Assembly (NCBI RefSeq): GCF_004912165.1
Contig: NZ_STGV01000003.1
Coordinates: 434,001-498,000, forward strand
Reading direction: 5' to 3'
From: Peteryoungia ipomoeae
GTDB taxonomy: Bacteria; Pseudomonadota; Alphaproteobacteria; Rhizobiales; Rhizobiaceae
Length of the DNA: 64,000 nucleotides
The translations under genes were made by a program, and so were the position numbers. This document shows, piece by piece, positions 1 to 64,000 of this stretch; within the stretch, counting starts at the first letter, position 1; each line of letters begins with the position of its first letter. Under the pieces are notes generated by a model. The model did not search any database. It was not told the origin of the DNA and saw only the letters and a program-made list of their open reading frames with translations.

Positions 1-1
1 G

Positions 2-184
2 GATATCGAGGCCTTGCTTCTGGCGCTCGGGGCAGAGATCAGCGAGTGCGAAGGGTCCCGCATCGGGATCTTTCTGTTTGGCCAGGTGCGCGTGTTTCAT
101 CGACCGCATCCATCGCCTGAAACCGACAAAGGTGCTGTAGCAAGCGTTCGAAAATGGCTCGAAGACAATGGAATTACGCCATGA
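2..184 (+). CDS. hicA: HicA-type mRNA interferase toxin, 5' end outside window
   Basis: Reading frame open from the window edge to a TGA at 182-184, giving the last 60 residues of a small protein. It contains an RIGIFL strand, then VFHRPHPSPETDKGA and a C-terminal VRKWLEDNGI helix. These are the characteristic end of the HicA toxin, a dsRBD-like fold that cleaves mRNA and is held inactive by HicB. The catalytic histidine lies in the FHRPHP segment by family knowledge. The stop overlaps the next gene's ATG (ATGA at 181-184), the usual tight hicAB coupling. The N-terminus is missing, so integrity cannot be judged. Confidence 0.85.
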   Translation, partial: DIEALLLALGAEISECEGSRIGIFLFGQVRVFHRPHPSPETDKGAVASVRKWLEDNGITP

Positions 185-516
185 ACAATATCATCGACAT
201 CAAGGGGCACAAGGCCGTCGTCTCGTTTGATCCAGATCTCGGCCTGCTGCGGGGTGAGTTTCTGGGCTTGAACGGCGGCGCGGACTTTTATGCCGACAGC
301 ATTGAAGCGCTTCGTCACGAAGGCAGCCTGTCGCTCGATGTCTTTCTGGACATGTGCGCTGAAAAAGGCGTTGAGCCCTATCGGCAGTTTTCGGGCAAAT
401 TCAACCTCCGCCTGGATCCGAAGATCCACGAAGCGGCGGTTCTCGCCGCGCGCGCCGAGGACAAGAGCCTCAACGAATGGATCTCGGGCCTGATCGAAGA
501 TGCGGCCGGGCGCTGA
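181..516 (+). CDS. hicB: HicB-family antitoxin
   Basis: 111 residues. The start is the ATG at 181, which overlaps the hicA stop; a further upstream ATG at 154 would lie inside hicA and is unlikely. The N-terminal half (GHKAVVSFDPDLGLLRGEF, then DSIEALRHE) is the degraded RNase-H-like HicB domain that binds the toxin. The C-terminal part (FNLRLDPKIHEAAVLAA, then SLNEWI) is a ribbon-helix-helix DNA-binding domain, which in this family autorepresses the hicAB operon. The gene ends directly against the convergent DUF3422 gene with no spacer. The assignment to a toxin-antitoxin pair is firm from the two proteins together. Confidence 0.85.
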   Translation: MNNIIDIKGHKAVVSFDPDLGLLRGEFLGLNGGADFYADSIEALRHEGSLSLDVFLDMCAEKGVEPYRQFSGKFNLRLDPKIHEAAVLAARAEDKSLNEWISGLIEDAAGR

Positions 517-1884
517 TCAATCATCCCTCTCGTGGTGGCGTCTCAGCCTTCGCACCATCCACCAGACGCCGAGGATGGCGATTGGGACCGAAAGGCCGGT
601 GACGACGACAGGATCGACCGGCAGGAGATCGTGCGGGATAGCCTTGGCGGCATAGCCGATCAGGCCGATGACGTAGTATGAAATCGCAGCGACCGAGAGG
701 CCTTCGACCGTTTGCTGCAGGCGCAGCTGCATTTCGGCGCGCCGGTTCATGGCGGTCAGCAGATCGGAATTCTGCCGCTCGAGTTCAACGTCGATCCAGG
801 ACCGGACGAGCCCTGTAGCGCGGGCGAGCTTGCGGGAGAGATTGGCCTGGCGCTCTTCGATCGACTGGCAGGTGCGCATGGCTGGCGCCAGGCGTCGTTC
901 CAGAAAGGCACCGAGCGTTTCGTGGCCCGGTACCGGGGTTTCATCGAGCGTCTTGATGCGCTCGCGGACGATCCCGTCATAGGCACGACTTGCCCCGAAA
1001 CGGTATAGGCTGAGGGCGGCATTGGCTTCGAGTTCGGCGGCGAGCCTCGTGATCTCGGTCAGCATCTCGTCAGACTCGTCGCGGGCATGGGCTTTCATGC
1101 GCTGGGTCACCGCGGTCAGTCCATCCTCGATGCGACGCATTTCCGGCGACAATGCCTGGGCAAGCGGCAGGCCGAGCATGGCCATGGTGCGATAGGTCTC
1201 GATATCGAGAAGGCGCTGGATCACGGCTCCGCGCCCGGCCTCGGTCATGCCGCGATCGATAACAAGAATCTGGGTCAGGCCGTTTCCATCCTGACGAAAA
1301 TCGGTGAGCACGGCCGCCTGGCCGTTCTTGAGTTCACTGTAGCAAAGGCTGGCCGGATCGAAGACGGCCCGGGCGCTGGCGATATCGGGACCATCAGGCC
1401 GCAATTCCAGGCGTATGCCCGAGATCAGTGGGCCCGGCGCTGTGAAACCATCTCCGAAAGGGTGGATCGGCACTTCGCCGCCGAACGTCTCCGGCAGCGG
1501 CGCATCCCAGAACCAGGTGGAAAACTCGGTATGGCGCTCCCAGCGCAGCGTGCCCTGCCCCCAGGCAAGCGCGTGATGGCGGGTCTGCCTGTCCGGCGGG
1601 GCCACGCCGCGCGCCCGCGACAATTCGGAAATGGCGGCGTGGTGAACCGCCGCTCCGCCATCCATCATGAAGGCCAGCTGGAAGATCACCCGGCCCGAGC
1701 TCAGGAGCGGATACGGCCGCGCATGGATTTCACCCAGTGCGATCGCGCGTTCCGGCGCCGATGGAAATGCGAAGTCACCCTTTGCCACGCCTGCCCCCTT
1801 GCCTGATCGCATCACGCTAGCAGCGCTCTTGCCAATCGGCAAAGGCTCATTCGCGAGTGGCGCCATCATTGAAGCACTGGACAA
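517..1884 (-). CDS. DUF3422 family membrane-anchored protein
   Basis: 455 residues from the longest start. The N-terminal part carries the DUF3422 hallmark ALGEIHARPYP, followed by long helical stretches rich in charged residues and a C-terminal pair of hydrophobic segments (around AAISYYVIGLIGYAAK and VVVTGLSVPIAILGVWW) ending in a basic tail, so the bulk is probably cytoplasmic and tethered to the inner membrane. The start is uncertain: none of the first ATGs has a good Shine-Dalgarno sequence, and an internal GTG near 1785 preceded by AAGGGGGC is an alternative. The function of the family is unknown. The gene is divergent from the GntR regulator at 1939, and its longest start overlaps the candidate operator there. 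Confidence 0.8.
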   Translation of the reverse strand: MSSASMMAPLANEPLPIGKSAASVMRSGKGAGVAKGDFAFPSAPERAIALGEIHARPYPLLSSGRVIFQLAFMMDGGAAVHHAAISELSRARGVAPPDRQTRHHALAWGQGTLRWERHTEFSTWFWDAPLPETFGGEVPIHPFGDGFTAPGPLISGIRLELRPDGPDIASARAVFDPASLCYSELKNGQAAVLTDFRQDGNGLTQILVIDRGMTEAGRGAVIQRLLDIETYRTMAMLGLPLAQALSPEMRRIEDGLTAVTQRMKAHARDESDEMLTEITRLAAELEANAALSLYRFGASRAYDGIVRERIKTLDETPVPGHETLGAFLERRLAPAMRTCQSIEERQANLSRKLARATGLVRSWIDVELERQNSDLLTAMNRRAEMQLRLQQTVEGLSVAAISYYVIGLIGYAAKAIPHDLLPVDPVVVTGLSVPIAILGVWWMVRRLRRHHERDD

Positions 1885-1896
1885 ATTAATTGACCA
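1878..1896. promoter_or_regulatory. Candidate GntR/FCD operator in front of the lut operon
   Basis: TGGACAAATTAATTGACCA is an imperfect 19-bp dyad (TGG.CAA ... TTG.CCA) about 43 bp upstream of the GTG start of the GntR-type regulator. FadR/LldR-type regulators commonly bind TGGTnnnACCA-like dyads, so autoregulation and control of lutABC are plausible. This is inference from position and symmetry. Confidence 0.45.
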
Positions 1897-1938
1897 ATTG
1901 CCGCGACCGCTGTTAACTCGGCGTCTCGGGAGGCGAAT

Positions 1939-2778
1939 GTGAGCAAGGACGAAACCAGATTATTCTCCGGCATCAGCCACAGCCGGACGGCCGATGAGGT
2001 GGTCCAGCAGATCGAGCTTCTGATTCTGGACGGCGTGCTGCGCGATGGCGACCGGCTGCCCGGCGAACGCGATCTGGCGCAATCCCTCGACGTATCCCGC
2101 CCTATCCTGCGCGAAGCGTTGAAAGAGCTTGAAGCGCGGGGCTTGCTGACAAGCCATCATGGTGGCGGCACCTTTGTGGCCGACATCATCGGGCAAGTGT
2201 TTTCAAAACCGATCACCGATCTCATTTCCCGTCATGCCCGCGCAACGCGGGACTATCTCGAATATCGTCGCGAACTTGAAGGGCTGACCGCCGAGCTTGC
2301 CGCCCGGCGCGCCTCAGAGACGGACAAGGCGCTGCTTGCCCGCATCATCGAGGACATGCGCCGCGCCCATCAGAGCGGCCTGCCTGAAGACGAGCTGGCT
2401 GCCGACGTCGAGTTTCACAATGCCGTTGGCGAGGCGGCGCATAATATCGTTCTCCTGCACACGATGCGCGCCTGTTACAGGCTTTTGTCGGAAGGCATCT
2501 TCTTCAATCGCAAGGCCGTGTTTTCGCTACCGGATGCGCGCGAGCAATTGCTGGCGCAGCATGTGGCAATCCATGATGCCATCATTGCCGGCGATGCGAT
2601 CGCCGCCAAGCAGGCGGCACAGGCGCATATCGATTTTGTCATGCGGGCGGTCGACGAGAGCGTGCGCGCGGACGAATGGGGGCGCGTTTCGAAGTTACGA
2701 CTGCTCAAGCGTGACAAAGACAATGCTTCGATGCGGCCGGGCAAAGCCAACAATACCAAAACGGAGACCGCACGATGA
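1939..2778 (+). CDS. FadR-subfamily GntR transcriptional regulator, probable L-lactate regulator
   Basis: 279 residues starting at GTG 1939, preceded by GGGAGGCGA. The N-terminal winged helix-turn-helix (residues about 15-80) includes PGERDLAQSLDVSRPILREAL and GGGTFV, typical of GntR proteins. The C-terminal FCD domain keeps the metal/ligand residues: an Asp and His in ADVEFHNAVGEAAHN, His in QHVAIHDAI and His in QAHIDFV. The stop overlaps the lutA ATG (ATGA at 2775-2778), so the regulator is cotranscribed with lutABC. By analogy with LldR/LutR proteins it likely responds to lactate and represses its own operon; the ligand is inferred from context. Confidence 0.85.
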   Translation: MSKDETRLFSGISHSRTADEVVQQIELLILDGVLRDGDRLPGERDLAQSLDVSRPILREALKELEARGLLTSHHGGGTFVADIIGQVFSKPITDLISRHARATRDYLEYRRELEGLTAELAARRASETDKALLARIIEDMRRAHQSGLPEDELAADVEFHNAVGEAAHNIVLLHTMRACYRLLSEGIFFNRKAVFSLPDAREQLLAQHVAIHDAIIAGDAIAAKQAAQAHIDFVMRAVDESVRADEWGRVSKLRLLKRDKDNASMRPGKANNTKTETAR

Positions 2779-3545
2779 CAGCTGAAACCCAGGCACCGAA
2801 GGTTGGCCTCTTTGCCACCTGTCTCGTCGATCTCTTCCGGCCAAGCGTCGGCTTTGCTGCCGCCAAGCTTCTGGAGGAAGCCGGTTGCGAGGTGCATGTG
2901 CCGCTTGCCCAGACCTGCTGCGGCCAGCCGGCCTACAATTCCGGCGACCGTAAAGATGCAAAGGACCTGGCCAAGCAGGCGATCGAGCTCTTTGAAGGGT
3001 TCGATTACATCGTTGCGCCATCAGGTTCGTGCGCGGCCATGCTCAAGATGCATTATCCGGAGCTCTTCCAGGGCGACGCTGAATGGGAGGAACGCTGTCG
3101 GCGATTTTCCGACAAGGTGTACGAACTCGTTTCTTTCCTGACCGATATCCGTGGCATGTCCGGGGTGACGGCACGGCTGAGCAAGACCGTGACCTATCAC
3201 GATAGCTGTTCGGGGCTTCGGGAGCTTGGAATAAGCCACCAGCCGCGCCAGCTACTCTCCAGCATCGACGGGCTGAAGCTGGAGGAAATGGCAGGATCGG
3301 ATGTCTGCTGCGGCTTTGGTGGCACCTTCTGCGTCAAATATCCCGATATTTCCGGAAAGATCGTTTCGAAGAAGACGGCGACCATAACCGAGACCGGAGC
3401 CGACATGCTGCTTGCCGGTGACATGGGCTGCCTGATGAACATGGCAGGCAAGCTGAAGCGCGAAGGCTCTTCCATCGAGGTGCGGCATGTGGCCGAGGTT
3501 CTGGCCGGAATGACCGACAGCCGACCGATTGCGGGTGGCAAGTGA
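2775..3545 (+). CDS. lutA: L-lactate utilization protein LutA, (Fe-S)-binding CCG-domain protein
   Basis: 256 residues, the usual length for LutA/YkgE. Two CCG domains are visible: the first ends QTCCGQPAYNSGD and the second contains YHDSCSGLRELG and DVCCGFGGTFCVKYPD. The CCG cysteines ligand an iron-sulfur cluster in related heterodisulfide reductase and glycolate oxidase subunits. LutA, LutB and LutC together oxidise L-lactate to pyruvate in the cytoplasm, passing electrons to the respiratory chain. The start overlaps the regulator's stop codon, and lutB follows after 21 bp with its own GGGAGGAG ribosome site. Confidence 0.92.
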   Translation: MTAETQAPKVGLFATCLVDLFRPSVGFAAAKLLEEAGCEVHVPLAQTCCGQPAYNSGDRKDAKDLAKQAIELFEGFDYIVAPSGSCAAMLKMHYPELFQGDAEWEERCRRFSDKVYELVSFLTDIRGMSGVTARLSKTVTYHDSCSGLRELGISHQPRQLLSSIDGLKLEEMAGSDVCCGFGGTFCVKYPDISGKIVSKKTATITETGADMLLAGDMGCLMNMAGKLKREGSSIEVRHVAEVLAGMTDSRPIAGGK

Positions 3546-3566
3546 GAGCCGAGGGAGGAGATCCAG

Positions 3567-4991
3567 ATGCAGTTCACCGCACCGCAGTTTAAAGACAATG
3601 CCGCCCGTGCGCTGGCTGACAGCCAGCTGCAGAAGGCGCTCACAAATGTTGAGCGCGGCTTCATCAACAAGCGTGCCGCCGCCGCAGCGGCACTCCCCGA
3701 ATTCGAGGCGCTGCGCGACAGGGGCCGCGATATCAAGGATCATACGCTCGCCCATCTCGACCTCTATCTCGAGGCTTACGAGACCAAGGTGACGGAAGCC
3801 GGCGGGCATGTGCACTGGGCAGAAAGCGCAGAAGATGCACGCGCCATCGTGCTCGACATCTGCGGGCGCGTTGGCGCGAAAACCGTGACCAAGGGCAAAT
3901 CGATGATCACGGAGGAGATCAATCTCAATGATTTCCTGGCGGATCACGACATCGAGCCTGTCGAGACCGATCTTGGCGAATACATCATCCAGCTGCGCGG
4001 TGAGCATCCGAGCCACATCATCGCGCCGGCCGTCCATTTGAACAAGGAGCAAGTGGAGGCCGATTTCCGTCGCGTGCACACCCATCTTGCGGCCGACCGT
4101 GACCTCACGGCAGCGGAAACACTGCTTTCAGAGGCACGTCACGTTCTGCGCAAACGCTATTTCGATGCCGATATCGGCATCACCGGCGCCAATTTCCTGA
4201 TTGCCGAAACGGGCACCTCGGTCATCGTGACAAATGAGGGAAATGGCGATCTCACCCAGTCCCTGCCGCGTGTGCATATCGTCATGGCCTCGATCGAAAA
4301 GCTCGTGCCGACGCTGGAGGACTGTTCGCAGATCCTGAGGCTGCTTGCCCGCTCGGCGACCGGTCAGGATATTTCCACCTACACCACCTTTTCCACCGGA
4401 CCGCGCCGGGCAGACGATCCGGACGGGCCGGAGGAATACCACGTCATCCTGCTCGACAATGGCCGGACCGCGATGCTCGGCAGTGACTTCCAGGACATGC
4501 TGCGCTGCATCCGCTGCGGCGCCTGCATGAACCATTGTCCGATCTATCATGCCGTCGGCGGCCATGCCTATGGCTCCGTCTATCCGGGGCCGATGGGGGC
4601 GGTCCTCACCCCCTCCCTCTTCGGGGTCGATCAATCCGGCCACCTGCCGAATGCCTCCACCTTCTGCGGGCGCTGCGAAAGTGTCTGCCCCATGCGCATC
4701 CCGCTGCCGAAGATGATGCGCCACTGGCGCGAGCGGGAATTCGAGCGGCATCTGAACCCGGCCACCACCCGCTACGGGCTTGGTCTCTGGGCCTTCGTTG
4801 CCCGGCGGCCGAAGCTTTATCGCCTGGCGACCGGCCTTGGCGCACGCCTGCTGAACGTGATCGGTGGCGCGCGCGGTCGCATCTCCGCTCTCCCGCTTGC
4901 AGGCGGATGGACCAAATACCGTGACCTGCCCGCACCGGAGAGCCGAACCTTTGCCCAGCAATGGGCGGCACGCCAGAAGACGGGACACTGA
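3567..4991 (+). CDS. lutB: L-lactate utilization iron-sulfur protein LutB
   Basis: 474 residues. The N-terminal two thirds is a LUD domain (for example TKGKSMITEEI, then GITGANFLIAETGT). It is followed by two 4Fe-4S cysteine motifs, CIRCGACMNHCP at about residue 312 and CGRCESVCPMRIP at about residue 365, and a C-terminal tail. This is the LutB/YkgF architecture, the electron-transfer core of the lactate oxidase complex. The length matches the family and all ferredoxin cysteines are present. The gene sits between lutA and lutC with short spacers. Confidence 0.93.
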   Translation: MQFTAPQFKDNAARALADSQLQKALTNVERGFINKRAAAAAALPEFEALRDRGRDIKDHTLAHLDLYLEAYETKVTEAGGHVHWAESAEDARAIVLDICGRVGAKTVTKGKSMITEEINLNDFLADHDIEPVETDLGEYIIQLRGEHPSHIIAPAVHLNKEQVEADFRRVHTHLAADRDLTAAETLLSEARHVLRKRYFDADIGITGANFLIAETGTSVIVTNEGNGDLTQSLPRVHIVMASIEKLVPTLEDCSQILRLLARSATGQDISTYTTFSTGPRRADDPDGPEEYHVILLDNGRTAMLGSDFQDMLRCIRCGACMNHCPIYHAVGGHAYGSVYPGPMGAVLTPSLFGVDQSGHLPNASTFCGRCESVCPMRIPLPKMMRHWREREFERHLNPATTRYGLGLWAFVARRPKLYRLATGLGARLLNVIGGARGRISALPLAGGWTKYRDLPAPESRTFAQQWAARQKTGH

Positions 4992-4994
4992 GCC

Positions 4995-5684
4995 ATGACC
5001 AGCCCACGCAGCGGCCGTGCCGCCATCCTTTCCCGCATCCGCAGCTCGCTCAAGGTTGGCGAGCATGACAGGAACCGCGCCGCGACCGTGCAGGAGCGGC
5101 TGGCCAGTCACCCTCAGGGCATCATCCCGAAACGCGGACAATTGCCGCCGGAGGAGCGGGTAAACCTCTTTGTCGCCATGGCAGAGAAATACAATGCGAC
5201 CGTGGAACGGGTCATCGATGCAAGCAGCCTGCCGGTGCTCGTTGGCGCCTATCTCCAGAACCGCAACTTGCCGGCCAGAGTGCGCATCGGAGAGGATCCT
5301 CGCCTTGCTGGACAGGACTGGCGTGCTGCTGGCGCCCTCGAAGTGACGTCAGGCCCGTCCGATGGAACCGATCTCGTCGCCGTCAGCCATGCCTTTGGCG
5401 GCATTGCCGAGACCGGCACGCTATGCCTCCTGTCGGGGCCGGACAATCCGGTGACCCTGACCTTCCTGCCCGAACATCATATCGTTGTTGTCGAAGCGCG
5501 CGACATTGCGGGTGACATGGAGACCATCTGGGCGCGGCTGAGGGCCCGTTCTGGGCAGGCTATGCCGCGTACCGTGAACCTGGTCACAGGACCGTCACGC
5601 TCGGCAGATATCGAGCAGACCCTGTTGTTGGGCGCGCATGGCCCCCGGGCCTTGCACATCGTTTTGGTTGGGGAGCCCGGATAA
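4995..5684 (+). CDS. lutC: L-lactate utilization protein LutC (LUD domain)
   Basis: 229 residues. It is a single LUD domain with the family signature FGGIAETGTLCLLSGPDNP, followed by TFLPEHHIVVVEA and a C-terminal GPSRSADIEQ segment. LutC is the third component of the LutABC lactate oxidation system. It begins 3 bp after the lutB stop, so the three genes are translationally close. Nothing is missing relative to the family. The operon seems to end here, since the next gene starts 110 bp on and belongs to a different pathway. Confidence 0.92.
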   Translation: MTSPRSGRAAILSRIRSSLKVGEHDRNRAATVQERLASHPQGIIPKRGQLPPEERVNLFVAMAEKYNATVERVIDASSLPVLVGAYLQNRNLPARVRIGEDPRLAGQDWRAAGALEVTSGPSDGTDLVAVSHAFGGIAETGTLCLLSGPDNPVTLTFLPEHHIVVVEARDIAGDMETIWARLRARSGQAMPRTVNLVTGPSRSADIEQTLLLGAHGPRALHIVLVGEPG

Positions 5685-5794
5685 GCCCACATCCAGGAAT
5701 TGCGCTTTTATTGACTAATGATGGAACAATTTGACCTGCAACGCCGTTCGACTTCCCTTCTGCCAAAAATGAATTTTGAAGTGGGGACTAGAAG

Positions 5795-7126
5795 ATGCAG
5801 TCACATTTGCAGGGAACGCCGCGTATTGCGCTCGTTTCCACCCATGGTTATGTCGCAGCCCACCCGCCGCTTGGCGCCGCCGATACCGGTGGCCAGGTGG
5901 TCTACGTGCTGGAACTGGCCAAGAAGCTGGCGCAGTTGGGGCACAAGGTCGATATCTTTACCCGCCGCTTTGAAGATCAGCCTGAAATCGACGAGGTCGA
6001 CGAGAATGTGCGGGTGGTGCGCATTCCCTGCGGTGGCCCGGACTTTATTGCGAAGGAATATCTGCACCGTCACCTGACCGAGTGGAACGAAAAGGCGCTG
6101 CGCTGGATCAAGCAGCAAGACCTCAACTACCTCTTCATCAACAGCCACTACTGGGATGCCGGCGTTGCCGGTCAGCGCCTGTCGGAGGCGTTGAAAGTTC
6201 CGCATATCCACACACCGCACTCACTGGGACTCTGGAAGAAGCGGCAGATGGAGACGGATTACCCTGAACGGGCCGACCGTTTTGAAGCGGAATTCAACTT
6301 CAAGGAACGCATTCAGCATGAGCTGATCGTCTATCGCAGCTGCCAGATGGTGATCGCGACGACACCGATCCAGCTCGACATGCTGATGGAGGACTACAAT
6401 CTTCCGCGCAACCGGGTGCACATGATCCCGCCTGGCTATGACGACAACCGCTTCTTCCCCGTCTCGGAATCTTCAAGGCAGATGGTGCGTCAGCGTTTCG
6501 GCTTCGAGGGGCGGACGGTGCTGGCGCTTGGTCGCCTTGCAACGAACAAGGGATATGATCTGCTGATCGACGGATTCCAGGTTCTGTCCGAGCGCATGCC
6601 GGACGCGCGTCTGCGCCTCGCGCTTGGCGGCGAAAACATGGACGAGCAGGAACAGACCATCCTCGCTCAGCTGAAGCGACAGGTGCAGGACCTCGGCATT
6701 TCAGACAAGGTGGAGTTCTCTGGGTTCATTGCCGACGAAGACCTGCCCGACATGTATCGCGCCGCCGATCTCTTCGTTTTGTCCAGCCGCTACGAGCCCT
6801 TCGGCATGACGGCGATCGAGGCGATGGCGAGCGGCACGCCGACCATCGTCACCGTGCATGGCGGTCTTTTCCGCGCCATCAGCTACGGCCGGCACGCGCT
6901 GTTTGCAGATCCATTTGACAAATACGATCTTGGGATCACCATGATGAAACCGCTCAAGCATCCACGCTTATACGGACGCCTGTCGCGGATGGGGGCCCAC
7001 AAGGCGCGCAGCCTGTTCACCTGGACCGGCATTGCACAGCAGCTTGTGGCGCTGGTCGAGGGGCGTCCGGGAGCGCAGGCTCTGGAAGAAAGCGATTGGG
7101 CGGAACCATGGAACGACGGGGATTGA
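5795..7126 (+). CDS. mfpsA: Mannosylfructose-phosphate synthase (GT4 glycosyltransferase)
   Basis: 443 residues, start ATG 5795 behind a GTGGGGA sequence. The N-terminal domain has THGYVAAHPP and the sucrose-phosphate-synthase-like glycine loop DTGGQVVYV (residues 30-38). The C-terminal domain has ALGRLATNKGYD for the nucleotide-sugar site and the GT4 E-x7-E motif in EPFGMTAIEAMASGTP. The protein matches the Agrobacterium mannosylfructose-phosphate synthase, which transfers mannose from GDP-mannose to fructose 6-phosphate to make the osmolyte precursor. The partner phosphatase follows with overlapping genes, which supports this over a plain sucrose-phosphate synthase. Substrate choice is inferred from family and pairing. 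Confidence 0.85.
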   Translation: MQSHLQGTPRIALVSTHGYVAAHPPLGAADTGGQVVYVLELAKKLAQLGHKVDIFTRRFEDQPEIDEVDENVRVVRIPCGGPDFIAKEYLHRHLTEWNEKALRWIKQQDLNYLFINSHYWDAGVAGQRLSEALKVPHIHTPHSLGLWKKRQMETDYPERADRFEAEFNFKERIQHELIVYRSCQMVIATTPIQLDMLMEDYNLPRNRVHMIPPGYDDNRFFPVSESSRQMVRQRFGFEGRTVLALGRLATNKGYDLLIDGFQVLSERMPDARLRLALGGENMDEQEQTILAQLKRQVQDLGISDKVEFSGFIADEDLPDMYRAADLFVLSSRYEPFGMTAIEAMASGTPTIVTVHGGLFRAISYGRHALFADPFDKYDLGITMMKPLKHPRLYGRLSRMGAHKARSLFTWTGIAQQLVALVEGRPGAQALEESDWAEPWNDGD

Positions 7127-7866
7127 AACCCATCCGGCTGTTTGCCTCGGATCTTGACGGCACACTGGCCGGCGATCGCGAGGGCAGCCTTGCCTTCAGC
7201 CGCTTCTGGTCGGACCTGCCGCGAGAGCGGCGACCGCTTCTCGTCTACAACAGCGGTCGCCTGATCGAGGACATCCAGGCCTTTACCGAGGAAGAGGGAT
7301 TGCCCAGGGCCGACTTCATCATCGGCGGCGTCGGAACCATGCTTCATGCCGACCATGATCCGGACATTGCGCATGCCTATGCTGCAACGCTCGGCAGCCG
7401 GTTCGACGTCGACCTTCTTGAAGCCGACCTGTTTGCCTTCGAGCAGATGACTCGGCAGCCGGCGAAGTATCAGCACGCCTTCAAATCAAGCTGGTATCTG
7501 CATGATGCCAGCAAAGAGGACGTCATTGCGCTGGAACAGCGGTTGCGAAGTGCGGGCCATCCCGTGCGGATTGTCTATTCCAGCAGCCGCGACCTCGATG
7601 TCATCCCGGAGATGGCAGACAAGGGCCAGGCGCTGCGCTGGCTCTGCGGCAAGCTTGGCATTGCCCTCGACGAAGTGATCGTTGCCGGCGACACGGGCAA
7701 TGATCTTGCCATGTTCGAAATCGAGGACGTTCGCGGCATCGTGCCGGAAAATGCCTTGCCTGAACTCGTCAGTTTCGCGCAGGCATCAGAGCGCATCGTG
7801 CAGGTGCCGGGCTTTGCGGCGCGCGGTGTCCTGGCGGGCCTTAGGGCATTCGGGCTGCAACCATGA
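7108..7866 (+). CDS. mfppA: Mannosylfructose-phosphate phosphatase (HAD family)
   Basis: 252 residues from ATG 7108, which overlaps the synthase end by 19 bp; a TTG at 7096 in the same frame is a weaker alternative. The HAD motif I is FASDLDGTLAGD (nucleophile Asp15, general acid Asp17), motif II is in LLVYNSGR, a basic residue is in DKGQALRWL, and the acidic motif IV is VAGDTGNDLAMF. The arrangement is that of sucrose-phosphate phosphatase-type HAD proteins. It would remove the phosphate from mannosylfructose phosphate to release the compatible solute. The overlap implies translational coupling to the synthase. Confidence 0.85.
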   Translation: MERRGLKPIRLFASDLDGTLAGDREGSLAFSRFWSDLPRERRPLLVYNSGRLIEDIQAFTEEEGLPRADFIIGGVGTMLHADHDPDIAHAYAATLGSRFDVDLLEADLFAFEQMTRQPAKYQHAFKSSWYLHDASKEDVIALEQRLRSAGHPVRIVYSSSRDLDVIPEMADKGQALRWLCGKLGIALDEVIVAGDTGNDLAMFEIEDVRGIVPENALPELVSFAQASERIVQVPGFAARGVLAGLRAFGLQP

Positions 7867-7891
7867 CGGATGTCACAATCGGCACCGTCTG

Positions 7892-7928
7892 ACGCCGAAC
7901 CGGCGTGACTTTGCCGCAGTCCTGCGGC
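7892..7928. repeat. Two adjacent stem-loops between mfppA and the Nudix gene
   Basis: ACGCCG-aac-CGGCGT (7892-7906) is followed by GCCGCAG-tc-CTGCGGC (7913-7928). Neither is followed by a clear T-tract on the plus strand, so they may be a factor-dependent stop or mRNA 3'-end stabiliser for the mannosylfructose operon. The rest of the 190-bp gap (7867-8056) holds nothing else I can name apart from AT-rich sequence around 8015-8040 that could carry the Nudix promoter. Confidence 0.4.
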
Positions 7929-8056
7929 TATCTCTGGGTGATGTCGCTGTTAGCACAGCATTCACCACAAAAACTGTTCGAATGGGGACGCAAGCGTTCG
8001 ATTTCGAACTTTCACAATAATGATCTAATATTGACTCCGAATCGAGGTGAGAAACT

Positions 8057-8566
8057 TTGGGTATCATTGGTCGCATCACATCCGATCTCCGTCTCATGCT
8101 GCAGCGTCCGCCGCGGCAGCAATTTGCCGCGATCTGCCATCGCCGGCGCAAGAAGAGCGGCGAACTGGAGGTTTTGCTGATCACCAGCCGCGAAACAGGT
8201 CGCTGGGTGATCCCGAAGGGCTGGCATATGCCCGGCAAGCAGCCGCACGCCATTGCCGAACGCGAGGCCTTTGAAGAGGCCGGCATCCGCGGCAAGGCGA
8301 CCGTGGAGCCGATCGGCTACTATAGCTACTTCAAGAAATTGAAGAATGGACTGAAAGTGCCAACCCGGGCCCAGGTGCACGCGCTTGAGGTCAAGAGCAT
8401 CGCCAAGGACTTCCCGGAGAAGGGCATGCGGCGTTTCGAATGGATGACGTGCGAAGAGGCAGCCAGCCGCGTGGCAGAGCCGGAACTGCGAACCCTGTTT
8501 CTCGACTTTGCGAAAACTGTCGCAAATTCGGTGCAGAACTCCCAAAAAGCCGGGAAAGCCGCCTGA
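8057..8566 (+). CDS. Nudix hydrolase, diphosphoinositol-polyphosphate-hydrolase-like
   Basis: 169 residues starting at TTG 8057; a GAGG at 8044-8047 stands 9 bp ahead and no ATG nearby is in frame. After RWVIPKGW the Nudix box reads GKQPHAIAEREAFEEAGI, which keeps the metal-binding REAFEEAG core, while the upstream conserved Glu is replaced by Lys as in many rhizobial proteins of this type. A YYSYFKK strand follows. The family hydrolyses nucleoside or inositol diphosphates; the actual substrate cannot be told. It lies just upstream of pit but has its own promoter region. Confidence 0.85.
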   Translation: MGIIGRITSDLRLMLQRPPRQQFAAICHRRRKKSGELEVLLITSRETGRWVIPKGWHMPGKQPHAIAEREAFEEAGIRGKATVEPIGYYSYFKKLKNGLKVPTRAQVHALEVKSIAKDFPEKGMRRFEWMTCEEAASRVAEPELRTLFLDFAKTVANSVQNSQKAGKAA

Positions 8567-8573
8567 TTTAAGT

Positions 8574-8591
8574 CTGTCACAAAACTGACAT
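8574..8591 (+). promoter_or_regulatory. PHO box upstream of pit
   Basis: CTGTCAC-AAAA-CTGACAT matches the rhizobial PhoB consensus CTGTCAT-N4-CTGTCAT at 12 of 14 conserved positions with the correct 4-bp spacer. It starts 7 bp after the Nudix stop codon and about 145 bp before the pit start. PhoB represses the low-affinity Pit system of Sinorhizobium meliloti under phosphate starvation, so the same control is likely here. Confidence 0.7.
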
Positions 8592-8734
8592 ATTGAACCC
8601 CCGGCTATTTAGGGCTAGGGACGCGGCAAGACCGATATGGACGGAAGGCTGCCGACAGGTTTGCTCCCATCTCGGAAAGCAAAACAAGTTCGAACGTGAA
8701 GGCCGCATCGGGCCTGTCCCGGAGGCCTCGCACC

Positions 8735-10240
8735 ATGGGCAAATCCACACCCAAGCTTCTGAAGCCAACCCTCGACAAGGATCTCGACAAGATCGCCTTT
8801 GTCGAGGAAGCAGCACAGCACGTGTCGCGCGGCTTTGCGCCCTTTGGCATCGCCATCCTGTTTCTGGTTGCCGCGACCGTGTTTGCCGGCGCCGTCGTCA
8901 TGGATCGCCCCGGCTCGCTGATGGTGATTGCCGCTGCTGCCATCGGCGCCTACATGGCGATGAACATCGGCGCCAACGACGTGACCAACAATGTTGGCCC
9001 AGCTGTCGGTTCACGCGCCATGAGCATGGGCGTCGCGCTGGCGATTGCTGTCGTCTTCGAAACGGCTGGCGCGATGATCGCGGGCGGCGACGTGGTCTCG
9101 ACCATTTCGCGCGGCATTGTCGACCCGGCCAAGATGCCCAGTGCCGATGTCTTTGTGTGGGCGATGATGGCCTCACTTCTCTCATCGGCGCTCTGGGTCA
9201 ACCTTGCGACCTGGATCGGCGCGCCCGTCTCGACCACGCATGCCGTGGTGGGCGGCGTTTTGGGGGCCGGCGTTGCCGCCGCCGGAATGGCTTCCGTCAA
9301 TTGGTCGGTGATGGGTGGCATTGCTGCAAGCTGGATCATCTCTCCGGTACTCGGCGGCATCATTGCGGCGCTGTTCCTTGCCTTCATCAAGGAATTCATC
9401 ATCTACCGGCATGAGAAGATCGAGGCTGCCCGCCGCTGGGTGCCTATCCTGATCGGCATCATGACGGGCGCCTTCATCAGCTATCTCGTCCTCAAGGGCC
9501 TGAACAAGCTGGTGACGGTTACCCTGTGGCAATCGCTCGCCATCGGCCTTTTCGCCGGCATCATTTCCTGGCTGCTCAGCCGGCCGCTGATCCGCCGCCA
9601 GTCCGAAGGTCTGGAAAACCGCAACCAGTCGCTGCGCAAACTGTTTCGCCTGCCGCTGATCTTCGCGGCAGCCCTGCTGTCCTTCGCGCATGGCGCCAAT
9701 GATGTTGCAAACGCCATCGGCCCGCTCTCGGCCATCGTGCATGCGGCGCAGGCGCATGAGATTTCCGGCGAGGTCATCGTTCCGCTCTGGGTGATGATCA
9801 TCGGGGCTGCCGGTATCTCGCTCGGCCTTCTGCTGTTCGGCCCTCGCCTCATCAAGCTGGTCGGCGAGCAGATCACCAAACTCAACCCCATGCGCGCCTA
9901 TTGTGTCTCGCTTTCGGCGGCTATTACCGTCATCGTCGCGTCCGCCCTCGGCCTTCCGGTCAGCTCCACGCATATTGCCGTGGGTGCCGTGTTCGGCGTC
10001 GGTTTCTTCCGTGAATGGTACACCCGCAACTCAAAGCGCCGCATGGAATACATGCGCATGAAATCGGAGAAATGGGTGATCGAGCCGAAGCCCGAGCGTA
10101 ATCCGGAAGAGTTGCGCCGTCGCTACCTCGTTCGCCGGTCGCACTTCATGACCATTGTCGCGGCCTGGATCATCACCGTTCCGGCATCGGCAGGACTTGC
10201 AGCCGTTCTCTATTGGGTTATGTCTCAGCTCGCATTCTGA
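8735..10240 (+). CDS. pit: Inorganic phosphate transporter, PiT family
   Basis: 501 residues from ATG 8735, chosen because GGAGG (8721-8725) is 9 bp upstream; an ATG at 8696 lacks such a site. The two inverted PiT signature repeats are clear: [18 protein letters not shown] in the N-terminal half and [18 protein letters not shown] in the C-terminal half. Each is surrounded by several hydrophobic membrane segments, with a cytoplasmic loop between them. PiT proteins import metal-phosphate complexes by proton symport through the inner membrane. A PHO box lies upstream. Confidence 0.93.
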
Positions 10241-10259
10241 CGCTGGAGACACCCAAGAC

Positions 10260-10997
10260 ATGCGCGCAAACTACCGGATGCAGCGGCTGTTCGTCAGCGG
10301 AGACCTGAAGGTGGAGACCGCCTTCGAGGTCTCTGCCGATCAGTTCAATTACCTCGCCAATGTGCTTAGGCTGGAGAGCGGGGCGGAAATCCTCGTTTTC
10401 AACGGCCGGGACGGGGAATGGAAGGCGCGGCTCGACTTTCCGACGCGCAAGCGCATCCTGCTCTTCCCCTTCGAGCAAACCCGACCGCAGCCGCAAGACA
10501 GCGACCTGCATTTCCTCTTTGCACCGCTCAAGATCGGCCGAATGGACTATCTCGTGCAGAAGGCAGTCGAGATGGGCGCGGGCGTGCTGCAGCCCGTCAT
10601 GACGCAGCATGTGCAGGGCAAGATCGGCAATCTCGACAAACTCAGGGCCAACGCCATCGAAGCGGCAGAGCAATGCGGCATCCTGGCCATTCCGACCGTC
10701 AGGGAGCCGGTAAAGCTGAAGGACCTGCTGGAAAGCTGGCCGGAGGAGCGACGCATCATCTATTGCGACGAAGACAGCGCAACGCAAAACCCGCTACCGG
10801 CCCTCAACGAAATCACCGAGCCAAAGCTTGCCCTTCTCGTTGGCCCGGAGGGTGGTTTCTCCGAAGAGGAGCGCCAGCTTCTGAGGCGCCTGGCCCATGT
10901 CACGGCGATCCCCCTTGGTCCGAGAATCCTGCGCGCGGACACCGCCGCCGTTGCTGCGCTGGCCGTCGTTCAGGCCGCAATTGGCGACTGGAACTGA
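10260..10997 (+). CDS. rsmE: 16S rRNA (uracil(1498)-N(3))-methyltransferase
   Basis: 246 residues from ATG 10260, 20 bp after the pit stop and behind GGAGAC. The usual RsmE length and order are present: an N-terminal PUA-like domain (MQRLFVS, then FNGRDGEW), then a SPOUT methyltransferase domain. The knot motifs read [13 protein letters not shown] and [12 protein letters not shown]. The enzyme methylates U1498 of 16S rRNA with SAM on the assembled 30S subunit. The gene may be read through from pit. Confidence 0.92.
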
Positions 10998-11155
10998 CGG
11001 TCGCCGACCGTCCCTCCAAACAGTTCAGATTTTTCCAGCCCTGCTTGAGAGTTTTTCACTTGCACCGCATATGAAAGCGGTCCAATCAACCCGAAACTTG
11101 CCTCTGTATCAACGCATTGCAAGCCGAACGCCGGCGCCCGAAAAAGGTATTACTC

Positions 11156-12529
11156 ATGGCCCGTGACACCACCGACCAGACGCCGCTCGGCACCGTTGAC
11201 GATATGGCCGCTTACCTGGCGGAGGGATCCAAGCCGAAAGAGCGGTTCCGGATCGGGACGGAGCACGAAAAGTTCGCCTTCTTCCGCGCTGACAACAGCC
11301 CGGTTCCCTATTTCGGCGAGGCCAGCATTTCCGCACTTCTAAAGGGGATGCAGGAGAAGCTCGGCTGGGAACCGATCATGGATGGTGACAACATCATCGG
11401 CCTTGGCGAGCAGTCCGGCATGGGCGCAATCTCCATCGAACCCGGCGGACAGTTCGAACTATCGGGCGCGCCGCTTGAGACGCTGCATGAGACCTGCAAG
11501 GAATCCAACCAGCATCTGGCGGTCCTCAGGGATGTTGCCGAACCGATGGGCATCCGCTTCCTCGGCATTGGCGGCAGCCCGAAATGGTCGCTTGCGGAAA
11601 CACCGCGCATGCCGAAATCGCGCTACGACATCATGACCCGCTACATGCCGAAGGTCGGCAGCCAGGGCCTCGACATGATGTACCGCACCTGTACCATCCA
11701 GGTTAATCTCGACTTCTCGTCGGAAGCCGACATGCGGGCCAAGATGCGTGTTTCGATGAAGCTGCAGTCGCTCGCCACCGCACTGTTTGCCTCCTCGCCG
11801 TTCACCGAAGGCAATCCCAACGGGCTTCTGTCCTGGCGCGGCGACATCTGGCGCGATACCGACAACCAGCGCGCCGGCGTTCTGCCCTTCACGTTCAAGC
11901 CGGATTTCAGCTTCGGCGATTACGTTGCCTGGGCGATTGAGGCGCCGATGTATTTCGTCGTACGCGACGGTCGTTACCATGACTGCACCCACATCACCTT
12001 CCGCCAGTTCATGGACGGCGCGTTGAAGGGCGAAATCGCCGATTGGCAGCCGCAGCTCGGCGACTGGACCAACCACCTGTCCACCCTCTTCCCGGACGTC
12101 CGCTTGAAGCGCTTCCTTGAAATGCGGGGTGCCGATGGCGGCCCATGGCGGCGCATCTGCGCGCTCCCTGCCTTCTGGGTCGGGTTGCTCTATGACGACG
12201 CCGCGCTTGCGGCCGCCGATGCGCTCACCGCCGACTGGTCCGTGGAGGACGTGGTGGCGTTGCGCGACAGCGTGCCCGCGCAGGGCCTCGCAGCCTCTGT
12301 TGCAGGTCGACCGCTCCTGGACGTTGCCCGCGACGTCATCGCGATTTCGCGACAGGGCCTGCAGGCACGGGCACGGCTGAACGGCGACGGTCAGGATGAA
12401 AGCGTTTTCCTCAACCCTCTCGAGGAAGTTCTTGCCAAGCGGTCGACGCTCGCAGATGACCTGCTCTCTCTTTACCACGGCCGCTGGGGCGGCTCCGTCG
12501 AGCCGGTGTTCACCGAATATCAGTACTGA
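11156..12529 (+). CDS. gshA: Glutamate-cysteine ligase
   Basis: 457 residues from ATG 11156. It resembles the alphaproteobacterial and plant type of glutamate-cysteine ligase, with RIGTEHEKFAF near the N-terminus, SIEPGGQFELSGAP, and a central MYRTCTIQVNLDFSSE core, all parts of the ATP-grasp-like active site. It catalyses the first and limiting step of glutathione synthesis in the cytoplasm. It stands alone with a 158-bp leader after rsmE in which I see no convincing regulatory site. The protein is full length. Confidence 0.92.
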   Translation: MARDTTDQTPLGTVDDMAAYLAEGSKPKERFRIGTEHEKFAFFRADNSPVPYFGEASISALLKGMQEKLGWEPIMDGDNIIGLGEQSGMGAISIEPGGQFELSGAPLETLHETCKESNQHLAVLRDVAEPMGIRFLGIGGSPKWSLAETPRMPKSRYDIMTRYMPKVGSQGLDMMYRTCTIQVNLDFSSEADMRAKMRVSMKLQSLATALFASSPFTEGNPNGLLSWRGDIWRDTDNQRAGVLPFTFKPDFSFGDYVAWAIEAPMYFVVRDGRYHDCTHITFRQFMDGALKGEIADWQPQLGDWTNHLSTLFPDVRLKRFLEMRGADGGPWRRICALPAFWVGLLYDDAALAAADALTADWSVEDVVALRDSVPAQGLAASVAGRPLLDVARDVIAISRQGLQARARLNGDGQDESVFLNPLEEVLAKRSTLADDLLSLYHGRWGGSVEPVFTEYQY

Positions 12530-12561
12530 CCGCTGACCTCTGAAACTTTCCTGAAGCCCCT

Positions 12562-12587
12562 GGCAGACCGCTAAAAAGCGGTTTGCC
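12562..12587 (+). terminator. Stem-loop after gshA
   Basis: GGCA-ga-ACCGCT-aaaa-AGCGGT-t-TGCC forms a 10-bp interrupted hairpin 33 bp after the gshA stop. No T-run follows, so intrinsic termination is uncertain. The sequence also lies just ahead of the DUF937 gene's ribosome site. Confidence 0.4.
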
Positions 12588-12645
12588 GACGGCTCTTTGC
12601 ATCTATAGTGTTGCACAAGCTGCACGTATTCGGGGAGAGGGATTT

Positions 12646-13557
12646 ATGCTGCCACTGTTCGACATGATGCTCCAGGCGCAAAACGGCAAGGCGATGGAAG
12701 CCATGGCCAAACAGTTTGGCCTTGCCCAGGAGCAGGCGGCCAAGGCCATGGCGGCCCTCACGCCGGCTTTTGCCTCCGGCTTCAAGCGCAACACCGCCAA
12801 TCCTTATGATTTCTCGGCGCTGCTGCAGGCGATGTCATCGGGCAATTACGCCCGCTATTTCGAAGATATGAGTGCTGCCTTCACGCCGCAGGGCATTGCG
12901 GATGGCAATCAGGTCCTGCAGCAGATCTTTGGCTCCAAGGACGTCTCGCGTGCGATTGCCGCTCAGGCCTCTCAGCTCACGGGGATCGGGCAGGACATTC
13001 TCAAGCAGATGATGCCTGCGATGGCCGATACGCTGATGGGCGGGCTTTTCAAGCAGACGACAGGACAATTCCCGTCCGCGGACGCCTTTGCTGCAACACC
13101 CATGGGGGCGATGATGCAGCAATGGCTGGAAACGACCGGGCTGCAGCCCAAGCGCCCTGCCCCGCCCACCATGTTCGACAATCCGTTTACCCGGGCTTTT
13201 CAGGAGATGATGGGGGCATCAACGCAACCGCCGCAACAGCAACCGGCTGCGAACCCCTTCCTCGACAACCCTTTTGCCAAGGCATTTCAGGAGATGGCCG
13301 CAACCTATAGCGCCTCGCTGGCAGGCCAGACCGCCGAAGCGCCGAAGCCCGCAAGCACGCCCCAGCCCCCCTCCGAGGGACAATCAGCCTCCGCCGAACA
13401 GTTTTCCGCAATGATCAACACGCTGTTCGATAGCGGGCTTGAGGTCCAGAAGACCTATCAGAAGAGCATGGAGCAGATTTTCGATCGCTATGTCTCATCG
13501 ACGCAAGCGCCGACGGAGACGAAGGCACCGGCTGAAGATCCGCCGGGCAAGGCCTGA
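12646..13557 (+). CDS. DUF937-like low-complexity protein
   Basis: 303 residues from ATG 12646, preceded by GGGGAGAGGG. The N-terminal 170 residues are Ala-, Met- and Gln-rich helices (MLQAQNGKAMEAMAKQFGL and similar) of the DUF937 type. A Pro/Gln-rich segment then carries the repeated motif DNPFTRAFQEM (178-188) and DNPFAKAFQEM (207-217), and the tail is a Pro/Ala/Ser linker with a final helix. There is no signal peptide or membrane segment. The function is unknown; the duplicated NPF motif suggests a binding element. A strong terminator follows. Confidence 0.7.
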   Translation: MLPLFDMMLQAQNGKAMEAMAKQFGLAQEQAAKAMAALTPAFASGFKRNTANPYDFSALLQAMSSGNYARYFEDMSAAFTPQGIADGNQVLQQIFGSKDVSRAIAAQASQLTGIGQDILKQMMPAMADTLMGGLFKQTTGQFPSADAFAATPMGAMMQQWLETTGLQPKRPAPPTMFDNPFTRAFQEMMGASTQPPQQQPAANPFLDNPFAKAFQEMAATYSASLAGQTAEAPKPASTPQPPSEGQSASAEQFSAMINTLFDSGLEVQKTYQKSMEQIFDRYVSSTQAPTETKAPAEDPPGKA

Positions 13558-13579
13558 GGCAATCGATGCAAAACACAAC

Positions 13580-13605
13580 AACGGCGCGGAGCCCGCGCCG
13601 TTTTT
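13580..13605. terminator. Rho-independent terminator, DUF937 gene / chemoreceptor gene
   Basis: ACGGCGCGG-agc-CCGCGCCGT followed by TTTT is a 9-bp GC-rich stem with a T-run on the plus strand. The flanks extend the complementarity (AACACAA and TTGTGTT). It lies between two convergent genes and may serve both. Confidence 0.9.
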
Positions 13606-13641
13606 GTGTTGGTTAGCAGGGCGGTCAGTGCGCCGCGCCGA

Positions 13642-16167
13642 TCAGAATTCTTCCCACTCGCCGCCAGGCTGATTGTCCTTGGCCTGACTGATCTTGGCCC
13701 CGAGGCCGATCGAGATCTTGTCCATCAGCGACCGCGCCGGCGAGGCAACGGCCCGGCTTCCGGCCTCGGCGGGTGCGACCTTCGGCTTTCCAAAGCTGCG
13801 ATTGGGTGTGGCGTCGCTGGTTCCGCCTGACCTCAAGCTCGATAGAGGCGGTTGCATGCTTGCGCCAGAAAGTCCGGAAGGGCGGGTGAAGGACGTGTCA
13901 CGCTGATCGGCAAAGCGGTTTTGAAAGCCGCTTGCAGTCCCTTCCAGCGTGAACTGGCCAACCAGATCCGACAGCATCTCGGCATCACGAGACAGACCGG
14001 CCATTTCGCTGTTGGTCTGCTCGGCAGCCCTCGCATTCTGCTGCGTCACGTCTTCCATGCGCGACACGGCGGCGTTGATCTCCTTGAGTGTCGCGGACTG
14101 TTGCCGGGCATTGGAGGCGATCGAGTGGATGTGATCGCCGATCTCCACCACCTGTCCGGCGATGGAGGAAAGGACAGAGCCGGTTTCGCGCACAAGGCCG
14201 ACACCCGCCGAGACTTCCGTACCGGACTTGGTGATCAGCGCCTTGATATCCTTGGCAGCATTGGCGGAGCGCTGGGCAAGTTCACGCACTTCCTGCGCAA
14301 CCACCGCAAAGCCCTTGCCCGCCTCACCCGCACGGGCGGCTTCAACGCCGGCATTCAGCGCCAGAAGATTGGTCTGGAAAGCGATTTCATCGATCACGTT
14401 GATGATCTTGGATATCTCGGCGGAGGCGTTTTCGATGCGTTGCATCGCATCAACGGCGCCGCCCACGATCTCGCCGGAGCGATCGGAATTGGCGCGAGCT
14501 TCGAGCGCCAGTTTCGAGGCGTTTTCGGCGCGTTCCGAGGAATGACGGATCGCATCCATGATCTGGCGTATTGCCGTCGAGGTTTCCACCAGTGCGGCAG
14601 CCTGCTGCTCGGTGCGATGCGAAAGATCCGCCGTCGAGCCGCCTACGGCTGCGCTCTTGCGGTTGATTTCCGCGACATTGCCATGCACGGCGGAAACGGT
14701 TGCCGAGAGGCGCTCCAGCGAGGCGTTGAAATCGAGCCGCAGCCGGTCAAGGTTGCCGCTCAGCGACTGGCGGATCGGCGTGGACAGATCCCCGTTCGCC
14801 AGGCGCTGGAGCCCGGCTCCGAGGATGTTGATCGCGTCTGTCAGTTCGGCCTGCGCAGCCGCCCGCTCGGCATCGCGCTGATGGCGCTCCGCCTCACCGG
14901 CCGAACGGCGAATTTCGGCATCGGCCTCCAGTTGCCGCTTGTCGATTTCAGCCTGACGGAAGACGGCGACGGAGCGAGCCATATCGCCGATTTCGTCGTT
15001 TCTTGCCGTGCCTTTGAGATCAATCGAGGTATTGCCGGCGGCAAGCTCTCGCATTGCGGACACCAGGTCGGTGATGGGACGCGTCAGCGAGCGGGAGAAC
15101 AGAAGGCCGACCAGCGAGCCGACAAGCACCAGTGCTGCGCCAAAGCCAATCGACTTCATTGCTGCAAGCTGGAGTTCGTTCCAGACCTCAGATTCGCCCA
15201 ACAGGGCGACGACCGCCCATTTCTTGTCTCCGAACTCCAGCGGAACCGCAGAGGCAAGGCTTGCCATGCCCCGATAGCCTTCGATTTCGCCCGAGCTTTC
15301 GCCCGTTGTGATGGCGGCCCCGATGACGGGACTTTGTATGCTCACCTGCAGGCTGTCGATGTCTGTGGTGCGAATGCTGTCGTTGATCACCATACCCTGG
15401 TCGGTGACCAAGAGTGTTTCGCCGGTCGTTCCAAGGCCGCGGGTATTGGAGAAGATCGCATTGAGCTGATCGGTCGGCAGCTGGAAGGCAAGCACGCCGA
15501 TCTTGCGGTCGCTCATGATGATCGGCGCGCCGACAAAGGCAGCCGGCGCACCATCAGACGCGCCATAGGCGGCATAATCGGAATTGGCGAAGGCTTCCGG
15601 GTCATCGCTTGACATCACGGACGTGTAGACGGCGGCAAGTCCGCTGTCCTTGTAAGGACCGGACACCAGATTGGTGCCAAAATCATCTTCCTTGGCCACC
15701 GAATAGACGACATTGCCGTCGGCATCGATCAGGAAGATGTCGTAGTATCCGATGCGTTGCAGGTGCTTGAGGAATGTTGAATGCGCCTGACGATGGGCCC
15801 GGTCGTAACTATCGACCTTGGCGCTATCGAGCTTGAACCTTTCGCCCTTCGGATTGGGGTTATCCGTTATGTAGCGTTTTTGCAGTTCGCCAGCTGGATC
15901 CTGTTCAAGCTTGGCCCATGCGCCCGTGATACCGAACAAGGCCTGCTGGGTGGTCATGGCGGACGCCGTGGAATGCGCGTCGAGCTTGATCGACTCGAAA
16001 TAGCGTTGAACCTCATTGCGCCGCCCGTCGGCCGTCGCCTCCAGCTTCTGATAGACCTGCGCGCGCAGGGCCGCACTTTGTTGGACAAGGCCGATTGCCA
16101 CCGAGGCGCTGAGTGCGACCAGAGCGAACACTGCCGCCGCAACAGGCAGCTTTTTCGAGATCCGCAT
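13642..16167 (-). CDS. Methyl-accepting chemotaxis protein with Cache sensor and CheR-tether pentapeptide
   Basis: 841 residues. A signal-anchor helix (residues about 8-30) and a second membrane segment (about 343-365, [18 protein letters not shown]) flank a roughly 310-residue periplasmic Cache-like sensor ([17 protein letters not shown], then [13 protein letters not shown]). A HAMP domain follows ([18 protein letters not shown]), with a second HAMP-like stretch, then the signalling domain whose hairpin tip reads [20 protein letters not shown]. The extreme C-terminus is GEWEEF after a flexible linker, matching the xWxxF pentapeptide that tethers CheR/CheB. The ligand is unknown. It is monocistronic. 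Confidence 0.92.
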
Positions 16168-16291
16168 GTAATCTTTTCCCCGAGAGAATGACAGGTTTCA
16201 GCTGCCACATACGGCGTTAGAAAGTCGTTACTTCCCGCGGCCAATCCCCAGTATTTGAAGGGCTTTGCGGTTAATTTAGCGATAATAAAAA

Positions 16292-16322
16292 TGCCCGATT
16301 TGGAACAAAACCAAATCGGGCA
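16292..16322 (-). terminator. Terminator of the DUF1127 gene
   Basis: TGCCCGATTTGG-ttttgtt-CCAAATCGGGCA read on the minus strand is a perfect 12-bp stem followed by TTTTTATTATC. It ends transcription coming from the DUF1127 gene before the chemoreceptor promoter. Confidence 0.85.
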
Positions 16323-16326
16323 AGGG

Positions 16327-16352
16327 GCAGAACCAGTGGCTTCCGGTTCTGC
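16327..16352. repeat. Second inverted repeat upstream of the terminator
   Basis: GCAGAACC-N10-GGTTCTGC, an 8-bp perfect inverted repeat next to the terminator at 16292-16322. On the minus strand it precedes that hairpin and has no T-run of its own. It may help stabilise the transcript end. Confidence 0.5.
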
Positions 16353-16377
16353 GGGGATAAAAATGCGCCAAAACGGC

Positions 16378-16662
16378 TCAGATCAGGCAGCGCAAGGCCC
16401 GCTTCCGCGCCAGCATCGTTAACTGCATGGAGGGGTCTTGATGCATCCGATGGTTTCTCAGGACCTCATGCACCTCGGAAGCCGACAGACCGATATCGGC
16501 GAGGATATGATCATCAAGATCCAGGAGGCGATTGGCAGCGCGACGATTGATCAAGGACTTCACCCAGGTGACGACATCTGCTGAACGATTGCGCATAGCC
16601 TCGGCAAGCGTCCGCTTGGGGCTTGGAAGATCGAGGGCGATCATTGGGGCAGTCGTGCGCAT
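16378..16662 (-). CDS. Small DUF1127 (YjiS-like) protein
   Basis: 94 residues from ATG 16662, preceded on the minus strand by GAAAGGAAAAGGA; the longer upstream reading of this frame looks non-coding. The middle has NRRAANRLLDLDDHILADIGLS, the hallmark of DUF1127: a short Arg-rich helix and D-x-x-L-x-D-I-G-L-S. Some DUF1127 proteins of alphaproteobacteria bind RNA or influence stress and phosphate or carbon metabolism. The role of this one is unknown. It is divergent from the LysR gene at 16845, which suggests that regulator controls it. Confidence 0.8.
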   Translation of the reverse strand: MRTTAPMIALDLPSPKRTLAEAMRNRSADVVTWVKSLINRRAANRLLDLDDHILADIGLSASEVHEVLRNHRMHQDPSMQLTMLARKRALRCLI

Positions 16663-16806
16663 GGTCCTTTTCCTTTCGAGCGGCACGGGAATTCCGTTCC
16701 CCACGGCATGACCAAGGGGTGACGGAGTATGGGGGTGCTTCTTTCCGCTGGTTCCAGCGAGAGTTGAAATGTGCGGCAAGCATATTGATCAGTCCAGCGA
16801 ATGTTT

Positions 16807-16817
16807 CTAATGATTAG
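16807..16817. promoter_or_regulatory. Possible LysR-type binding site between the DUF1127 and lysR genes
   Basis: CTAAT-g-ATTAG is a perfect 11-bp palindrome in the 182-bp divergent gap, 27 bp before the LysR gene start. LysR proteins usually sit divergent to a target and bind short AT-rich dyads in the shared promoter. This is an inference from position. Confidence 0.3.
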
Positions 16818-16844
16818 CATCAACCCTTCTGATGGAATGACCCC

Positions 16845-17798
16845 ATGTCGGCTGCACTGGACATCGACCAACTACAGACCTTCGTCGCAATCGTGGACAC
16901 CGGGAGCTTTACCAAGGCTGCTGGCCGGGTGTTCAAGACACAGTCGGCCGTCTCCATGCAGATGCGACGGCTGGAGGAACGCATCGGCAAACAGCTTTTC
17001 GTCAAGGACGGTCGTGGCAACAGGCTGACGGCGGAGGGCGACAAGCTCTTGAACTATGCGCGCCGGATCATCCGCCTGAATTCAGAGGCCATGGCAGCCT
17101 TCGACGACAACCGGCTGGAGGGCACGCTCCGCATCGGAACGCCTGACGACTATGCCGATCGCTACATGCCGGAGATCATCGGGCGCTTTGCAAAGACGCA
17201 CCCGAATGTCGAGCTTTACATCGTCTGCGAGCCCTCGATGGACCTTGGCGAGAAGATGGCCAAGGGCGAACTGGATATCGCCCTCGTGACCCATAATCCC
17301 CGCCTGCGACAGGCCGATGTGGTGCGCACCGAACCGCTCTGCTGGGTCGGTTCCGTCAACCATCCGCTTCGCGACGATGCCCCTGTGCCACTTGCCGTCG
17401 GTCGTCGCGACTGCCAATGGCGGCAGCTGGCCTGCTCGGCTCTCGATGCCGATGGGCGTGATTATCAGATCCTGTTTACGAGCTGGTCTTCGACGGTCGT
17501 TGCGTCCGCAGTGCTTGCCGGGATGGCGGTCTCAATCCTGCCGGAATCCGCGCTGCGCACGGGCATGAAAGTGTTGACGGCGGCGGACGGCTTTCCGCCA
17601 TTGCCGCCGGTGCAGATCGGCCTGATGAAGCGCGCCGGCCTGTCGTCCTCGCTTGTCAATGCGATTACCGATCACATCACGGCCTGCCTCGACAACATCA
17701 CGCTCACCCAGGCGGAGGATGATCTGGACGGCGACAGCAAGGCCTATGCGCGCAGCGCAGCGCGTGGTCGTGCAGGCGCGATGGTTCCGGGCTGGTAA
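16845..17798 (+). CDS. LysR family transcriptional regulator
   Basis: 317 residues. The N-terminal winged helix (residues 7-66) reads LQTFVAIVDTGSFTKAAGRVFKTQSAVSMQMRRLEE by segments, typical of LysR, with a linker helix and a periplasmic-binding-like effector domain (GTLRIGTPDDYADRYMPEI and ASAVLAGMAVSILPE). It is closest in style to LrhA/NodD-like regulators that lack a neighbouring enzyme. It is divergent from the small DUF1127 gene. In Brucella and Agrobacterium a LysR protein (VtlR) activates DUF1127 genes, so a similar role is possible but not shown here. It ends 3 bp before the convergent TetR gene. Confidence 0.88.
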   Translation: MSAALDIDQLQTFVAIVDTGSFTKAAGRVFKTQSAVSMQMRRLEERIGKQLFVKDGRGNRLTAEGDKLLNYARRIIRLNSEAMAAFDDNRLEGTLRIGTPDDYADRYMPEIIGRFAKTHPNVELYIVCEPSMDLGEKMAKGELDIALVTHNPRLRQADVVRTEPLCWVGSVNHPLRDDAPVPLAVGRRDCQWRQLACSALDADGRDYQILFTSWSSTVVASAVLAGMAVSILPESALRTGMKVLTAADGFPPLPPVQIGLMKRAGLSSSLVNAITDHITACLDNITLTQAEDDLDGDSKAYARSAARGRAGAMVPGW

Positions 17799-17801
17799 GC
17801 C

Positions 17802-18434
17802 TCAGTCCGAGAAGTCGAAGATCGACAACCGTATGATCTCACGCCAGCGGCTGAGGTGCACCCTCGCCTCATCCTCGCCGAGATGGCTTGTCATCCGGAA
17901 GACTTCGCTGGTCGATACGATCATCAGCTTGAGATTGACGTTGAAGCGTTCGCGCGGAACCTCAGTCAGAAGATGCGAGAGATCCTGGTAGAATGCCGCG
18001 ATCAGCCGCTCGTGAAAGCCTGCCGACAGGAACCGCAGGTCCTTGTCCGTGATGATCGCCTGCCAAAGGACGGTGTAGATCGGCTCCTTGCGAAACAGGT
18101 CGTGCAGTTCGAAGAGGCAGTCGGCTGCGCGGGCGGAAGCGGCGTCTAGCGTCGTTATGCCGGCGAAGATGCGCAGGATGTAGGCGTCTATCTGCATCGC
18201 CAGCCGATCATGCAACGCCTTGATGACAGCGGCCTTCTGTGGGAAGAACTGATAGAGAGAGCCAATTGGAATGCCGGCTCTCTGGGCGATTTCGCTCATC
18301 GTGACTTCATTCACGCCCTTTTCAAGAAACAGCGCAATGGAGGCCTCGATGATGGCTTCCAGTCTCTGGATGCTTCGCTCCTGGCGCGGCTTCTTGCGCT
18401 GCTGGAGACGTCGATGGACGATCTGCTCGTTCAC
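17802..18434 (-). CDS. TetR/AcrR family transcriptional regulator
   Basis: 210 residues. The N-terminal helix-turn-helix (residues about 22-66) contains IIEASIALFLEKGVNEVTM, IAQRAGIPIGSLYQFFPQK and a basic leading arm (RRLQQRKKPRQERS). The remainder is an all-helical ligand domain without recognisable specificity. It is transcribed away from the patatin gene and converges on lysR. No obvious efflux pump or target gene is adjacent, so its regulon is unknown. The 206-bp gap upstream (18435-18640) would hold its promoter; it also has TTTGGG-N7-CCCAAA at 18539-18557. Confidence 0.88.
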   Translation of the reverse strand: MNEQIVHRRLQQRKKPRQERSIQRLEAIIEASIALFLEKGVNEVTMSEIAQRAGIPIGSLYQFFPQKAAVIKALHDRLAMQIDAYILRIFAGITTLDAASARAADCLFELHDLFRKEPIYTVLWQAIITDKDLRFLSAGFHERLIAAFYQDLSHLLTEVPRERFNVNLKLMIVSTSEVFRMTSHLGEDEARVHLSRWREIIRLSIFDFSD

Positions 18435-18538
18435 TGTTCACCTGCCCTGCACTTCATGTGCCAGGTCTCATTGTTCCGCCAATCGCATTAGGGACGGCTT
18501 CTGGCGAAAATGTTAACGGTTGAGCAAAGCTGGGCCTA

Positions 18539-18557
18539 TTTGGGGCATAATCCCAAA
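18539..18557. repeat. Inverted repeat upstream of the tetR gene
   Basis: TTTGGG-gcataat-CCCAAA, 105 bp upstream of the TetR start and 84 bp beyond the patatin stop. It could be an operator for the TetR protein or a weak end signal for the patatin gene; there is no T-run downstream of it on the minus strand. Confidence 0.3.
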
Positions 18558-18640
18558 AAGGTCAGGATTTTGCTACCTGCAGCGGCAAACAGTAAGAGGC
18601 TCCCGCAGGATCATCACCCCTCCCTCGCAAGGACGCATCC

Positions 18641-19771
18641 TCACCCCCGCTGGCGCTCGCGCGCAAGATCGAAGATCTGGATGCCGTTGTGGGGCCGTCC
18701 ACGCTCCCGCCAGCGCGGATGCTCAAGCGTGAAGCGGGCATCATCATACCCGGCCCGCCAATGCTCCTCGACGGAGCGCCGCGAAAACTCGACATCCATC
18801 GCATGGGTGGCGTGTGAGGCCCGGCGATGAATGAGATGGACGATGGTCACATCATATTCGTGGCCGATGGAGCGCAGTATTCCTGCATCTTCATCATCCT
18901 TCAGTTCCGGCGGCAACTTTTCGAGCAACCGCTTGGCCGCCCGTCGCACGATCTGGCGTCTTGCAAAATCATCGGTATTCATGCGCGTGCGGCTGGAATA
19001 GCGGATTTCCTTGATACGGCTTTCCACCTCGAACTGATCGCGCGGCATATCGCCCCTTGCGTTGAAGAGATCGACCTGGAAAATCTCCAGATCGCGGCTG
19101 GCATCGTTGGCGTTCAGGACATGCTGCAGCGGCGTGTTGGAGACCAGGCCGCCATCCCAATAATAGCGACCGTCGATTTCCACCGGCGGGAAGCCTGGCG
19201 GAAGAGCCCCGGACGCTGCAATATGGCGGGCATCGAGACGGCGGGTGCGATTGTCGAAATAGGCAAAATTGCCGGAGTGTATGTCCACCGCCCCGACGCT
19301 CAGCCGCGTCTTGCAGCTGTTCAACAGGTCGAAATCCACCAGGCGGTCCAGCGTGTGCATCAAGGGTTCTGTGTCGTAGAAGCTGATCCTGCTCTGTGGG
19401 TCCGCGACCCAGTGAAAGGGCGACTGAAAGCGCGGCGAAAAAAAGCCCGGCACGCCCATGATCGCACTCGCAAGCGCTGCCGCATCATTGGCCAGACGGC
19501 GATTATCCTCGCCGGGCGCGGACGGGCCAAAGTCCAGCCAGGAGGAGACCTGCTGCCAGAATTCTTCCAGACGGGCGATTCTTTGCTCACGCGGTGTTCC
19601 CACGATGATCGCGGCATTGACCGCACCTATCGAGATGCCGGCAAGCCAGCTGGGATCGACATCCTGCTCGTGAAGCGCCTGGTAGGCGCCTGCCTGATAG
19701 GCCCCAAGCGCCCCGCCGCCTTGAAAGACGAAGATTTGCTCGGTCGCTGCATTGCGTTGATCTTCCGCCAT
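18641..19771 (-). CDS. Patatin-like phospholipase with DUF3734 C-terminus
   Basis: 376 residues from ATG 19771; an upstream in-frame ATG at 20023 would add 84 residues of unlike composition. The N-terminus has the patatin oxyanion loop FQGGGALGAYQAG and the nucleophile motif GISIGAVNA (Gly-x-Ser-x-Gly), and the catalytic Asp is in WDGGLVSNTPL. The C-terminal part (RIKEIRYSSRTRMNTDDFARRQ and onward) is the DUF3734 extension. Such proteins are predicted serine acylhydrolases acting on lipids. The substrate is unknown and no signal peptide is visible. Confidence 0.87.
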   Translation of the reverse strand: MAEDQRNAATEQIFVFQGGGALGAYQAGAYQALHEQDVDPSWLAGISIGAVNAAIIVGTPREQRIARLEEFWQQVSSWLDFGPSAPGEDNRRLANDAAALASAIMGVPGFFSPRFQSPFHWVADPQSRISFYDTEPLMHTLDRLVDFDLLNSCKTRLSVGAVDIHSGNFAYFDNRTRRLDARHIAASGALPPGFPPVEIDGRYYWDGGLVSNTPLQHVLNANDASRDLEIFQVDLFNARGDMPRDQFEVESRIKEIRYSSRTRMNTDDFARRQIVRRAAKRLLEKLPPELKDDEDAGILRSIGHEYDVTIVHLIHRRASHATHAMDVEFSRRSVEEHWRAGYDDARFTLEHPRWRERGRPHNGIQIFDLARERQRG

Positions 19772-19956
19772 GGCGCATCCCTGTTTATGCCGCAGTGCAA
19801 TATAGGTCAGGCGACAGGTCGACGCCAGTCCGCAGACTGCAGCTGGCAGGCGTTGTGACGGGAGCCTGTACCTTGTCGGACCCAAAAGAAATGCGATACG
19901 GACCGCCTTTGCCCGGAGTAAGAAAGGCACAGCCCCTCCTACCTCAAGGATATCAG

Positions 19957-20412
19957 ATGCCCCGCTTCGCCGCCCTGATCGTGCCTCTCCTGTTTGCAGC
20001 GACCCTTGGCGTTGCCGGTGCAAGCCGCGCCGACGAGGCCTCCGTCGATCGCCAGATCGAGACGCTGCTTGGAGATGCTGCTGACTACAAGGAGTTGTTC
20101 TACGCCTTCAAGGTGGCGCTTGAAGAGGGACAATCCGACATTGTCGTCAGCCTCGTGACCTATCCGCTGACCGTTACCATCGATGGCGAGGAGGCAGCCT
20201 ATGACACAGAGCAAGAATTGCTAGACGCCTACGATTCCGTCTTCATAGAGCCGATCGTCGAGGCGGTGTCGAACCAGGAATATGGCGATCTTTTCGTCAA
20301 TTCCGAAGGCGTGATGATCGGCAATGGGGAAGTCTGGATCTCGGGCATCTGCGAGGATAGCGCCTGCACCAGTGCGCCACCCCGTGTCACCGTCATCCAA
20401 ACGGCAAACTAG
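19957..20412 (+). CDS. Small exported protein of unknown function
   Basis: 151 residues from ATG 19957, with AAGGA at 19946-19950. A signal peptide is evident (MPRFAALIVPLLFAATLGVAG) with probable cleavage at ASRA-DEA. The mature domain of about 125 residues has alternating strands and helices (LVTYPLTVTIDGEEAAYD, then LFVNSEGVMIGNGEVWIS), a pattern seen in small NTF2-like periplasmic proteins. Two cysteines near the end (GICEDSACTS) could form a disulfide. I do not recognise a specific family. A hairpin separates it from the convergent adhP gene. Confidence 0.7.
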   Translation: MPRFAALIVPLLFAATLGVAGASRADEASVDRQIETLLGDAADYKELFYAFKVALEEGQSDIVVSLVTYPLTVTIDGEEAAYDTEQELLDAYDSVFIEPIVEAVSNQEYGDLFVNSEGVMIGNGEVWISGICEDSACTSAPPRVTVIQTAN

Positions 20413-20435
20413 TCCTCACCGCGGAAATGGTGGAG

Positions 20436-20458
20436 GGGCGGCATCGGCGATGCCGCCC
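20436..20458. terminator. Inverted repeat between convergent genes, candidate terminator
   Basis: GGGCGGCATC-ggc-GATGCCGCCC, a perfect 10-bp stem located between the exported-protein gene and adhP. No T-run follows on either strand, so the mechanism may not be intrinsic, but the position fits a shared terminator. Confidence 0.55.
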
Positions 20459-20477
20459 ACCCCACAAGGACCGCTCA

Positions 20478-21506
20478 TCAGGCCGCGAGATCAAGCACGA
20501 TCCGGCCGTCGATCTTCCCCTCTTCCATGCGGCGGAAGATCTCGTTGATGTTCTCCAGCTTGTCCCAGCTGAAATGCGAGGCAACCTTGCCCTCACCGGC
20601 AAATTGCAGGCTTTCCTCCAGATCCTGCCGCGTGCCAACAATCGAACCGCGCACCGTGATGCGCTTCAGCACGGTTTCAAAGACAGGGAGCGAGATGAAG
20701 CCCGGCGGCAGGCCAACCAGCGACATCGTGCCCTTGGAGCGCAGGAAGCCGTAAGCCTGTTCCATGGCCTTGGGCGAGACCGCCGTGACCAGCGCGCCAT
20801 GCACGCCGCCGGTTGCCTTCTGTACCTGCTCGATCGCATCCTTGTCGCGGCCGTTGACCACGACATCGGCGCCGAGTTCCCTGGCAAGCTTCAGCTTGTC
20901 GTCGAAGATGTCGGCGGCCACGACATGCATGCCCATGGCCTTTGCATATTGCACGGCCATATGGCCGAGCCCGCCAATGCCGGAGATGACGACCCATTCG
21001 CCCGGCTTCACTTCGGCTTCCTTCAGGCCCTTGTAGACGGTAACGCCGGCGCAGAGCACGGGTGCTGCAGGACCGAAATCGAGATTATCGGGTAGACGAC
21101 CGACGAAATCCGGATCGGCAAGCCCGTATTGCGCAAAGGTGCCATTGACGGAATAACCGGTGTTCTGCTGGCTGCCGCAGAGCGTTTCCCAGCCGGTGCG
21201 GCAAGGCGAGCAGCAGCCGCAAGCCGTGTGCAGCCACGGCACGCCCACCCGGTCGCCTTCCTTGATGCGGGTGACGCCAGCGCCGAGCTTGGCGACATAG
21301 CCGACGCCTTCATGGCCGGGAATGAACGGAGGATTGGGCTTGACCGGCCAATCGCCATTGGCGGCATGGAGATCCGTATGGCAGACGCCTGTCGCTTCGT
21401 ATTTGACCAGGATCTGGCCAGGGCCGGGCTCCGGGATCTGTCGCTCTTCGATGACGAGCGGCTTGCCGAATCCACGAACGACGGCTGCCTTCATTGTCGA
21501 TGCCAT
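20478..21506 (-). CDS. adhP: Zinc-dependent alcohol dehydrogenase, AdhP type
   Basis: 342 residues from ATG 21506, which has GGAGAG just upstream. The catalytic zinc region is TGVCHTDLHAANGDWP and PGHEGVGYVAKLG. The structural zinc loop has four cysteines in ACGCCSPCRTGWETLC, and the NAD-binding fold reads ISGIGGLGHMAVQYA. This is the propanol-preferring AdhP class of medium-chain dehydrogenases, which oxidise primary alcohols or reduce aldehydes with NAD(H). It is a single gene. Physiological substrate unknown. Confidence 0.92.
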   Translation of the reverse strand: MASTMKAAVVRGFGKPLVIEERQIPEPGPGQILVKYEATGVCHTDLHAANGDWPVKPNPPFIPGHEGVGYVAKLGAGVTRIKEGDRVGVPWLHTACGCCSPCRTGWETLCGSQQNTGYSVNGTFAQYGLADPDFVGRLPDNLDFGPAAPVLCAGVTVYKGLKEAEVKPGEWVVISGIGGLGHMAVQYAKAMGMHVVAADIFDDKLKLARELGADVVVNGRDKDAIEQVQKATGGVHGALVTAVSPKAMEQAYGFLRSKGTMSLVGLPPGFISLPVFETVLKRITVRGSIVGTRQDLEESLQFAGEGKVASHFSWDKLENINEIFRRMEEGKIDGRIVLDLAA

Positions 21507-21679
21507 ATCACTCTCCCATACGTGTTGATCTGTCGGCACCGGGCTCACCGGTGTCCATGGGAGGAGCTTAGGAGTGTCTGGCCTGCGGCCGTTTGATCGG
21601 TATCAAGGAGGGGCAGATTTCATCCAGATGTCACGTCCGGGCATGCGTGACGCAGCCCGGACAGATGCGGGCGAAGCGC

Positions 21680-22555
21680 TCAGGCGAGGTTCTTCTTCAG
21701 GAATTCCACCGTGCGCGACCAGGCGAGATCGGCAGCAGCCTTGTCATAGCGGGCAGCCGAGGTGTCGTTGTTGAAGGCATGGTTCACGCCGTCGTACATG
21801 AACAGCTCATAGGTTTTGCCGTTGGCATCAAGCGCCGCCTTATAGGCGTCGATGCCGGCATTGATGCGTTCGTCGAGCCCACCATAATGCAGCATCAGGG
21901 GCGCCTTGATCGAAGGAACCTGATCGGCCGGCACCTGCGCGCCGTAATAGGCGACGCCCGCACCGAGATCTGGAGATGCAACCGCCATCCGGTTCACCAT
22001 GCCGCCACCCCAGCAGAAGCCGATGGCGCCGACCTTGCCATTGGTCTTCTCATGGGAAGAGAGAAAGGCACGGGTCGCCTCGCCATTGGCAACGGCGGCG
22101 GCCATGTCGAGCGACTGGAACATGGCGCGGGCCTCGTCCTCGTTTGCCGGCGTGCCGCCATTTGGCGAGAGGAAGTCCGGCGCGAGCGCAACGAAGCCTT
22201 CCAGCGCCATGCGACGCGCGACATCGCGGATATGCGCATTGAGGCCGCGGTTCTCATGGATGACGATGACGGCGGGCAGTTTGCCGGCAGCGTCCTTCGG
22301 CACGGCCAGATAACCCTTCATCTCGCCGGTCTTGCCGGGATAGGTCACGTCTTCGGCGGTCAGGCGTTCGTCGGTTTCCGGTATGATTGTCGCATGGGCC
22401 GCATTCGCCGCGAGCATCGGCATGATGACTGCGGCAGCGGCCCCCGAGCCGGCCAGCGAGGTCAGCTTCTGCATGAAGCCGCGGCGATCCAGGGTCAGGT
22501 GGGTGTATTCGTCATAGGCATCGATCATCGCCTGCGTGATTGTCGGCTTGTCCAT
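21680..22555 (-). CDS. Dienelactone hydrolase family protein with Tat signal
   Basis: 291 residues from ATG 22555, with CCCGGGAGGAC upstream. A twin-arginine motif DRRGFMQK is followed by a hydrophobic stretch and AHA, suggesting export by Tat. The mature alpha/beta hydrolase has the nucleophile elbow GFCWGGGMV, with Cys in place of Ser as in dienelactone hydrolases; the acid and base are likely in LHYGGLDERI and DGVNHAF. The family hydrolyses lactones or esters. An exported version might act on plant- or envelope-derived compounds, but this is inference. Confidence 0.87.
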   Translation of the reverse strand: MDKPTITQAMIDAYDEYTHLTLDRRGFMQKLTSLAGSGAAAAVIMPMLAANAAHATIIPETDERLTAEDVTYPGKTGEMKGYLAVPKDAAGKLPAVIVIHENRGLNAHIRDVARRMALEGFVALAPDFLSPNGGTPANEDEARAMFQSLDMAAAVANGEATRAFLSSHEKTNGKVGAIGFCWGGGMVNRMAVASPDLGAGVAYYGAQVPADQVPSIKAPLMLHYGGLDERINAGIDAYKAALDANGKTYELFMYDGVNHAFNNDTSAARYDKAAADLAWSRTVEFLKKNLA

Positions 22556-22634
22556 GACACGTCCTCCCGGGTTTCGCTGATCCCGGGAAGATAGGCTGCC
22601 ATTGGCGCAAGACCAGACAAAACGCCGTGATGGA

Positions 22635-23048
22635 TCAGCTGAAGGCCATCCAGGCGCCAAGCCAGACCCAGAGGAGGAAGAGCACGACAAAACCAGCCAT
22701 GAAGGACAGGCGCCGGAACAGCAGCTTGCCGGTCACCTGCATGTATGCCTGGACATAGCGGGCCAGCACAAAGACCCAGGCGCCGACGACGGCCGGAAGG
22801 TTGTCTGCTTCGGCAATGTAGAGCAGGACGCAGACGGCATAAAACAGCACCGGCAGTTCGAACTGGTTGGCAATCGCCTTGTTGACCACCCGGCTCGCCT
22901 GCGGCTCGGCCAGATTGTCCCGGAAGGCTTCGCGCTCGACTTCGCCGCTTTTGACGACCTCGGCGCGCCTGACAACGAGCAGCGCATAAAGGCAGAAGAT
23001 CAGGAAGGCATGCGCCACAAGCGGCCAGAACATTTCAAAACCGGTCAT
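22635..23048 (-). CDS. MAPEG family membrane protein
   Basis: 137 residues with four hydrophobic segments. The segment after the first helix reads RRAEVVKSGEVEREAFRDN, and the second helix region has NQFELPVLFYAVCVL; the E..L..F pattern is typical of bacterial MAPEG proteins related to eicosanoid/glutathione metabolism enzymes. It is predicted to be an inner-membrane protein. The precise activity is unknown. It lies downstream of guaB on the same strand but behind the guaB hairpin, so it probably has its own promoter. Confidence 0.82.
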   Translation of the reverse strand: MTGFEMFWPLVAHAFLIFCLYALLVVRRAEVVKSGEVEREAFRDNLAEPQASRVVNKAIANQFELPVLFYAVCVLLYIAEADNLPAVVGAWVFVLARYVQAYMQVTGKLLFRRLSFMAGFVVLFLLWVWLGAWMAFS

Positions 23049-23079
23049 CTGAAAATCCTTTCAATATGTGGTCGCGGAA

Positions 23080-23108
23080 AGGCCCGGGAATGGGGTTTTC
23101 CCGGGCCT
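23080..23108 (-). terminator. guaB terminator
   Basis: AGGCCCGGGAA-N7-TTCCCGGGCCT, an 11-bp perfect stem 22 bp beyond the guaB stop, followed on the minus strand by TTTCC. The T-run is short but the stem is strong. Confidence 0.75.
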
Positions 23109-23130
23109 CTTGAAAGACGTCTCGCAAAGA

Positions 23131-24621
23131 TCAGTTCGAGCCGGGATAGTTCGGGCTTTCGCGGGTGATCGTCACGCCATGCGGGTGGCTTTCGCGCAGG
23201 CCAGCGCCGGAAATGCGCACGAAGGTCGCCTTTTCCTGGAAATCCTTGATGTCCTTGCCGCCGACATAACCCATGGCGGCCTTGAGGCCACCGGCGAGCT
23301 GATGCAGCACGGCCGAGACCGGGCCTTTGTAGGGAACCTGGCCCTCGATGCCTTCAGGCACGAGCTTCAGCGTGTCGCGCACTTCCGCCTGGAAGTAGCG
23401 ATCTGCCGAACCGCGGGCCATGGCGCCGACGGAGCCCATGCCGCGATAGGCTTTGAACGAACGGCCCTGGTAGAGGTAAACTTCACCCGGGCTTTCGTCG
23501 GTGCCAGCCAGAAGCGAACCGACCATGACGGCGGAAGCACCGGCGGCAATCGCCTTGGCGACATCGCCCGAGAACTTCAGGCCACCATCGGCGATGACAG
23601 GAATGTCGTGTTTGTTGGCGGCTTCGACGGCGGCCATGACAGCAGCAAGCTGCGGCACGCCGACGCCGGCGACGATGCGGGTGGTGCAAATCGAGCCTGG
23701 GCCAATGCCAACCTTGATGCAGTCTGCGCCGGCATCGATCAGGGCCTGGGTGCCTTCAGAGGTGGCAACATTGCCGGCAATGATGCGGATGGCATTCGAC
23801 ATCTTCTTCACGTGCGCGACGGCATCCAGAACCTTCTGGCTGTGGCCGTGGGCGGTGTCGACGACGATAACATCAACGCCGGCATCGATCAGGCGTTCAG
23901 CGCGCTCGACACCGTCATCGCCGGTCGAGATGGCAGCAGCGACGCGCAGGCGCCCCTGGGCATCCTTGGCGGCATTCGGGTTCAGCTGCGACTTCTCGAT
24001 ATCCTTGACCGTGATCAGACCGATGCAGCGGCCGTCATTGTCAACGACCAGCAGCTTCTCGATGCGGTGTGCGTGAAGCAGGCGCTTGGCTTCGCCCTGA
24101 TCTACGCCATCCTTGACCGTGACCAGGTTTTCGCGGGTCATCAGCTCGTAGATCTTCTGGTTCGGATCGGAGGCAAAACGCACATCGCGGTTTGTGAGGA
24201 TGCCGACGAGGCGGCCCGGGCGACCGCCGTTCTCGACGACCGGGATACCGGAAATGCCATGCGCCTTCATCAGCGACTTGGCTTCGGCAAGCGTGGCATC
24301 GGGACCGATGGTGACGGGATTGACCACCATGCCGCTCTCGAACTTCTTGACCTGACGGACTTCCTCGGCCTGTTCGATCGGCGTCAGGTTGCGGTGAATG
24401 ACGCCCATGCCGCCGGACTGGGCCATGGCAATCGCAAGCCGGCTTTCGGTGACGGTGTCCATCGCCGACGACAGGATCGGCAGTGAGAGTTCGATATCGC
24501 GGGCGATGCGCGTGGCGATGTTCGTCTGCCCCGGCATCACTTCGGAATGCCCCGGCTGCAGGAGGACGTCGTCAAATGTGAGCGCTTCTGCGCCGGTTGC
24601 CGACATTACGATGCGTGCCAT
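23131..24621 (-). CDS. guaB: Inosine-5'-monophosphate dehydrogenase
   Basis: 496 residues from ATG 24621. The order is the standard TIM-barrel N-part ([15 protein letters not shown]), two CBS domains (about residues 95-210, [20 protein letters not shown], then [17 protein letters not shown]) inserted in the barrel, the catalytic cysteine loop [15 protein letters not shown], and the flap region with [16 protein letters not shown]. It oxidises IMP to XMP with NAD, committing purines to GMP synthesis. CBS domains bind adenine/guanine nucleotides for control. It is monocistronic with a terminator after it. Confidence 0.96.
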
Positions 24622-24803
24622 GCCAATTTCCTTCGTTTGAATAGGCAGAATCCTCCCGGTGACGAAACATTCCGTCCGGTGGTTCCTGCATGAAATGCTT
24701 GGAAGTTGGCGAGGGCTGGTAACACGTTCATGACAGGATGGAAATAGCAAAAGACCTGCCATGCCCAAGATGGGCTGAACTTTCCACCCAAGTCCGGTAC
24801 ATT

Positions 24804-24819
24804 AGAATTTTATAATTCT
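24804..24819. repeat. AT-rich palindrome in the guaB / DUF1476 promoter gap
   Basis: AGAATT-ttat-AATTCT lies in the 278-bp gap between the divergent guaB and DUF1476 genes. It may be part of a promoter or an operator. The remainder of the gap shows no other structure that I can support. Confidence 0.3.
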
Positions 24820-24899
24820 CTTTTTCAATCTTGAAAACCTCCTCTGGTATCCCTGTTGGCGCTGGGAATCGGGCTGATTTCAGGACGAGGGGGCGAGTG

Positions 24900-25211
24900 A
24901 TGAATCCATTGAAAAAGCGGGCACAGGCGCACGAAGTGCAATTCGCCAGACAAGCCGAGCAGCAGTTCAAGACGCAGGCTCTGTGCGGCACCATGCTCGG
25001 TCGTTGGGCCGGGTATCAGATGGGTGTCGACGATGTGGAAAGCTACGCAAGGAACATTGCGATGCGCCAGGTCGTCGAGCCCCACCGACTATTTGACCTC
25101 ATCAAACAGGATTTTTCAGCATCCAAGGTTGCGGTTTCCGATGACGAGATCTCGGCCCGACTGCATGACTTCATGGAGCGCGCGAGGGATCGGGTGTTTC
25201 GCGAGGGATAA
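24900..25211 (+). CDS. DUF1476 protein, ATP synthase zeta-subunit-like inhibitor
   Basis: 103 residues from ATG 24900, with GAGGGGGCGAG just upstream. The sequence from NPLKKRAQAHEVQFARQAEQ through AGYQMGVDDVESYAR and EPHRLFDLIKQDF is the DUF1476 family. In Paracoccus denitrificans this protein is the zeta subunit that inhibits F1-ATPase through its N-terminus, so a similar role in the cytoplasm is likely here; inhibitory strength varies between species. It ends at a hairpin shared with the convergent hydrolase gene. Confidence 0.85.
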   Translation: MNPLKKRAQAHEVQFARQAEQQFKTQALCGTMLGRWAGYQMGVDDVESYARNIAMRQVVEPHRLFDLIKQDFSASKVAVSDDEISARLHDFMERARDRVFREG

Positions 25212-25212
25212 A

Positions 25213-25232
25213 CGCCCGGTCGAAACCGGGCG
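25213..25232. terminator. Bidirectional hairpin between DUF1476 and the MBL-fold gene
   Basis: CGCCCGGT-cgaa-ACCGGGCG, 8-bp stem 1 bp after the DUF1476 stop. On the minus strand it is followed by TTTATCC, giving a plausible terminator for the hydrolase gene. Confidence 0.65.
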
Positions 25233-25256
25233 CTGATCTGGCATCTACGAGACCTC

Positions 25257-26246
25257 TCAGAGATCGAACTGATAGGCCTTCGGCACGAAGCGGTAGCCCT
25301 GGTCGAGTTTTTCGACATAGCCGGTTGCCGGGAACGGCATGTGGTAACCGATAAAGGCGAGCTTATCGGTCGCCAGCATGTCGAAGACCTTCTTGCGGCT
25401 TGCGGCCGCGGCCGCCTTGTCCATGTCGAAGCGCACTTCCCAGTCCGGACGCTGCAGCGACAGCACGAAGTGGTTGGCCGTATCGGCTGTCAGCACAAGC
25501 TGGCGCCCTTCCGATTCCAGACGGTAGATCATGTGTCCGGGCGAATGGCCGAACGCTGCCATACCGGTCACACCCGAGACGACCTCCTGGCCATCGCCGA
25601 TGAAGGTCATCTTGTCCGCAAGCGGCTGTACATTGGTAAGGACACCCTTGTGGCCACCTTCGGCGGGCGTGCCGACGCGCGCCGGATCGACCCAGAAGTC
25701 ATACTCCGTCTGTCCGGTCACATAGCGCGCATTGGGGAAGGCAGGCTTGCCCCCTTCCATCAATCCACCGATGTGATCGCCATGCATATGGGTCAGCACC
25801 ACGATCGTCACATCTTCGGGCTTGTAGCCGGCAGCGGTCAAACCTTCCGAAAGGCGGCCCAGGCCATTGGCGCGACCGGCTTCGCCAAGGCCCGTATCGA
25901 ACAGGATGACATCGCTGCCGGTGTTGACCAGGACGGGTGCGAAGGAATTGACGAACCCGTTGGCCGGGAGGAAATTCGCCTCAAGCAAAGCGCCAACGTC
26001 TTCAGGAGACTGATTGGTGCCGAAGGTTTCCTGCGGGGCATCGGAGGCCCGTGCGCCATCCTTCACCACCAGCACTTCGAACTGACCGACCTTGAAGCGG
26101 TGGGTTTCGGGTGGCATCGCGTGATTTATATCCATCGAAGTCTGCGGCGTCGCGGTTTGCGCCATGGCGGCGCGGGTCATGATGGTGGGGGCAGCCAGCG
26201 CAACACCGGCACTTCCCAGAAGCATTCGTCTATTCATTGTTATCAT
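25257..26246 (-). CDS. Exported metallo-beta-lactamase-fold hydrolase
   Basis: 329 residues from ATG 26246, chosen because GAGGAG is 6 bp upstream. The N-terminus NRRMLLGSAGVALAAPT looks like a short Tat-type signal ending near AMAQ. The MBL zinc motif is THMHGDHIGG; further ligands are probably the His in FGHSPGHM, the Asp in TADTANHF and the His in IGYHMPFP. It belongs to the MBL-fold hydrolase group that includes quorum-quenching lactonases and related enzymes. The substrate is not deducible. It is a single gene. Confidence 0.86.
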   Translation of the reverse strand: MITMNRRMLLGSAGVALAAPTIMTRAAMAQTATPQTSMDINHAMPPETHRFKVGQFEVLVVKDGARASDAPQETFGTNQSPEDVGALLEANFLPANGFVNSFAPVLVNTGSDVILFDTGLGEAGRANGLGRLSEGLTAAGYKPEDVTIVVLTHMHGDHIGGLMEGGKPAFPNARYVTGQTEYDFWVDPARVGTPAEGGHKGVLTNVQPLADKMTFIGDGQEVVSGVTGMAAFGHSPGHMIYRLESEGRQLVLTADTANHFVLSLQRPDWEVRFDMDKAAAAASRKKVFDMLATDKLAFIGYHMPFPATGYVEKLDQGYRFVPKAYQFDL

Positions 26247-26423
26247 GGCAATCTCCTCATCAACATCCCCGCCCATGGCTACGGGCTGTGCTGGAGATAG
26301 GCCATGAGGTCGCGCCGGAAAGCGTTGTCACGGCAACGTGATGCAACCGCAATTTTCGCGGCCTGATGGCCAACAGAGCCTATATCAGGCGCGTTCCGGC
26401 GGCAGAAAGGCACTCAACTGGCC

Positions 26424-26457
26424 GGACGAAGCCGAGGATCACTCCTCGGCTTCGTCC
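26424..26457. terminator. 15-bp hairpin overlapping the rlmE 3' end
   Basis: GGACGAAGCCGAGGA-tcac-TCCTCGGCTTCGTCC is a perfect 15-bp stem. Its right arm encodes the final acidic residues and its loop contains the stop codon of rlmE. No T-run follows on the minus strand. Confidence 0.6.
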
Positions 26458-27218
26458 GCTTCATCGAATTCGCGTGGATCGCGGGCAAAGCCGTCCTCGT
26501 CGACGGAGGCATTGGCCACGCCATCCCGGCGCCCCTTAAAGCCTTTGGCCAGCAGGAACATCTCGACCGATTCCTGCCGCGATGAGGCCGGCTTGATATG
26601 CAGCACCTGGCGGAAGTTCTGCTTCAGCATGTTGAGCAGATCCTTCTCCGTGCCACCCTGGAAGGTCTTGGCGAGGAAATGGCCGCCTTCTGCCAGCACC
26701 TCGACGGCGAAGTGGGCCGCAACCTCGCAGAGATGCATGGTGCGCAGATGGTCGGTCTTCTGGTGGCCGGTAGTCGGCGCCGCCATGTCTGACAGGACGA
26801 GATTGGGCGTGCCGCCAACCGCGTCGATCAACTGGCGCGGGGCGTCCGGATCAAGGAAGTCGAGTTGCAGGATCTTCACGCCGGGAAGCGGCGCCATTTC
26901 CAGAAAGTCGATTGCGGCGACGCGGACATCCTCGTCGGTCGAATCGGTCACCTTGGCGGCAATCTGCGACCAGCTGCCGGGTGCCGCACCCAGATCGATG
27001 ATGCGCTTCGCCCCTTTCAGGATCTGATGTTTTTCGTCAATCTCGAGCAGTTTGAAAGCCGCGCGTGCGCGGTAACCCTCAAGCTTTGCCCTCTGGACAT
27101 AGGGGTCGTTGATATGCCGCTCGATCCAGCGCCGGGACGACGCCTTGAGCTTGCCCTTCTTGACCTTCTGGCCAAGCTTGCGGCCGGTTCGGTTACCCCC
27201 GATGGGTGGCTTTGCCAT
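26439..27218 (-). CDS. rlmE: 23S rRNA (uridine(2552)-2'-O)-methyltransferase
   Basis: 259 residues. The N-terminus is a basic extension ([19 protein letters not shown]), then the FtsJ/RrmJ fold: [13 protein letters not shown] carries the catalytic Lys, [11 protein letters not shown] binds SAM, the catalytic Asp is in [11 protein letters not shown], Lys in FLAKTFQGG, and the last tetrad Glu in SRQESVE. It methylates U2552 of 23S rRNA in the 50S subunit. The tail is strongly acidic (DEADEAEE). The gene starts 2 bp after the Ppx/GppA stop, so the two are cotranscribed. Confidence 0.93.
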
Positions 27219-27220
27219 GA

Positions 27221-28900
27221 TCAGCGCTCCCTGTGCGTATGGGGTCTTCGGATTCGGCCACGGCGCCAGACGCCGTCATCGGCCATCATATCGGTCAACA
27301 GACCCTCCCGCAGGCCACGATCGGCAACCCGCATGCGGTTTGACGGCCAGCGACGACGGATTGCCTCAAGAATGGCGCAGCCGGCAAGCACCAGATCGGC
27401 CCGATCCGGCCCGATGCAGGGATTGGCAGCCCGCCCGGCATAATCCCAGGAGAGCAGCTTGGCCTGCATGGCGGAGACCTCCTGATCCGACAGCCAGACA
27501 CCATCCACCTTGCGACGATCATAGCGCGGCAGATCAAGATGCACGCCGGCAAGCGTCGTCACCGTGCCGGAGGTGCCGATCAGGTGGAAATCCTCAGGAT
27601 AGCCATCCGCGCCCAAAGGCAGATCCGGGCATTCGAAGCGGGCCAGCATGCCGGCCACTTCCTGGATCATGTCCTCGAAGATCTGCGGTGTCACATCACG
27701 CCCGCCATGGCGCTCCGACAGCGTCACCACGCCAACCGGCAAGGAGGTCCAGTGAGTGATATGATTGGCAAGCCGGCTCGACCTGTTGTCGGCAATGCGG
27801 ATCACCGCGATCTCGGAAGAACCGCCGCCGATATCGAACAGCACGACCGAGCGGGCCTCGCGACCGACCAGCGAAGAACAACCCGAGACGGCCAGACGTG
27901 CCTCGGTTTCGCGATTGATGATTTCAAGCTCCAGTCCGGTCTCGACCCGGACGCGCTCCAGAAATCCTTCGCCATTCTCGGCAGCACGGCAGGCTTCCGT
28001 CGCAATCAGCCGCATGCGGCGGATCTCGCGCCCCGAAAGCTTGGAGGCGCAGATGCGCAGGGCATCAACCGCACGGTCCATCGCATCCTGGGACAGCTGG
28101 CCGGAGGCACCGAGCCCCTCGCCGAGCCGCACGATGCGCGAAAAGGCATCGACAACACGAAACTGTCCAGGGCGCGTTGGCTGGGCAATCAGCAGTCGGC
28201 AATTGTTGGTGCCAAGATCGAGCGCGGCGTAAAGATCATCCTGACCGCCCTCCTCGCCTGACCGCGCCCGCGATGGAGAGACGGGACGATCGATCCGACC
28301 TGTCGGTTGCGGGGCATGTGTGGGCGCGGCCACAGCAAGCGACGGCCTGGTCTTGCGGGCCACGGAGGCTGGCGGCTCGGAGCCGGCAAGCGGCCTGATA
28401 TGGCCGCCCTTGGCGGCCGCGCGCGCGCCGCCCCGGCGATTGCGGTTCCGCCTGCGCTTCTTGCCCGGCCGGTTTTCGCTATCGACACCGCCCGCTGCAT
28501 CGGACTTCAGCTCACCGGCGCCTGACGCACGGGTCAACCGTCCATCCTGCTCAGACGCGGTTGCGGCAGTCTCTCTTGCGCCGTGCTGATCGGTGGGACC
28601 TGAGCGCGGGTCTGGCGCGCCTTTTGCGAAGGCCGGGTCCTCTACGCCACCGGCATTCACGCCCGCCTTGCCGCGCCGGCGCCTTTTGCGCTTGCGCACG
28701 GGGCCATCGGAAAATGCTGTCGGGGAACGTCGGTCGGCGCCTGGCGTTGCCGCCAATGCTGCCGATGCGGACCCATCGACCCCCTTTGCCACGGGTGCCG
28801 ATTGCCTGCCCTTGCCGCGCCGACGGGAACCCCCGCCCTTGCGCTTGCCTGGCGACGCCCCGTCGTTCTTCGGCTGTCCGCCGCGATCAGGGTCTGTCAC
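27221..28900 (-). CDS. Ppx/GppA family phosphatase with long basic N-terminal extension
   Basis: 559 residues from GTG 28900, which has GGAAG 6 bp upstream; the longer ATG reading starts in sequence shared with the tRNA leader. The first 220 residues are low complexity with Lys/Arg clusters ([37 protein letters not shown]), probably disordered and able to bind nucleic acid. The catalytic part begins [16 protein letters not shown] and has the actin-like phosphate loops ([23 protein letters not shown]). Family members hydrolyse polyphosphate or the pppGpp gamma phosphate; which one is unclear. It is cotranscribed with rlmE. Confidence 0.87.
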
Positions 28901-29114
28901 TGAAGTCTTCCATCGCACCGCGCAACGCGCCTTAACCGCCGCATGCCGCTGGTGCATCATTCGTTTCGTTGGCAAAAGCATAACAGCGCAACTCCCTTGC
29001 GCCAAACGGTTTTTCGAAGAGATGACGCAAGAAGATCCGTGGGGCCGCACGCCTATGGAGCTGCCGGCGATTGGCGCCGAGATACGATCATGTCATTTTT
29101 TTGAAATTCGGCCT

Positions 29115-29142
29115 TTGCAACGCAGAAGCTTTTGGCTATAAG
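29115..29142 (+). promoter_or_regulatory. Probable tRNA-Gln promoter
   Basis: TTGCAA at 29115-29120 and TATAAG at 29137-29142 (or CTATAA at 29136) with a 16-bp spacer, 33 bp before the tRNA. The remaining 28901-29114 stretch should hold the divergent Ppx/GppA promoter, but I cannot pinpoint it. Confidence 0.5.
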
Positions 29143-29174
29143 CCCGCTCACCGATCGCCGCGGCGATACCCTGG

Positions 29175-29248
29175 TGGGGAATAGTTCAACGGTAGAACGA
29201 CGGACTCTGACTCCGTTAATCTTGGTTCGAATCCAGGTTCCCCAGCCA
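29175..29248 (+). tRNA. tRNA-Gln (anticodon CTG)
   Basis: A complete cloverleaf can be drawn. The acceptor stem is TGGGGAA with TTCCCCA, the D arm GTTC-AACGGTA-GAAC, and the anticodon arm ACGGA-CTCTGAC-TCCGT with CTG in the centre. The T arm is CTTGG-TTCGAAT-CCAGG, then discriminator G and an encoded CCA end. A T-rich run follows at 29252-29257. Confidence 0.95.
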
Positions 29249-29595
29249 ACTTTTTTCTCCACATTTTCTTCTATCGACGCCGAAGGCGACCGGAGCAGTT
29301 GTCCGAACACGTGTCCGGACCACGCCGAACCTGGGTAAACGTCCGGATGCCCTCAATATCAGCGGTTTTCTCCGCATCGCTCGCTGCGCGTCCCGATCGG
29401 GCTGATTCGGACCTTTGGCTGACGCCTTAGGCCTCGATCGTCCCGTTCGGTTCGATTTTGCGCGATCACCCGGCAGTGCCCCCGACAGGGATGTGTCACA
29501 CCGCAAAAGGCCCTTCGATGGGCGATTGATGGAAGCGTCCATGGCAAAGGCGGGGCCGCTCTTAGCTCCCCGCCGTGTTGACCGTGGTGGATGGG
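29249..29595. other. Gene-free interval after tRNA-Gln
   Basis: No convincing gene. It starts with CTTTTTTCTCC, probably the tRNA transcript end. GTCCG-aacacgtgtc-CGGAC (29301-29320), with an ACACGTGT core, is a small inverted repeat. The right end holds the terminator of the SDR gene. I looked for a repeat of the tRNA 3' end as a sign of integration and found none. Confidence 0.6.
29549..29574 (-). terminator. Terminator of the minus-strand catabolic operon
   Basis: GGCGGGG-N12-CCCCGCC, 22 bp beyond the SDR stop, followed on the minus strand by TTTGCC. The stem is strong and the T-run weak. Confidence 0.6.
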
Positions 29596-30381
29596 TCAGG
29601 ACATGATCAGTCCGCCATCGACGTTGATAGTTTGGCCGGTAATATAGGCCGCATCGGCTGAGGCCAGGAATGCGACAAGGGCGGCGACTTCGGCCGGAGT
29701 GCCGGCGCGGCCCATCGGAATGCCTTCGACCCATTCCTTCATCAACTCGCCCGGACCGTATTCGCCGAGCATCTTGCCCCAGACGCGGTCGTTGTAGTCC
29801 CACATTTCGGTGTGGATGATGCCGGGGCAGATGGCATTGACCGTGATGCCTTCCTTCGCCAGTTCCTTGGCAAGGCTCTGGGTCAGGCCGACGACACCGA
29901 ATTTCGAGGCGGCATAATGGGGCGTGTAGATGAAACCCTGACGGGCCTGGCCGGATGCCGTGTTGATCAGCCGTCCCTTGATGCCGTTTGACCGGAAGCG
30001 CGCAATCGCTTCCTGGCAGCAGAGGAAAACACCCTTTGTGTTGACGTCGAGGTTGAGATCCCACTCGCGTTCGCTCAAATCCTCGACCTTGGCGATGGTG
30101 ATGACGCCGGCATTCTGGACCGAGACATTGAGCGGACCGAGACGGGCTTCCGCCTCCCCATAGGCTTCGCGGACGGCGGAGGCGTTCGTGACGTCGAGCT
30201 GCAGCCCGAACACGTCTGCGCCCGTGTCATCGGCCAGCCGACGCGCCACTTCGCTGGTATCGGCCTCGATCGCGGCGATTGCGACCTTCGCCCCCTCTTC
30301 GGCGAAGCGGCGGGCGATACCGAGGCCAATCCCCTTGTTGCCACCGGTGACAAAGACGGCCTGTCCGACAAAACGCTGCAT
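29596..30381 (-). CDS. SDR family dehydrogenase of the sugar/polyol cluster
   Basis: 261 residues, a classical short-chain dehydrogenase. The cofactor loop is TGGNKGIGLG, the NAG motif is in QNAGVITIAK, the catalytic Ser lies in NTASGQARQ and the YxxxK pair in HYAASK. The C-terminal part has CPGIIHTEMWD and ends ITGQTINVDGGLIMS. It probably oxidises a polyol or sugar alcohol with NAD(P). It is the last gene of a minus-strand operon with a SorC regulator, FGGY kinase and split transketolase. The exact substrate is unknown. Confidence 0.9.
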   Translation of the reverse strand: MQRFVGQAVFVTGGNKGIGLGIARRFAEEGAKVAIAAIEADTSEVARRLADDTGADVFGLQLDVTNASAVREAYGEAEARLGPLNVSVQNAGVITIAKVEDLSEREWDLNLDVNTKGVFLCCQEAIARFRSNGIKGRLINTASGQARQGFIYTPHYAASKFGVVGLTQSLAKELAKEGITVNAICPGIIHTEMWDYNDRVWGKMLGEYGPGELMKEWVEGIPMGRAGTPAEVAALVAFLASADAAYITGQTINVDGGLIMS

Positions 30382-30432
30382 GGTCTACTCCTCAATAGGC
30401 AGCCGATCAGACCCTCGCCCCGGATTGGACGT

Positions 30433-31383
30433 TCAGGCTGTCAGTCGGGCTGCGGTAAATTTATCCGTGACGAGCACGTCGATGATGCCCATCCTCAGGG
30501 CACCGGCGATTGCCTCGGTCTTCGATTCGCCTCCCGCCAACGCGATCACGCGGTCCGCCTTGCGCAGGTCCTCGAGCGAAATGCCAATGACGCGTTCGTT
30601 CAGCGGCGTTTCAACCGGCTTGCCGTCCCGATCGTAGAAGCGGAACGAAATCTCGCCCACGGCACCCGCATCGTGCAACATCGCCATCTCCTGGCGTGAG
30701 AAGACGTTGCCGGAGCGGGCCAGGAGTTCCGACGGCTCAACGGCGCCGATGCCGATGATGGCGAGGCTCAAGCGGCCGAAGAGATCCATCGTTCCACGGA
30801 CAACGGGGTCGGCCAGCATCACGAGCTTTGCCTCGCGGGAGGAGGTAATGCCCTGGACGAGCAGCAATCGCGGTTCGCCGCCGGTCAATTTTGCCAGCCG
30901 TGCCGTCAGCTGGGTTGCATGCGTCTGGACCGAGGCTTCCCCCATGCCGCCGAGGATCTGCACGATATACTTGGCGCGGCCGGACTTCAGCGGGTGAATG
31001 TTGTCGACCATGCGCAGGATGGTCTGGCTCCAGCTGGAGACGCCGATGATTTCGTCCTGCTGCAGCGTCACCTCGACGAAATGCGCTGCCGCCTCGCCGA
31101 TGCGCGCCATGATCGCGCCGTCGCGATCCTCCGAACAGTCGATCACGATTGCCTCGGTCAGGCCGTAGCGTTCGCGGAGGCCGGTTTCCAGATCGGCGAA
31201 GGTGCCAGGCGGCGGAATGATCGTCGTGCGGACGATCCCCTCCATCTCGGCGCGCTTGAGCATCCGGGATACCGTTGCCTGCGACATGTGCATGATCTCT
31301 GCGATCTCTGCCTGTCGCTTGCCCTCGGCGTGATACATCTGCGCGACGCGGGCGATAAGTCGAAGCTCGTTGAGACGTCCCAT
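30433..31383 (-). CDS. SorC/DeoR-type sugar-binding transcriptional regulator
   Basis: 316 residues from ATG 31383, which has GGAGGG 3 bp upstream; an upstream ATG at 31413 would translate the operator palindrome. The N-terminal helix-turn-helix is RQAEIAEIMHMSQATVSRML. The rest is the SorC sugar-binding domain (GVSSWSQTILRMV, then VQILGGMGEASVQTHA and ALAGGESKTEAIAGAL), which senses a phosphorylated sugar in known members such as SorC, DeoR-like CggR and EryD. It lies between the kinase and SDR genes and next to a perfect palindrome, so it probably controls this cluster and itself. Confidence 0.9.
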   Translation of the reverse strand: MGRLNELRLIARVAQMYHAEGKRQAEIAEIMHMSQATVSRMLKRAEMEGIVRTTIIPPPGTFADLETGLRERYGLTEAIVIDCSEDRDGAIMARIGEAAAHFVEVTLQQDEIIGVSSWSQTILRMVDNIHPLKSGRAKYIVQILGGMGEASVQTHATQLTARLAKLTGGEPRLLLVQGITSSREAKLVMLADPVVRGTMDLFGRLSLAIIGIGAVEPSELLARSGNVFSRQEMAMLHDAGAVGEISFRFYDRDGKPVETPLNERVIGISLEDLRKADRVIALAGGESKTEAIAGALRMGIIDVLVTDKFTAARLTA

Positions 31384-31395
31384 GAACCCTCCGGT

Positions 31396-31415
31396 GGGTG
31401 AATTTTTATTCACCC
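31396..31415. promoter_or_regulatory. Palindromic operator before the SorC-type regulator gene
   Basis: GGGTGAAT-tttt-ATTCACCC is a perfect 20-bp palindrome 12 bp upstream of the regulator start, overlapping the last codons of the kinase gene. Its core TGAAT-N4-ATTCA recurs in variant form at 34736 and 34876, in the divergent promoter of the cluster. Confidence 0.7.
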
Positions 31416-32875
31416 ATAGAGGATGTCATTGATACCGTCGAGCGGAAGATTGCGTCTTGCCATGTGGAGATGCGTTCGGTTGTATCGGTCGGTTTCGGCG
31501 CCAGAACCTCCGTCTTTCGCGGCAGCATTCTCACGGCGTCGAGATCAGCCCACAGACCGAGCGTCAGGCCGGCGAGATAGGCCGCCCCGAGCGCAGAGGC
31601 TTCCGCCGCCTCGCACTGGATGACGGGATGCGCAAGCATGTCGGCAACGCACTGCATGAGGAAGGCATTCTTGCTCGGTCCACCATCGACGAACAATCGC
31701 CCGAGCGGTGCCGGTGACTGCGAGGCCATGGCCTTGAACACGTCATGCACCTGAAAGGCGATGGAATCTGTGACGGCGCGTGCCATCTGCGCCCGGGTGG
31801 TGTTGAAGGTTATACCCGAAAACAGCGCCCGTGCGTCCGCGTGCCAATAGGGTGCACCGAGGCCGACGAAAGCGGGGACGAAGCCCGGCCCCTGCGGTTC
31901 TGCTGTCTCCGCGAGATCGATCAACGCCCGGACATCGGGCAGTCCGAGGATATTGACCATCCAGGGCAGCGAGGCGGCCGAAACCAGAATATTGCCTTCA
32001 AAGGCATAGGTCGGCTTACCACCGAGCGACCAGGCAATCGTCGTGGTGATGCCGCTTTGAGGCGCGATGAAGTGCGGCAGGGTCGTCATGATCGATGAGC
32101 CGGTGCCGAAGGTGACCTTGCCGTCACCGGGCTCAAAGGCGCCATGGCCGAAAAGCGCTGCGTGGCTGTCTCCGATGGCGGCGGCAATCGGGATGCCGTC
32201 GGCGAGGCCGGGGACATCAAGCGTTACGCCGAAACGGGATGCGCTGTCGCGGACCTCCGGCAGATAGGCTTTCGGTACTCCAAAGAGATCGCAGAGCTCA
32301 TCGCTCCAGACATTTCTGTTCAGATCGAGCAGCTGGCTTCGCGCCGCATTGGATGCATCGCAGGCATGGGTTTTGCCGCCGGTAAAGCAATGTATGAGCC
32401 AGGAATCGACCGTGCCGAGCCGCAGCGGGCGGCCACTCGGGGCACGATCGAGCAGCCATTTCATTTTGGGACCGGGGAACATGGGATCGATGGGCAGGCC
32501 GGTGAGCGCCTCGACGCGCGCAGAATGACCGGCCGCGTTGAGTTCGGCACAGACAGGCGCGCTGCGGCGGCACTGCCAGCTGACGACCGGACCGAGCGGC
32601 TTTCCGGTTTCACCATCCCAGATCGTTACCGATTCGCGCTGGTTCGAGATCGCGATCCCCGCAATGGTCACGTCAGAGGCGGCGGCGAGACAGGCAGCAA
32701 TCGCTTCCAGCACGGACTGCCAGACACGATCGGGATCCTGTTCCACCCAGCCCGGTTGCGGATGGGAGATGCCGACGGGGGAAGACCCTCGGGCCAGGAT
32801 CTCCCCCTTGGAGGAGACGAGCACGGCCTTCGAGTTCGTGGTTCCCTGATCGATCGCGAGGATGGCGGTGGTCAT
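31406..32875 (-). CDS. FGGY family carbohydrate kinase, glycerol-kinase-like
   Basis: 489 residues from ATG 32875 (GGAG upstream). The N-terminal phosphate loop is LAIDQGTTNSKAVL; IAISNQRESVTIWD and VVSWQCRRS follow as in glycerol kinases. The C-terminal domain has the second ATP-binding elements FGTGSSIMTTL and FVDGGPSKNAFLMQ. FGGY enzymes phosphorylate glycerol, erythritol, xylulose, ribulose, apulose and similar sugars. Here it is flanked by a two-subunit transketolase and a SorC regulator, so a ketose or polyol is more likely than glycerol. The specificity cannot be fixed by eye. Confidence 0.88.
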   Translation of the reverse strand: MTTAILAIDQGTTNSKAVLVSSKGEILARGSSPVGISHPQPGWVEQDPDRVWQSVLEAIAACLAAASDVTIAGIAISNQRESVTIWDGETGKPLGPVVSWQCRRSAPVCAELNAAGHSARVEALTGLPIDPMFPGPKMKWLLDRAPSGRPLRLGTVDSWLIHCFTGGKTHACDASNAARSQLLDLNRNVWSDELCDLFGVPKAYLPEVRDSASRFGVTLDVPGLADGIPIAAAIGDSHAALFGHGAFEPGDGKVTFGTGSSIMTTLPHFIAPQSGITTTIAWSLGGKPTYAFEGNILVSAASLPWMVNILGLPDVRALIDLAETAEPQGPGFVPAFVGLGAPYWHADARALFSGITFNTTRAQMARAVTDSIAFQVHDVFKAMASQSPAPLGRLFVDGGPSKNAFLMQCVADMLAHPVIQCEAAEASALGAAYLAGLTLGLWADLDAVRMLPRKTEVLAPKPTDTTERISTWQDAIFRSTVSMTSSMGE

Positions 32876-32896
32876 GTGGGCTCCGGATGTTGGCAA

Positions 32897-32922
32897 ATGC
32901 CGCCGGACTTCATCGGCGGCAT
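32897..32922. repeat. Intra-operon stem-loop between transketolase and kinase genes
   Basis: ATGCCGCCG-N8-CGGCGGCAT, a 9-bp perfect stem in the 69-bp gap. It could reduce read-through into the kinase or protect the transketolase mRNA end. There is no T-run. Confidence 0.5.
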
Positions 32923-32944
32923 CCAAGATATGGTTCCGCAGCCG

Positions 32945-33913
32945 TCAGCCACGAGCGCCCTTGCGCGCCAGCAGTTCTTCTGCCGCCGTCGCCATGGCTT
33001 CCGGTGCCATACCGAATTCGTCGAGCAGGAACTCGGCCGATCCAGTCGGCGCGAAGATACCAGGCACACCCAGGATCTTCATCGGCACAGGGGCTTCCGC
33101 CACGACGACTTCGGCGACAGCCGAACCGAGACCACCATAGACCGAATGCTCCTCGGCCGTCAGGATGGCGCCCGTTTCGCGCGCTGCAGCAACAATGCTG
33201 TCAACGTCGATCGGTCGCACGGTCGCCATGTTGAGTACGCGCGCCTCGATGCCGCGGGCAGCAAGGATAGCGGCCGCCTTCATGGCGCGGTGGGTCAAGG
33301 TGCCATTGGCAATCAGGGTAACCGCATCACCGTCACGCAGGAGGTTGGCCTTTCCGGGCTCGAACACATGCCCCGCAGGAAGCAGGTCCGGCACGCCAAC
33401 GCGCGACAGGCGCAGGAAGACCGGGCCTTCGTAGCGTGCGGCCCATTCAACGGCGGCTGCCGTCTCGATCGAGTCACAGGGCGCGATCACCGGGAGATTG
33501 GGCAGCACCCGCATCCAGGCGAAATCCTCGATCGAGTGATGTGTCGGGCCGAGCTCGCCATAGGCCATGCCCGAGGAGATACCCACCAGCTTCACATTGG
33601 CGTTCGAATAGGCGATGTCGGCCTTGACCTGTTCGAGCGAGCGCCCCGTCAGGAAGCAGGAGGCGCCGCAGACGAAAGGCAACAGGCCGCCATTTGCAAG
33701 GCCGGCGCCGACGCCGACCATGTTCTGTTCGGCAATACCGACATTCACCAGCCGTTCCGGCCATTTCGACTTGAAGCCACCGAGCTTGGAGGAGCCGACG
33801 GAGTCGTTGCAGACGGCGACGACCTTGGGGTTTTCGGCACCGAGGCGCTCAAGCACGGAAACGAAGGCGTCACGGCAGTCATGCAGTTTTTCGGTCATGG
33901 TCACGGCATTCAT
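32945..33913 (-). CDS. Transketolase C-terminal subunit
   Basis: 322 residues from ATG 33913, with GGAGG 7 bp upstream; a GTG at 33916 is directly adjacent and also possible. It contains the pyrimidine-binding domain (VNVGIAEQNMVGVGAGLA, with the catalytic Glu) and the C-terminal domain (VLNMATVRPIDVDSIV, then LTAEEHSVYGGLGSAVAEV). It is therefore the second half of a transketolase split into two proteins, like DXS/AptB-type and archaeal-style enzymes. Its start overlaps the stop of the partner gene, implying a 1:1 heteromer. Confidence 0.9.
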   Translation of the reverse strand: MNAVTMTEKLHDCRDAFVSVLERLGAENPKVVAVCNDSVGSSKLGGFKSKWPERLVNVGIAEQNMVGVGAGLANGGLLPFVCGASCFLTGRSLEQVKADIAYSNANVKLVGISSGMAYGELGPTHHSIEDFAWMRVLPNLPVIAPCDSIETAAAVEWAARYEGPVFLRLSRVGVPDLLPAGHVFEPGKANLLRDGDAVTLIANGTLTHRAMKAAAILAARGIEARVLNMATVRPIDVDSIVAAARETGAILTAEEHSVYGGLGSAVAEVVVAEAPVPMKILGVPGIFAPTGSAEFLLDEFGMAPEAMATAAEELLARKGARG

Positions 33914-34722
33914 CACAGCACCTCCGCGAGCTCGGCCAGGGCAATCTGGTATTGTTCGGCATTCGGCACCTTGTGATGCCAGTCCACCCTGTCCTGCATG
34001 AAGGAAATGCCGTGCCCCTTGTTGGTGTGGGCGACGATGCAGTGGGGACGACCGGAGCGATGCTGCAAGGCCGGCACGATTTCGGCCATGGCGTTGCCGT
34101 TGATCTCCGTCACCTCCCAGCCGAAGGCCTGAAGCTTCGAGCCGAACGGCGCCATGTTGTTGGTATCACTGAGGGCCGCCCCCTGCTGGAAGCGATTGTG
34201 ATCGATGATCAGCGTGAGATTATCGAGACCGAACTGGGCGGCCGAGGAAATGGCTTCCCAATTGGAGCCTTCCTGCATTTCGCCGTCACCGGTCAGAACA
34301 TAGGTGTGATAGGCAGCACCTGTCAGCTTGGCCGCCTTTGCCATGCCGACCGCAACGGGCAGCCCATGGCCGAGAGGCCCGGTATTGGTCTCGACGCCCG
34401 GCACCTTGTTGCAGTTCGGGTGCCCGTTGAGACGCGAATGCGGCTTCAGGAAGGTCGAAAGCTCCTCCTCGGGGAAGAAGCCGCGCTTCGCCAGCGTCAC
34501 ATAAAACGCCAGGGCGACATGGCCCTTCGACAACACGAAACGATCACGCTCCGGATGCTTCGGCTGGTCTGGCCAGACCCTCAGGACCTGAAAATACAGC
34601 GCCGTCAGGATGTCGATCGCCGACATCTCGCCGCCGATATGGCCAGCGCCCGCTTCGTAAACCGCCTGAAGATCGCGAAGGCGTATCTGCCTCGCAATGC
34701 GGTCGAGATCATTCGGCTGCAT
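33913..34722 (-). CDS. Transketolase N-terminal (thiamine-diphosphate-binding) subunit
   Basis: 269 residues. It has AGAGHIGGEMSAIDILTAL near the start, the invariant KGHVALAFY, GPLGHGLPVAVGMA, and the thiamine diphosphate/magnesium motif TGDGEMQEGSNWEA ending in the IDHNRFQ region. This is the complete PP domain of a split transketolase. The ThDP enzyme transfers two-carbon ketol units between sugar phosphates. It is the first gene of the minus-strand operon, immediately behind the divergent regulatory region, so it may be the committed cleavage step after the kinase. Confidence 0.9.
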   Translation of the reverse strand: MQPNDLDRIARQIRLRDLQAVYEAGAGHIGGEMSAIDILTALYFQVLRVWPDQPKHPERDRFVLSKGHVALAFYVTLAKRGFFPEEELSTFLKPHSRLNGHPNCNKVPGVETNTGPLGHGLPVAVGMAKAAKLTGAAYHTYVLTGDGEMQEGSNWEAISSAAQFGLDNLTLIIDHNRFQQGAALSDTNNMAPFGSKLQAFGWEVTEINGNAMAEIVPALQHRSGRPHCIVAHTNKGHGISFMQDRVDWHHKVPNAEQYQIALAELAEVL

Positions 34723-34735
34723 GGAAACCTCATTG

Positions 34736-34749
34736 TGAATAAATATACT
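34736..34749. promoter_or_regulatory. SorC-type operator half, transketolase side
   Basis: TGAAT-aaat-ATACT, 13 bp upstream of the transketolase start on the minus strand. It matches the core of the palindrome at 31399-31412 and the site at 34876-34889. Confidence 0.5.
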
Positions 34750-34875
34750 CTACGTCATATAATTGCATTCTGTCCGTGACTGTCAAGCTGGAGACGTGAA
34801 ATTAAATCTCCCGATCGCCACAGATGTGCAGTTGACAGCTGAATGATGCCTAGGTTACGAATTTACAGACATCAA

Positions 34876-34889
34876 TGAATATTTATACT
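34876..34889. promoter_or_regulatory. SorC-type operator half, transporter side
   Basis: TGAAT-attt-ATACT, 37 bp upstream of the permease start. With the copy at 34736 it brackets the 204-bp divergent promoter region (34723-34926); their starts are exactly 140 bp apart, compatible with a repressor bridging both sites. Confidence 0.5.
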
Positions 34890-34926
34890 ATGTCGTGTTC
34901 GGCAGGTAGCAGCATGGGAGGAGTGC

Positions 34927-35901
34927 ATGTCGGTGTCAGCGACAGACCAGGATCGCGGTGCAGGCGTAAATGCGCTGGCGGCGTTGAGAGGAACGACAGG
35001 CCCCCTGATCGGCCTCATTCTCTTGTGCCTCTTCCTCTCGTTTGCCACTGACAAGTTTATGTCGGCGCGCAACCTGCTCAATATTCTCGACCAGATCACG
35101 GTTCTCGGGATCATGGCGGTCGGCATGACCATGGTGATCCTGATCGGTGGCATCGACCTCGCCGTCGGCTCGGTTCTGGCCCTCACCATGATGGTGATGG
35201 GTTATCTCGCCAACCAGGTCGGCCTGCCCCTGCCCGTCGGCATCCTGCTTGCTCTCGTTGTGGCTGCAGCAACAGGCGCGGTCTCCGGATTGCTCATCAC
35301 TGCGCTCGGGGTGCCAGCTTTCATTGCGACGCTCGCGATGATGTCGGTCGCTCGCGGACTTGCAAACATGATCACCGACGGCCAGCAAATCGTCGGCTTC
35401 CCCTCCTGGTTCAGCTTGCTTGCCTATACCCGCTTTGGCGGTTTCCTGACGCTGACCGTGGCCGTGATGCTTGTCGTCTTCGTGCTCGGCTGGCTCTACC
35501 TGCGCTACACGACAGGCGGACGCTCGCTCTATGCAATCGGCGGCAATCAGGAAGTCGCCCGCCTCGCCGGCATCAACGTCAACCTCTACACAATCGGCGT
35601 TTATGTCGTCTCCGGCCTGCTCGCCGGGCTTGCGGGCATCGTACTTGCCATGCGGCTCGACTCCGTTCAGCCGACGGCCGGCGTGTCGTACGAACTGGAT
35701 ACGATCGCAGCCGTCGTCATTGGCGGAACAAGCCTGAGCGGCGGCAAGGGCGGCATTCTCGGCACCATCATCGGCGTGCTGATCATCGGTGTCTTGCGCA
35801 ATGGTCTGAACCTTCTCGGTGTCTCGCCCTTTACGCAGGCCGTCGTGATCGGCGTCGTCATCGCCCTTGCAGTCGCAGCCGAAGCCATCAAGAGGAAGTG
35901 A
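34927..35901 (+). CDS. ABC transporter permease, ribose/monosaccharide type
   Basis: 324 residues from ATG 34927 behind GGGAGGAG. It is very hydrophobic with about ten membrane segments. Family motifs include IGGIDLAVGSVLAL, LYAIGGNQEVARLAGI and TLSGGKG-like TSLSGGKGGILG, all of the RbsC/BPD_transp_2 class. It forms the channel of an importer with the binding protein and ATPase encoded just downstream. It is the first gene of the plus-strand operon, divergent from the transketolase operon across the two operator-like sites. The substrate is likely a small sugar or polyol. Confidence 0.92.
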   Translation: MSVSATDQDRGAGVNALAALRGTTGPLIGLILLCLFLSFATDKFMSARNLLNILDQITVLGIMAVGMTMVILIGGIDLAVGSVLALTMMVMGYLANQVGLPLPVGILLALVVAAATGAVSGLLITALGVPAFIATLAMMSVARGLANMITDGQQIVGFPSWFSLLAYTRFGGFLTLTVAVMLVVFVLGWLYLRYTTGGRSLYAIGGNQEVARLAGINVNLYTIGVYVVSGLLAGLAGIVLAMRLDSVQPTAGVSYELDTIAAVVIGGTSLSGGKGGILGTIIGVLIIGVLRNGLNLLGVSPFTQAVVIGVVIALAVAAEAIKRK

Positions 35902-36013
35902 TGCTTCGGGTCAGTTTGGCGGCCTAGCCGCCAGTTCAATGCCCGGCGTGTGCCTGGCAAAACGTCGGTCCTGCGATGGTAGCAGGGTCCCGAAACAACG
36001 GAGGAGATCTACC

Positions 36014-36949
36014 ATGAAACTCAAGACCATGCTTCTGGCTGCTGCAGCCCTGGCGACAACGGCCCTCAATCCCCTCGGCGCATCCGCCGAAGAGGTGAAG
36101 AAGATCGGGCTCGCCGTCTCGAACCTGCAGGCAGACTACTTCAACCAGATCAAGATCGGTGTCGAAAGCTATGCCAAGGAAAAGGGCATCGAAGTCATCA
36201 CCGTCGACGCAAAGAACGACAGCGCGACCCAGGTCAGCCAGGTGCAGGACTTGCTGACGCAGGACATCGACGCCTTCATCTACATCCCGGCCGGCGCTGC
36301 GGCTGCCGCCGTCCCGACCCGTCTTGCCAAGGAAGCCGGCATCCCGGTCGTCAACGTCGACCGCAACGCCGATGAAGCGCCGGGCGACACCTTCATTGCA
36401 ACCGACAACGCGACATCGGCCTACGAAGTCTGCAAGCACATCATCGGCCTGGCCGGTGGCAAGGGCAAGATGCTGATGATCCACGGGCAGAAGGGCACGA
36501 CGCCCGAGGTCGAGCGGACAAAGGGCTGCATGAAGGCGATCGAGGAGAATTCCGGCGTCGAGCTAGTGGCACAGCAGTGGAGCGAGCAGTGGTCGCAGGC
36601 CGAGGGTCTCAACATCGGCCAGAACCTGTTGCAGGCCCATCCGGACGTCTCGCTGATCTTCGCACAGGCTGACGGCCTGGCTCTCGGCGCAGCACAGGCG
36701 GTCAAGGTCTCCGGCGTTTCGCAGCGCGTCTATGTCGGCGGCTTCGACGGCGACACGACGGCTCTGCCGATCCTCGCAGAGAAAGGCTTTGACGCGACAG
36801 CAACACAGCAAGTGCGTGGCATCGGCCGCCTCGCGGTCGATAGCGCCATCAAGCTTGCTGCTGGCGAAAAGCTGCCGGCCGAACAGCTGCTCCCGGGCTT
36901 CCTGACGACGCCTGAGAACGCTGCGAAGTTCGTCGCCGAGCATCCCTGA
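36014..36949 (+). CDS. ABC transporter substrate-binding protein, ribose-binding family
   Basis: 311 residues from ATG 36014, preceded by GGAGGAGATC. The signal peptide (MKLKTMLLAAAALATTALN) likely ends at GASA-EEV. The mature protein is a periplasmic-binding type I fold of the RbsB family: IGLAVSNLQADYFNQI, DAFIYIPAG, VVNVDRNADEAPGD, GGFDGDTTALPIL. Aromatic and charged residues in AVSNLQADYF and VDRNAD are the usual ligand contacts. It captures the sugar for the permease. Specificity cannot be deduced from sequence alone. Confidence 0.92.
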   Translation: MKLKTMLLAAAALATTALNPLGASAEEVKKIGLAVSNLQADYFNQIKIGVESYAKEKGIEVITVDAKNDSATQVSQVQDLLTQDIDAFIYIPAGAAAAAVPTRLAKEAGIPVVNVDRNADEAPGDTFIATDNATSAYEVCKHIIGLAGGKGKMLMIHGQKGTTPEVERTKGCMKAIEENSGVELVAQQWSEQWSQAEGLNIGQNLLQAHPDVSLIFAQADGLALGAAQAVKVSGVSQRVYVGGFDGDTTALPILAEKGFDATATQQVRGIGRLAVDSAIKLAAGEKLPAEQLLPGFLTTPENAAKFVAEHP

Positions 36950-36970
36950 TCATCACTGGAAGACAGCGCC

Positions 36971-38464
36971 ATGACTGCCAACGACCTCTCTCCCATCCTC
37001 TCACTCCGGCAGATCCGCAAGGTCTACGGATCACTTGAGGTCCTGCACGGCATCGACCTCGATGTGAGAGCGGGTGAAGTGGTGGCGCTGCTGGGTGAAA
37101 ACGGCGCCGGAAAATCGACCCTGTCGAAGATCATTTCCGGCGCTGTCCAGCCGACTTCCGGCACCATGACCTGGTTCGGCGCGCCATACGCGCCGGCCAC
37201 TCCCCGCGCCGCCATGGATGCCGGTCTCGGCATGATCCATCAGGAGCTGAAGCTCCTGCCGCAACTGTCGATCGCCGAGAATGTCTTCGTCGGTCGCTAC
37301 CTCACCAAGGCAGGACGCGTCGATCGCCAGGCAATGGAGGAACGCGCGCATGCCGGCCTGCAGAGGCTGGGCCTCGACGTCTCCCCGCGCCGACTGGTGG
37401 AAGGTCTGTCCACGGCCAAGCAGCAATTGATCGAAATCGCCAAGGCGATGACCCTGAATGCGCGCCTGCTCATTCTTGACGAGCCGACGGCAGCGCTCGG
37501 TGGTGAAGAAACGCAGCTGCTGTTCCGCCAGATCGAGCGCCTGAAGGCCGATGGCGTCGGCATCATCTACATCTCGCATCGACTTGAGGAAATTCGGCAG
37601 ATCGCAGACCGCATCGTGGTGATGCGCGACGGTGCCAAGGTGCAGGAATTCGACACGGGCGACGTGCCCGTGCGTACCATTGTCGAGGCGATGGTCGGCC
37701 GCTCGCTCGACCGCATGTTCCCCGCCATCCCGGCACCGTCCGACGATGTCATGCTCGAAGTCCGCGGTCTTTCATCGCCATTCGGCACCTTCCGCAACAT
37801 TGATTTCGCGGTAAAGCGCGGCGAAGTCTTCGGCATTGCAGGCCTGGTGGGCGCTGGCCGTACCGAACTCGTGCGCGCGATCACCGGTGCGGATCCGATC
37901 GCAACCGGCGACGTCGTGCTCGACGGCAAGGTGATCACGCCGCGATCGCCGAGAGACGCGATACGGAACGGTGTCGTGCTTGTGCCGGAAGACCGCAAGC
38001 TTCAGGGCCTCGTCCTCGAACATTCGATCACGGAAAACATCGGTTACGCCAATTTCGACGCGGTGTCGAAGACCGGCTGGATGACCTCGAAACGGCTCAA
38101 CCAATTCGCCGACGGCTATATCAAAAAGTTCGGCGTCAAGGGTCGCGGCGAGCAGAATGCCGGCGAGCTTTCGGGTGGCAACCAGCAGAAGGTGGTTCTT
38201 GCCAAGTGGCTGGCCAGAAATCCCAAGGTGGTCGTGCTGGACGAACCGACCCGCGGCATCGATGTCGGCGCACGCTCGTCGATCTACGATACCATTATGG
38301 AGCTCGCCCGCCAGGGCATCGCCGTTATTGTCGTCAGCTCGGATCTGGAAGAGGTGCTTGGCGTCTCCAACCGGATCATGGTGATGGCGCAAGGAAAACA
38401 GGCTGGCATCCTCGACCGGAAAGACGCCAACGACGTGTCGGTCATGGAACTGGCCACGATCTGA
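36971..38464 (+). CDS. ABC transporter ATP-binding protein, double-domain sugar type
   Basis: 497 residues with two ABC cassettes, as in RbsA/MglA. The first has Walker A GENGAGKST, signature LSTAKQQLIEIAKAM and Walker B LLILDEPTAALG. The second has a modified Walker A (GLVGAGRTE), signature LSGGNQQKVVLAKWL and Walker B VVVLDEPTRGIDVG. The asymmetric second P-loop is normal for this family. It energises uptake together with the preceding permease and binding protein. It ends 18 bp before the second SDR gene. Confidence 0.93.
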   Translation: MTANDLSPILSLRQIRKVYGSLEVLHGIDLDVRAGEVVALLGENGAGKSTLSKIISGAVQPTSGTMTWFGAPYAPATPRAAMDAGLGMIHQELKLLPQLSIAENVFVGRYLTKAGRVDRQAMEERAHAGLQRLGLDVSPRRLVEGLSTAKQQLIEIAKAMTLNARLLILDEPTAALGGEETQLLFRQIERLKADGVGIIYISHRLEEIRQIADRIVVMRDGAKVQEFDTGDVPVRTIVEAMVGRSLDRMFPAIPAPSDDVMLEVRGLSSPFGTFRNIDFAVKRGEVFGIAGLVGAGRTELVRAITGADPIATGDVVLDGKVITPRSPRDAIRNGVVLVPEDRKLQGLVLEHSITENIGYANFDAVSKTGWMTSKRLNQFADGYIKKFGVKGRGEQNAGELSGGNQQKVVLAKWLARNPKVVVLDEPTRGIDVGARSSIYDTIMELARQGIAVIVVSSDLEEVLGVSNRIMVMAQGKQAGILDRKDANDVSVMELATI

Positions 38465-38482
38465 ACTGCAGGAGAACGACCC

Positions 38483-39271
38483 ATGTCGGACATGACTTTG
38501 AACGCCCCGAAGCTCTTCGATCTCTCGGGCAATGTGGCTTTGGTGACGGGAGCCGGCAGCGGCATCGGCCAGCGGATCGCGATCGGGCTTGCGCAGTGCG
38601 GGGCGGACGTTGCTCTCCTCGACCGCCGCAGCGATGACGGCCTCGCCACCACTGCGCGTTACGTAAAGGCGGCCGGTCGCCGCAGCATCGAGATCGCGGC
38701 AGATGTCACCCAAGCCACGGCGCTGACCGAGGCCGTTTCACGGACCGAAGCCGAACTCGGGCCGCTGACGCTCGCCGTCAATGCGGCCGGCATCGCCAAC
38801 GCCAATCCGGCCGAGGAGATGGAAGAAACGCAATTCCAGACCATGATGGACATCAACCTCAAGGGTGTCTTTCTCTCCTGCCAGGCGGAAGCCCGGGCCA
38901 TGCTGAAGAACGGCCGCGGCTCGATCATCAATATCGCCTCCATGTCGGGCGTGATCGTCAATCGCGGTCTCAACCAGTGCCACTACAACGCCTCCAAGGC
39001 GGGCGTGATCCACATGTCGAAATCCATGGCGATGGAGTGGGTGGGGCGCGGCATCCGCGTCAACACCATCAGCCCCGGATACACGGCGACGCCGATGAAC
39101 ACCCGGCCGGAAATGGTTCACCAGACGAAACTGTTCGAAGAGCAGACCCCGATGCAGCGCATGGCAAATGTGGACGAGATGGTCGGCCCCGCCGTTTTCC
39201 TGCTCTCCGATGCTGCAAGCTTCGTCACCGGTGTCGACCTCCTCGTCGACGGTGGCTTCTGCTGCTGGTGA
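38483..39271 (+). CDS. SDR family dehydrogenase, second of the cluster
   Basis: 262 residues. Cofactor loop TGAGSGIGQRIA, an Asp after the second strand (ALLDRRSDD) that favours NAD, NAAGIANANP, catalytic Ser in NIASMSG, and CHYNASKAG with the YxxxK pair. The C-terminus is SFVTGVDLLVDGGFCCW. It is distinct from the first SDR at 29596. Cotranscription with the transporter suggests it acts early, oxidising the imported polyol or sugar to the kinase substrate. A strong terminator follows. Confidence 0.9.
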   Translation: MSDMTLNAPKLFDLSGNVALVTGAGSGIGQRIAIGLAQCGADVALLDRRSDDGLATTARYVKAAGRRSIEIAADVTQATALTEAVSRTEAELGPLTLAVNAAGIANANPAEEMEETQFQTMMDINLKGVFLSCQAEARAMLKNGRGSIINIASMSGVIVNRGLNQCHYNASKAGVIHMSKSMAMEWVGRGIRVNTISPGYTATPMNTRPEMVHQTKLFEEQTPMQRMANVDEMVGPAVFLLSDAASFVTGVDLLVDGGFCCW

Positions 39272-39303
39272 TCAGCGCTCAAGACAAAAGGCCTCCCAAG
39301 CCT

Positions 39304-39332
39304 GCACGGTGCTTGCGCACCGTGCTTTTTTT
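39304..39332 (+). terminator. Rho-independent terminator of the transporter operon
   Basis: GCACGGTGC-ttgc-GCACCGTGC followed by seven T residues, 32 bp after the SDR stop. A textbook intrinsic terminator. Confidence 0.95.
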
Positions 39333-39437
39333 ATTTCGCGACTTTGAGCATGGCAGATGCGACATAGTATGGAAAATTGCCGTTTTTCCGGAGTTTAAGC
39401 TTGAAATGTCGGTGCCTTCTCCCCTACCTTAAAAGGG

Positions 39438-39574
39438 TTCTCAGGGCGGGGTGAAATTCCCCACCGGCGGTATCCGGCATTGCCGGGAGCCCGCGAGCGC
39501 TTTCATCTCGGTGAAAGGCAGCAGATCCGGTGCGATGCCGGAGCCGACGGTTAGAGTCCGGATGAAAGAGAATA
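39438..39574 (+). ncRNA. FMN riboswitch (RFN element)
   Basis: The conserved blocks of the RFN aptamer are all present: TTCTCAGGGCGGGGTGAAA at the start, CCCCACCGGCGGTA, AGCCCGCGAGCG, CAGCAGATCCGGTG, GCCGGAGCCGACGGTTA and AGTCCGGATGAAAGAGAA closing the outer stem. It sits 120 bp upstream of ribB. FMN binding would lower ribB expression. The hairpin at 39588-39604 lies in the expression platform. Confidence 0.93.
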
Positions 39575-39587
39575 TCGGCTGTTGCGG

Positions 39588-39604
39588 CTCCCCTCGCCGG
39601 GGAG
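39588..39604 (+). repeat. Hairpin in the ribB leader downstream of the riboswitch
   Basis: CTCCCC-tcgcc-GGGGAG, a 6-bp GC-rich stem between the aptamer and the ribB start. There is no T-run, so control may be at translation or by Rho rather than intrinsic termination. Confidence 0.5.
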
Positions 39605-39693
39605 GCGTGCATGCTGTGTTCGCCCAAGGGATGGATGGCGGCCGGAAGGTCGTGGTTTTGCCGCTTACGCGGTTACCCTTGAAAGGCACTGGA

Positions 39694-40332
39694 ATGACAC
39701 TTTCGAAAATTGAAGACGCATTGGATACCCTCGCGCGCGGCGGCATGGTTGTGGTTGTCGACGACGAGGATCGCGAAAATGAAGGCGACATCATCGTCGC
39801 ATCCGATCACGTAACGCCCGAGACCATCGCTTTCATGATGAAGCATGCCCGCGGGCTCGTCTGCATTGCCATGGAAGGCGAAAGGCTGGATGCACTCGAC
39901 ATCCCGCTGATGGTTCCGAACAACACGGAATACCTTAAGACGGCCTTCACCGTATCCGTGGACTATATTCACGGGACGACCACCGGGATCTCTGCGGCAG
40001 ACAGAGCCGCGACCGTCCGGGCATTGATGGATGAGGCGACCAAGCCCGAAGACTTTGCGCGCCCGGGTCACATTTTCCCGCTGCGCGCCCATCCCGACGG
40101 CGTCCTCGGGCGTCCGGGACACACGGAGGCTGCCGTCGATCTCGCTCGCCTGATTGGCGCCAAACCATCCGGCGTGATCTGTGAGGTTGCCAACGACGAT
40201 GGCACCATGGCGCGGCTGCCCGACCTGATCGAGTTCTGCAAGCTGCATGGTTTGCCGCTGATTTCGATCGAAGACCTGATCCGTTACAGGGCCGTCAACA
40301 GCGATACGCCTCAGCCCGCTGCTGCTGCCTGA
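39694..40332 (+). CDS. ribB: 3,4-dihydroxy-2-butanone 4-phosphate synthase
   Basis: 212 residues from ATG 39694. The acidic loop DDEDRENEGDII, MMKHARGLVCIAM, DYIHGTTTGISAADRA, FARPGHIFPLRA and GHTEAAVDLARLIG are diagnostic of RibB. It converts ribulose 5-phosphate to formate and the four-carbon precursor of riboflavin. The GTP cyclohydrolase II domain found in bifunctional RibBA is absent. Control by the FMN riboswitch is expected. It is monocistronic and followed by an intrinsic terminator. Confidence 0.95.
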   Translation: MTLSKIEDALDTLARGGMVVVVDDEDRENEGDIIVASDHVTPETIAFMMKHARGLVCIAMEGERLDALDIPLMVPNNTEYLKTAFTVSVDYIHGTTTGISAADRAATVRALMDEATKPEDFARPGHIFPLRAHPDGVLGRPGHTEAAVDLARLIGAKPSGVICEVANDDGTMARLPDLIEFCKLHGLPLISIEDLIRYRAVNSDTPQPAAAA

Positions 40333-40379
40333 ACGGCCAGGCTCTTAGCCAGCATCGTGCGGAGCGAATAAACACAAGA

Positions 40380-40416
40380 ACCGCCAGAGCAGCAGGGCTG
40401 CTTTGGCGGTCTTTTG
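40380..40416 (+). terminator. ribB terminator
   Basis: ACCGCCAGAGCAGC-agg-GCTGCTTTGGCGGT followed by CTTTTG, a 14-bp stem with G-T pairs, 48 bp after the ribB stop. Confidence 0.85.
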
Positions 40417-40560
40417 AGGATGGCGACGGGTTGACCCTGCAAGTCGCTGCCGACGATCAGGCCTCAAGACCGCGGGTCAGGCCGCAGTTTGAAAAAAATC
40501 TTCATATTCTCGTGAGTTCATCAGGCAAACCGCTGATTGCGCGCCCCTCGCGACAACCGC

Positions 40561-40567
40561 CTGTCAT
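40561..40567 (+). promoter_or_regulatory. PHO-box half-site upstream of ugpB
   Basis: CTGTCAT, an exact match to half of the PhoB consensus, 143 bp before the ugpB start. The second half at the right spacing (TCGTTGC) is poor. Rhizobial ugp operons are PhoB-activated, so this is a candidate only. Confidence 0.35.
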
Positions 40568-40710
40568 AATTTCGTTGCGGGTTCACTTTTTTTCGTTTTG
40601 TATGTGAGGCGCTTCAAACGAAGCCGGATCACGTCAGTTCTGGGAGGTTCTGACGCGATAAGTGCTTGGCCAGCGAATCGCTGGATCAGGTGGAACATCA
40701 GGGAGGCACC

Positions 40711-42018
40711 ATGTCCACGAAACGTTTCGCTGCATCCGCAGCAACCCTCGCTCTTTCGCTTTCTTTCGGCTCTTACGCCTTCGCGGCCACCGAGCTGCAG
40801 TGGTGGCACGCGATGACGGGCGCGAACAACGAAGTTGTCGATCAGCTTGCGAAAGAGTTCAACGAGAGCCAGAGCGACTACAAGATCACACCCGTCTTCA
40901 AGGGCACCTATCCAGAAACGTTGAACGCCGGCATCGCCGCCTACCGGTCCAAGCAGGCACCGGCCATCATCCAGGTGTTCGATGCCGGGTCGGGCGTGAT
41001 GATGGGTGCCGAAGGCGCCATCGTTCCTGTGGCGGACGTGCTCAAGAAGGGCGGCTTCGAATTCAACAAGGCCGATTACCTCGCGGGTATCGTCGCCTAT
41101 TACTCGAAGCCGGACGGTACGATGCTGTCCTTCCCCTACAATTCCTCGTCGCCGATCCTCTATTACAACAAGGACGCCTTCACCAAGGCCGGCCTCGATG
41201 CGGAAAACCCGCCGAAGACCTGGCCGGAAGTGTTTGAAGCCGCCCGCAAGATCAAGGAAAGCGGTGCATCGGCCTGCGGCATGACGTCGACCTGGCTGAC
41301 CTGGATCCAGACCGAGAATTTCGCCGCCTGGAACAACGTCTCCTACGGCACGCAGGAGAACGGCCTGGCGGAAGGCACCGTCGAATTGAAGGTCAACGAG
41401 CCGCTCTTCGTCGAGCACTTCCAGTCGATCGCCGACCTCGCCAAGGACGGCGCGTTCCGTTACGGCGGCCGTACCTCCGAGGCAAAGCAGCTGTTCCTCT
41501 CCGGCGAATGCGCCATCCTGACGGAATCCTCCGGCGGTCTTGGCGACATCGTGAAGTCCGGCATGAATTACGGTATCGGCCAGCTTCCCTACTATGAAGG
41601 CAAGGGCCCGCAGAACACCATTCCGGGCGGCGCCAGCCTCTGGGTCTTCGATGGCAAGAGCGACGAAGAATACAAGGGCATCGCCCAGTTCTTCAACTTC
41701 CTGTCGCAGACGGAAATCCAGGCCCGCCTGCATCAGGTGTCCGGCTACCTGCCCGTGACCAATGCAGCCTATGAGGCGACGAAGTCCTCCGGCTTCTATG
41801 AGAAGAATCCGGCCCGCGAGACGCCGATCCTGCAGATGACCGGCAAGGCACCGACCGAAAACTCCAAGGGTGTGCGCCTGCCGAACCTGCCGCAGGTTCG
41901 CGACATCATGAACGAAGAGTTCGAAGCCATGCTCTCCGGCTCGCAGGATGCCAAGACAGCACTCGACCGCATCGTCGAGCGCGGCAACGCCGCAATCGCG
42001 TCCGTCTCCAGCAACTGA
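40711..42018 (+). CDS. ugpB: sn-Glycerol-3-phosphate ABC transporter substrate-binding protein
   Basis: 435 residues from ATG 40711 with GGGAGG just upstream. A signal peptide (MSTKRFAASAATLALSLSF) ends near AFA-ATE. The mature protein begins LQWWHAMTGANNEVVDQL, the family's typical opening, and has FPYNSSSPILYYNKDAF and WLTWIQTENFAAWNN. This is the UgpB architecture, which captures glycerol 3-phosphate or glycerophosphodiesters in the periplasm. ugpA, ugpE and ugpC follow. A terminator-like hairpin before ugpA would give more binding protein than channel. Confidence 0.92.
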   Translation: MSTKRFAASAATLALSLSFGSYAFAATELQWWHAMTGANNEVVDQLAKEFNESQSDYKITPVFKGTYPETLNAGIAAYRSKQAPAIIQVFDAGSGVMMGAEGAIVPVADVLKKGGFEFNKADYLAGIVAYYSKPDGTMLSFPYNSSSPILYYNKDAFTKAGLDAENPPKTWPEVFEAARKIKESGASACGMTSTWLTWIQTENFAAWNNVSYGTQENGLAEGTVELKVNEPLFVEHFQSIADLAKDGAFRYGGRTSEAKQLFLSGECAILTESSGGLGDIVKSGMNYGIGQLPYYEGKGPQNTIPGGASLWVFDGKSDEEYKGIAQFFNFLSQTEIQARLHQVSGYLPVTNAAYEATKSSGFYEKNPARETPILQMTGKAPTENSKGVRLPNLPQVRDIMNEEFEAMLSGSQDAKTALDRIVERGNAAIASVSSN

Positions 42019-42035
42019 CCTGACCACTCGAAGAG

Positions 42036-42070
42036 ACTGCCCGCGCTTCACCGTGCGGGCAGTGCTTTTT
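42036..42070 (+). terminator. Intra-operon attenuator between ugpB and ugpA
   Basis: ACTGCCCGC-N10-GCGGGCAGT followed by GCTTTTT, a 9-bp stem with a T-run 18 bp after the ugpB stop. It should stop part of the transcripts and leave ugpAEC at a lower level. Confidence 0.75.
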
Positions 42071-42095
42071 CCCTGGCCGGCTGAGGAGCATCGCC

Positions 42096-42977
42096 TTGCA
42101 CACGGTTCACTTCCCGAACAAAATTCTGCCCTACCTGCTGCTGGCGCCGCAGATCATCCTGACACTCGTCTTCTTCTTCTGGCCCGCCAGCCAGGCCATC
42201 TACCAGTCCATGCTGCGGGAAGATCCGTTCGGGCTGAAAAGCACCTTCGTGGGCTTTGCCAATTTCTCCGCCATTCTCTCGGACCAGAACTATCTCCAGT
42301 CGTTCCAGGTGACGATCGTGTTCAGCGTCTTGACCGCGCTGGTCTCGATGGCGGTTGCCCTGCTTCTGGCGACTGCCGCCGACAAGGTGGTTCGCGGCCA
42401 GACATTCTACCGCACGCTGCTGATCTGGCCCTATGCCGTTGCACCGGCGGTGGCCGGCATGCTGTGGCTCTTCATGTTCAACCCGGCGATGGGCACGCTT
42501 GCCTATCTCCTGCGTTCGACCGGCTTTGCCTGGGATCCGCTTTTGAAGGGCGACCAGGCGATGGGCCTGATTGTCGTCGCGGCCGCCTGGAAGCAGATCA
42601 GCTACAATTTCCTCTTCTTCGTCGCCGGCCTGCAGGCCATCCCGAAATCGCTGATCGAGGCGGCATCGATCGATGGTGCCCGAGGCAGCCGCCGCTTCTG
42701 GACGATCATCTTCCCGCTTCTGGCGCCGACGACCTTCTTCCTTCTGGTGGTCAACACCGTCTACGCCTTCTTCGATACCTTCGGCATCATCCATGCCGTG
42801 ACCGGCGGGGGCCCCGCAAAGGCGACCGAAACGCTGGTCTACAAGGTTTACAACGACGGCTTCGTCAACCTGAACCTCGGTTCGTCTGCCGCCCAGTCCG
42901 TCATCCTGATGATCATCGTGATCGGCCTGACGGCCTTCCAGTTCCGCTTCGTCGAGAAGCGGGTCCATTACGGCTGA
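42096..42977 (+). CDS. ugpA: sn-Glycerol-3-phosphate ABC transporter permease UgpA
   Basis: 293 residues starting at TTG 42096, supported by GAGGAG 7 bp upstream and the family N-terminus that follows ([17 protein letters not shown]). About six membrane segments are visible. The ATPase-coupling EAA loop reads [20 protein letters not shown]. It pairs with UgpE to form the channel. The TTG start may contribute to lower production than UgpB. Confidence 0.92.
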
Positions 42978-42987
42978 GGGATCGCAC

Positions 42988-43836
42988 ATGATTGAAAAAC
43001 GCCCCATCGCCAGCCTTGTTGGCCATCTGATCCTCGTAATCGGCATCATCATCGTTGCCTTTCCGATCTACTATACCTTCATCGCGTCCTCGATGAGCTC
43101 GCAGGACATCATCCGGCCGCCGATGTCGCTCTTGCCGGGCGACCGGCTGGTGGAAAACTATACGGAAGCCATGTCCGGCGGCGTCGAACGCGTGGTCGGG
43201 GTCAGCCTCGAACGGCTGCTGTTCAACTCCTTCGTGGTCGCCGTCGCGATCGCCGTCGGCAAGATCATCATCTCCTTCCTGTCGGCCTTCGCGATCGTCT
43301 TCTTCCGCTTCCGCTTCCGGATGTTCTTCTTCTGGATGATCTTCATCACACTGATGCTGCCGGTCGAGGTGCGCATCCTGCCGACCTACAAGGTCATCGT
43401 GGATCTCGGGCTGATCGACACCTATGCGGGCCTGACGCTGCCACTGATGGCCTCGGCCACCGCGACCTTCCTCTTCCGGCAATTCTTCCTCACGATCCCC
43501 GGCGAACTGGTGGAAGCGGCACGGATCGACAATGCCGGTCCGTTCCGCTTCATGCGGGATATCCTGCTGCCACTCTCCACCACGAACATCGCGGCCCTCT
43601 TCGTCATCCTCTTCATCTATGGCTGGACGCAGTATCTGTGGCCGCTTCTGGTGACGAACGACGCCAAGATGAACACGATCATCATCGGCCTGCGCCGGAT
43701 GGTCGACTTCACCGACGCCTCCACGCCCTGGAATTACGTCATGGTTACGGCGATCCTCGCCATCATTCCTCCCATCATCGTTGTGGTTCTGATGCAGCGA
43801 TGGTTCGTCAAAGGTCTTGTGGAGACAGAAAAGTAA
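42988..43836 (+). CDS. ugpE: sn-Glycerol-3-phosphate ABC transporter permease UgpE
   Basis: 282 residues, with six membrane segments (first [20 protein letters not shown]). The EAA loop is [17 protein letters not shown], and the C-terminus is [14 protein letters not shown], which closely resembles known UgpE proteins. It begins 10 bp after ugpA and its stop overlaps the ugpC start (TAATG), so the three membrane-complex genes are tightly coupled. Confidence 0.93.
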
Positions 43837-44885
43837 TGGCCCAGATTGTTTTAGATGATGTCCGCAAGATGTATGGCAATGTCGAAGCCATCAAAGGCGT
43901 ATCCCTGGAGATCGGCGATGGGGAGCTTGTGGTTCTCGTCGGCCCCTCCGGCTGCGGCAAGTCCACGCTTCTGCGCATGATCGCCGGTCTCGAAGGGATT
44001 TCCGGCGGCACGATCTCGATCGGCGACCGGGTGGTGAACGAGCTGGAACCCTCGGAGCGCGACATTGCCATGGTGTTTCAGAACTATGCGCTTTATCCGC
44101 ACATGACGGTTCGCCAGAATCTGGCCTATGGCCTGAAGAACCGCAACACGCCGAAGGACGAGATCGACCGGCGCATCGCGCAGGCAGCGAAGGCTCTGGA
44201 GATCGAGCAGTTTCTCGAGCGCAAGCCGCGGCAGCTCTCCGGCGGCCAGCGCCAGCGCGTGGCCATGGGCCGCGCCATCGTGCGCGAACCGGCTGCCTAT
44301 CTGTTCGACGAGCCGCTGTCGAACCTCGACGCCAAACTTCGCGTGCAGATGCGCGTCGAGATCAAGCGGCTGCAGCGTTCTCTTGCCACGACCAGCGTCT
44401 ACGTAACGCACGACCAGATGGAGGCCATGACGCTGGCCGACCGGTTGGTGGTGCTGAATGCCGGTCGGATCGAACAGGTCGGCACCCCGATCGAGCTTTA
44501 CGAACGTCCGGCCACCACGTTCGTCGCGACCTTCATCGGCTCACCGTCGATGAACCTGCTGCCAATGGCGAAGGCGACGGGCAACTGGTCGATGCTTTCA
44601 GATGCGCCGGTTCCGTCCGGCACGGCCACCCTCGGCATTCGCCCCGAAGACCTCCACCTGATCACGGAGGTATCGGCAGACGCGATCTTCACCGCGAGCG
44701 TCAAGGTGGCAGCCGTCGAACTCGTCGGTGCCGAGAGCTACGTGCACGGAACGCTGGCCGACGGCAGCGACATCGTGTTCCGTGTGGCGGGTCGCTCGCG
44801 CATCGAGATGGACGACATGGTCGAGATCGGTGCGAAGGCTTCGGATCTGCACTTCTTCGATGCGAACGGTGCGCGTCTCGGCTGA
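43836..44885 (+). CDS. ugpC: sn-Glycerol-3-phosphate ABC transporter ATP-binding protein
   Basis: 349 residues from ATG 43836, which overlaps the ugpE stop. Walker [11 protein letters not shown]-loop [10 protein letters not shown], signature [14 protein letters not shown], Walker [13 protein letters not shown] and H-loop [10 protein letters not shown] are all intact, followed by a C-terminal TOBE domain ([11 protein letters not shown]). It drives import through UgpAE. In Escherichia coli the UgpC C-terminal domain can be inhibited by phosphate and regulators. A terminator follows. Confidence 0.94.
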
Positions 44886-44903
44886 CGCTGTCCCCATGAA
44901 GAA

Positions 44904-44928
44904 AAGCGGGGCGTTCTCCGCCCCGCTT
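44904..44928. terminator. Bidirectional terminator between ugpC and the phosphatase gene
   Basis: GCGGGGCG-ttctc-CGCCCCGC with AAAA before and TT after. The minus-strand reading is followed by TTTTCTTC, so it suits the convergent phosphatase gene best and can also end the ugp operon. Confidence 0.85.
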
Positions 44929-45007
44929 CACTCCGCACCACGTCGGATGTCATCCCCGGGAGATTAGGCTCTCTCGGCTGCTGCTTGGCGCTGGAACTGC
45001 CAGGGTT

Positions 45008-45811
45008 TCAACGATTGCTCACGTGAAGCTCCAGGAGCTCGTCATAGCAGGACGGGTTCGCAGCAAGCACCGGATGGCCGTTGAGGAACTCCGGACCGCT
45101 TCCCGGAAAGGCGAGAGTCTTGCCGCCCGCTTCCCGCACGAGGCAGAAGCCGGCCATGCAATCCCAGGCGCGCATATGCGGCTCGTAGTATCCGACAAGC
45201 CGACCGGCGGCGACATAGGCGAGCATCAGCGCACCCGAACCATTGCGGATGAAGTTGCCGCCGCGCTGCATCAGGCCGGCAATGATCGCACCGACGCGCT
45301 CCGGGGTTACATAGTTGTTGCAGCCGATCCCCGTCATCGCGTTCTGCAGGTTGCGGCTGGGGTCAAGACGCAGCGGACGGTCGTTCAGCGATGCGCCAAA
45401 GCCATGGGCCGCAGCATAAAGCTCGTCCGAACACGGGACATGGATCACGCCGACCACCGGTTGGCCATCCCGCACGATCGCGACCGAGACACACCAGGTC
45501 GGCATGCCGTTTACGAAGGGTGCTGTACCATCGATCGGATCCACGACCCAAGTAAAGCCGGAGCTGCCTTCGTCATGGCCGAACTCCTCGCCGAGGAACC
45601 CGTCATCGGCATAGATTTCCGCGACGCGCTCCTTCAGGAAGGTCTCGACATTGCGGTCGGCGATCGAGACCACATCCTGCAGGTCGCGCTTCGTCTCGAT
45701 CACCAGGGTGTCGCGCCGATTGAAATAGTCGAGCGCCATGGCGCCCGCTTCGGCTGTCAGCGTCTTGGCGAGTGCAAACCGCGCGGCGAGGGCCTTTTCA
45801 TCCATTGTCAT
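45008..45811 (-). CDS. Inositol monophosphatase family protein
   Basis: 267 residues. The lithium-sensitive phosphatase motifs are present: FLGEEFGHDEG, the metal-binding WVVDPIDGTAPFVNG, and the C-terminal WDCMAGFCLVREAGG. Family members hydrolyse inositol phosphate, fructose 1,6-bisphosphate, 3'(2')-phosphoadenosine phosphate or histidinol phosphate. Being downstream of an AfuABC-like importer on the same strand, separated by 32 bp, it probably dephosphorylates the imported compound or its product. The substrate is not certain. Confidence 0.88.
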   Translation of the reverse strand: MTMDEKALAARFALAKTLTAEAGAMALDYFNRRDTLVIETKRDLQDVVSIADRNVETFLKERVAEIYADDGFLGEEFGHDEGSSGFTWVVDPIDGTAPFVNGMPTWCVSVAIVRDGQPVVGVIHVPCSDELYAAAHGFGASLNDRPLRLDPSRNLQNAMTGIGCNNYVTPERVGAIIAGLMQRGGNFIRNGSGALMLAYVAAGRLVGYYEPHMRAWDCMAGFCLVREAGGKTLAFPGSGPEFLNGHPVLAANPSCYDELLELHVSNR

Positions 45812-45843
45812 TCCTAATGTTCCTTGGTCAGCTTGATAATTCG

Positions 45844-46902
45844 TCAGCCGCTGATGACGGCAATGCCACGGTTCTTGAACGCGAGTGTGACGTCGCTTGC
45901 CGCGGCATGGGCGTGGTCGACATCATGGTCGATGACGAAGAGCGTTCCGACATCGGTCTCGACTTCGTATTCGACATGGCCGCCGAGATAGGCGGAGTGA
46001 AGAACGCGGCCTCTGAGGCCCTCCGCACCTGCAGCATCGATCCGGATGGCGCCGGGTCTGACGGCGAGCTTCGCGAGACCCCGCCCTGCCCCGGAGCGCA
46101 GGCGATGCTCGATAGTGCTGACCCGGACCACAACCTCGCCGGCATCCGATTGAACCACCTCACACGGCAGCACGTTCGCCTCTCCCATGAAGTCTGCGAT
46201 AAACGGCGAGGCCGGTGCCTCGTAGATCTCGCGCGGCGCGCCCGACTGGGCGATCTCGCCATCCTTCATCACGATGATCCGGTCAGAAACGGCCAGCGCC
46301 TCGTCCTGGTCATGCGTGACATAGACGGCGGTAAAGCCGAGCCGCTGCTGCAGGTCGCGGATCTCCGTGCGAACGCGGCGGCGCAGACGCGCGTCGAGGT
46401 TGGAGAGCGGCTCGTCGAGCAACAGGACCTGCGGCTCCAGCACCAGCGCCCGCGCCACGGCCACACGTTGCTGCTGTCCGCCGGAAAGCTCTGCCGGCAG
46501 ACGATGCCCCATCCCCGCAAGCCCCACGAGCTTCAGTCCCTCCTCGGCTTTTTCCCGCGCCTCCTTCTTGGCCAGCCCCGACGACTGGAGGCCGTAGGCG
46601 ACGTTCTCGAGCGACGTCATGTGCGGAAAAAGCGCATAGGACTGGAAGACCATCGAGACGTCCCGCTCGTTGGCCGGCAGCATGGTGACGTCCTTGCCGC
46701 CGATCAGAATTCTGCCCGAGGTCGGATGTTCGAGCCCTGCCAGCATGCGCAGCGTCGTCGTCTTGCCGCAGCCTGAAGGTCCGAGCAGCGTCACCAGCGT
46801 GCCTGGCTCAATGGTGAGCGACAGATCGGGAATGGCGGTAAAGGCGCCGAAGGTCTTGCGGACATTCTGGAAAGTGACGGATCCGGCTTTGACGGTGATC
46901 AT
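45844..46902 (-). CDS. ABC transporter ATP-binding protein, AfuC/FbpC type
   Basis: 352 residues from ATG 46902, overlapping the permease stop (ATGA). Walker A GPSGCGKTT, FQSYALFPHM, signature LSGGQQQRVAVARAL, Walker [13 protein letters not shown] and VYVTHDQDEA are complete. The last 110 residues form a TOBE-like domain (LAVRPGAIRID). It belongs to the iron/thiamine/2-aminoethylphosphonate/sugar-phosphate group of ATPases. Its partner binding proteins look like the hexose-phosphate receptor AfuA, so it is called here as part of that system. The mRNA continues into the phosphatase gene. Confidence 0.88.
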   Translation of the reverse strand: MITVKAGSVTFQNVRKTFGAFTAIPDLSLTIEPGTLVTLLGPSGCGKTTTLRMLAGLEHPTSGRILIGGKDVTMLPANERDVSMVFQSYALFPHMTSLENVAYGLQSSGLAKKEAREKAEEGLKLVGLAGMGHRLPAELSGGQQQRVAVARALVLEPQVLLLDEPLSNLDARLRRRVRTEIRDLQQRLGFTAVYVTHDQDEALAVSDRIIVMKDGEIAQSGAPREIYEAPASPFIADFMGEANVLPCEVVQSDAGEVVVRVSTIEHRLRSGAGRGLAKLAVRPGAIRIDAAGAEGLRGRVLHSAYLGGHVEYEVETDVGTLFVIDHDVDHAHAAASDVTLAFKNRGIAVISG

Positions 46903-49130
46903 GCGGTTTTCTCCTGACCGAGAGGAACGGGACGGTTGTCGCCGAGACCGGCGACACGATTTTCGCGGCGCAGCTTGCGTTCGCCGACAAGCAGCTGGAA
47001 GCCGGCGATGACGGTGATCATCACGAGGATCAGCATCGAGGAGTAGGCAATCGCCACGCCGTATTCGCCGTTTTCGACGAGGCCGACGATGTAGGAGGTC
47101 GCCATGTTGTGTTCGGCGCTGACGAGGAAGATGACCGCGCTGATGGAGGTGATGGCGCGGACGAAGGAGTAGACCAGTGCCGCCGTGATCGCCGGCCGCA
47201 AAAGCGGCAGGATGATCTTGCGCACCGTGCGGAAGCTGTTGGCCCGAAGCGTCAGCGAGGCTTCGTCCAAGCTCTTGTCGAGCTGGCTCATCGCCGCGAT
47301 CCCGCCGCGCACGCCGACCGGCATGTTGCGGAAGACGAAGCAGGCGATGAGGATCAGGGCGGAGCCTGTCATTTCGAGCGGCGGCAGGTTGAAGGCCATG
47401 ATGTAGCTGACGCCGATGACCGTGCCGGGAATGGCAAAGCTCATCATCAGCGCGAACTCGAAGAGGTTCCGGCCGGCAAACTTCTGCCGGACGATGATGT
47501 AGGCGGTGAGCAACCCGACGGCAGCAGTCAGCGGCGCGGAGATCAGCGAAATCTCCATCGTCGTCCAGAAGGAGTTCCAGGCGACACCCGTCCAGGCGAT
47601 CGAGCCGTTCTCGAAGCTCACCGAGAAGGCGCGGGCGTAGTGGCTGAGCGTCAGCGTGTTGTCGAGGCCCCAGGTGGTGACGAATCCGCCGACAAGGATC
47701 ATGCCGTAGACGACGACGGTGAAGATCATCCACGGAATGACGATGGCGTGCACGCCGATCGAGATGCCGCGCGGCAGGGCGATATGCGCGCCACTGTCAC
47801 CCTTGCCCGTCACGGTGGCGAAGTTCTTGCCGGAGAGCCAGACGCGCTGGGCAAGGAAGGCCGACAGCGTGAAGAAGAGCAGCACCAGAGCCAGCACGGC
47901 GGCGCGCGACGGATCGTTCTGCGATCCGACGACGGCGAAGAAGATTTCGGTCGAGAGCACGCCATTGCTGCCGCCGAGCACCAGCGGATTGCCGAAATCG
48001 GCCATGCTTTCGATGAAACCGATGAGGAATGCATTGGCAAGACCCGGCTTCATCAGCGGCAGCGATACCCGCCAGAAGGTGCGCCAGCGATCGGCGCGAA
48101 GGGTCTGCGACGCTTCTTCCATCGATGGACTGACACCCTCGACGACGCCGATCAGCACGAGGAAGGAGATCGGGGTGAAGGACAATACCTGCGCGATCCA
48201 GATGCCGGTCAGGCCGTAAAGCCAGCGACCGGGCTCGACGCCGAACAGGCTGGACAGTGTCTCGGTGACGACGCCGGCCCGGCCGAACAGCAGAACGAGC
48301 GCGAGACCGATGACGAAGGGTGGTGTGATGATTGGAAGAACGGTCAGAAGCCGCAGGCCTTTCTTGAAGGGAAAGCGGGTGCGCGTGGCAACCAGTGCGA
48401 AGGCAAGACCCAGCAGGGTGGAGGCAGAAGCGGTCATGATGGCAAGCGTGAACGTGCGCCAGGCGACACCGCAGCGGCCGTCACCGATCACGCAGTTCAG
48501 GCTCCAGATGCTGGGATCCTGAAGATTGCGAATGAAGCCATCTGGCTTGAACGAACCGTCGAAATCCTGCACTGCCGCCACAAGCATGCTGCCGATCGGG
48601 TAGAAAACGAAGACGAAGACGAGGAAGACGAGCATCGAGATCGAGCCGACGACAAAGGCATCCCCCTTCATCACGCCCCGCTCGACAAGCCCGAAGGCGA
48701 ACATCAGGACGAAGCAAATCGCCATGCAGACGGCACCAGCGCCCATGGAGGGCTGTCCGTCGGAAAGCGCTCCAAAAAGGCCCTCGCTGATCCCCCACGT
48801 CCAGCCCGAAAACCCGATCGCCACGCCTTGCAGGCAGAGATAGACGAGACCGGCGGCACCGGCCGCGGCAAGAAACGCGCCGCGCCGCATCGGGTCTGCG
48901 ATGAAGCGCGCGGCGACCCCGAGACCGAAGAAGAGGACGACGCCGAAGAGCCAGAGGCGACCATGGCCGAAGAGCTGCAGGATCCCCGGCGCGGTCTCCG
49001 CCGAAAACGGAAAATCGCCGAGCCAGTTCAGGCCGAAAAAGCCGGACTCCTGCCTGTACCAGGGAAGCAGAGTGAAGGATCCAGCGCCAAAGGCCAGCAA
49101 CAGGTCCAGTCTGCGGTTGCCATGTCTCAT
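46899..49130 (-). CDS. ABC transporter permease, fused double-domain AfuB/FbpB type
   Basis: 743 residues from ATG 49130, where GAGG is 6 bp upstream. The N-terminal third has extra membrane segments (LLLAFGAGSFTLLPWYR and others) not found in simple FbpB. Two transport domains follow, each with an EAA-type loop (SMEEASQTLRADRWRTFWRVSLP and KSLDEASLTLRANSF), so one polypeptide forms the whole channel. The extra N-terminal membrane region is as in AfuB of Pasteurellaceae and some rhizobial transporters. It overlaps the ATPase gene. Confidence 0.87.
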   Translation of the reverse strand: MRHGNRRLDLLLAFGAGSFTLLPWYRQESGFFGLNWLGDFPFSAETAPGILQLFGHGRLWLFGVVLFFGLGVAARFIADPMRRGAFLAAAGAAGLVYLCLQGVAIGFSGWTWGISEGLFGALSDGQPSMGAGAVCMAICFVLMFAFGLVERGVMKGDAFVVGSISMLVFLVFVFVFYPIGSMLVAAVQDFDGSFKPDGFIRNLQDPSIWSLNCVIGDGRCGVAWRTFTLAIMTASASTLLGLAFALVATRTRFPFKKGLRLLTVLPIITPPFVIGLALVLLFGRAGVVTETLSSLFGVEPGRWLYGLTGIWIAQVLSFTPISFLVLIGVVEGVSPSMEEASQTLRADRWRTFWRVSLPLMKPGLANAFLIGFIESMADFGNPLVLGGSNGVLSTEIFFAVVGSQNDPSRAAVLALVLLFFTLSAFLAQRVWLSGKNFATVTGKGDSGAHIALPRGISIGVHAIVIPWMIFTVVVYGMILVGGFVTTWGLDNTLTLSHYARAFSVSFENGSIAWTGVAWNSFWTTMEISLISAPLTAAVGLLTAYIIVRQKFAGRNLFEFALMMSFAIPGTVIGVSYIMAFNLPPLEMTGSALILIACFVFRNMPVGVRGGIAAMSQLDKSLDEASLTLRANSFRTVRKIILPLLRPAITAALVYSFVRAITSISAVIFLVSAEHNMATSYIVGLVENGEYGVAIAYSSMLILVMITVIAGFQLLVGERKLRRENRVAGLGDNRPVPLGQEKTA

Positions 49131-49168
49131 GGTCGACCTCGTCAAAGGGGAAAGCAAAGATGGGAGGG

Positions 49169-49194
49169 GGCCGGCAGTCATCGGACTGCCGGCC
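49169..49194. repeat. Stem-loop between binding-protein and permease genes
   Basis: GGCCGGCAGT-N6-ACTGCCGGCC, a perfect 10-bp stem 14 bp beyond the binding-protein stop. Likely slows RNA decay or limits read-through so that the binding protein is made in excess. No T-run. Confidence 0.6.
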
Positions 49195-49208
49195 GGAGGG
49201 ACGCAGCG

Positions 49209-50234
49209 TCAGTTCGCGACGGCGCCGATTTCACGATCCCAGCGCTCGAGCAGCGCCTTGCGCTTTTCCGGGTCGCCATAGGTCTTGAAGTCGTAGTCGA
49301 TCAGCTTGATGTCCTCGAACCGCGGCGCTTCCTTGGGGATTTCGGCGGTCTTGTTGGACGGGAGCTGGAAGGACTTGGCATCCTTCATGCGGGACTGGAC
49401 TTCCGGCTTCAACGACCAGTCGTACCAGATCTTGGCGTTCTCCATGTTGCGAGCGCCCTTGACGATCGACATGGAGCCGATCTCGTAGCCGGTTCCCTCG
49501 CAAGGCGCGATCGACTTGACGGGGAAGCCTTCGGCGATCTGCGCGACGGCGTCATGCATGAAGACGATGCCGAGGCCGGTCTCGCCGCGGGCTGCCGCCT
49601 TGACCGGTGCCGAGCCGGACTTGGTATACTGCGAGATGTTGGCGTTAAGCGCCTTCAGATACTCGAAAGCCTTGTCTTCGCCCATGATCTGCACCAGCGA
49701 GGCAAGCGCCGTATAGGCGGTGCCCGAGGAATTCGGGTTGGCGATCTGGAGCTCACCCTTCAGTTCCGGCGCCAGCAGATCAGCCCAGCACTTGGGTTCC
49801 TTGTAGCCCTTCTGCTTGAAGATGTCGGTGTTGTAGCCCCAGCCGAGCGCACCGGCATAGACGCCGACCGTCTTGAAGCCCGAGCTTTCGGCCTGGCTCT
49901 TCGCCCAATCCTGCAGCTGGTCGAGCATCGGGGACTTGTACTCCTCCGTCAGGCCTTCGGATGCGGCCTGAAGATGCGGGTCGCCGGTGCCCGCCCACCA
50001 GAGGTCAGTTTTCGGATTGCGGGCTTCGGCGCGGATCTTGGCATAGGCCTCGCCCGAGGACATGCGCACCATGTTGACCTTGATGTCGTGGTCCTTCTCG
50101 AAATCCCCCTTCATCTGCTCGCAGATGACGACATCCGCCGCGCAGATGAGGTTCAGGTCGCCGGCGGCGAGCGCCGAGCCGGCAGCAAGGCTCGTCGTGG
50201 CGAGAAAAAGGGTGGAAAGCACTGTCAGTCGCAT
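49209..50234 (-). CDS. AfuA-like ABC transporter substrate-binding protein, copy 1
   Basis: 341 residues with a signal peptide ending ALA-AGD. The mature protein begins LNLICAADVVICEQM and has KTDLWWAGTGDPHLQAA, SSGTAYTALASL, FMHDAVAQI and PCEGTGYEIGSMSIVKG. This pattern resembles AfuA hexose-phosphate receptors more than ferric-binding FbpA: the double Tyr that binds iron in FbpA is not apparent. A second paralog (50342-51364) is adjacent and shares these blocks, so the pair arose by tandem duplication. Ligand choice is inferred. Confidence 0.85.
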   Translation of the reverse strand: MRLTVLSTLFLATTSLAAGSALAAGDLNLICAADVVICEQMKGDFEKDHDIKVNMVRMSSGEAYAKIRAEARNPKTDLWWAGTGDPHLQAASEGLTEEYKSPMLDQLQDWAKSQAESSGFKTVGVYAGALGWGYNTDIFKQKGYKEPKCWADLLAPELKGELQIANPNSSGTAYTALASLVQIMGEDKAFEYLKALNANISQYTKSGSAPVKAAARGETGLGIVFMHDAVAQIAEGFPVKSIAPCEGTGYEIGSMSIVKGARNMENAKIWYDWSLKPEVQSRMKDAKSFQLPSNKTAEIPKEAPRFEDIKLIDYDFKTYGDPEKRKALLERWDREIGAVAN

Positions 50235-50341
50235 GGGTATCCTCCTGTTGCTTGCGTCTGATGGAAGTCGTGGAATTTGGACAAGCCTTCGGCGGCAGCG
50301 TCCCTGGGGCGCTGTGCCAGGCGAGGTCCGGTCGTGAAAAA

Positions 50342-51364
50342 TCAGTTCGTCGGATTGATCTCGCTGTCGAAGCGGCTCAAGAGCCGACTTCGCTGTTCGG
50401 GGGAACCGAAGGTGGCGAAATCATAATCGACCATCTTGATCATCGAGATGTCGGGCGCGGCCGGCGGCAGCATGGCCTTCGCATTCGACGGCACCTGGTT
50501 TTGGCCGGCCGCAGCGCCGGTCGCCTGCCCTTCCGGGCTCAATGCGAAATCGACGAAACGGCGGGCATCCTCCAGATTGCGGCTGCCCTTGACGATGCTG
50601 ACCGCACCGATTTCGTAGCCGGTCCCCTCGCAAGGCGCGACGATCACGAGGGGCGCACCGGCCTGCTTCTGCGTCACCGCGTCATGCATGAAGGAGATGC
50701 CGATGGTGATCTCTCCCCGTCCAGCCGCCTTGACCGGCTCGGCACCGGCCTTTGTGTATTCGGTGATGTTTTGACCAAGCGCACGCATATAGGCAAAGGC
50801 CTCGTCCTCGCCGAGCAATTGCACCAGCGTCACGAGCGTGGTGAACGCCGTCCCTGAGGAATGCGGATTGCCGGAGAGGATATGGCCGCGATAGATCGGC
50901 TTGGCGAGATCCTTCCAGCAATTCGGCGCGGGCAGACCTGCCGATGCCAGCAGATCCTCGTTATACGCAAAACCGAGCGCACCGGCATAAAGGCCGGCGG
51001 ACTTGCCGCTGGAGAGCGAGAAGAAATTGCGTGCCCAGGGCAGAAGGTCCGCTTCCTGCTTCGGGCGATACGGCTCGAGCAATCCTTCATAAGCTGCCTG
51101 CAAATGCGTGACACCGGTGCCGCCCAACCAGACATCGAAGGTCGGCGCCCTACGTTCGGCGCGAACGCGATCCAGAATTTCGCCGGTGCTCAAGCGGGGC
51201 ATGTTGACGGCAAGACCCGTCTTCGCCTCGTAGGTCTGCTCCATCACCGCACACCAGACTTCGTCGACGCCGCACAGAACGTTCAGCGGTTCGGCAGCCT
51301 GGCAGGTCATGGCCGTGGCGAGGGTCGCAAGAACCCCGGCACCGATGGCGGTCAATAACGTCAA
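50342..51364 (-). CDS. AfuA-like ABC transporter substrate-binding protein, copy 2
   Basis: 340 residues with a signal peptide (AVLATLATAMTCQA-like) ending before AEPLNVLCG. It has FDVWLGGTGVTHLQAA, SSGTAFTTLVTLV, SFMHDAV and PCEGTGYEIGAVSIVKG, matching copy 1 block by block but with many differences outside them. The conserved residues DP in copy 1 (GDPHLQ) are VT here, so the ligand range may differ. It is the first gene of the operon, divergent from the response regulator across 214 bp. The two copies share one permease and ATPase. Confidence 0.85.
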   Translation of the reverse strand: MTLLTAIGAGVLATLATAMTCQAAEPLNVLCGVDEVWCAVMEQTYEAKTGLAVNMPRLSTGEILDRVRAERRAPTFDVWLGGTGVTHLQAAYEGLLEPYRPKQEADLLPWARNFFSLSSGKSAGLYAGALGFAYNEDLLASAGLPAPNCWKDLAKPIYRGHILSGNPHSSGTAFTTLVTLVQLLGEDEAFAYMRALGQNITEYTKAGAEPVKAAGRGEITIGISFMHDAVTQKQAGAPLVIVAPCEGTGYEIGAVSIVKGSRNLEDARRFVDFALSPEGQATGAAAGQNQVPSNAKAMLPPAAPDISMIKMVDYDFATFGSPEQRSRLLSRFDSEINPTN

Positions 51365-51578
51365 GTCATCCTCCCTTGGAACCTCCCCGTTCCAATGAGA
51401 CCAGCATCGCCGGATCCTCTCATGCTTTCAATCGGAGAATGGTTACCGATTTTTCAACAGGCACCTCTCCAGCCGTTTCAGAGATTTCAAATATTACAAT
51501 TGTGACAGTGTTCGATAATCACCAAGCCTTTGGCGTTTTCACCCGGTGGGACTATGCTGGGCCTGGGAGGACTACACC
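51365..51578. other. Divergent promoter region of the AfuA-like operon and two-component genes
   Basis: No gene. It is AT-richer than its surroundings, with TTTCAAATATTACAATTGTG around 51486-51505. The minus strand carries CTGTCACAATT (51498-51508), resembling a single PHO-box half-site. The response regulator encoded at the right probably binds here. Confidence 0.5.
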
Positions 51579-52319
51579 GTGCTGAATCAGAGCGTGAAAA
51601 TTCTGATCGTCGAGGACGATCCGGATATGGCGGAGCTTATCTGCGACCTTGTCGAGGCCGAGGGGTGGACACCCGTGACGGCTCCGTCTGCCGAGGCGGC
51701 CCAGACCTTGCTGCAGCGTGAAACCGTTCAGCTTGTCCTCGTCGATCACAACCTGCCCGGTCTTTCGGGCCGCGCCTTTGCCCAGCGACTGCGCGCCCAG
51801 ACCGATGTCGGCATCGTCATGGTGACGGCCGCAGGAAGCGCCACGGACCGGGTGCTTGGCCTCGAAACCGCCGCCGACGACTATGTGGTCAAGCCGTTCG
51901 AACCCAATGAATTGACCGCGCGGATCAAGGCGGTGCTCCGCCGCACGCATCCGCAACTGCGGCACGAACGGGAGGTTGAGCGGGAGCAGTCCCCAACGGA
52001 GCTCAGGCTTGGCGAGTGGTCGATCGATCTGGGCCAACGGCGCGCCCGCTGTCTTGCCGATCCGACACGGACGCTTACCACGGCGGAATTCGCCCTGCTG
52101 GAGATCCTCGCCGAAACGCCGAACATCCCGGTGAGCCGATCGCAGATCCTTGATCGGATGGGCGCCGAGACCGAGCGCTTCGTCGATCGCAACGTCGATG
52201 TCCTGGTTCTGCGCCTGAGGCGCAAGATCGAGCGTAACCCCGACCTGCCACGGCATATCCAGACCCGCCGCGGCAAGGGCTATGTACTGCATACGGACGA
52301 GGCCGGGTCTTCACCTTGA
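51579..52319 (+). CDS. Response regulator, OmpR/PhoB family
   Basis: 246 residues from GTG 51579, supported by GGGAGG 8 bp upstream; an ATG 33 bp earlier lacks such a site. The receiver domain has the acidic pair in IVEDDPD, phosphoacceptor Asp56 in LVDHNLPGLSG, Thr in MVTAAGS and Lys in VVKPFEPNE. The C-terminal winged helix reads LTTAEFALLEILAE, VSRSQILDRMG and RRKIERNPDLPRHIQTRRGKGY by segments. It likely activates the divergent transporter operon. The stop overlaps the kinase start (TTGA). Confidence 0.92.
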   Translation: MLNQSVKILIVEDDPDMAELICDLVEAEGWTPVTAPSAEAAQTLLQRETVQLVLVDHNLPGLSGRAFAQRLRAQTDVGIVMVTAAGSATDRVLGLETAADDYVVKPFEPNELTARIKAVLRRTHPQLRHEREVEREQSPTELRLGEWSIDLGQRRARCLADPTRTLTTAEFALLEILAETPNIPVSRSQILDRMGAETERFVDRNVDVLVLRLRRKIERNPDLPRHIQTRRGKGYVLHTDEAGSSP

Positions 52320-54439
52320 TCAACCGGGCCTTCCTCTCCTCCATCGCCTTTCGATTGCCCTTTGCGATCACCTTCATCTGCGTCTCGGTCCTCATCCTTT
52401 CGGCTGTGGCAATCTATGGCCTTCAGAGGGCGCGTAACGAGATGTCGGCCTACAGCGTGCAGGCCTTCTCCAGCCTGGCCAAGGCCTCGCTTGTCTCCCG
52501 CCAGGTGTCTGACCTCGTCTCGAGTGCACCGTTTCTGATGAATGCGACCTCGCCCTATCGGGTCTCCAGCGAAAGCCGTGCAGTGGTGGCGCAGGTCGAA
52601 GCGCTGCTCAACACCATGTCTCCCGACCAGCCGGGGCCATCCCTACAGGGCAACGGTGCGCGGCGGATCATCGACCTTCTTGAAAGCATCGAGGTCCAGA
52701 CACTGGCGCTCGCCGCCAATGCCGATGCGGCGCAGGACCACAAGGCCGAGGCGGCGGTGGCGCTTGGAGAGATCGCGACAGCCCAGGTCATCCAGGATCA
52801 GGATCTGCGGCAGCGTCTGAACGGCATCGCCCAATCGGCGTCGACGTCGGACAGCCTCTTCCAGCTTGGCGAGTTGCAACGACGCTTCGTTGCCGAAACC
52901 TCCGCCAGGATGATCGTACCGGGGCCAGACCTTAGGGTGTCAGCGGAGCAGCTGGAACCCTATCGACGGATCTTCGAGGCGCAGACGCGCTACCTGCTTG
53001 AAATGTTCACGATCCGCGCGTCCGTTTCGCGCCTGCATACCATCTCGCGCGATCTTTCGCATGCGACCGAGACCCAGAGCGAACTGGTCGCCGGCGCCCT
53101 GAACAAGAACCTCGAGGCGACGTCGAAGGCGCTGCGCCAATTGCTCGGCATGATCGTGCTTGCCTCCTTCGCCGTCGTCATCCTGGCCATCCTCTCGATC
53201 CGCTCGGTCATGCGCGTGTCGCACGGGATCGGCGACCTCTCGCGGGGCATGAATGCGCTGGCCCGCGGCGAGGAAAATGTCGGCCCGCCCGTCTATGCCG
53301 GGACGGAGACTGAGCTGATCCGGTTGCTGGATGCCTTCCGCGCCTTCAAGGAAAGCGTCGATCGCGTATCCCGTCTTCGCCGGACGGCGGAAGCGGCTGC
53401 GCGCACGATCCGCTCGACCTTCCGGACCATGAACGAGGGGATTGCCCTCTTCGATTCCAAGGGCCGGCCGATCACGATGAACCGCCGCATCATCGAACTG
53501 ATGCGGCAGACGGGCTCCTCCCGCAAGATGCCGCTCAGGCGCTTTGTCGGGACCGTGCCGGAGATCGATCCGCTGCTGATGCCGACGGAGGGCGACGGCG
53601 GCTCGCTCGTCGAGCGCCGTGTTCTCCGGCATCGCTTCGTCGACGATCAGGTGGTCGAGATCTCCGCCTCGCGGCAACCCGATGGCGGCGTGGTGCTGCT
53701 GGCCCGCGACGTCACCGCCATGGACCGACAGGAGGTGGAGGCGGCCCGTGCCCAGCGTCTGGATGTGGTGATGCGCATGACCCATCAGGTAAGCCACGAG
53801 GTCGGCAACATGATCGGCATCATCACGGGCAGTCTCGGGCTTCTCGAGCGCGAACCGGACTTCACCGAACGGCAGAAGCGCCATCTCGGGCGCATCCGCA
53901 AGGCGGCCGAGCGTGGCCGGGCGCTGGCCTCCAGCATGCTGTCGGTCGGCAGCCAGCAGCAGATCCGTCCGGCCTCGATCGATGTCGCGACCATCCTGCA
54001 TGGCATGTCGGACGTCCTGGAAATGGCGATCGGCTCCCGCAACCGGCTGGAGCTGGGATTGGCCACAGATCTGCCGACCGTCAATCTCGATCCCGCCCTC
54101 TTGGAGCAATCCGTTCTCAACCTCTGCCTCAACGCTTCCGCCGCCATGCCGGAGGGCGGGACGATCCGTGTCGAGGCGCGAAGGGCTAGTCAGGATCTGG
54201 TGATCGCCGTCATCGACGAAGGGGTCGGGATGTCGCCCGAAGTCCTCGACCAGGCGATGGAGCCCTATTTCACCACCCGCTCGAAAACCGGCGGCTCCGG
54301 GCTTGGGCTCGCCATGGTCTACGGCTTCGTCCGCCAGTCAGGCGGTGAGGTGAAGATTGCATCGCGCCTGGGCGACGGCACTCGCGTGGAGCTTTCCTTC
54401 CCATTCGTCGAGGTGGGATGGAACGCCAGCGCAAACTGA
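52316..54439 (+). CDS. Sensor histidine kinase
   Basis: 707 residues starting at TTG 52316, which overlaps the regulator stop. Two membrane helices (residues about 14-34 and 279-300) bracket a helical periplasmic sensor of roughly 240 residues. A HAMP segment, then a PAS-like stretch (MNEGIALFDSKGRPITMNR) precede the H-box at His494 in QVSHEVGNMIGIITG. The catalytic domain has the N box NLCLNASAAMP, DEGVGMSPE and GGSGLGLAMVYGF. The H-box is unlike the usual SHELRTPL form and is closer to NtrB-like sensors. It presumably senses the imported phosphorylated compound. Confidence 0.9.
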   Translation: MINRAFLSSIAFRLPFAITFICVSVLILSAVAIYGLQRARNEMSAYSVQAFSSLAKASLVSRQVSDLVSSAPFLMNATSPYRVSSESRAVVAQVEALLNTMSPDQPGPSLQGNGARRIIDLLESIEVQTLALAANADAAQDHKAEAAVALGEIATAQVIQDQDLRQRLNGIAQSASTSDSLFQLGELQRRFVAETSARMIVPGPDLRVSAEQLEPYRRIFEAQTRYLLEMFTIRASVSRLHTISRDLSHATETQSELVAGALNKNLEATSKALRQLLGMIVLASFAVVILAILSIRSVMRVSHGIGDLSRGMNALARGEENVGPPVYAGTETELIRLLDAFRAFKESVDRVSRLRRTAEAAARTIRSTFRTMNEGIALFDSKGRPITMNRRIIELMRQTGSSRKMPLRRFVGTVPEIDPLLMPTEGDGGSLVERRVLRHRFVDDQVVEISASRQPDGGVVLLARDVTAMDRQEVEAARAQRLDVVMRMTHQVSHEVGNMIGIITGSLGLLEREPDFTERQKRHLGRIRKAAERGRALASSMLSVGSQQQIRPASIDVATILHGMSDVLEMAIGSRNRLELGLATDLPTVNLDPALLEQSVLNLCLNASAAMPEGGTIRVEARRASQDLVIAVIDEGVGMSPEVLDQAMEPYFTTRSKTGGSGLGLAMVYGFVRQSGGEVKIASRLGDGTRVELSFPFVEVGWNASAN

Positions 54440-54521
54440 ACACGAGCGGAGCCGAGCGATCCGTCGAATGGCAGTTCCTGTCGCCATCGCCCGCTGAGGA
54501 TCAACCGCTACCGGGCAGGTC

Positions 54522-54872
54522 TCAAGAGCCATCCACCGGGACAGAGGGGTTGCCCTCGGTGCGATCGCGATGGAGGGCGGCGCGGGCGAGGAGAATGAGG
54601 GTAATCGGGGTCGTCAGGGTGACGAATATGCCGATGAGAACTTCGTGCAAGATCGCTCGGGAGCCGACAATCGAGAAGTAGAGGATCGAGGCCAGCATGA
54701 TGGCCCCCACACCCCAGCTTGTGCCGAGCGTCGGTGCGTGAATGCGTTCGTAGAACGTCGGCAGGCGCAGAAGTCCGATGGCACCGAGCAGCGTCAGCCC
54801 GGAGCCGAGCAGCAGAAACGTGGAAACGGCGATGACCACCCAGAGCGGAAGATCGGCGACAGGCATGGTCAT
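54522..54872 (-). CDS. phaG: Monovalent cation/H+ antiporter subunit G
   Basis: 116 residues with three hydrophobic segments and the MnhG/MrpG signature TLLGAIGLLRLPTFYERIHAPTLG by segments. The start at ATG 54872 overlaps the subunit F stop. It is the last gene of the pha (mrp) operon, whose seven-subunit complex exchanges potassium or sodium for protons across the inner membrane. A second ATG two codons downstream is an alternative start. Confidence 0.9.
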   Translation of the reverse strand: MTMPVADLPLWVVIAVSTFLLLGSGLTLLGAIGLLRLPTFYERIHAPTLGTSWGVGAIMLASILYFSIVGSRAILHEVLIGIFVTLTTPITLILLARAALHRDRTEGNPSVPVDGS

Positions 54873-55150
54873 TCGATCACCTCCCCGCGCATCAGGAATT
54901 TGGCCAGCGCCACGGTTGCCACGAAACCCAGGAGGCCGATCACCAAGGCCGCCTCGAAATAGACGGTTCTGCCACTGCCAATTCCGAAAGTGACAAGCAT
55001 CAGCATTGCGATCACATAAGCCGCATCAAGGGCAAGGATACGGTCCTGCGCGCGCGGACCGATAAAGATGCGCACGACCGCGATCATCAGGGCGAGCCCT
55101 AGCAGCACCTTGGCAATCGAGACGGCGGTGAAAAGAATGATGGCACTCAT
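54869..55150 (-). CDS. phaF: Monovalent cation/H+ antiporter subunit F
   Basis: 93 residues from ATG 55150, overlapping subunit E's stop by ATGA. Three membrane segments, with the MrpF pattern VRIFIGPRAQDRILALDA. The length fits the family. It overlaps subunit G as well, so F and G are translationally coupled. The upstream longer reading to 55204 would run inside phaE and is not used. Confidence 0.9.
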   Translation of the reverse strand: MSAIILFTAVSIAKVLLGLALMIAVVRIFIGPRAQDRILALDAAYVIAMLMLVTFGIGSGRTVYFEAALVIGLLGFVATVALAKFLMRGEVIE

Positions 55151-55623
55151 TCGATGATCTCCAGCAACAGGCGTTCGTAGCGATGCTTGATGTTTTCTAC
55201 CCATTGTTCCTCGTCGACCAGATCGAGGACGTGGATCAGAACGGTCTTGCGGCGGGCGTCATAGGCAAGCCAGGCCGAACCCGGCGTACTTGTCAGGATG
55301 ACGGCCATGATGGCGAGCGCTGTCGGATGCTCGATCTCCAGCGGAATCGTGATGAAGGCTGAAGTGTGTTTCTGGCGCTTGCCACTGATCATCAATGCGG
55401 CGACCGCAATATTCGAGCGGATGATATCGACGAAGACCAACACAAGGAGCTTGGGCAGCAGATACCATTTCTTCAGCTTCGGCTTGTCGGGCCTCAGGGA
55501 AGCCATGGCCCAGCCGCCAAAAGTCGCAACGACCGATCCAAGGACCAGATGGCCAAGCGTGAAATCGTTGAGCAGCAGCCACATGGCGAGCAAGGAGAGG
55601 CTGAGCAGCGGATAGGGGATCAT
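55147..55623 (-). CDS. phaE: Monovalent cation/H+ antiporter subunit E
   Basis: 158 residues. The N-terminal hydrophobic part (LLSLSLLAMWLLLNDF) and the MrpE domain (DIIRSNIAVAALM, then LTSTPGSAWLAYDAR) are clear. The tail DEEQWVENIKHRYERLLLE is the family's C-terminal cytoplasmic helix. The start ATGA overlaps the stop of subunit D. Confidence 0.9.
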   Translation of the reverse strand: MIPYPLLSLSLLAMWLLLNDFTLGHLVLGSVVATFGGWAMASLRPDKPKLKKWYLLPKLLVLVFVDIIRSNIAVAALMISGKRQKHTSAFITIPLEIEHPTALAIMAVILTSTPGSAWLAYDARRKTVLIHVLDLVDEEQWVENIKHRYERLLLEIIE

Positions 55624-57254
55624 GGTTCGCCTGCCCCCTCTTCCACGGTGACCGGACCTTGATCGGCGACAACGTCAGCATTGCGGACCGCGTCGATATA
55701 GGCGGATGGATCGGCAAGGCTTCTGATCGTCGTATCCATATAGGTCATGGCAGGGCCTGCCTCGATCGTCAGAACCAGCGTCAGCAAGAGCAGGATCATC
55801 ACCGGCACCAGTTCGACGACGAGGACCCGCGGAACCGCCCCCTCTATCGAGCCCCAGAATGTCCGGATCCCGGCGCGCGTCATCGAAATCAGGGCCGCAA
55901 GGCCGGAGAGGATGACAAGCACGATCAGAACCCACACGGCTGCATCGGGGGTTGTGCCGATCGAGCCGGTGCCCATCATGGCAGACAGCATGGCGAATTT
56001 GGAAATGAACCCGGAAAGCGGCGGAAGCCCGGATAGCAGAATGCCGCAAGCGGCAAAGCAGATGCCGAGGATCGCCATCGTGCCCGGCATGGCCGTGCCA
56101 TTGCCGTCCTCGATATCGGCTTCCTCCCCGTCTCCATAGGCTTCCATGGTGACGGCAAGCACGTTGGCGCCAGCATCCTGTCCCCGTTCCACAAGCTCGA
56201 TCAGCATGAAGAAGGCACTGATGGTCAAGGTGGAGCTGACCAGATAGAGCAGTGCGCCTGAGGACACGACACCGTCATTGATGCCAAGCACCATCAGAAG
56301 CGTGCCGGATGACACGAGAACAGAATATCCGGCAAGTCGCCCAAGCGCCTGGGACGCCAGGACGCCGATGGTGCCGAAGACGAGTGTCGCCGCCCCGCCG
56401 ATCAGAAGCACTTCCGCACCGAAGCCTGCTGACGGACCATCGCCGAAGAGGAGCATGGTCAGGCGCAGGATGACATAGATGCCGACTTTGCTGAGGATCG
56501 CGAACATGCCGGCCACCGGCGCGGATGCAGCGCTATAGGCGGTCGGCAGCCAGAAGCAGAGGGGCCACATGCCGACCTTGATTAGGAACGCCACGCCAAG
56601 CACGGCGGCCCCCGCCTCCATCAGGATCAGCCGATCCGGCTCCATCTCGGGCATGCGCATGGCAAGGTCGGCCATGTTGAGCGTTCCCGCGGTGCCATAG
56701 ACGAGGCTCACCCCGATGAGGAAGAAGAGCGCCGCCACAAGATTGATGGCGATGTAGTGCAGCCCTGCCTTGACGCGCAGCGTTCCCGTGCCGTGCAGCA
56801 GCAAGCCATAGGAGGCGGCGAGCATGACTTCGAAAAAGACGAAGAGATTGAACAGGTCACCCGTCAACAGCGCACCGTTGACACCGGCCAGCAGGAGCTG
56901 GAACAGGCTGTGGAAATGCGCGCCGACGGCGTGCCATTTGGCAAGCGAGAACACCAGCGCGGCCAGCGCCAGGATGGATGTCAGCAACAGCATCATGGCC
57001 GAAAGGCCGTCGACGACGAGCACGATGCCGAATGGTGCCGACCAATTGCCGAGCAGGTAGACATTCTCGAAGGCGTTCGGGCCGCTTTCGATCGCAAACA
57101 GCATGGCGGCGTTTGCCAACAGTATGACGACAGCAACAAGGCTCACGAGTGCCTTTATCGTTCTGCTGCGCTCGTCAATGAACAACAGAAGGGCTGCCGT
57201 TGCCATCGGCAGGAGAATGGGGGTGATGATGAGATGATGGCTCCAGTCAAGCAC
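55620..57254 (-). CDS. phaD: Monovalent cation/H+ antiporter subunit D
   Basis: 544 residues starting at GTG 57254, 2 bp after the subunit C stop. Related to NADH dehydrogenase NuoM/N: a Lys in KVGMWPLCFWLPTAYSAAS and the Glu in VFFEVMLAASYG are the conserved charged residues of proton-translocating helices. Around 14 membrane segments are expected. It works with subunit A in ion exchange. Internal loop residues 390-420 are acidic (GDGEEADIEDGNG), which is not unusual. Confidence 0.92.
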   Translation of the reverse strand: MLDWSHHLIITPILLPMATAALLLFIDERSRTIKALVSLVAVVILLANAAMLFAIESGPNAFENVYLLGNWSAPFGIVLVVDGLSAMMLLLTSILALAALVFSLAKWHAVGAHFHSLFQLLLAGVNGALLTGDLFNLFVFFEVMLAASYGLLLHGTGTLRVKAGLHYIAINLVAALFFLIGVSLVYGTAGTLNMADLAMRMPEMEPDRLILMEAGAAVLGVAFLIKVGMWPLCFWLPTAYSAASAPVAGMFAILSKVGIYVILRLTMLLFGDGPSAGFGAEVLLIGGAATLVFGTIGVLASQALGRLAGYSVLVSSGTLLMVLGINDGVVSSGALLYLVSSTLTISAFFMLIELVERGQDAGANVLAVTMEAYGDGEEADIEDGNGTAMPGTMAILGICFAACGILLSGLPPLSGFISKFAMLSAMMGTGSIGTTPDAAVWVLIVLVILSGLAALISMTRAGIRTFWGSIEGAVPRVLVVELVPVMILLLLTLVLTIEAGPAMTYMDTTIRSLADPSAYIDAVRNADVVADQGPVTVEEGAGEP

Positions 57255-57256
57255 GA

Positions 57257-57589
57257 CTACTCGTTCCTCCCGTCAACATGGTCGTTGCCGGTCAGGCCGC
57301 GAGCGGCGAGAAGCACGACGAGGAAGAGAGCGGTGGTGGCAAAGCCGATGACGATGGCCGTGAGCACCAGTGCTTGCGGAACGGGATCGGTAAGGGTGGT
57401 CGACACCACCCCGTCTTCCAGGATCGGCGGCATGTTGCTTTTGACGCCGCCCACGCCAAAGATGAACAGGTTGACGGCATAGGAGAGCAGCGACAATCCA
57501 ATGATGACCTGAAACGTCCGAGGCCGCAGAATGAGCCAGACCCCGCAGGTGGTCATCAGACCGATGGCGAGCGACAGGATGATTTCCAT
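57257..57589 (-). CDS. phaC: Monovalent cation/H+ antiporter subunit C
   Basis: 110 residues from ATG 57589, which overlaps the subunit A/B stop (ATGA). It resembles NuoK: TFQVIIGLSLLSYAVNLFIF and DPVPQALVLTAIVIGFATTA are the two conserved membrane stretches, and the conserved Asp-Pro-x-Pro is present. The longer plus-upstream reading in this frame runs antisense-like through phaAB codons and is not the gene. Confidence 0.93.
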   Translation of the reverse strand: MEIILSLAIGLMTTCGVWLILRPRTFQVIIGLSLLSYAVNLFIFGVGGVKSNMPPILEDGVVSTTLTDPVPQALVLTAIVIGFATTALFLVVLLAARGLTGNDHVDGRNE

Positions 57590-60492
57590 CAGCGCTTCTC
57601 CCCCTTGGCGTCGAGTGCCCTCAGGCGGTTGATGCGGATGGACTGGTGCGCAAGGGCGACCAGGATCAGGACCGTGGCGCCGACCACCAGCATGAAGACA
57701 CCGAGATCGAAAAGAAGCGCGGAGGCAGCCGGCACTTTTCCGATCAGGGGGATCTCCAGATAGCGGAAATGCGTTGTCAGGAAGGGATAGCCGAGAAGCC
57801 AGGCAGCGATGCCCGTGACCGCAGCCGTCAATATTCCCGCTCCCATCCATCTCAGGGGCAGGATGCGGATCCGGTCCTCGGCCCAGCGCGTGCCGCCCGC
57901 CAGATATTGCAGGAGGAAGGCGATGGACAGGGTAAGACCGGCCGAGAAGCCGCCGCCGGGCATATCGTGCCCGCGGATGAAGAGATAGACGGCAAGCGTG
58001 ATAATGACCGGGAAGAGCCATGTCATGATCACCGATGGGACGAGCAGATAATCGCGCATCATGTCGCCCGGTGAACGCTCCGGCTGATCGGCATCGAAGC
58101 GGTTCTGTGTCAGCTGCTGCTCTGGCAGTTCCATGCTGTCTTCGGCCGGACGGAAGCGGCGCAGCAGGCCATAGACCGTGAGCCCGACGATGCCGAGAAC
58201 GGCGATTTCGCCAAAGGTATCGAAGGCTCGGAAGTCGACAAGGATCACGTTGACGACATTGCGACCGCCACCCTCCGTATAGGCATTCTGCAGGAAGTAG
58301 CTTGCGATGGCATCGGGCACCGGCATTGTCATGACCGTGAAGGCGACAACCGACATGCCGAGACCGCAGGTGATTGCGAGCGCCAGATCGCGGAAGCGCC
58401 GGAAGCGGCTGCGCAGGGTCATGACATCGCCGAGATCGGGAGAACGCTTCGGCAGCCAGCGCAGACCGAGCAGGATCAGAACCGTTGTCACGATCTCGAC
58501 CAGGAGCTGGGTGATCGCAAGATCCGGCGCTGACAGCCAGACAAAGGTCATGCAGACAATGAGTCCTACCCCGCCGAGCATGATGAGCGCGGCCAGACGG
58601 TGATACTTGGCGGCAACGGCGGCCCCGATGGCCAGTGCCATGCCGACGATCCACAAAAGTCCGAAGGACGGATCGATCGCCGAGAAAACAATCGGCCTTC
58701 GCTCGAAGCCGGAGAGATAGAGCGGCAGGCTTGCCGCGATGAAGCCCATGGCAACAATCCATCTGAGCTGCGGCTGAAGTTTGCGCGTGCCGAGCCGGCT
58801 TTCGGCAATACGCGCCCAGCGCCAGGAAACGGCAACCAGAACGCGCTCGAACAGGCGCTGCCCGCGCAGGCGCCGCAGATAGGGCGGCCCATCCTCGCAG
58901 CGCGAGAGATAGTCGCGCATCGCCATGTAGAGCAGGAAACCGCCGACCAGCGCGACAAGGCTCATCACGAGCGGGAGATTGATGCCATGCCAGATGCTGA
59001 GACTGTATTGCGGCGTACGGGCTCCGAGCACGCTCTCGACGGCTGTCTGCAGAAATGGCCCGATCGTCATCGCGGGAATAATGCCGACCACGAGGCAGAC
59101 GACCACCAGCACTTCAATCGGCACCCGCATCCAGCGCGGCGGCTCATGCAGTGTTTCCTTGGGCAGACCAACCGGCGGCGGCCCGAAGAAGACCGTGTGA
59201 ATGAAGCGCAGCGAATAGACGACGCTGAAAAGGCCCGCGAGCGTCGCCACATAAGGCAGGATCACGTCGAGATAGGAATTGGCATGCGTCTCGACCGCTT
59301 CTGCAAAGAACATCTCCTTGGAGAGAAAACCGTTCAGCAGCGGCACCCCAGCCATGGCGGCACTTGCGACCATGGCAAGCGTCGCCGTTGCCGGCATGAA
59401 GCGATAGAGGCCGCTCAGGCGCTGCATGTCGCGCGTGCCCGTCTCATGATCGATGATGCCGGCCGCCATGAAAAGCGAGGCCTTGAAGGTCGCGTGATTG
59501 AGCATGTGAAAGATCGCCGCCACCGTCGACAGGGGACTGCCGAGACTGAGAAGCGTGACGATCAACCCGAGATGGCTGATCGTCGAATAGGCGAGCAGGC
59601 CCTTGAGGTCGCGCTGGAACATCGCGAGGAAGGCGCCGAGCAGCAGGGTCGAGACGCCGGCAAGGCCGACCAGGATGAACCACTCGTAGGTGCCGGAAAG
59701 GACCGGCCAGAAGCGCACGAGCAGGAAGACGCCGGCCTTCACCATGGTGGCGGAATGCAGGAAGGCCGAGACGGGCGTTGGCGCCGCCATCGCATTCGGC
59801 AGCCAGAAATGGAATGGGAACTGGGCGCTTTTGGTCAGCGCACCGAGCAGGATGAAGATCAGCGTCGGCAGATAGAGCGGATGCTCGCGCACGATCTGGC
59901 CCGAAGCCAGGATCTTGTCGAGGTCATAGCTGCCAACGATCTTGCCCAGCAGGAGCATACCGATCAGCAGACAGAAACCGCCGATGCCGGTAATCGTCAG
60001 CGCCATGCGCGCGCCATCGCGGGCCGCAGCATTCGTGTGCCAGTAGCTGATCAGCAGGAAGGAAAAGATGCTGGTCAGTTCCCAGAAGATCGACAGCAGG
60101 ATGACATTGCCGGACACGATAATGCCGAGCATCGCCCCCATGAAGGCGAGCAGGAACGAGAAGAAGCGCGGAATGGGGTCGTCCTTGCCCATGTAGTAGC
60201 GGGCATAGAGGATGACGAGGAGGCCGATCGACGTGACGAGCATGGAAAAGATCCATGCGAAGCCGTCCAGCCGCAGGGCAAAATCGAGCCCGAACTGCGG
60301 CAGCCACTCTGCCGTGAACCGCAACACACCACCATGGGTGACGAAAGGATAGGCAGACGCGGTGACAATGAGCGCCAGCAGCGTCGAGGCGCCAGCCACG
60401 AGAACTGGCAAATCGCGCGATGTCGTGTTGAGAATAAAGGCCGAGACAAGGCTACCCACAAAGGGGAGCACCAGCATCAGCAGCAAGAGCAT
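57589..60492 (-). CDS. phaA: Monovalent cation/H+ antiporter fused subunits A and B
   Basis: 967 residues. The first 750 residues are the MrpA/NuoL-like subunit with FFSFLLAFMGAMLGI, LTSIFSFLLISYWH, LPNAMAAPTPVSAFLHSATM and the MrpA extension (LRWLPKRSP). The last 200 residues form subunit B (SVIMTWLFPVIITLAVYLFIRGHDMPGGGFSAG, split across segments). A single polypeptide carries both, as in Pha1-type operons of rhizobia. This gene is the first of phaAB-C-D-E-F-G, all overlapping or within 2 bp. Function: potassium efflux and pH homeostasis, needed for alkaline tolerance and symbiosis in S. meliloti. Confidence 0.93.
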   Translation of the reverse strand: MLLLLMLVLPFVGSLVSAFILNTTSRDLPVLVAGASTLLALIVTASAYPFVTHGGVLRFTAEWLPQFGLDFALRLDGFAWIFSMLVTSIGLLVILYARYYMGKDDPIPRFFSFLLAFMGAMLGIIVSGNVILLSIFWELTSIFSFLLISYWHTNAAARDGARMALTITGIGGFCLLIGMLLLGKIVGSYDLDKILASGQIVREHPLYLPTLIFILLGALTKSAQFPFHFWLPNAMAAPTPVSAFLHSATMVKAGVFLLVRFWPVLSGTYEWFILVGLAGVSTLLLGAFLAMFQRDLKGLLAYSTISHLGLIVTLLSLGSPLSTVAAIFHMLNHATFKASLFMAAGIIDHETGTRDMQRLSGLYRFMPATATLAMVASAAMAGVPLLNGFLSKEMFFAEAVETHANSYLDVILPYVATLAGLFSVVYSLRFIHTVFFGPPPVGLPKETLHEPPRWMRVPIEVLVVVCLVVGIIPAMTIGPFLQTAVESVLGARTPQYSLSIWHGINLPLVMSLVALVGGFLLYMAMRDYLSRCEDGPPYLRRLRGQRLFERVLVAVSWRWARIAESRLGTRKLQPQLRWIVAMGFIAASLPLYLSGFERRPIVFSAIDPSFGLLWIVGMALAIGAAVAAKYHRLAALIMLGGVGLIVCMTFVWLSAPDLAITQLLVEIVTTVLILLGLRWLPKRSPDLGDVMTLRSRFRRFRDLALAITCGLGMSVVAFTVMTMPVPDAIASYFLQNAYTEGGGRNVVNVILVDFRAFDTFGEIAVLGIVGLTVYGLLRRFRPAEDSMELPEQQLTQNRFDADQPERSPGDMMRDYLLVPSVIMTWLFPVIITLAVYLFIRGHDMPGGGFSAGLTLSIAFLLQYLAGGTRWAEDRIRILPLRWMGAGILTAAVTGIAAWLLGYPFLTTHFRYLEIPLIGKVPAASALLFDLGVFMLVVGATVLILVALAHQSIRINRLRALDAKGEKR

Positions 60493-60579
60493 CGAAGCGT
60501 CCAGCGTTATCCCAAAATCCGGTCCCCCTTCACCACATTAACCGAGAACCATGTCTCGAACCTAGAAATACCAGATTCT

Positions 60580-60604
60580 CACCCTAAATGGGTGATATCA
60601 CCCT
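60580..60604. promoter_or_regulatory. Repeated CACCC/GGGTG operator upstream of the XRE gene and pha operon
   Basis: CACCC-taaat-GGGTG (60580-60594) overlaps the perfect palindrome GGGTGATATCACCC (60590-60603). Three CACCC half-sites lie in 24 bp, 18 bp before the XRE gene start and about 88 bp upstream of phaA. This is a likely autorepressor site. Confidence 0.6.
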
Positions 60605-60622
60605 ATGTAGGCAGGTTTGAGC

Positions 60623-60880
60623 ATGGATCAACCCCAATCTGACCCCGTTTTTTCCCCGGCGCTCTGCCGAGCGGCGCGCGGATATCTCGCCTGGACACAG
60701 GAAGACCTGGCGACCCACTCGCAGGTTTCCCGCAGTACGATCCGCGACTTCGAAGGCCAGCGGCACGGCATGCATCGCTCGACGGAAGCGCAATTGAAGC
60801 TTGCTTTTGAAAAGGCCGGACTGCGATTCACCAATGCGCAAGGTTGTCCCGGCCTTTGCTTCATGTCGAGCGTAGATTGA
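60623..60880 (+). CDS. Small XRE-family helix-turn-helix regulator
   Basis: 85 residues from ATG 60623 (AGG 7 bp upstream). The Cro/C1-type helix-turn-helix spans about residues 15-66: LCRAARGYLAWTQEDLATHSQV and SRSTIRDFEGQRHGMHRSTE, with a final short segment KLAFEKAGLRF. There is no other domain. The repeated operator just upstream suggests that it represses its own promoter and perhaps the divergent pha operon. No toxin or phage gene is adjacent. Confidence 0.85.
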   Translation: MDQPQSDPVFSPALCRAARGYLAWTQEDLATHSQVSRSTIRDFEGQRHGMHRSTEAQLKLAFEKAGLRFTNAQGCPGLCFMSSVD

Positions 60881-60881
60881 C

Positions 60882-60916
60882 CTGAGGCGGACCTGTTTCA
60901 GGCAGGCCCGCCTCAG
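60882..60916. terminator. Shared terminator between the XRE gene and secDF
   Basis: CTGAGGCGG ... CCGCCTCAG, a 9-bp outer stem enclosing CCTG-ttt-CAGG. It lies 1 bp after the XRE stop and 4 bp before the secDF stop. No T-run is clear, but AATTT follows on the plus strand. Confidence 0.6.
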
Positions 60917-60920
60917 AATT

Positions 60921-63437
60921 TCAGGCAGCCTGCTGCTCGGCTACGACCTCTCCTAGGCGCGCCTTTCGCCGGCTCCGCCAGTCTCCGAGGAAGAGCAGGA
61001 TCGGCGCTGCGATAAAGACCGACGACGATGCGGCGATGAAAATGCCGAACACCATGGGTACGGCAAAGCTTTCGACCGCGCTGCCGCCCCAGATCGCCAT
61101 AGGCAGCATGGCGAGGAACGCCGTCGCCGACGTATAGAGGCTTCGGGCCAGCGTCTCGTTGATCGAGAGGTTGATCAGATCGCGGAACGGCATCGATTTG
61201 TAGAGACGCATGTTTTCGCGCATCCGGTCATAGACCACGACCTTGTCATTGACCGAGTAGCCGACCAGGGTGAGCAAGGCGGCAATCGCGGTCAGGTTGA
61301 AGTCCAATCCGGTCAACGCAAAGAAGCCGATCGTTTTCGTCACGTCGAGGATCAGGGTGGCAATCGCGCCGACGGCAAAGGGCCAGTCGAACCGCACCCA
61401 GATGTAAGCGAGCATGGCGAGCGATGCGAGGATGACCGACGTCAGACCTGCTGTCGCCAGTTCACCACTGACCTTGGGGCCAACCACTTCCGTGCGTTCG
61501 ATCTTGGCCGAGGGATCGATCGTCTGGATTGTCTGGCGGACCTTGGTCACCGCATCCGTCTGGGCCTGCTCTCCACCCGGCTGCCGCTCAAGCCGCAGCA
61601 TGACGTGATTGCTGTCCCCAAACTCCTGCAAGGCAACTTCGCCGAGATTGAGGCCCTCAATGCCGGAGCGGAGACCAGCAAGATCGGCAGGTCCGCCCGT
61701 CGACAGTTCGAGCTGGATACCGCCCTTGAAATCGACGCCGTAGTTGAGGCCGGGTGTGATGAACAGAATGATCGACGAGATCGACAGGAAGGCAGAAACG
61801 CCGATGCCGAAGAGCCTTGCCTTCATGAAGTCGATCTTGGTGCCGTCCTTGATCAACCGGAAAGGCAGCAAAGGCTTGATTGCGATCGTCTTCAGCTTGT
61901 AGCGACGGGCAATCGCGACCATCGCGACACGCACGACCGAGACCGCCGTGAACATGGAGATCGCGATGCCGAGGCCCATGGTCACGGCGAAGCCGCGCAC
62001 CGGGCCGGAGCCGAACCAGAAGAGCAGCACGGTTGCAATGAGGGCCGTGACGTTGCTGTCGATGATCGTCGAATAGGCCTTGGCAAAGCCGTGGTCGATA
62101 GCCGCAAAGGCCCCTCGCCCCTTGCCGACCTCCTCGCGAATGCGCTCGTTGATGAGGACATTCGCGTCGACCGCAAGGCCGATGCCGAGCACGATGCCGG
62201 CGATGCCGGGCAAGGTGAGCGTTGCGCCGACAATCGTCAGGCCGGCAAACGTCAGAATGACGTTCAATGTCAGCGCCAGGACGGCAAGCAGGCCCCAGGC
62301 GCCATAGAGCGCGACGATGAAGGCCACGACAAGACCGAAGCCGGCAAGTCCCGAGACGATACCCATTTCGATCGCATCCCCACCAAGATCGGCACCGACG
62401 GTGCGCTCTTCGATGACGGTCAGCTTGGCCGGCAAGGCGCCCGCCCTCAGAAGTGCGGCAAGCGTGTTGGCGTCCTCGACCGAGAAGCCGCCGGATATCT
62501 GTCCTGCCCCGCCGGTGATCGGCTCGCGGATGACGGGCGCGCTCAGCACCTTGTCGTCAAGCACGATGGCAAACGGACTGCCGACATTTTCACGCGTGAT
62601 ACGGGCAAAGCGGTCCGAACCCACGCCGTCGAAGCGGAAGGAAACCACCGGCTCGCCACCTTGCTGATCGAACTGCACACGCGCATCGATCAGCCGGTCA
62701 CCGGCAAGCAGCACCGTCGTCTGTACCGGGTAGGGTCGGCCATCGTCGTCTTCCATTGTCTTGACGCCCGCGGCGCCGGTCTCGCCAAGGAGATGAAAGC
62801 TCATCTTCGCGGTCGTGCCGAGCAATGCGCGCAGCCGCGATGGATCCTGCTCGCCCGGCAACTGGACCAGAACACGATCGGCACCGACACGCTGGATGGT
62901 CGGCTCGGCGACACCGACCTGGTCGACGCGCTGGCGAATGACTTCGAGGCTCTGTTCGACGGCATGGCTCATCCGCGCAGTAATGCCCTGATCGGTCGGA
63001 GCCATACGCAATGTATTTGCGCCGGTTGTCGTGATGGTCAGTTCCGGCGTACCTGCTCCGGCCAGAGTGACGGTCGGATTGTTGAGAACGGCCAGCGCTT
63101 GCGTGGCGGCAGGCACCTGTGTCGGATCGGCGAGCGTGATGACAACGGCGTCCCCGTCGCGACGGATGCTGCGGCTCTGGATCCGCCCCTCGACAAGCGT
63201 CGAGCGCGCCTCCTGGGTGAGGCTTTGAAGCCATTCGTCCACCAGTGCTGCGCGATCCACCTCAAGGACAAGATGAGAGCCACCACGCAGATCGAGACCA
63301 AGCGCCACGCGTTGATGCGGCACCCAGGATGGCAGACGTGACAGTGTTGTGTCGGGCAGCACATTCGGCAACGCGATGAGCAGACCGAGAACGATGACGA
63401 GCATATAGCCCATCACCTTCGAGAGTGAGTTTTTCAT
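60921..63437 (-). CDS. secDF: Protein translocase subunits SecD and SecF, fused
   Basis: 838 residues. The SecD half begins after a membrane segment with GLDLRGGSHLVLEVD and contains DKVLSAPVIREPITGG and VGADLGGDAIEMG before its membrane bundle (IVLGIGLAVDANVLINERIREE). The SecF half starts near MKARLFGIG and has GVDFKGGIQLEL, EVVGPKVSGELA and VGYSVNDKVVVYDRMREN. The two are separate genes in E. coli; the fusion is common in alphaproteobacteria. It uses proton motive force to aid late export through SecYEG. Single gene, with a hypothetical membrane-protein gene upstream. Confidence 0.95.
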   Translation of the reverse strand: MKNSLSKVMGYMLVIVLGLLIALPNVLPDTTLSRLPSWVPHQRVALGLDLRGGSHLVLEVDRAALVDEWLQSLTQEARSTLVEGRIQSRSIRRDGDAVVITLADPTQVPAATQALAVLNNPTVTLAGAGTPELTITTTGANTLRMAPTDQGITARMSHAVEQSLEVIRQRVDQVGVAEPTIQRVGADRVLVQLPGEQDPSRLRALLGTTAKMSFHLLGETGAAGVKTMEDDDGRPYPVQTTVLLAGDRLIDARVQFDQQGGEPVVSFRFDGVGSDRFARITRENVGSPFAIVLDDKVLSAPVIREPITGGAGQISGGFSVEDANTLAALLRAGALPAKLTVIEERTVGADLGGDAIEMGIVSGLAGFGLVVAFIVALYGAWGLLAVLALTLNVILTFAGLTIVGATLTLPGIAGIVLGIGLAVDANVLINERIREEVGKGRGAFAAIDHGFAKAYSTIIDSNVTALIATVLLFWFGSGPVRGFAVTMGLGIAISMFTAVSVVRVAMVAIARRYKLKTIAIKPLLPFRLIKDGTKIDFMKARLFGIGVSAFLSISSIILFITPGLNYGVDFKGGIQLELSTGGPADLAGLRSGIEGLNLGEVALQEFGDSNHVMLRLERQPGGEQAQTDAVTKVRQTIQTIDPSAKIERTEVVGPKVSGELATAGLTSVILASLAMLAYIWVRFDWPFAVGAIATLILDVTKTIGFFALTGLDFNLTAIAALLTLVGYSVNDKVVVYDRMRENMRLYKSMPFRDLINLSINETLARSLYTSATAFLAMLPMAIWGGSAVESFAVPMVFGIFIAASSSVFIAAPILLFLGDWRSRRKARLGEVVAEQQAA

Positions 63438-63521
63438 TATTGATCCAGCAAGTTGCGACCGCAGCTCCGGCGAGCGGCGGCGCAGACGGGTCGAGCCATC
63501 GGAGCGATGGCGGCGAAACTG

Positions 63522-63926
63522 TCAGGCGATGTGCTGGATCATCGGGGGTGCGCGCGACCAATAAGGGAGCGGCAGAGGCTCGGAGCTGCGGTCCTTGCCA
63601 AAGCTCTGCAGGAGATCGCCGTGGCGACATATCCGCAAGGTCTCGATTTCGGAGGAGATGCAACCATCCCCGGACCCCGAATGGCTGAGCTTGGGGCGCG
63701 AGGATTGCTCGGAGGCTGTGAGGAAACGCGTGTCACCGACTGCCCTGACCGCCAGTTGCCCGCTGTCCGAACGCGACATGGCGCCGAGGTTCGACAAACC
63801 CGGATTGTAACGGCCAGACGCATCCGCGCCCAAAATCAGAAGCAAGGACGCAAAGAGGCTTGCGATGGCGGCCAGGACGTGCCGGCGCTGTCGCGGTATA
63901 TCTTGCCTCAAATCTCTTTCGTCCAT
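63522..63926 (-). CDS. Hypothetical membrane-anchored or exported protein
   Basis: 134 residues from ATG 63926, chosen because GGAAGGA stands a suitable distance ahead; an ATG 6 bp upstream is inside that site. The N-terminus is charged (MDERDLRQDIPRQRRH) followed by one hydrophobic segment (VLAAIASLFASLLLILG), so it is anchored or exported. The rest (YNPGLSNLGAMSRSDSG, then ETLRICRHGDLLQSFG) is polar and I do not recognise it. It runs in the same direction as secDF with an 84-bp gap. Coding status is probable, not certain. Confidence 0.5.
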   Translation of the reverse strand: MDERDLRQDIPRQRRHVLAAIASLFASLLLILGADASGRYNPGLSNLGAMSRSDSGQLAVRAVGDTRFLTASEQSSRPKLSHSGSGDGCISSEIETLRICRHGDLLQSFGKDRSSEPLPLPYWSRAPPMIQHIA

Positions 63927-64000
63927 GAGCATCCTTCCGGGGGAGGATGTGGCACATCGGCAAGCTTTTTTCTACCCGGCAATCGCGCAAAGCCGCGAAT

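Follow-up and report, generated by a model that had tools for sequence, protein, structure and literature searches.

A predicted SorC-type repressor with double operators in a rhizobial gene cluster homologous to the Escherichia coli D-apiose cluster

Three near-identical palindromic sites lie within one gene cluster of Peteryoungia ipomoeae, which raises the question of which protein binds them and how they might control the cluster. The window, that is, the whole stretch of DNA analysed here, comprises 64,000 nucleotides. On its minus strand the cluster encodes a short-chain dehydrogenase (SDR1, 29596..30381, Pfam adh_short_C2) downstream of sorC, the SorC-family regulator (30433..31383), an AplK-like FGGY carbohydrate kinase (31406..32875, Pfam FGGY_N and FGGY_C) and a split transketolase, assigned by Pfam, with an AptB-like C-terminal half (32945..33916) and an AptA-like N-terminal half, TktA (33913..34722). 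The plus strand carries the permease (34927..35901, PF02653), the binding protein (36014..36949, PF13407) and the ATPase (36971..38464, PF00005 in two stretches) of a sugar ABC transporter, followed by a second dehydrogenase (SDR2, 38483..39271) that scores above the NF004774 cut-off. The solved structures closest to the kinase are glycerol kinases, and PDB relatives of the binding protein, the kinase and the SDRs are associated with many sugars and indicate no single substrate.

The regulator, a protein of 316 amino acids, belongs to the DeoR subfamily of the SorC family. Its C-terminal sugar-binding domain matches PF04198 (6.6e-65; 219.3 bits against a cut-off of 27), and its N-terminal homeodomain-like helix-turn-helix of about 50-60 residues matches HTH_23 at residues 9-50 (25.8 bits against 24.6). 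Residues 9-314 match Bacillus subtilis DeoR (8r7y_A, 2e-38), and the protein stays below the ortholog cut-offs for both DeoR (NF053881, 214.8 bits against 420) and LsrR (NF011947, 118.5 bits against 486). The 16 aligned orthologs and the distant relatives share the recognition-helix pattern SQ..(V or I)SR, which is absent from the three SorC paralogs of this genome. The three sites are very probably the binding places of this SorC-type repressor encoded in the cluster itself.

Site 1 (S1, 31399..31412, both strands) is a single palindromic predicted SorC operator, TGAAT-N4-ATTCA, whose arms in the window reach 31396-31415. At this length it reads GGGTGAAT-TTTT-ATTCACCC, two 8-bp arms around TTTT with 16 of 20 bases paired; the original prediction of a perfect 20-bp palindrome therefore fails at the unpaired centre, while its placement was right, as S1 ends 12 bp before the ATG of the regulator (31383) and overlaps the 3' end of the kinase gene, whose final codons and stop, GGT GAA TAA, fall within it. 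Site 2 (S2, 34736..34749) and site 3 (S3, 34876..34889) are the strong halves of the predicted operators at the transketolase and transporter promoters, respectively. Their coordinates agree with the claim of two variants in the 204-bp divergent region (34723-34926), 140 bp apart from start to start. S1, S2 and S3 match TGAAT-N4-ATWCW exactly, and the remaining listed matches in the window, located at 6283, carry a mismatch. Genome-wide (4.39 Mb), this exact pattern occurs at five places, three of them inside this 3.5-kb stretch, and TGMATAWWTATNCN occurs at two, which are S2 and S3. When one mismatch was allowed, the window held 6 matches against 6.29 expected, which is no excess. These window statistics are weak because the pattern was drawn from the sites themselves.

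Conservation in related clusters, a check named beforehand, provides independent support beyond these statistics. In 77 of 81 loci an exact S1 lies no more than 130 bp from the SorC start, while its exact pattern TGAAT-N4-ATTCA occurs elsewhere in these loci only once in 1,457,820 positions. One further locus, from Labrys (L137), has it with one mismatch, and it is absent in three (L124, L130 and L141). S2 and S3 each gave one match, near the TktA start and the permease start, respectively, in all 76 divergent regions examined, counted with a fixed pattern that had been loosened on these same, already-seen sites; L070, L096, L111, L112 and L122 were left out because of contig ends or a transporter located elsewhere. 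In some loci the weak half or an overlapping register scores as high as S2 or S3. Among 27 TktA loci examined, L168 and L169 showed no site, and L159 and L174 only one. In the rearranged loci L059-L063 the sites stand ahead of the moved genes, and in Labrys S1 still adjoins sorC although SDR1 sits between the kinase gene and sorC. By our tally, 27 of 28 family genomes with an ortholog (E 1e-60) contain TGMATAWWTATNCN, and as a degenerate pattern it has at least one match in 56 of 123 family genomes without one. The loci that lack S1, the TktA loci with one site or none, the matches in genomes that have no ortholog and the missing excess of one-mismatch matches in the window all speak against SorC binding at these sites.

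S2 and S3 are each part of a predicted double operator with an 18-bp repeat, a feature that is new here and was missed in the original prediction. When a partner was searched for, offset -18 scored highest for both S2 (z 3.1) and S3 (z 4.7). The weak second half of operator 2, TGCAATTATATGAC (34754..34767, minus strand), lies 18 bp upstream of S2 and overlaps the likely -10 element; it reads TGCAA and then TATAT at -18 to -8, with the G and the first A 100% conserved by weight. The weak half of operator 3, CGAATTTACAGACA (34858..34871, plus strand), lies 18 bp upstream of S3, and in the logo YGAATTT and a C near its end are conserved at -18. The paired half-operators of the DeoR subfamily are thus recognizable, as sequence, at S2 and S3 and not at S1. 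For S1 the search favoured offset -22, but its score was low and it was not taken as a site, and no conserved partner was found. Candidate -35 elements accompany both double operators in 82 sequences: CTTGAC of the transketolase promoter (34782..34787, minus strand) at -38 to -33, 95 to 100% by weight, and TTGACA of the transporter promoter (34832..34837, plus strand) at -44 to -39, 92 to 98% by weight. A clear -10 element of the transporter promoter was not seen in the 82-sequence logo. A simple promoter scan gave 6 promoter-like sites against 0.9 expected and recovered the transketolase promoter at 34786; it also placed TTTACA-N16-TATACT at 34862, overlapping S3, and ATGACA-N16-AAAAAT at 31429, over S1, and it missed the conserved TTGACA of the transporter and CTCGAC of sorC.

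The original prediction had also raised DNA looping, in which repressor tetramers on operators 2 and 3, perhaps also with S1 3.3 kb away, would touch each other, so that spacing would matter. The S2-S3 spacing varies between 129 and 361 bp among close relatives and between 107 and 305 bp among distant ones, and values of 139-141 bp recur in branches far apart from each other, L058 and Labrys among them. With lineages collapsed, the spacings of close relatives show a preferred helical phase (n 19; R 0.58 for 10.5 bp; Rayleigh p 0.001, or 0.03 once the scan of repeat lengths is allowed for), and the 16 insertions and deletions tend to fall close to multiples of 10.5 (V-test p 0.003). On the contrary, distant relatives show no phase clustering (n 10, p 0.23), the pooled spacings are weak (n 29, p 0.04, and 0.50 after scanning), and some spacings (136, 143-144 and 145) fall out of phase. 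These p values should be taken loosely, since we collapsed the lineages and inferred the indels by eye and included an L174 value whose site had not been recovered by the pattern. Looping thus finds favour in the close relatives and none in the distant ones, and we consider it possible but rather doubtful.

Based on these observations, we suggest that the encoded SorC is in all likelihood a local repressor acting through the double operators at S2 and S3 and the single S1. Without inducer, it would bind both double operators of the divergent region, at 34736-34767 and 34858-34889. In each of them a strong TGAAT-N4-ATTCA-type palindrome beside the gene is joined, exactly 18 bp upstream, by a weaker site of which mainly the outer half is preserved. 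The bound protein would block both the transketolase-kinase operon and the transporter operon, because the operators lie at or just downstream of promoter elements. At S1, beside a putative internal promoter within the last part of the kinase gene, SorC would limit its own synthesis, and by analogy with DeoR and CggR it would be released by a phosphorylated sugar of the pathway, possibly an apulose-phosphate-like kinase product. We infer binding, repression, the tetramer, the transcription starts, the inducer and the substrate alike. Some SorC-family proteins have been described as activators too, and the regulator might act from these sites mainly as an activator, or as both. We regard this as unlikely, since S2 and S3 are both located downstream of their conserved -35 elements, and S2 also downstream of the likely -10 element, which is the usual place for repressors.

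A second, internal promoter for the regulator and SDR1 genes, as had been proposed, is supported although not proven. Within the 3' end of the kinase gene lies a -35-like CTCGAC (31437..31442, minus strand), where conservation by weight across 78 loci is 96 to 100% at positions -30 to -25 from S1. It is followed after 17 bp by a putative -10 element, CTATGG (31414..31419, minus strand), which touches S1 and matches the consensus weakly; the T and A of this hexamer are 96% conserved by weight. The kinase codons that overlap CTCGAC are also biased, CGC being used at 100% and TCG at 98% by weight, and their columns rank 14 and 7 for codon bias among 327 codon columns. These ranks are supportive but not conclusive, because a nearby alanine GCA column ranks 8 of 327 without explanation and serine also occupies each of the six columns ranked above the TCG column.

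S1 could instead be an RNA hairpin or a coding relic between the kinase and regulator genes. Its RNA in the window folds better than shuffled sequences (z -3.65, 0 of 200 as good), and part of it encodes the Glu-stop of the kinase. However, similar sequences in the divergent region fold no better than usual (z 0.46 and 0.56), and the 14-bp core of S1 is near-invariant past the stop codon too. In the outer arms conservation is largely retained at the first pair (94 and 87%) and is lost by drift at the following pairs, so that recognition by a protein fits better than a stem. A lone palindrome like S1 also precedes sorC in Deinococcus. We find the hairpin or relic very improbable and retain S1 as a predicted operator.

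The motif also follows the regulator far beyond the close relatives. It was found upstream of SorC relatives with 42-44% identity in Erwinia, Rahnella, Sodalis, E. coli, Deinococcus and Streptomyces, in scans that covered a stretch of about 130 to 540 bp around each SorC start, and these relatives sit in clusters with split transketolases. Site pairs 18 bp apart occur in Erwinia, Rahnella, Sodalis, Streptomyces and E. coli SE15, while Deinococcus has its lone palindrome ahead of sorC. The best partner lies at plus or minus 18 bp for 12 of 13 chosen distant sites, ten of which come from the distant-relative loci and three from L061-L063; the thirteenth scores 8/10 at -18, and a further strong site lies at +58 from it. 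For the idea that some regulator other than the encoded SorC binds these sites we found no supporting point, and it is scarcely credible given that the motif stays with SorC in rearranged clusters as well as in other phyla. The predicted local SorC regulon is thus upheld by conservation across the 81 loci and by a motif that accompanies the regulator into other families and phyla. As judged from these comparisons, in which relatives of the regulator in distant bacteria share the same site design, this mode of control is of an ordinary type, although it is old and has been well conserved.

More tentatively, the 18-bp double operator may be an ancestral mark of a transketolase-associated SorC clade that extends from Alphaproteobacteria via Gammaproteobacteria to Streptomyces and whose members would sense a branched sugar phosphate; we see this as plausible, yet short of probable. 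If true, the clade would define a third operator geometry of the SorC family. By arithmetic, an 18-bp repeat sets two dimers roughly 100 degrees apart around the helix, whereas the DeoR and CggR tetramers occupy one side of the DNA, and a tetramer of this clade would therefore have to bend or twist the DNA or assemble differently. The repeats of 18, 20 and 22 bp would offer a natural test of how far SorC tetramers tolerate the spacing of half-operators, and the sequence signature can be used to search for targets of this regulator. In the literature searched, with subscription papers mostly outside reach, we found no earlier report of this operator and nothing useful on SorC with transketolase in rhizobia.

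Among known systems, B. subtilis DeoR is homologous to the regulator over nearly its whole length. Its operator at dra-nupC-pdp contains TGAA-N6-TTCA and a second, degenerate half (PMC11229326). The two systems share the 14-bp TGAA-N6-TTCA palindrome, the combination of a strong palindrome with a degenerate half that keeps the outer half-site, and the overlap of operator and promoter (PMC11229326). They differ in the repeat, which by our count on the sequences in PMC11229326 is 22 bp in DeoR and 18 bp here, in the three operators of one locus here, in the recognition helix (SQATVSR here, SRPTVSR in DeoR) and in the substrate pathway. DeoR showed zero affinity for single half-operators in vitro (PMC11229326), and S1, which has no conserved 18-bp partner, therefore counts against our reading. 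B. subtilis CggR likewise uses two half-operators, which are bound by a dimer of dimers (PMC11229326), but its DNA-binding domain and sequence are different and its repeat is 20 bp (our count on the sequence in PMC11229326). In the model for DeoR and CggR, a tetramer on the DNA is released by a phosphorylated sugar (PMC11229326); with 18 bp here against 22 and 20 bp, this model does not carry over directly.

A parallel in gene content is the D-apiose cluster of E. coli SE15 (ECSF_RS02670-02715). According to passages of PMC13001218, which do not name SE15 among the tested strains, Escherichia strains with this cluster type grew on D-apiose and K-12 did not. The D-apiose isomerase gene apsI of the Pectobacterium type is not among the nine typed genes of our cluster, and the Escherichia-type cluster, in the same passages, also has no apsI and has two oxidoreductases. 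The SE15 cluster differs from ours in an extra DUF2291 gene, in gene order and in a binding protein that is only 27% identical. Both clusters contain two SDRs, an ABC transporter, an FGGY kinase, a SorC regulator and a split transketolase. The combination of aplK with split aptA and aptB that marks D-apiose clusters is present here, with 39% (ECSF_RS02700), 47% (ECSF_RS02710) and 40% (ECSF_RS02715) identity to the SE15 proteins, respectively, and SDR1 and SDR2 are 57% and 65% identical to ECSF_RS02675 and ECSF_RS02670. The SorC proteins are 42% identical, and SE15 has three double sites with the 18-bp repeat. A common rhizobial cluster is thereby tied to the E. coli D-apiose cluster via both genes and operators, and the best reading of our locus is a predicted DeoR-subfamily SorC repressor of a cluster homologous to it.

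On the minus strand, the cluster reads TktA-TktB (the N- and C-terminal halves of a split transketolase), FGGY kinase, SorC regulator and the dehydrogenase SDR1, and the divergent genes on the other strand encode a permease, a binding protein, an ATPase and SDR2. The three predicted TGAAT-N4-ATWCW sites were all found, at 31399-31412 (S1, ahead of sorC at the kinase 3' end), 34736-34749 (S2, near TktA) and 34876-34889 (S3, near the permease). S2 and S3 lie 140 bp apart, start to start, within a 204-bp divergent region, as had been claimed. S1 indeed lies 12 bp before the ATG of the regulator gene and includes the stop codon of the kinase gene, but it is not the perfect 20-bp palindrome described, consisting rather of 8-bp arms around TTTT. 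Beside the cluster, a tRNA gene (29175-29245, plus strand) lies just past the SDR1 end, and an FMN riboswitch (RF00050, 39433-39577, plus strand, 114.4 bits) lies behind SDR2 and ahead of ribB, whose frame (39451-40332) matches DHBP_synthase (1e-85) from residue 88. In A. tumefaciens pAspH13-3a, ribB likewise adjoins this cluster.

When the 4.39-Mb genome was searched with the exact pattern, which was derived from the very sites being scored, five places were matched, three of them in this cluster. The fourth lies within a 552-aa frame and the fifth overlaps the start of a 125-aa frame and, judged by eye, probably precedes the portion of that frame that corresponds to a cold-shock protein. If one mismatch is tolerated, the window holds 6 matches against 6.29 expected, showing no excess. 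TGMATAWWTATNCN occurs in this genome at S2 and S3 only; by our own tally of 151 family genomes, it was present in 27 of the 28 with a SorC ortholog and 56 of the 123 without, several of these 56 also matching the reversed control pattern. A palindrome with one mismatch, TGAATTTTTTTTCA, was observed at L065:10885, within a few kb of one of this genome's paralogous SorC genes.

Conservation, which the original prediction had proposed as a check, was evident at all three sites. Orthologs were found in 28 of the 151 family genomes at E 1e-60, the window's own included, giving 27 loci, many of them from genomes also represented in a second set, the best 80 of 303 loci, in which the regulator's closest relatives are Rhizobium and Peteryoungia loci (98-99%). 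Gene order in these 80 loci plus the window is complete in 62, has SDR1 shifted behind SDR2 in 9, and is cut or variant in 10. S1 is exact in 77 of the 81, has one mismatch in 1 and is missing from 3, and exact S1-type matches elsewhere across these loci amounted to 1 in 1,457,820 positions. All 76 complete divergent regions contain exactly one S2 and one S3 and no further match to the fixed pattern, which had been loosened on sites previously seen. A TktA search of 397 genomes from the order and 385 from the class gave 27 loci beyond the window's (five from genomes used before), with two sites in 23, one in L159 and L174, and no site found in L168 and L169. We also observed two more operator-like sites in an outlying relative (L058:2963 and L058:3079), downstream of sorC toward another ABC ATPase gene, which suggests a different transporter within the same putative regulon. 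In S. meliloti pRM41A, the cluster is flanked by another SorC gene, which is accompanied by a separate ABC transporter, kinases and an aldolase (L175:15602-16618).

SorC relatives of 42-44% identity were found on plasmids of Erwinia, Rahnella, Sodalis, Deinococcus and a Streptomyces, in clusters that include split transketolase genes (by annotation, or by similarity in the unannotated Streptomyces stretch). TGAAT-N4-ATTCA stands upstream in all five, forming two 18-bp-spaced pairs each in Erwinia, Rahnella and Sodalis, one pair in Streptomyces, and a lone palindrome ahead of sorC in Deinococcus, where the two SDRs match those of the window at 66 and 67% identity. The window SorC and these relatives share the recognition-helix pattern SQ..(V or I)SR, which the three paralogs of SorC in the window's genome lack. 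The site finding is real, and on the sequence evidence its main interpretation, local repression by SorC through its putative operators, is supported.

When 82 sequences were aligned by gene direction, a second, weaker conserved site was found exactly 18 bp upstream of S2 (TGCAA.TATAT) and of S3 (YGAATTT plus a C near the end), and beyond these lie conserved -35 elements, CTTGAC on the S2 side and TTGACA on the S3 side. The offset -18 scored highest for S2 (z 3.1), S3 (z 4.7) and 13 distant sites (z 5.6); in the same scan it was not the top-scoring offset for S1. TATAT of the weak S2 site is likely also the -10 element, and binding of SorC and of polymerase would therefore be mutually exclusive. 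A single T at 34851 (plus strand), -25 from S3 and between the -35 element and the operator, is 88% conserved by weight and has no evident role.

Looping between S2 and S3, raised as a possibility in the original prediction, received mixed support. Spacings in the 76 regions were 129-131, 136, 139-141, 143-145, 149-154, 160-162, 255 and 359-361 bp, and three Agrobacterium loci carry about 207-209 extra bases between the operators compared with their nearest relatives. Once the spacings had been collapsed by eye on a tree, the close set showed clustering of helical phase (n=19; with a 10.5-bp repeat p was 0.001, or 0.03 when the scan of repeat lengths is taken into account). The distant set showed no such clustering (n=10, p 0.23), and pooling the two gave a weak signal (p 0.04, or 0.50 with the scan taken into account).

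The rhizobial promoter consensus is CTTGAC-N17-CTATAT, and S1 is preceded by a close resemblance, CTCGAC (31437-31442), 17 bp and CTATGG (31414-31419). The kinase codons carrying CTCGAC are nearly fixed (CGC 100%, TCG 98% by weight), their columns ranking 14th and 7th among 327 conserved codon columns. In Labrys, read by eye, a stretch like the kinase end, with GCTCGAC and S1, precedes sorC despite an intervening SDR1. These observations support, without proving, the proposed second internal promoter for sorC and the SDR genes.

According to excerpts of PMC13001218, the E. coli SE15 cluster ECSF_RS02670-02715 served as the query for D-apiose clusters, two oxidoreductases being hypothesised in place of an isomerase, and D-apiose supported growth of cluster carriers, namely three E. 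coli strains and E. fergusonii, but not of K-12. The window cluster has the same gene kinds, its two SDRs being 65 and 57% identical to those of SE15 and its kinase and transketolase halves 39-47%, whereas the binding protein differs (27%). These gene kinds and identities point to a branched pentose or the corresponding polyol as the likely substrate. Near the SorC, kinase and transketolase genes of SE15 there are also three double SorC-type sites with 18-bp repeats (L182:34678-36220).

From these comparisons we conclude that SorC would repress both divergent promoters through double operators at S2 and S3, and its own internal promoter through S1. Judged from sequence, this control is of an ordinary type, a local SorC repressor with its own putative operators, and the operator design is unexpectedly deep and precise. 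DeoR and CggR, as described in excerpts of PMC11229326, occupy two half-operators as tetramers, and phosphorylated sugars release them. The DeoR operator given there, TGAA-N6-TTCA, has a 14-bp frame identical to that of the window sites, and its second half retains the outer half-site; the repeat spacing, counted on the sequences in those excerpts, is 22 bp in DeoR and 20 bp in CggR, compared with 18 bp in the window operators.
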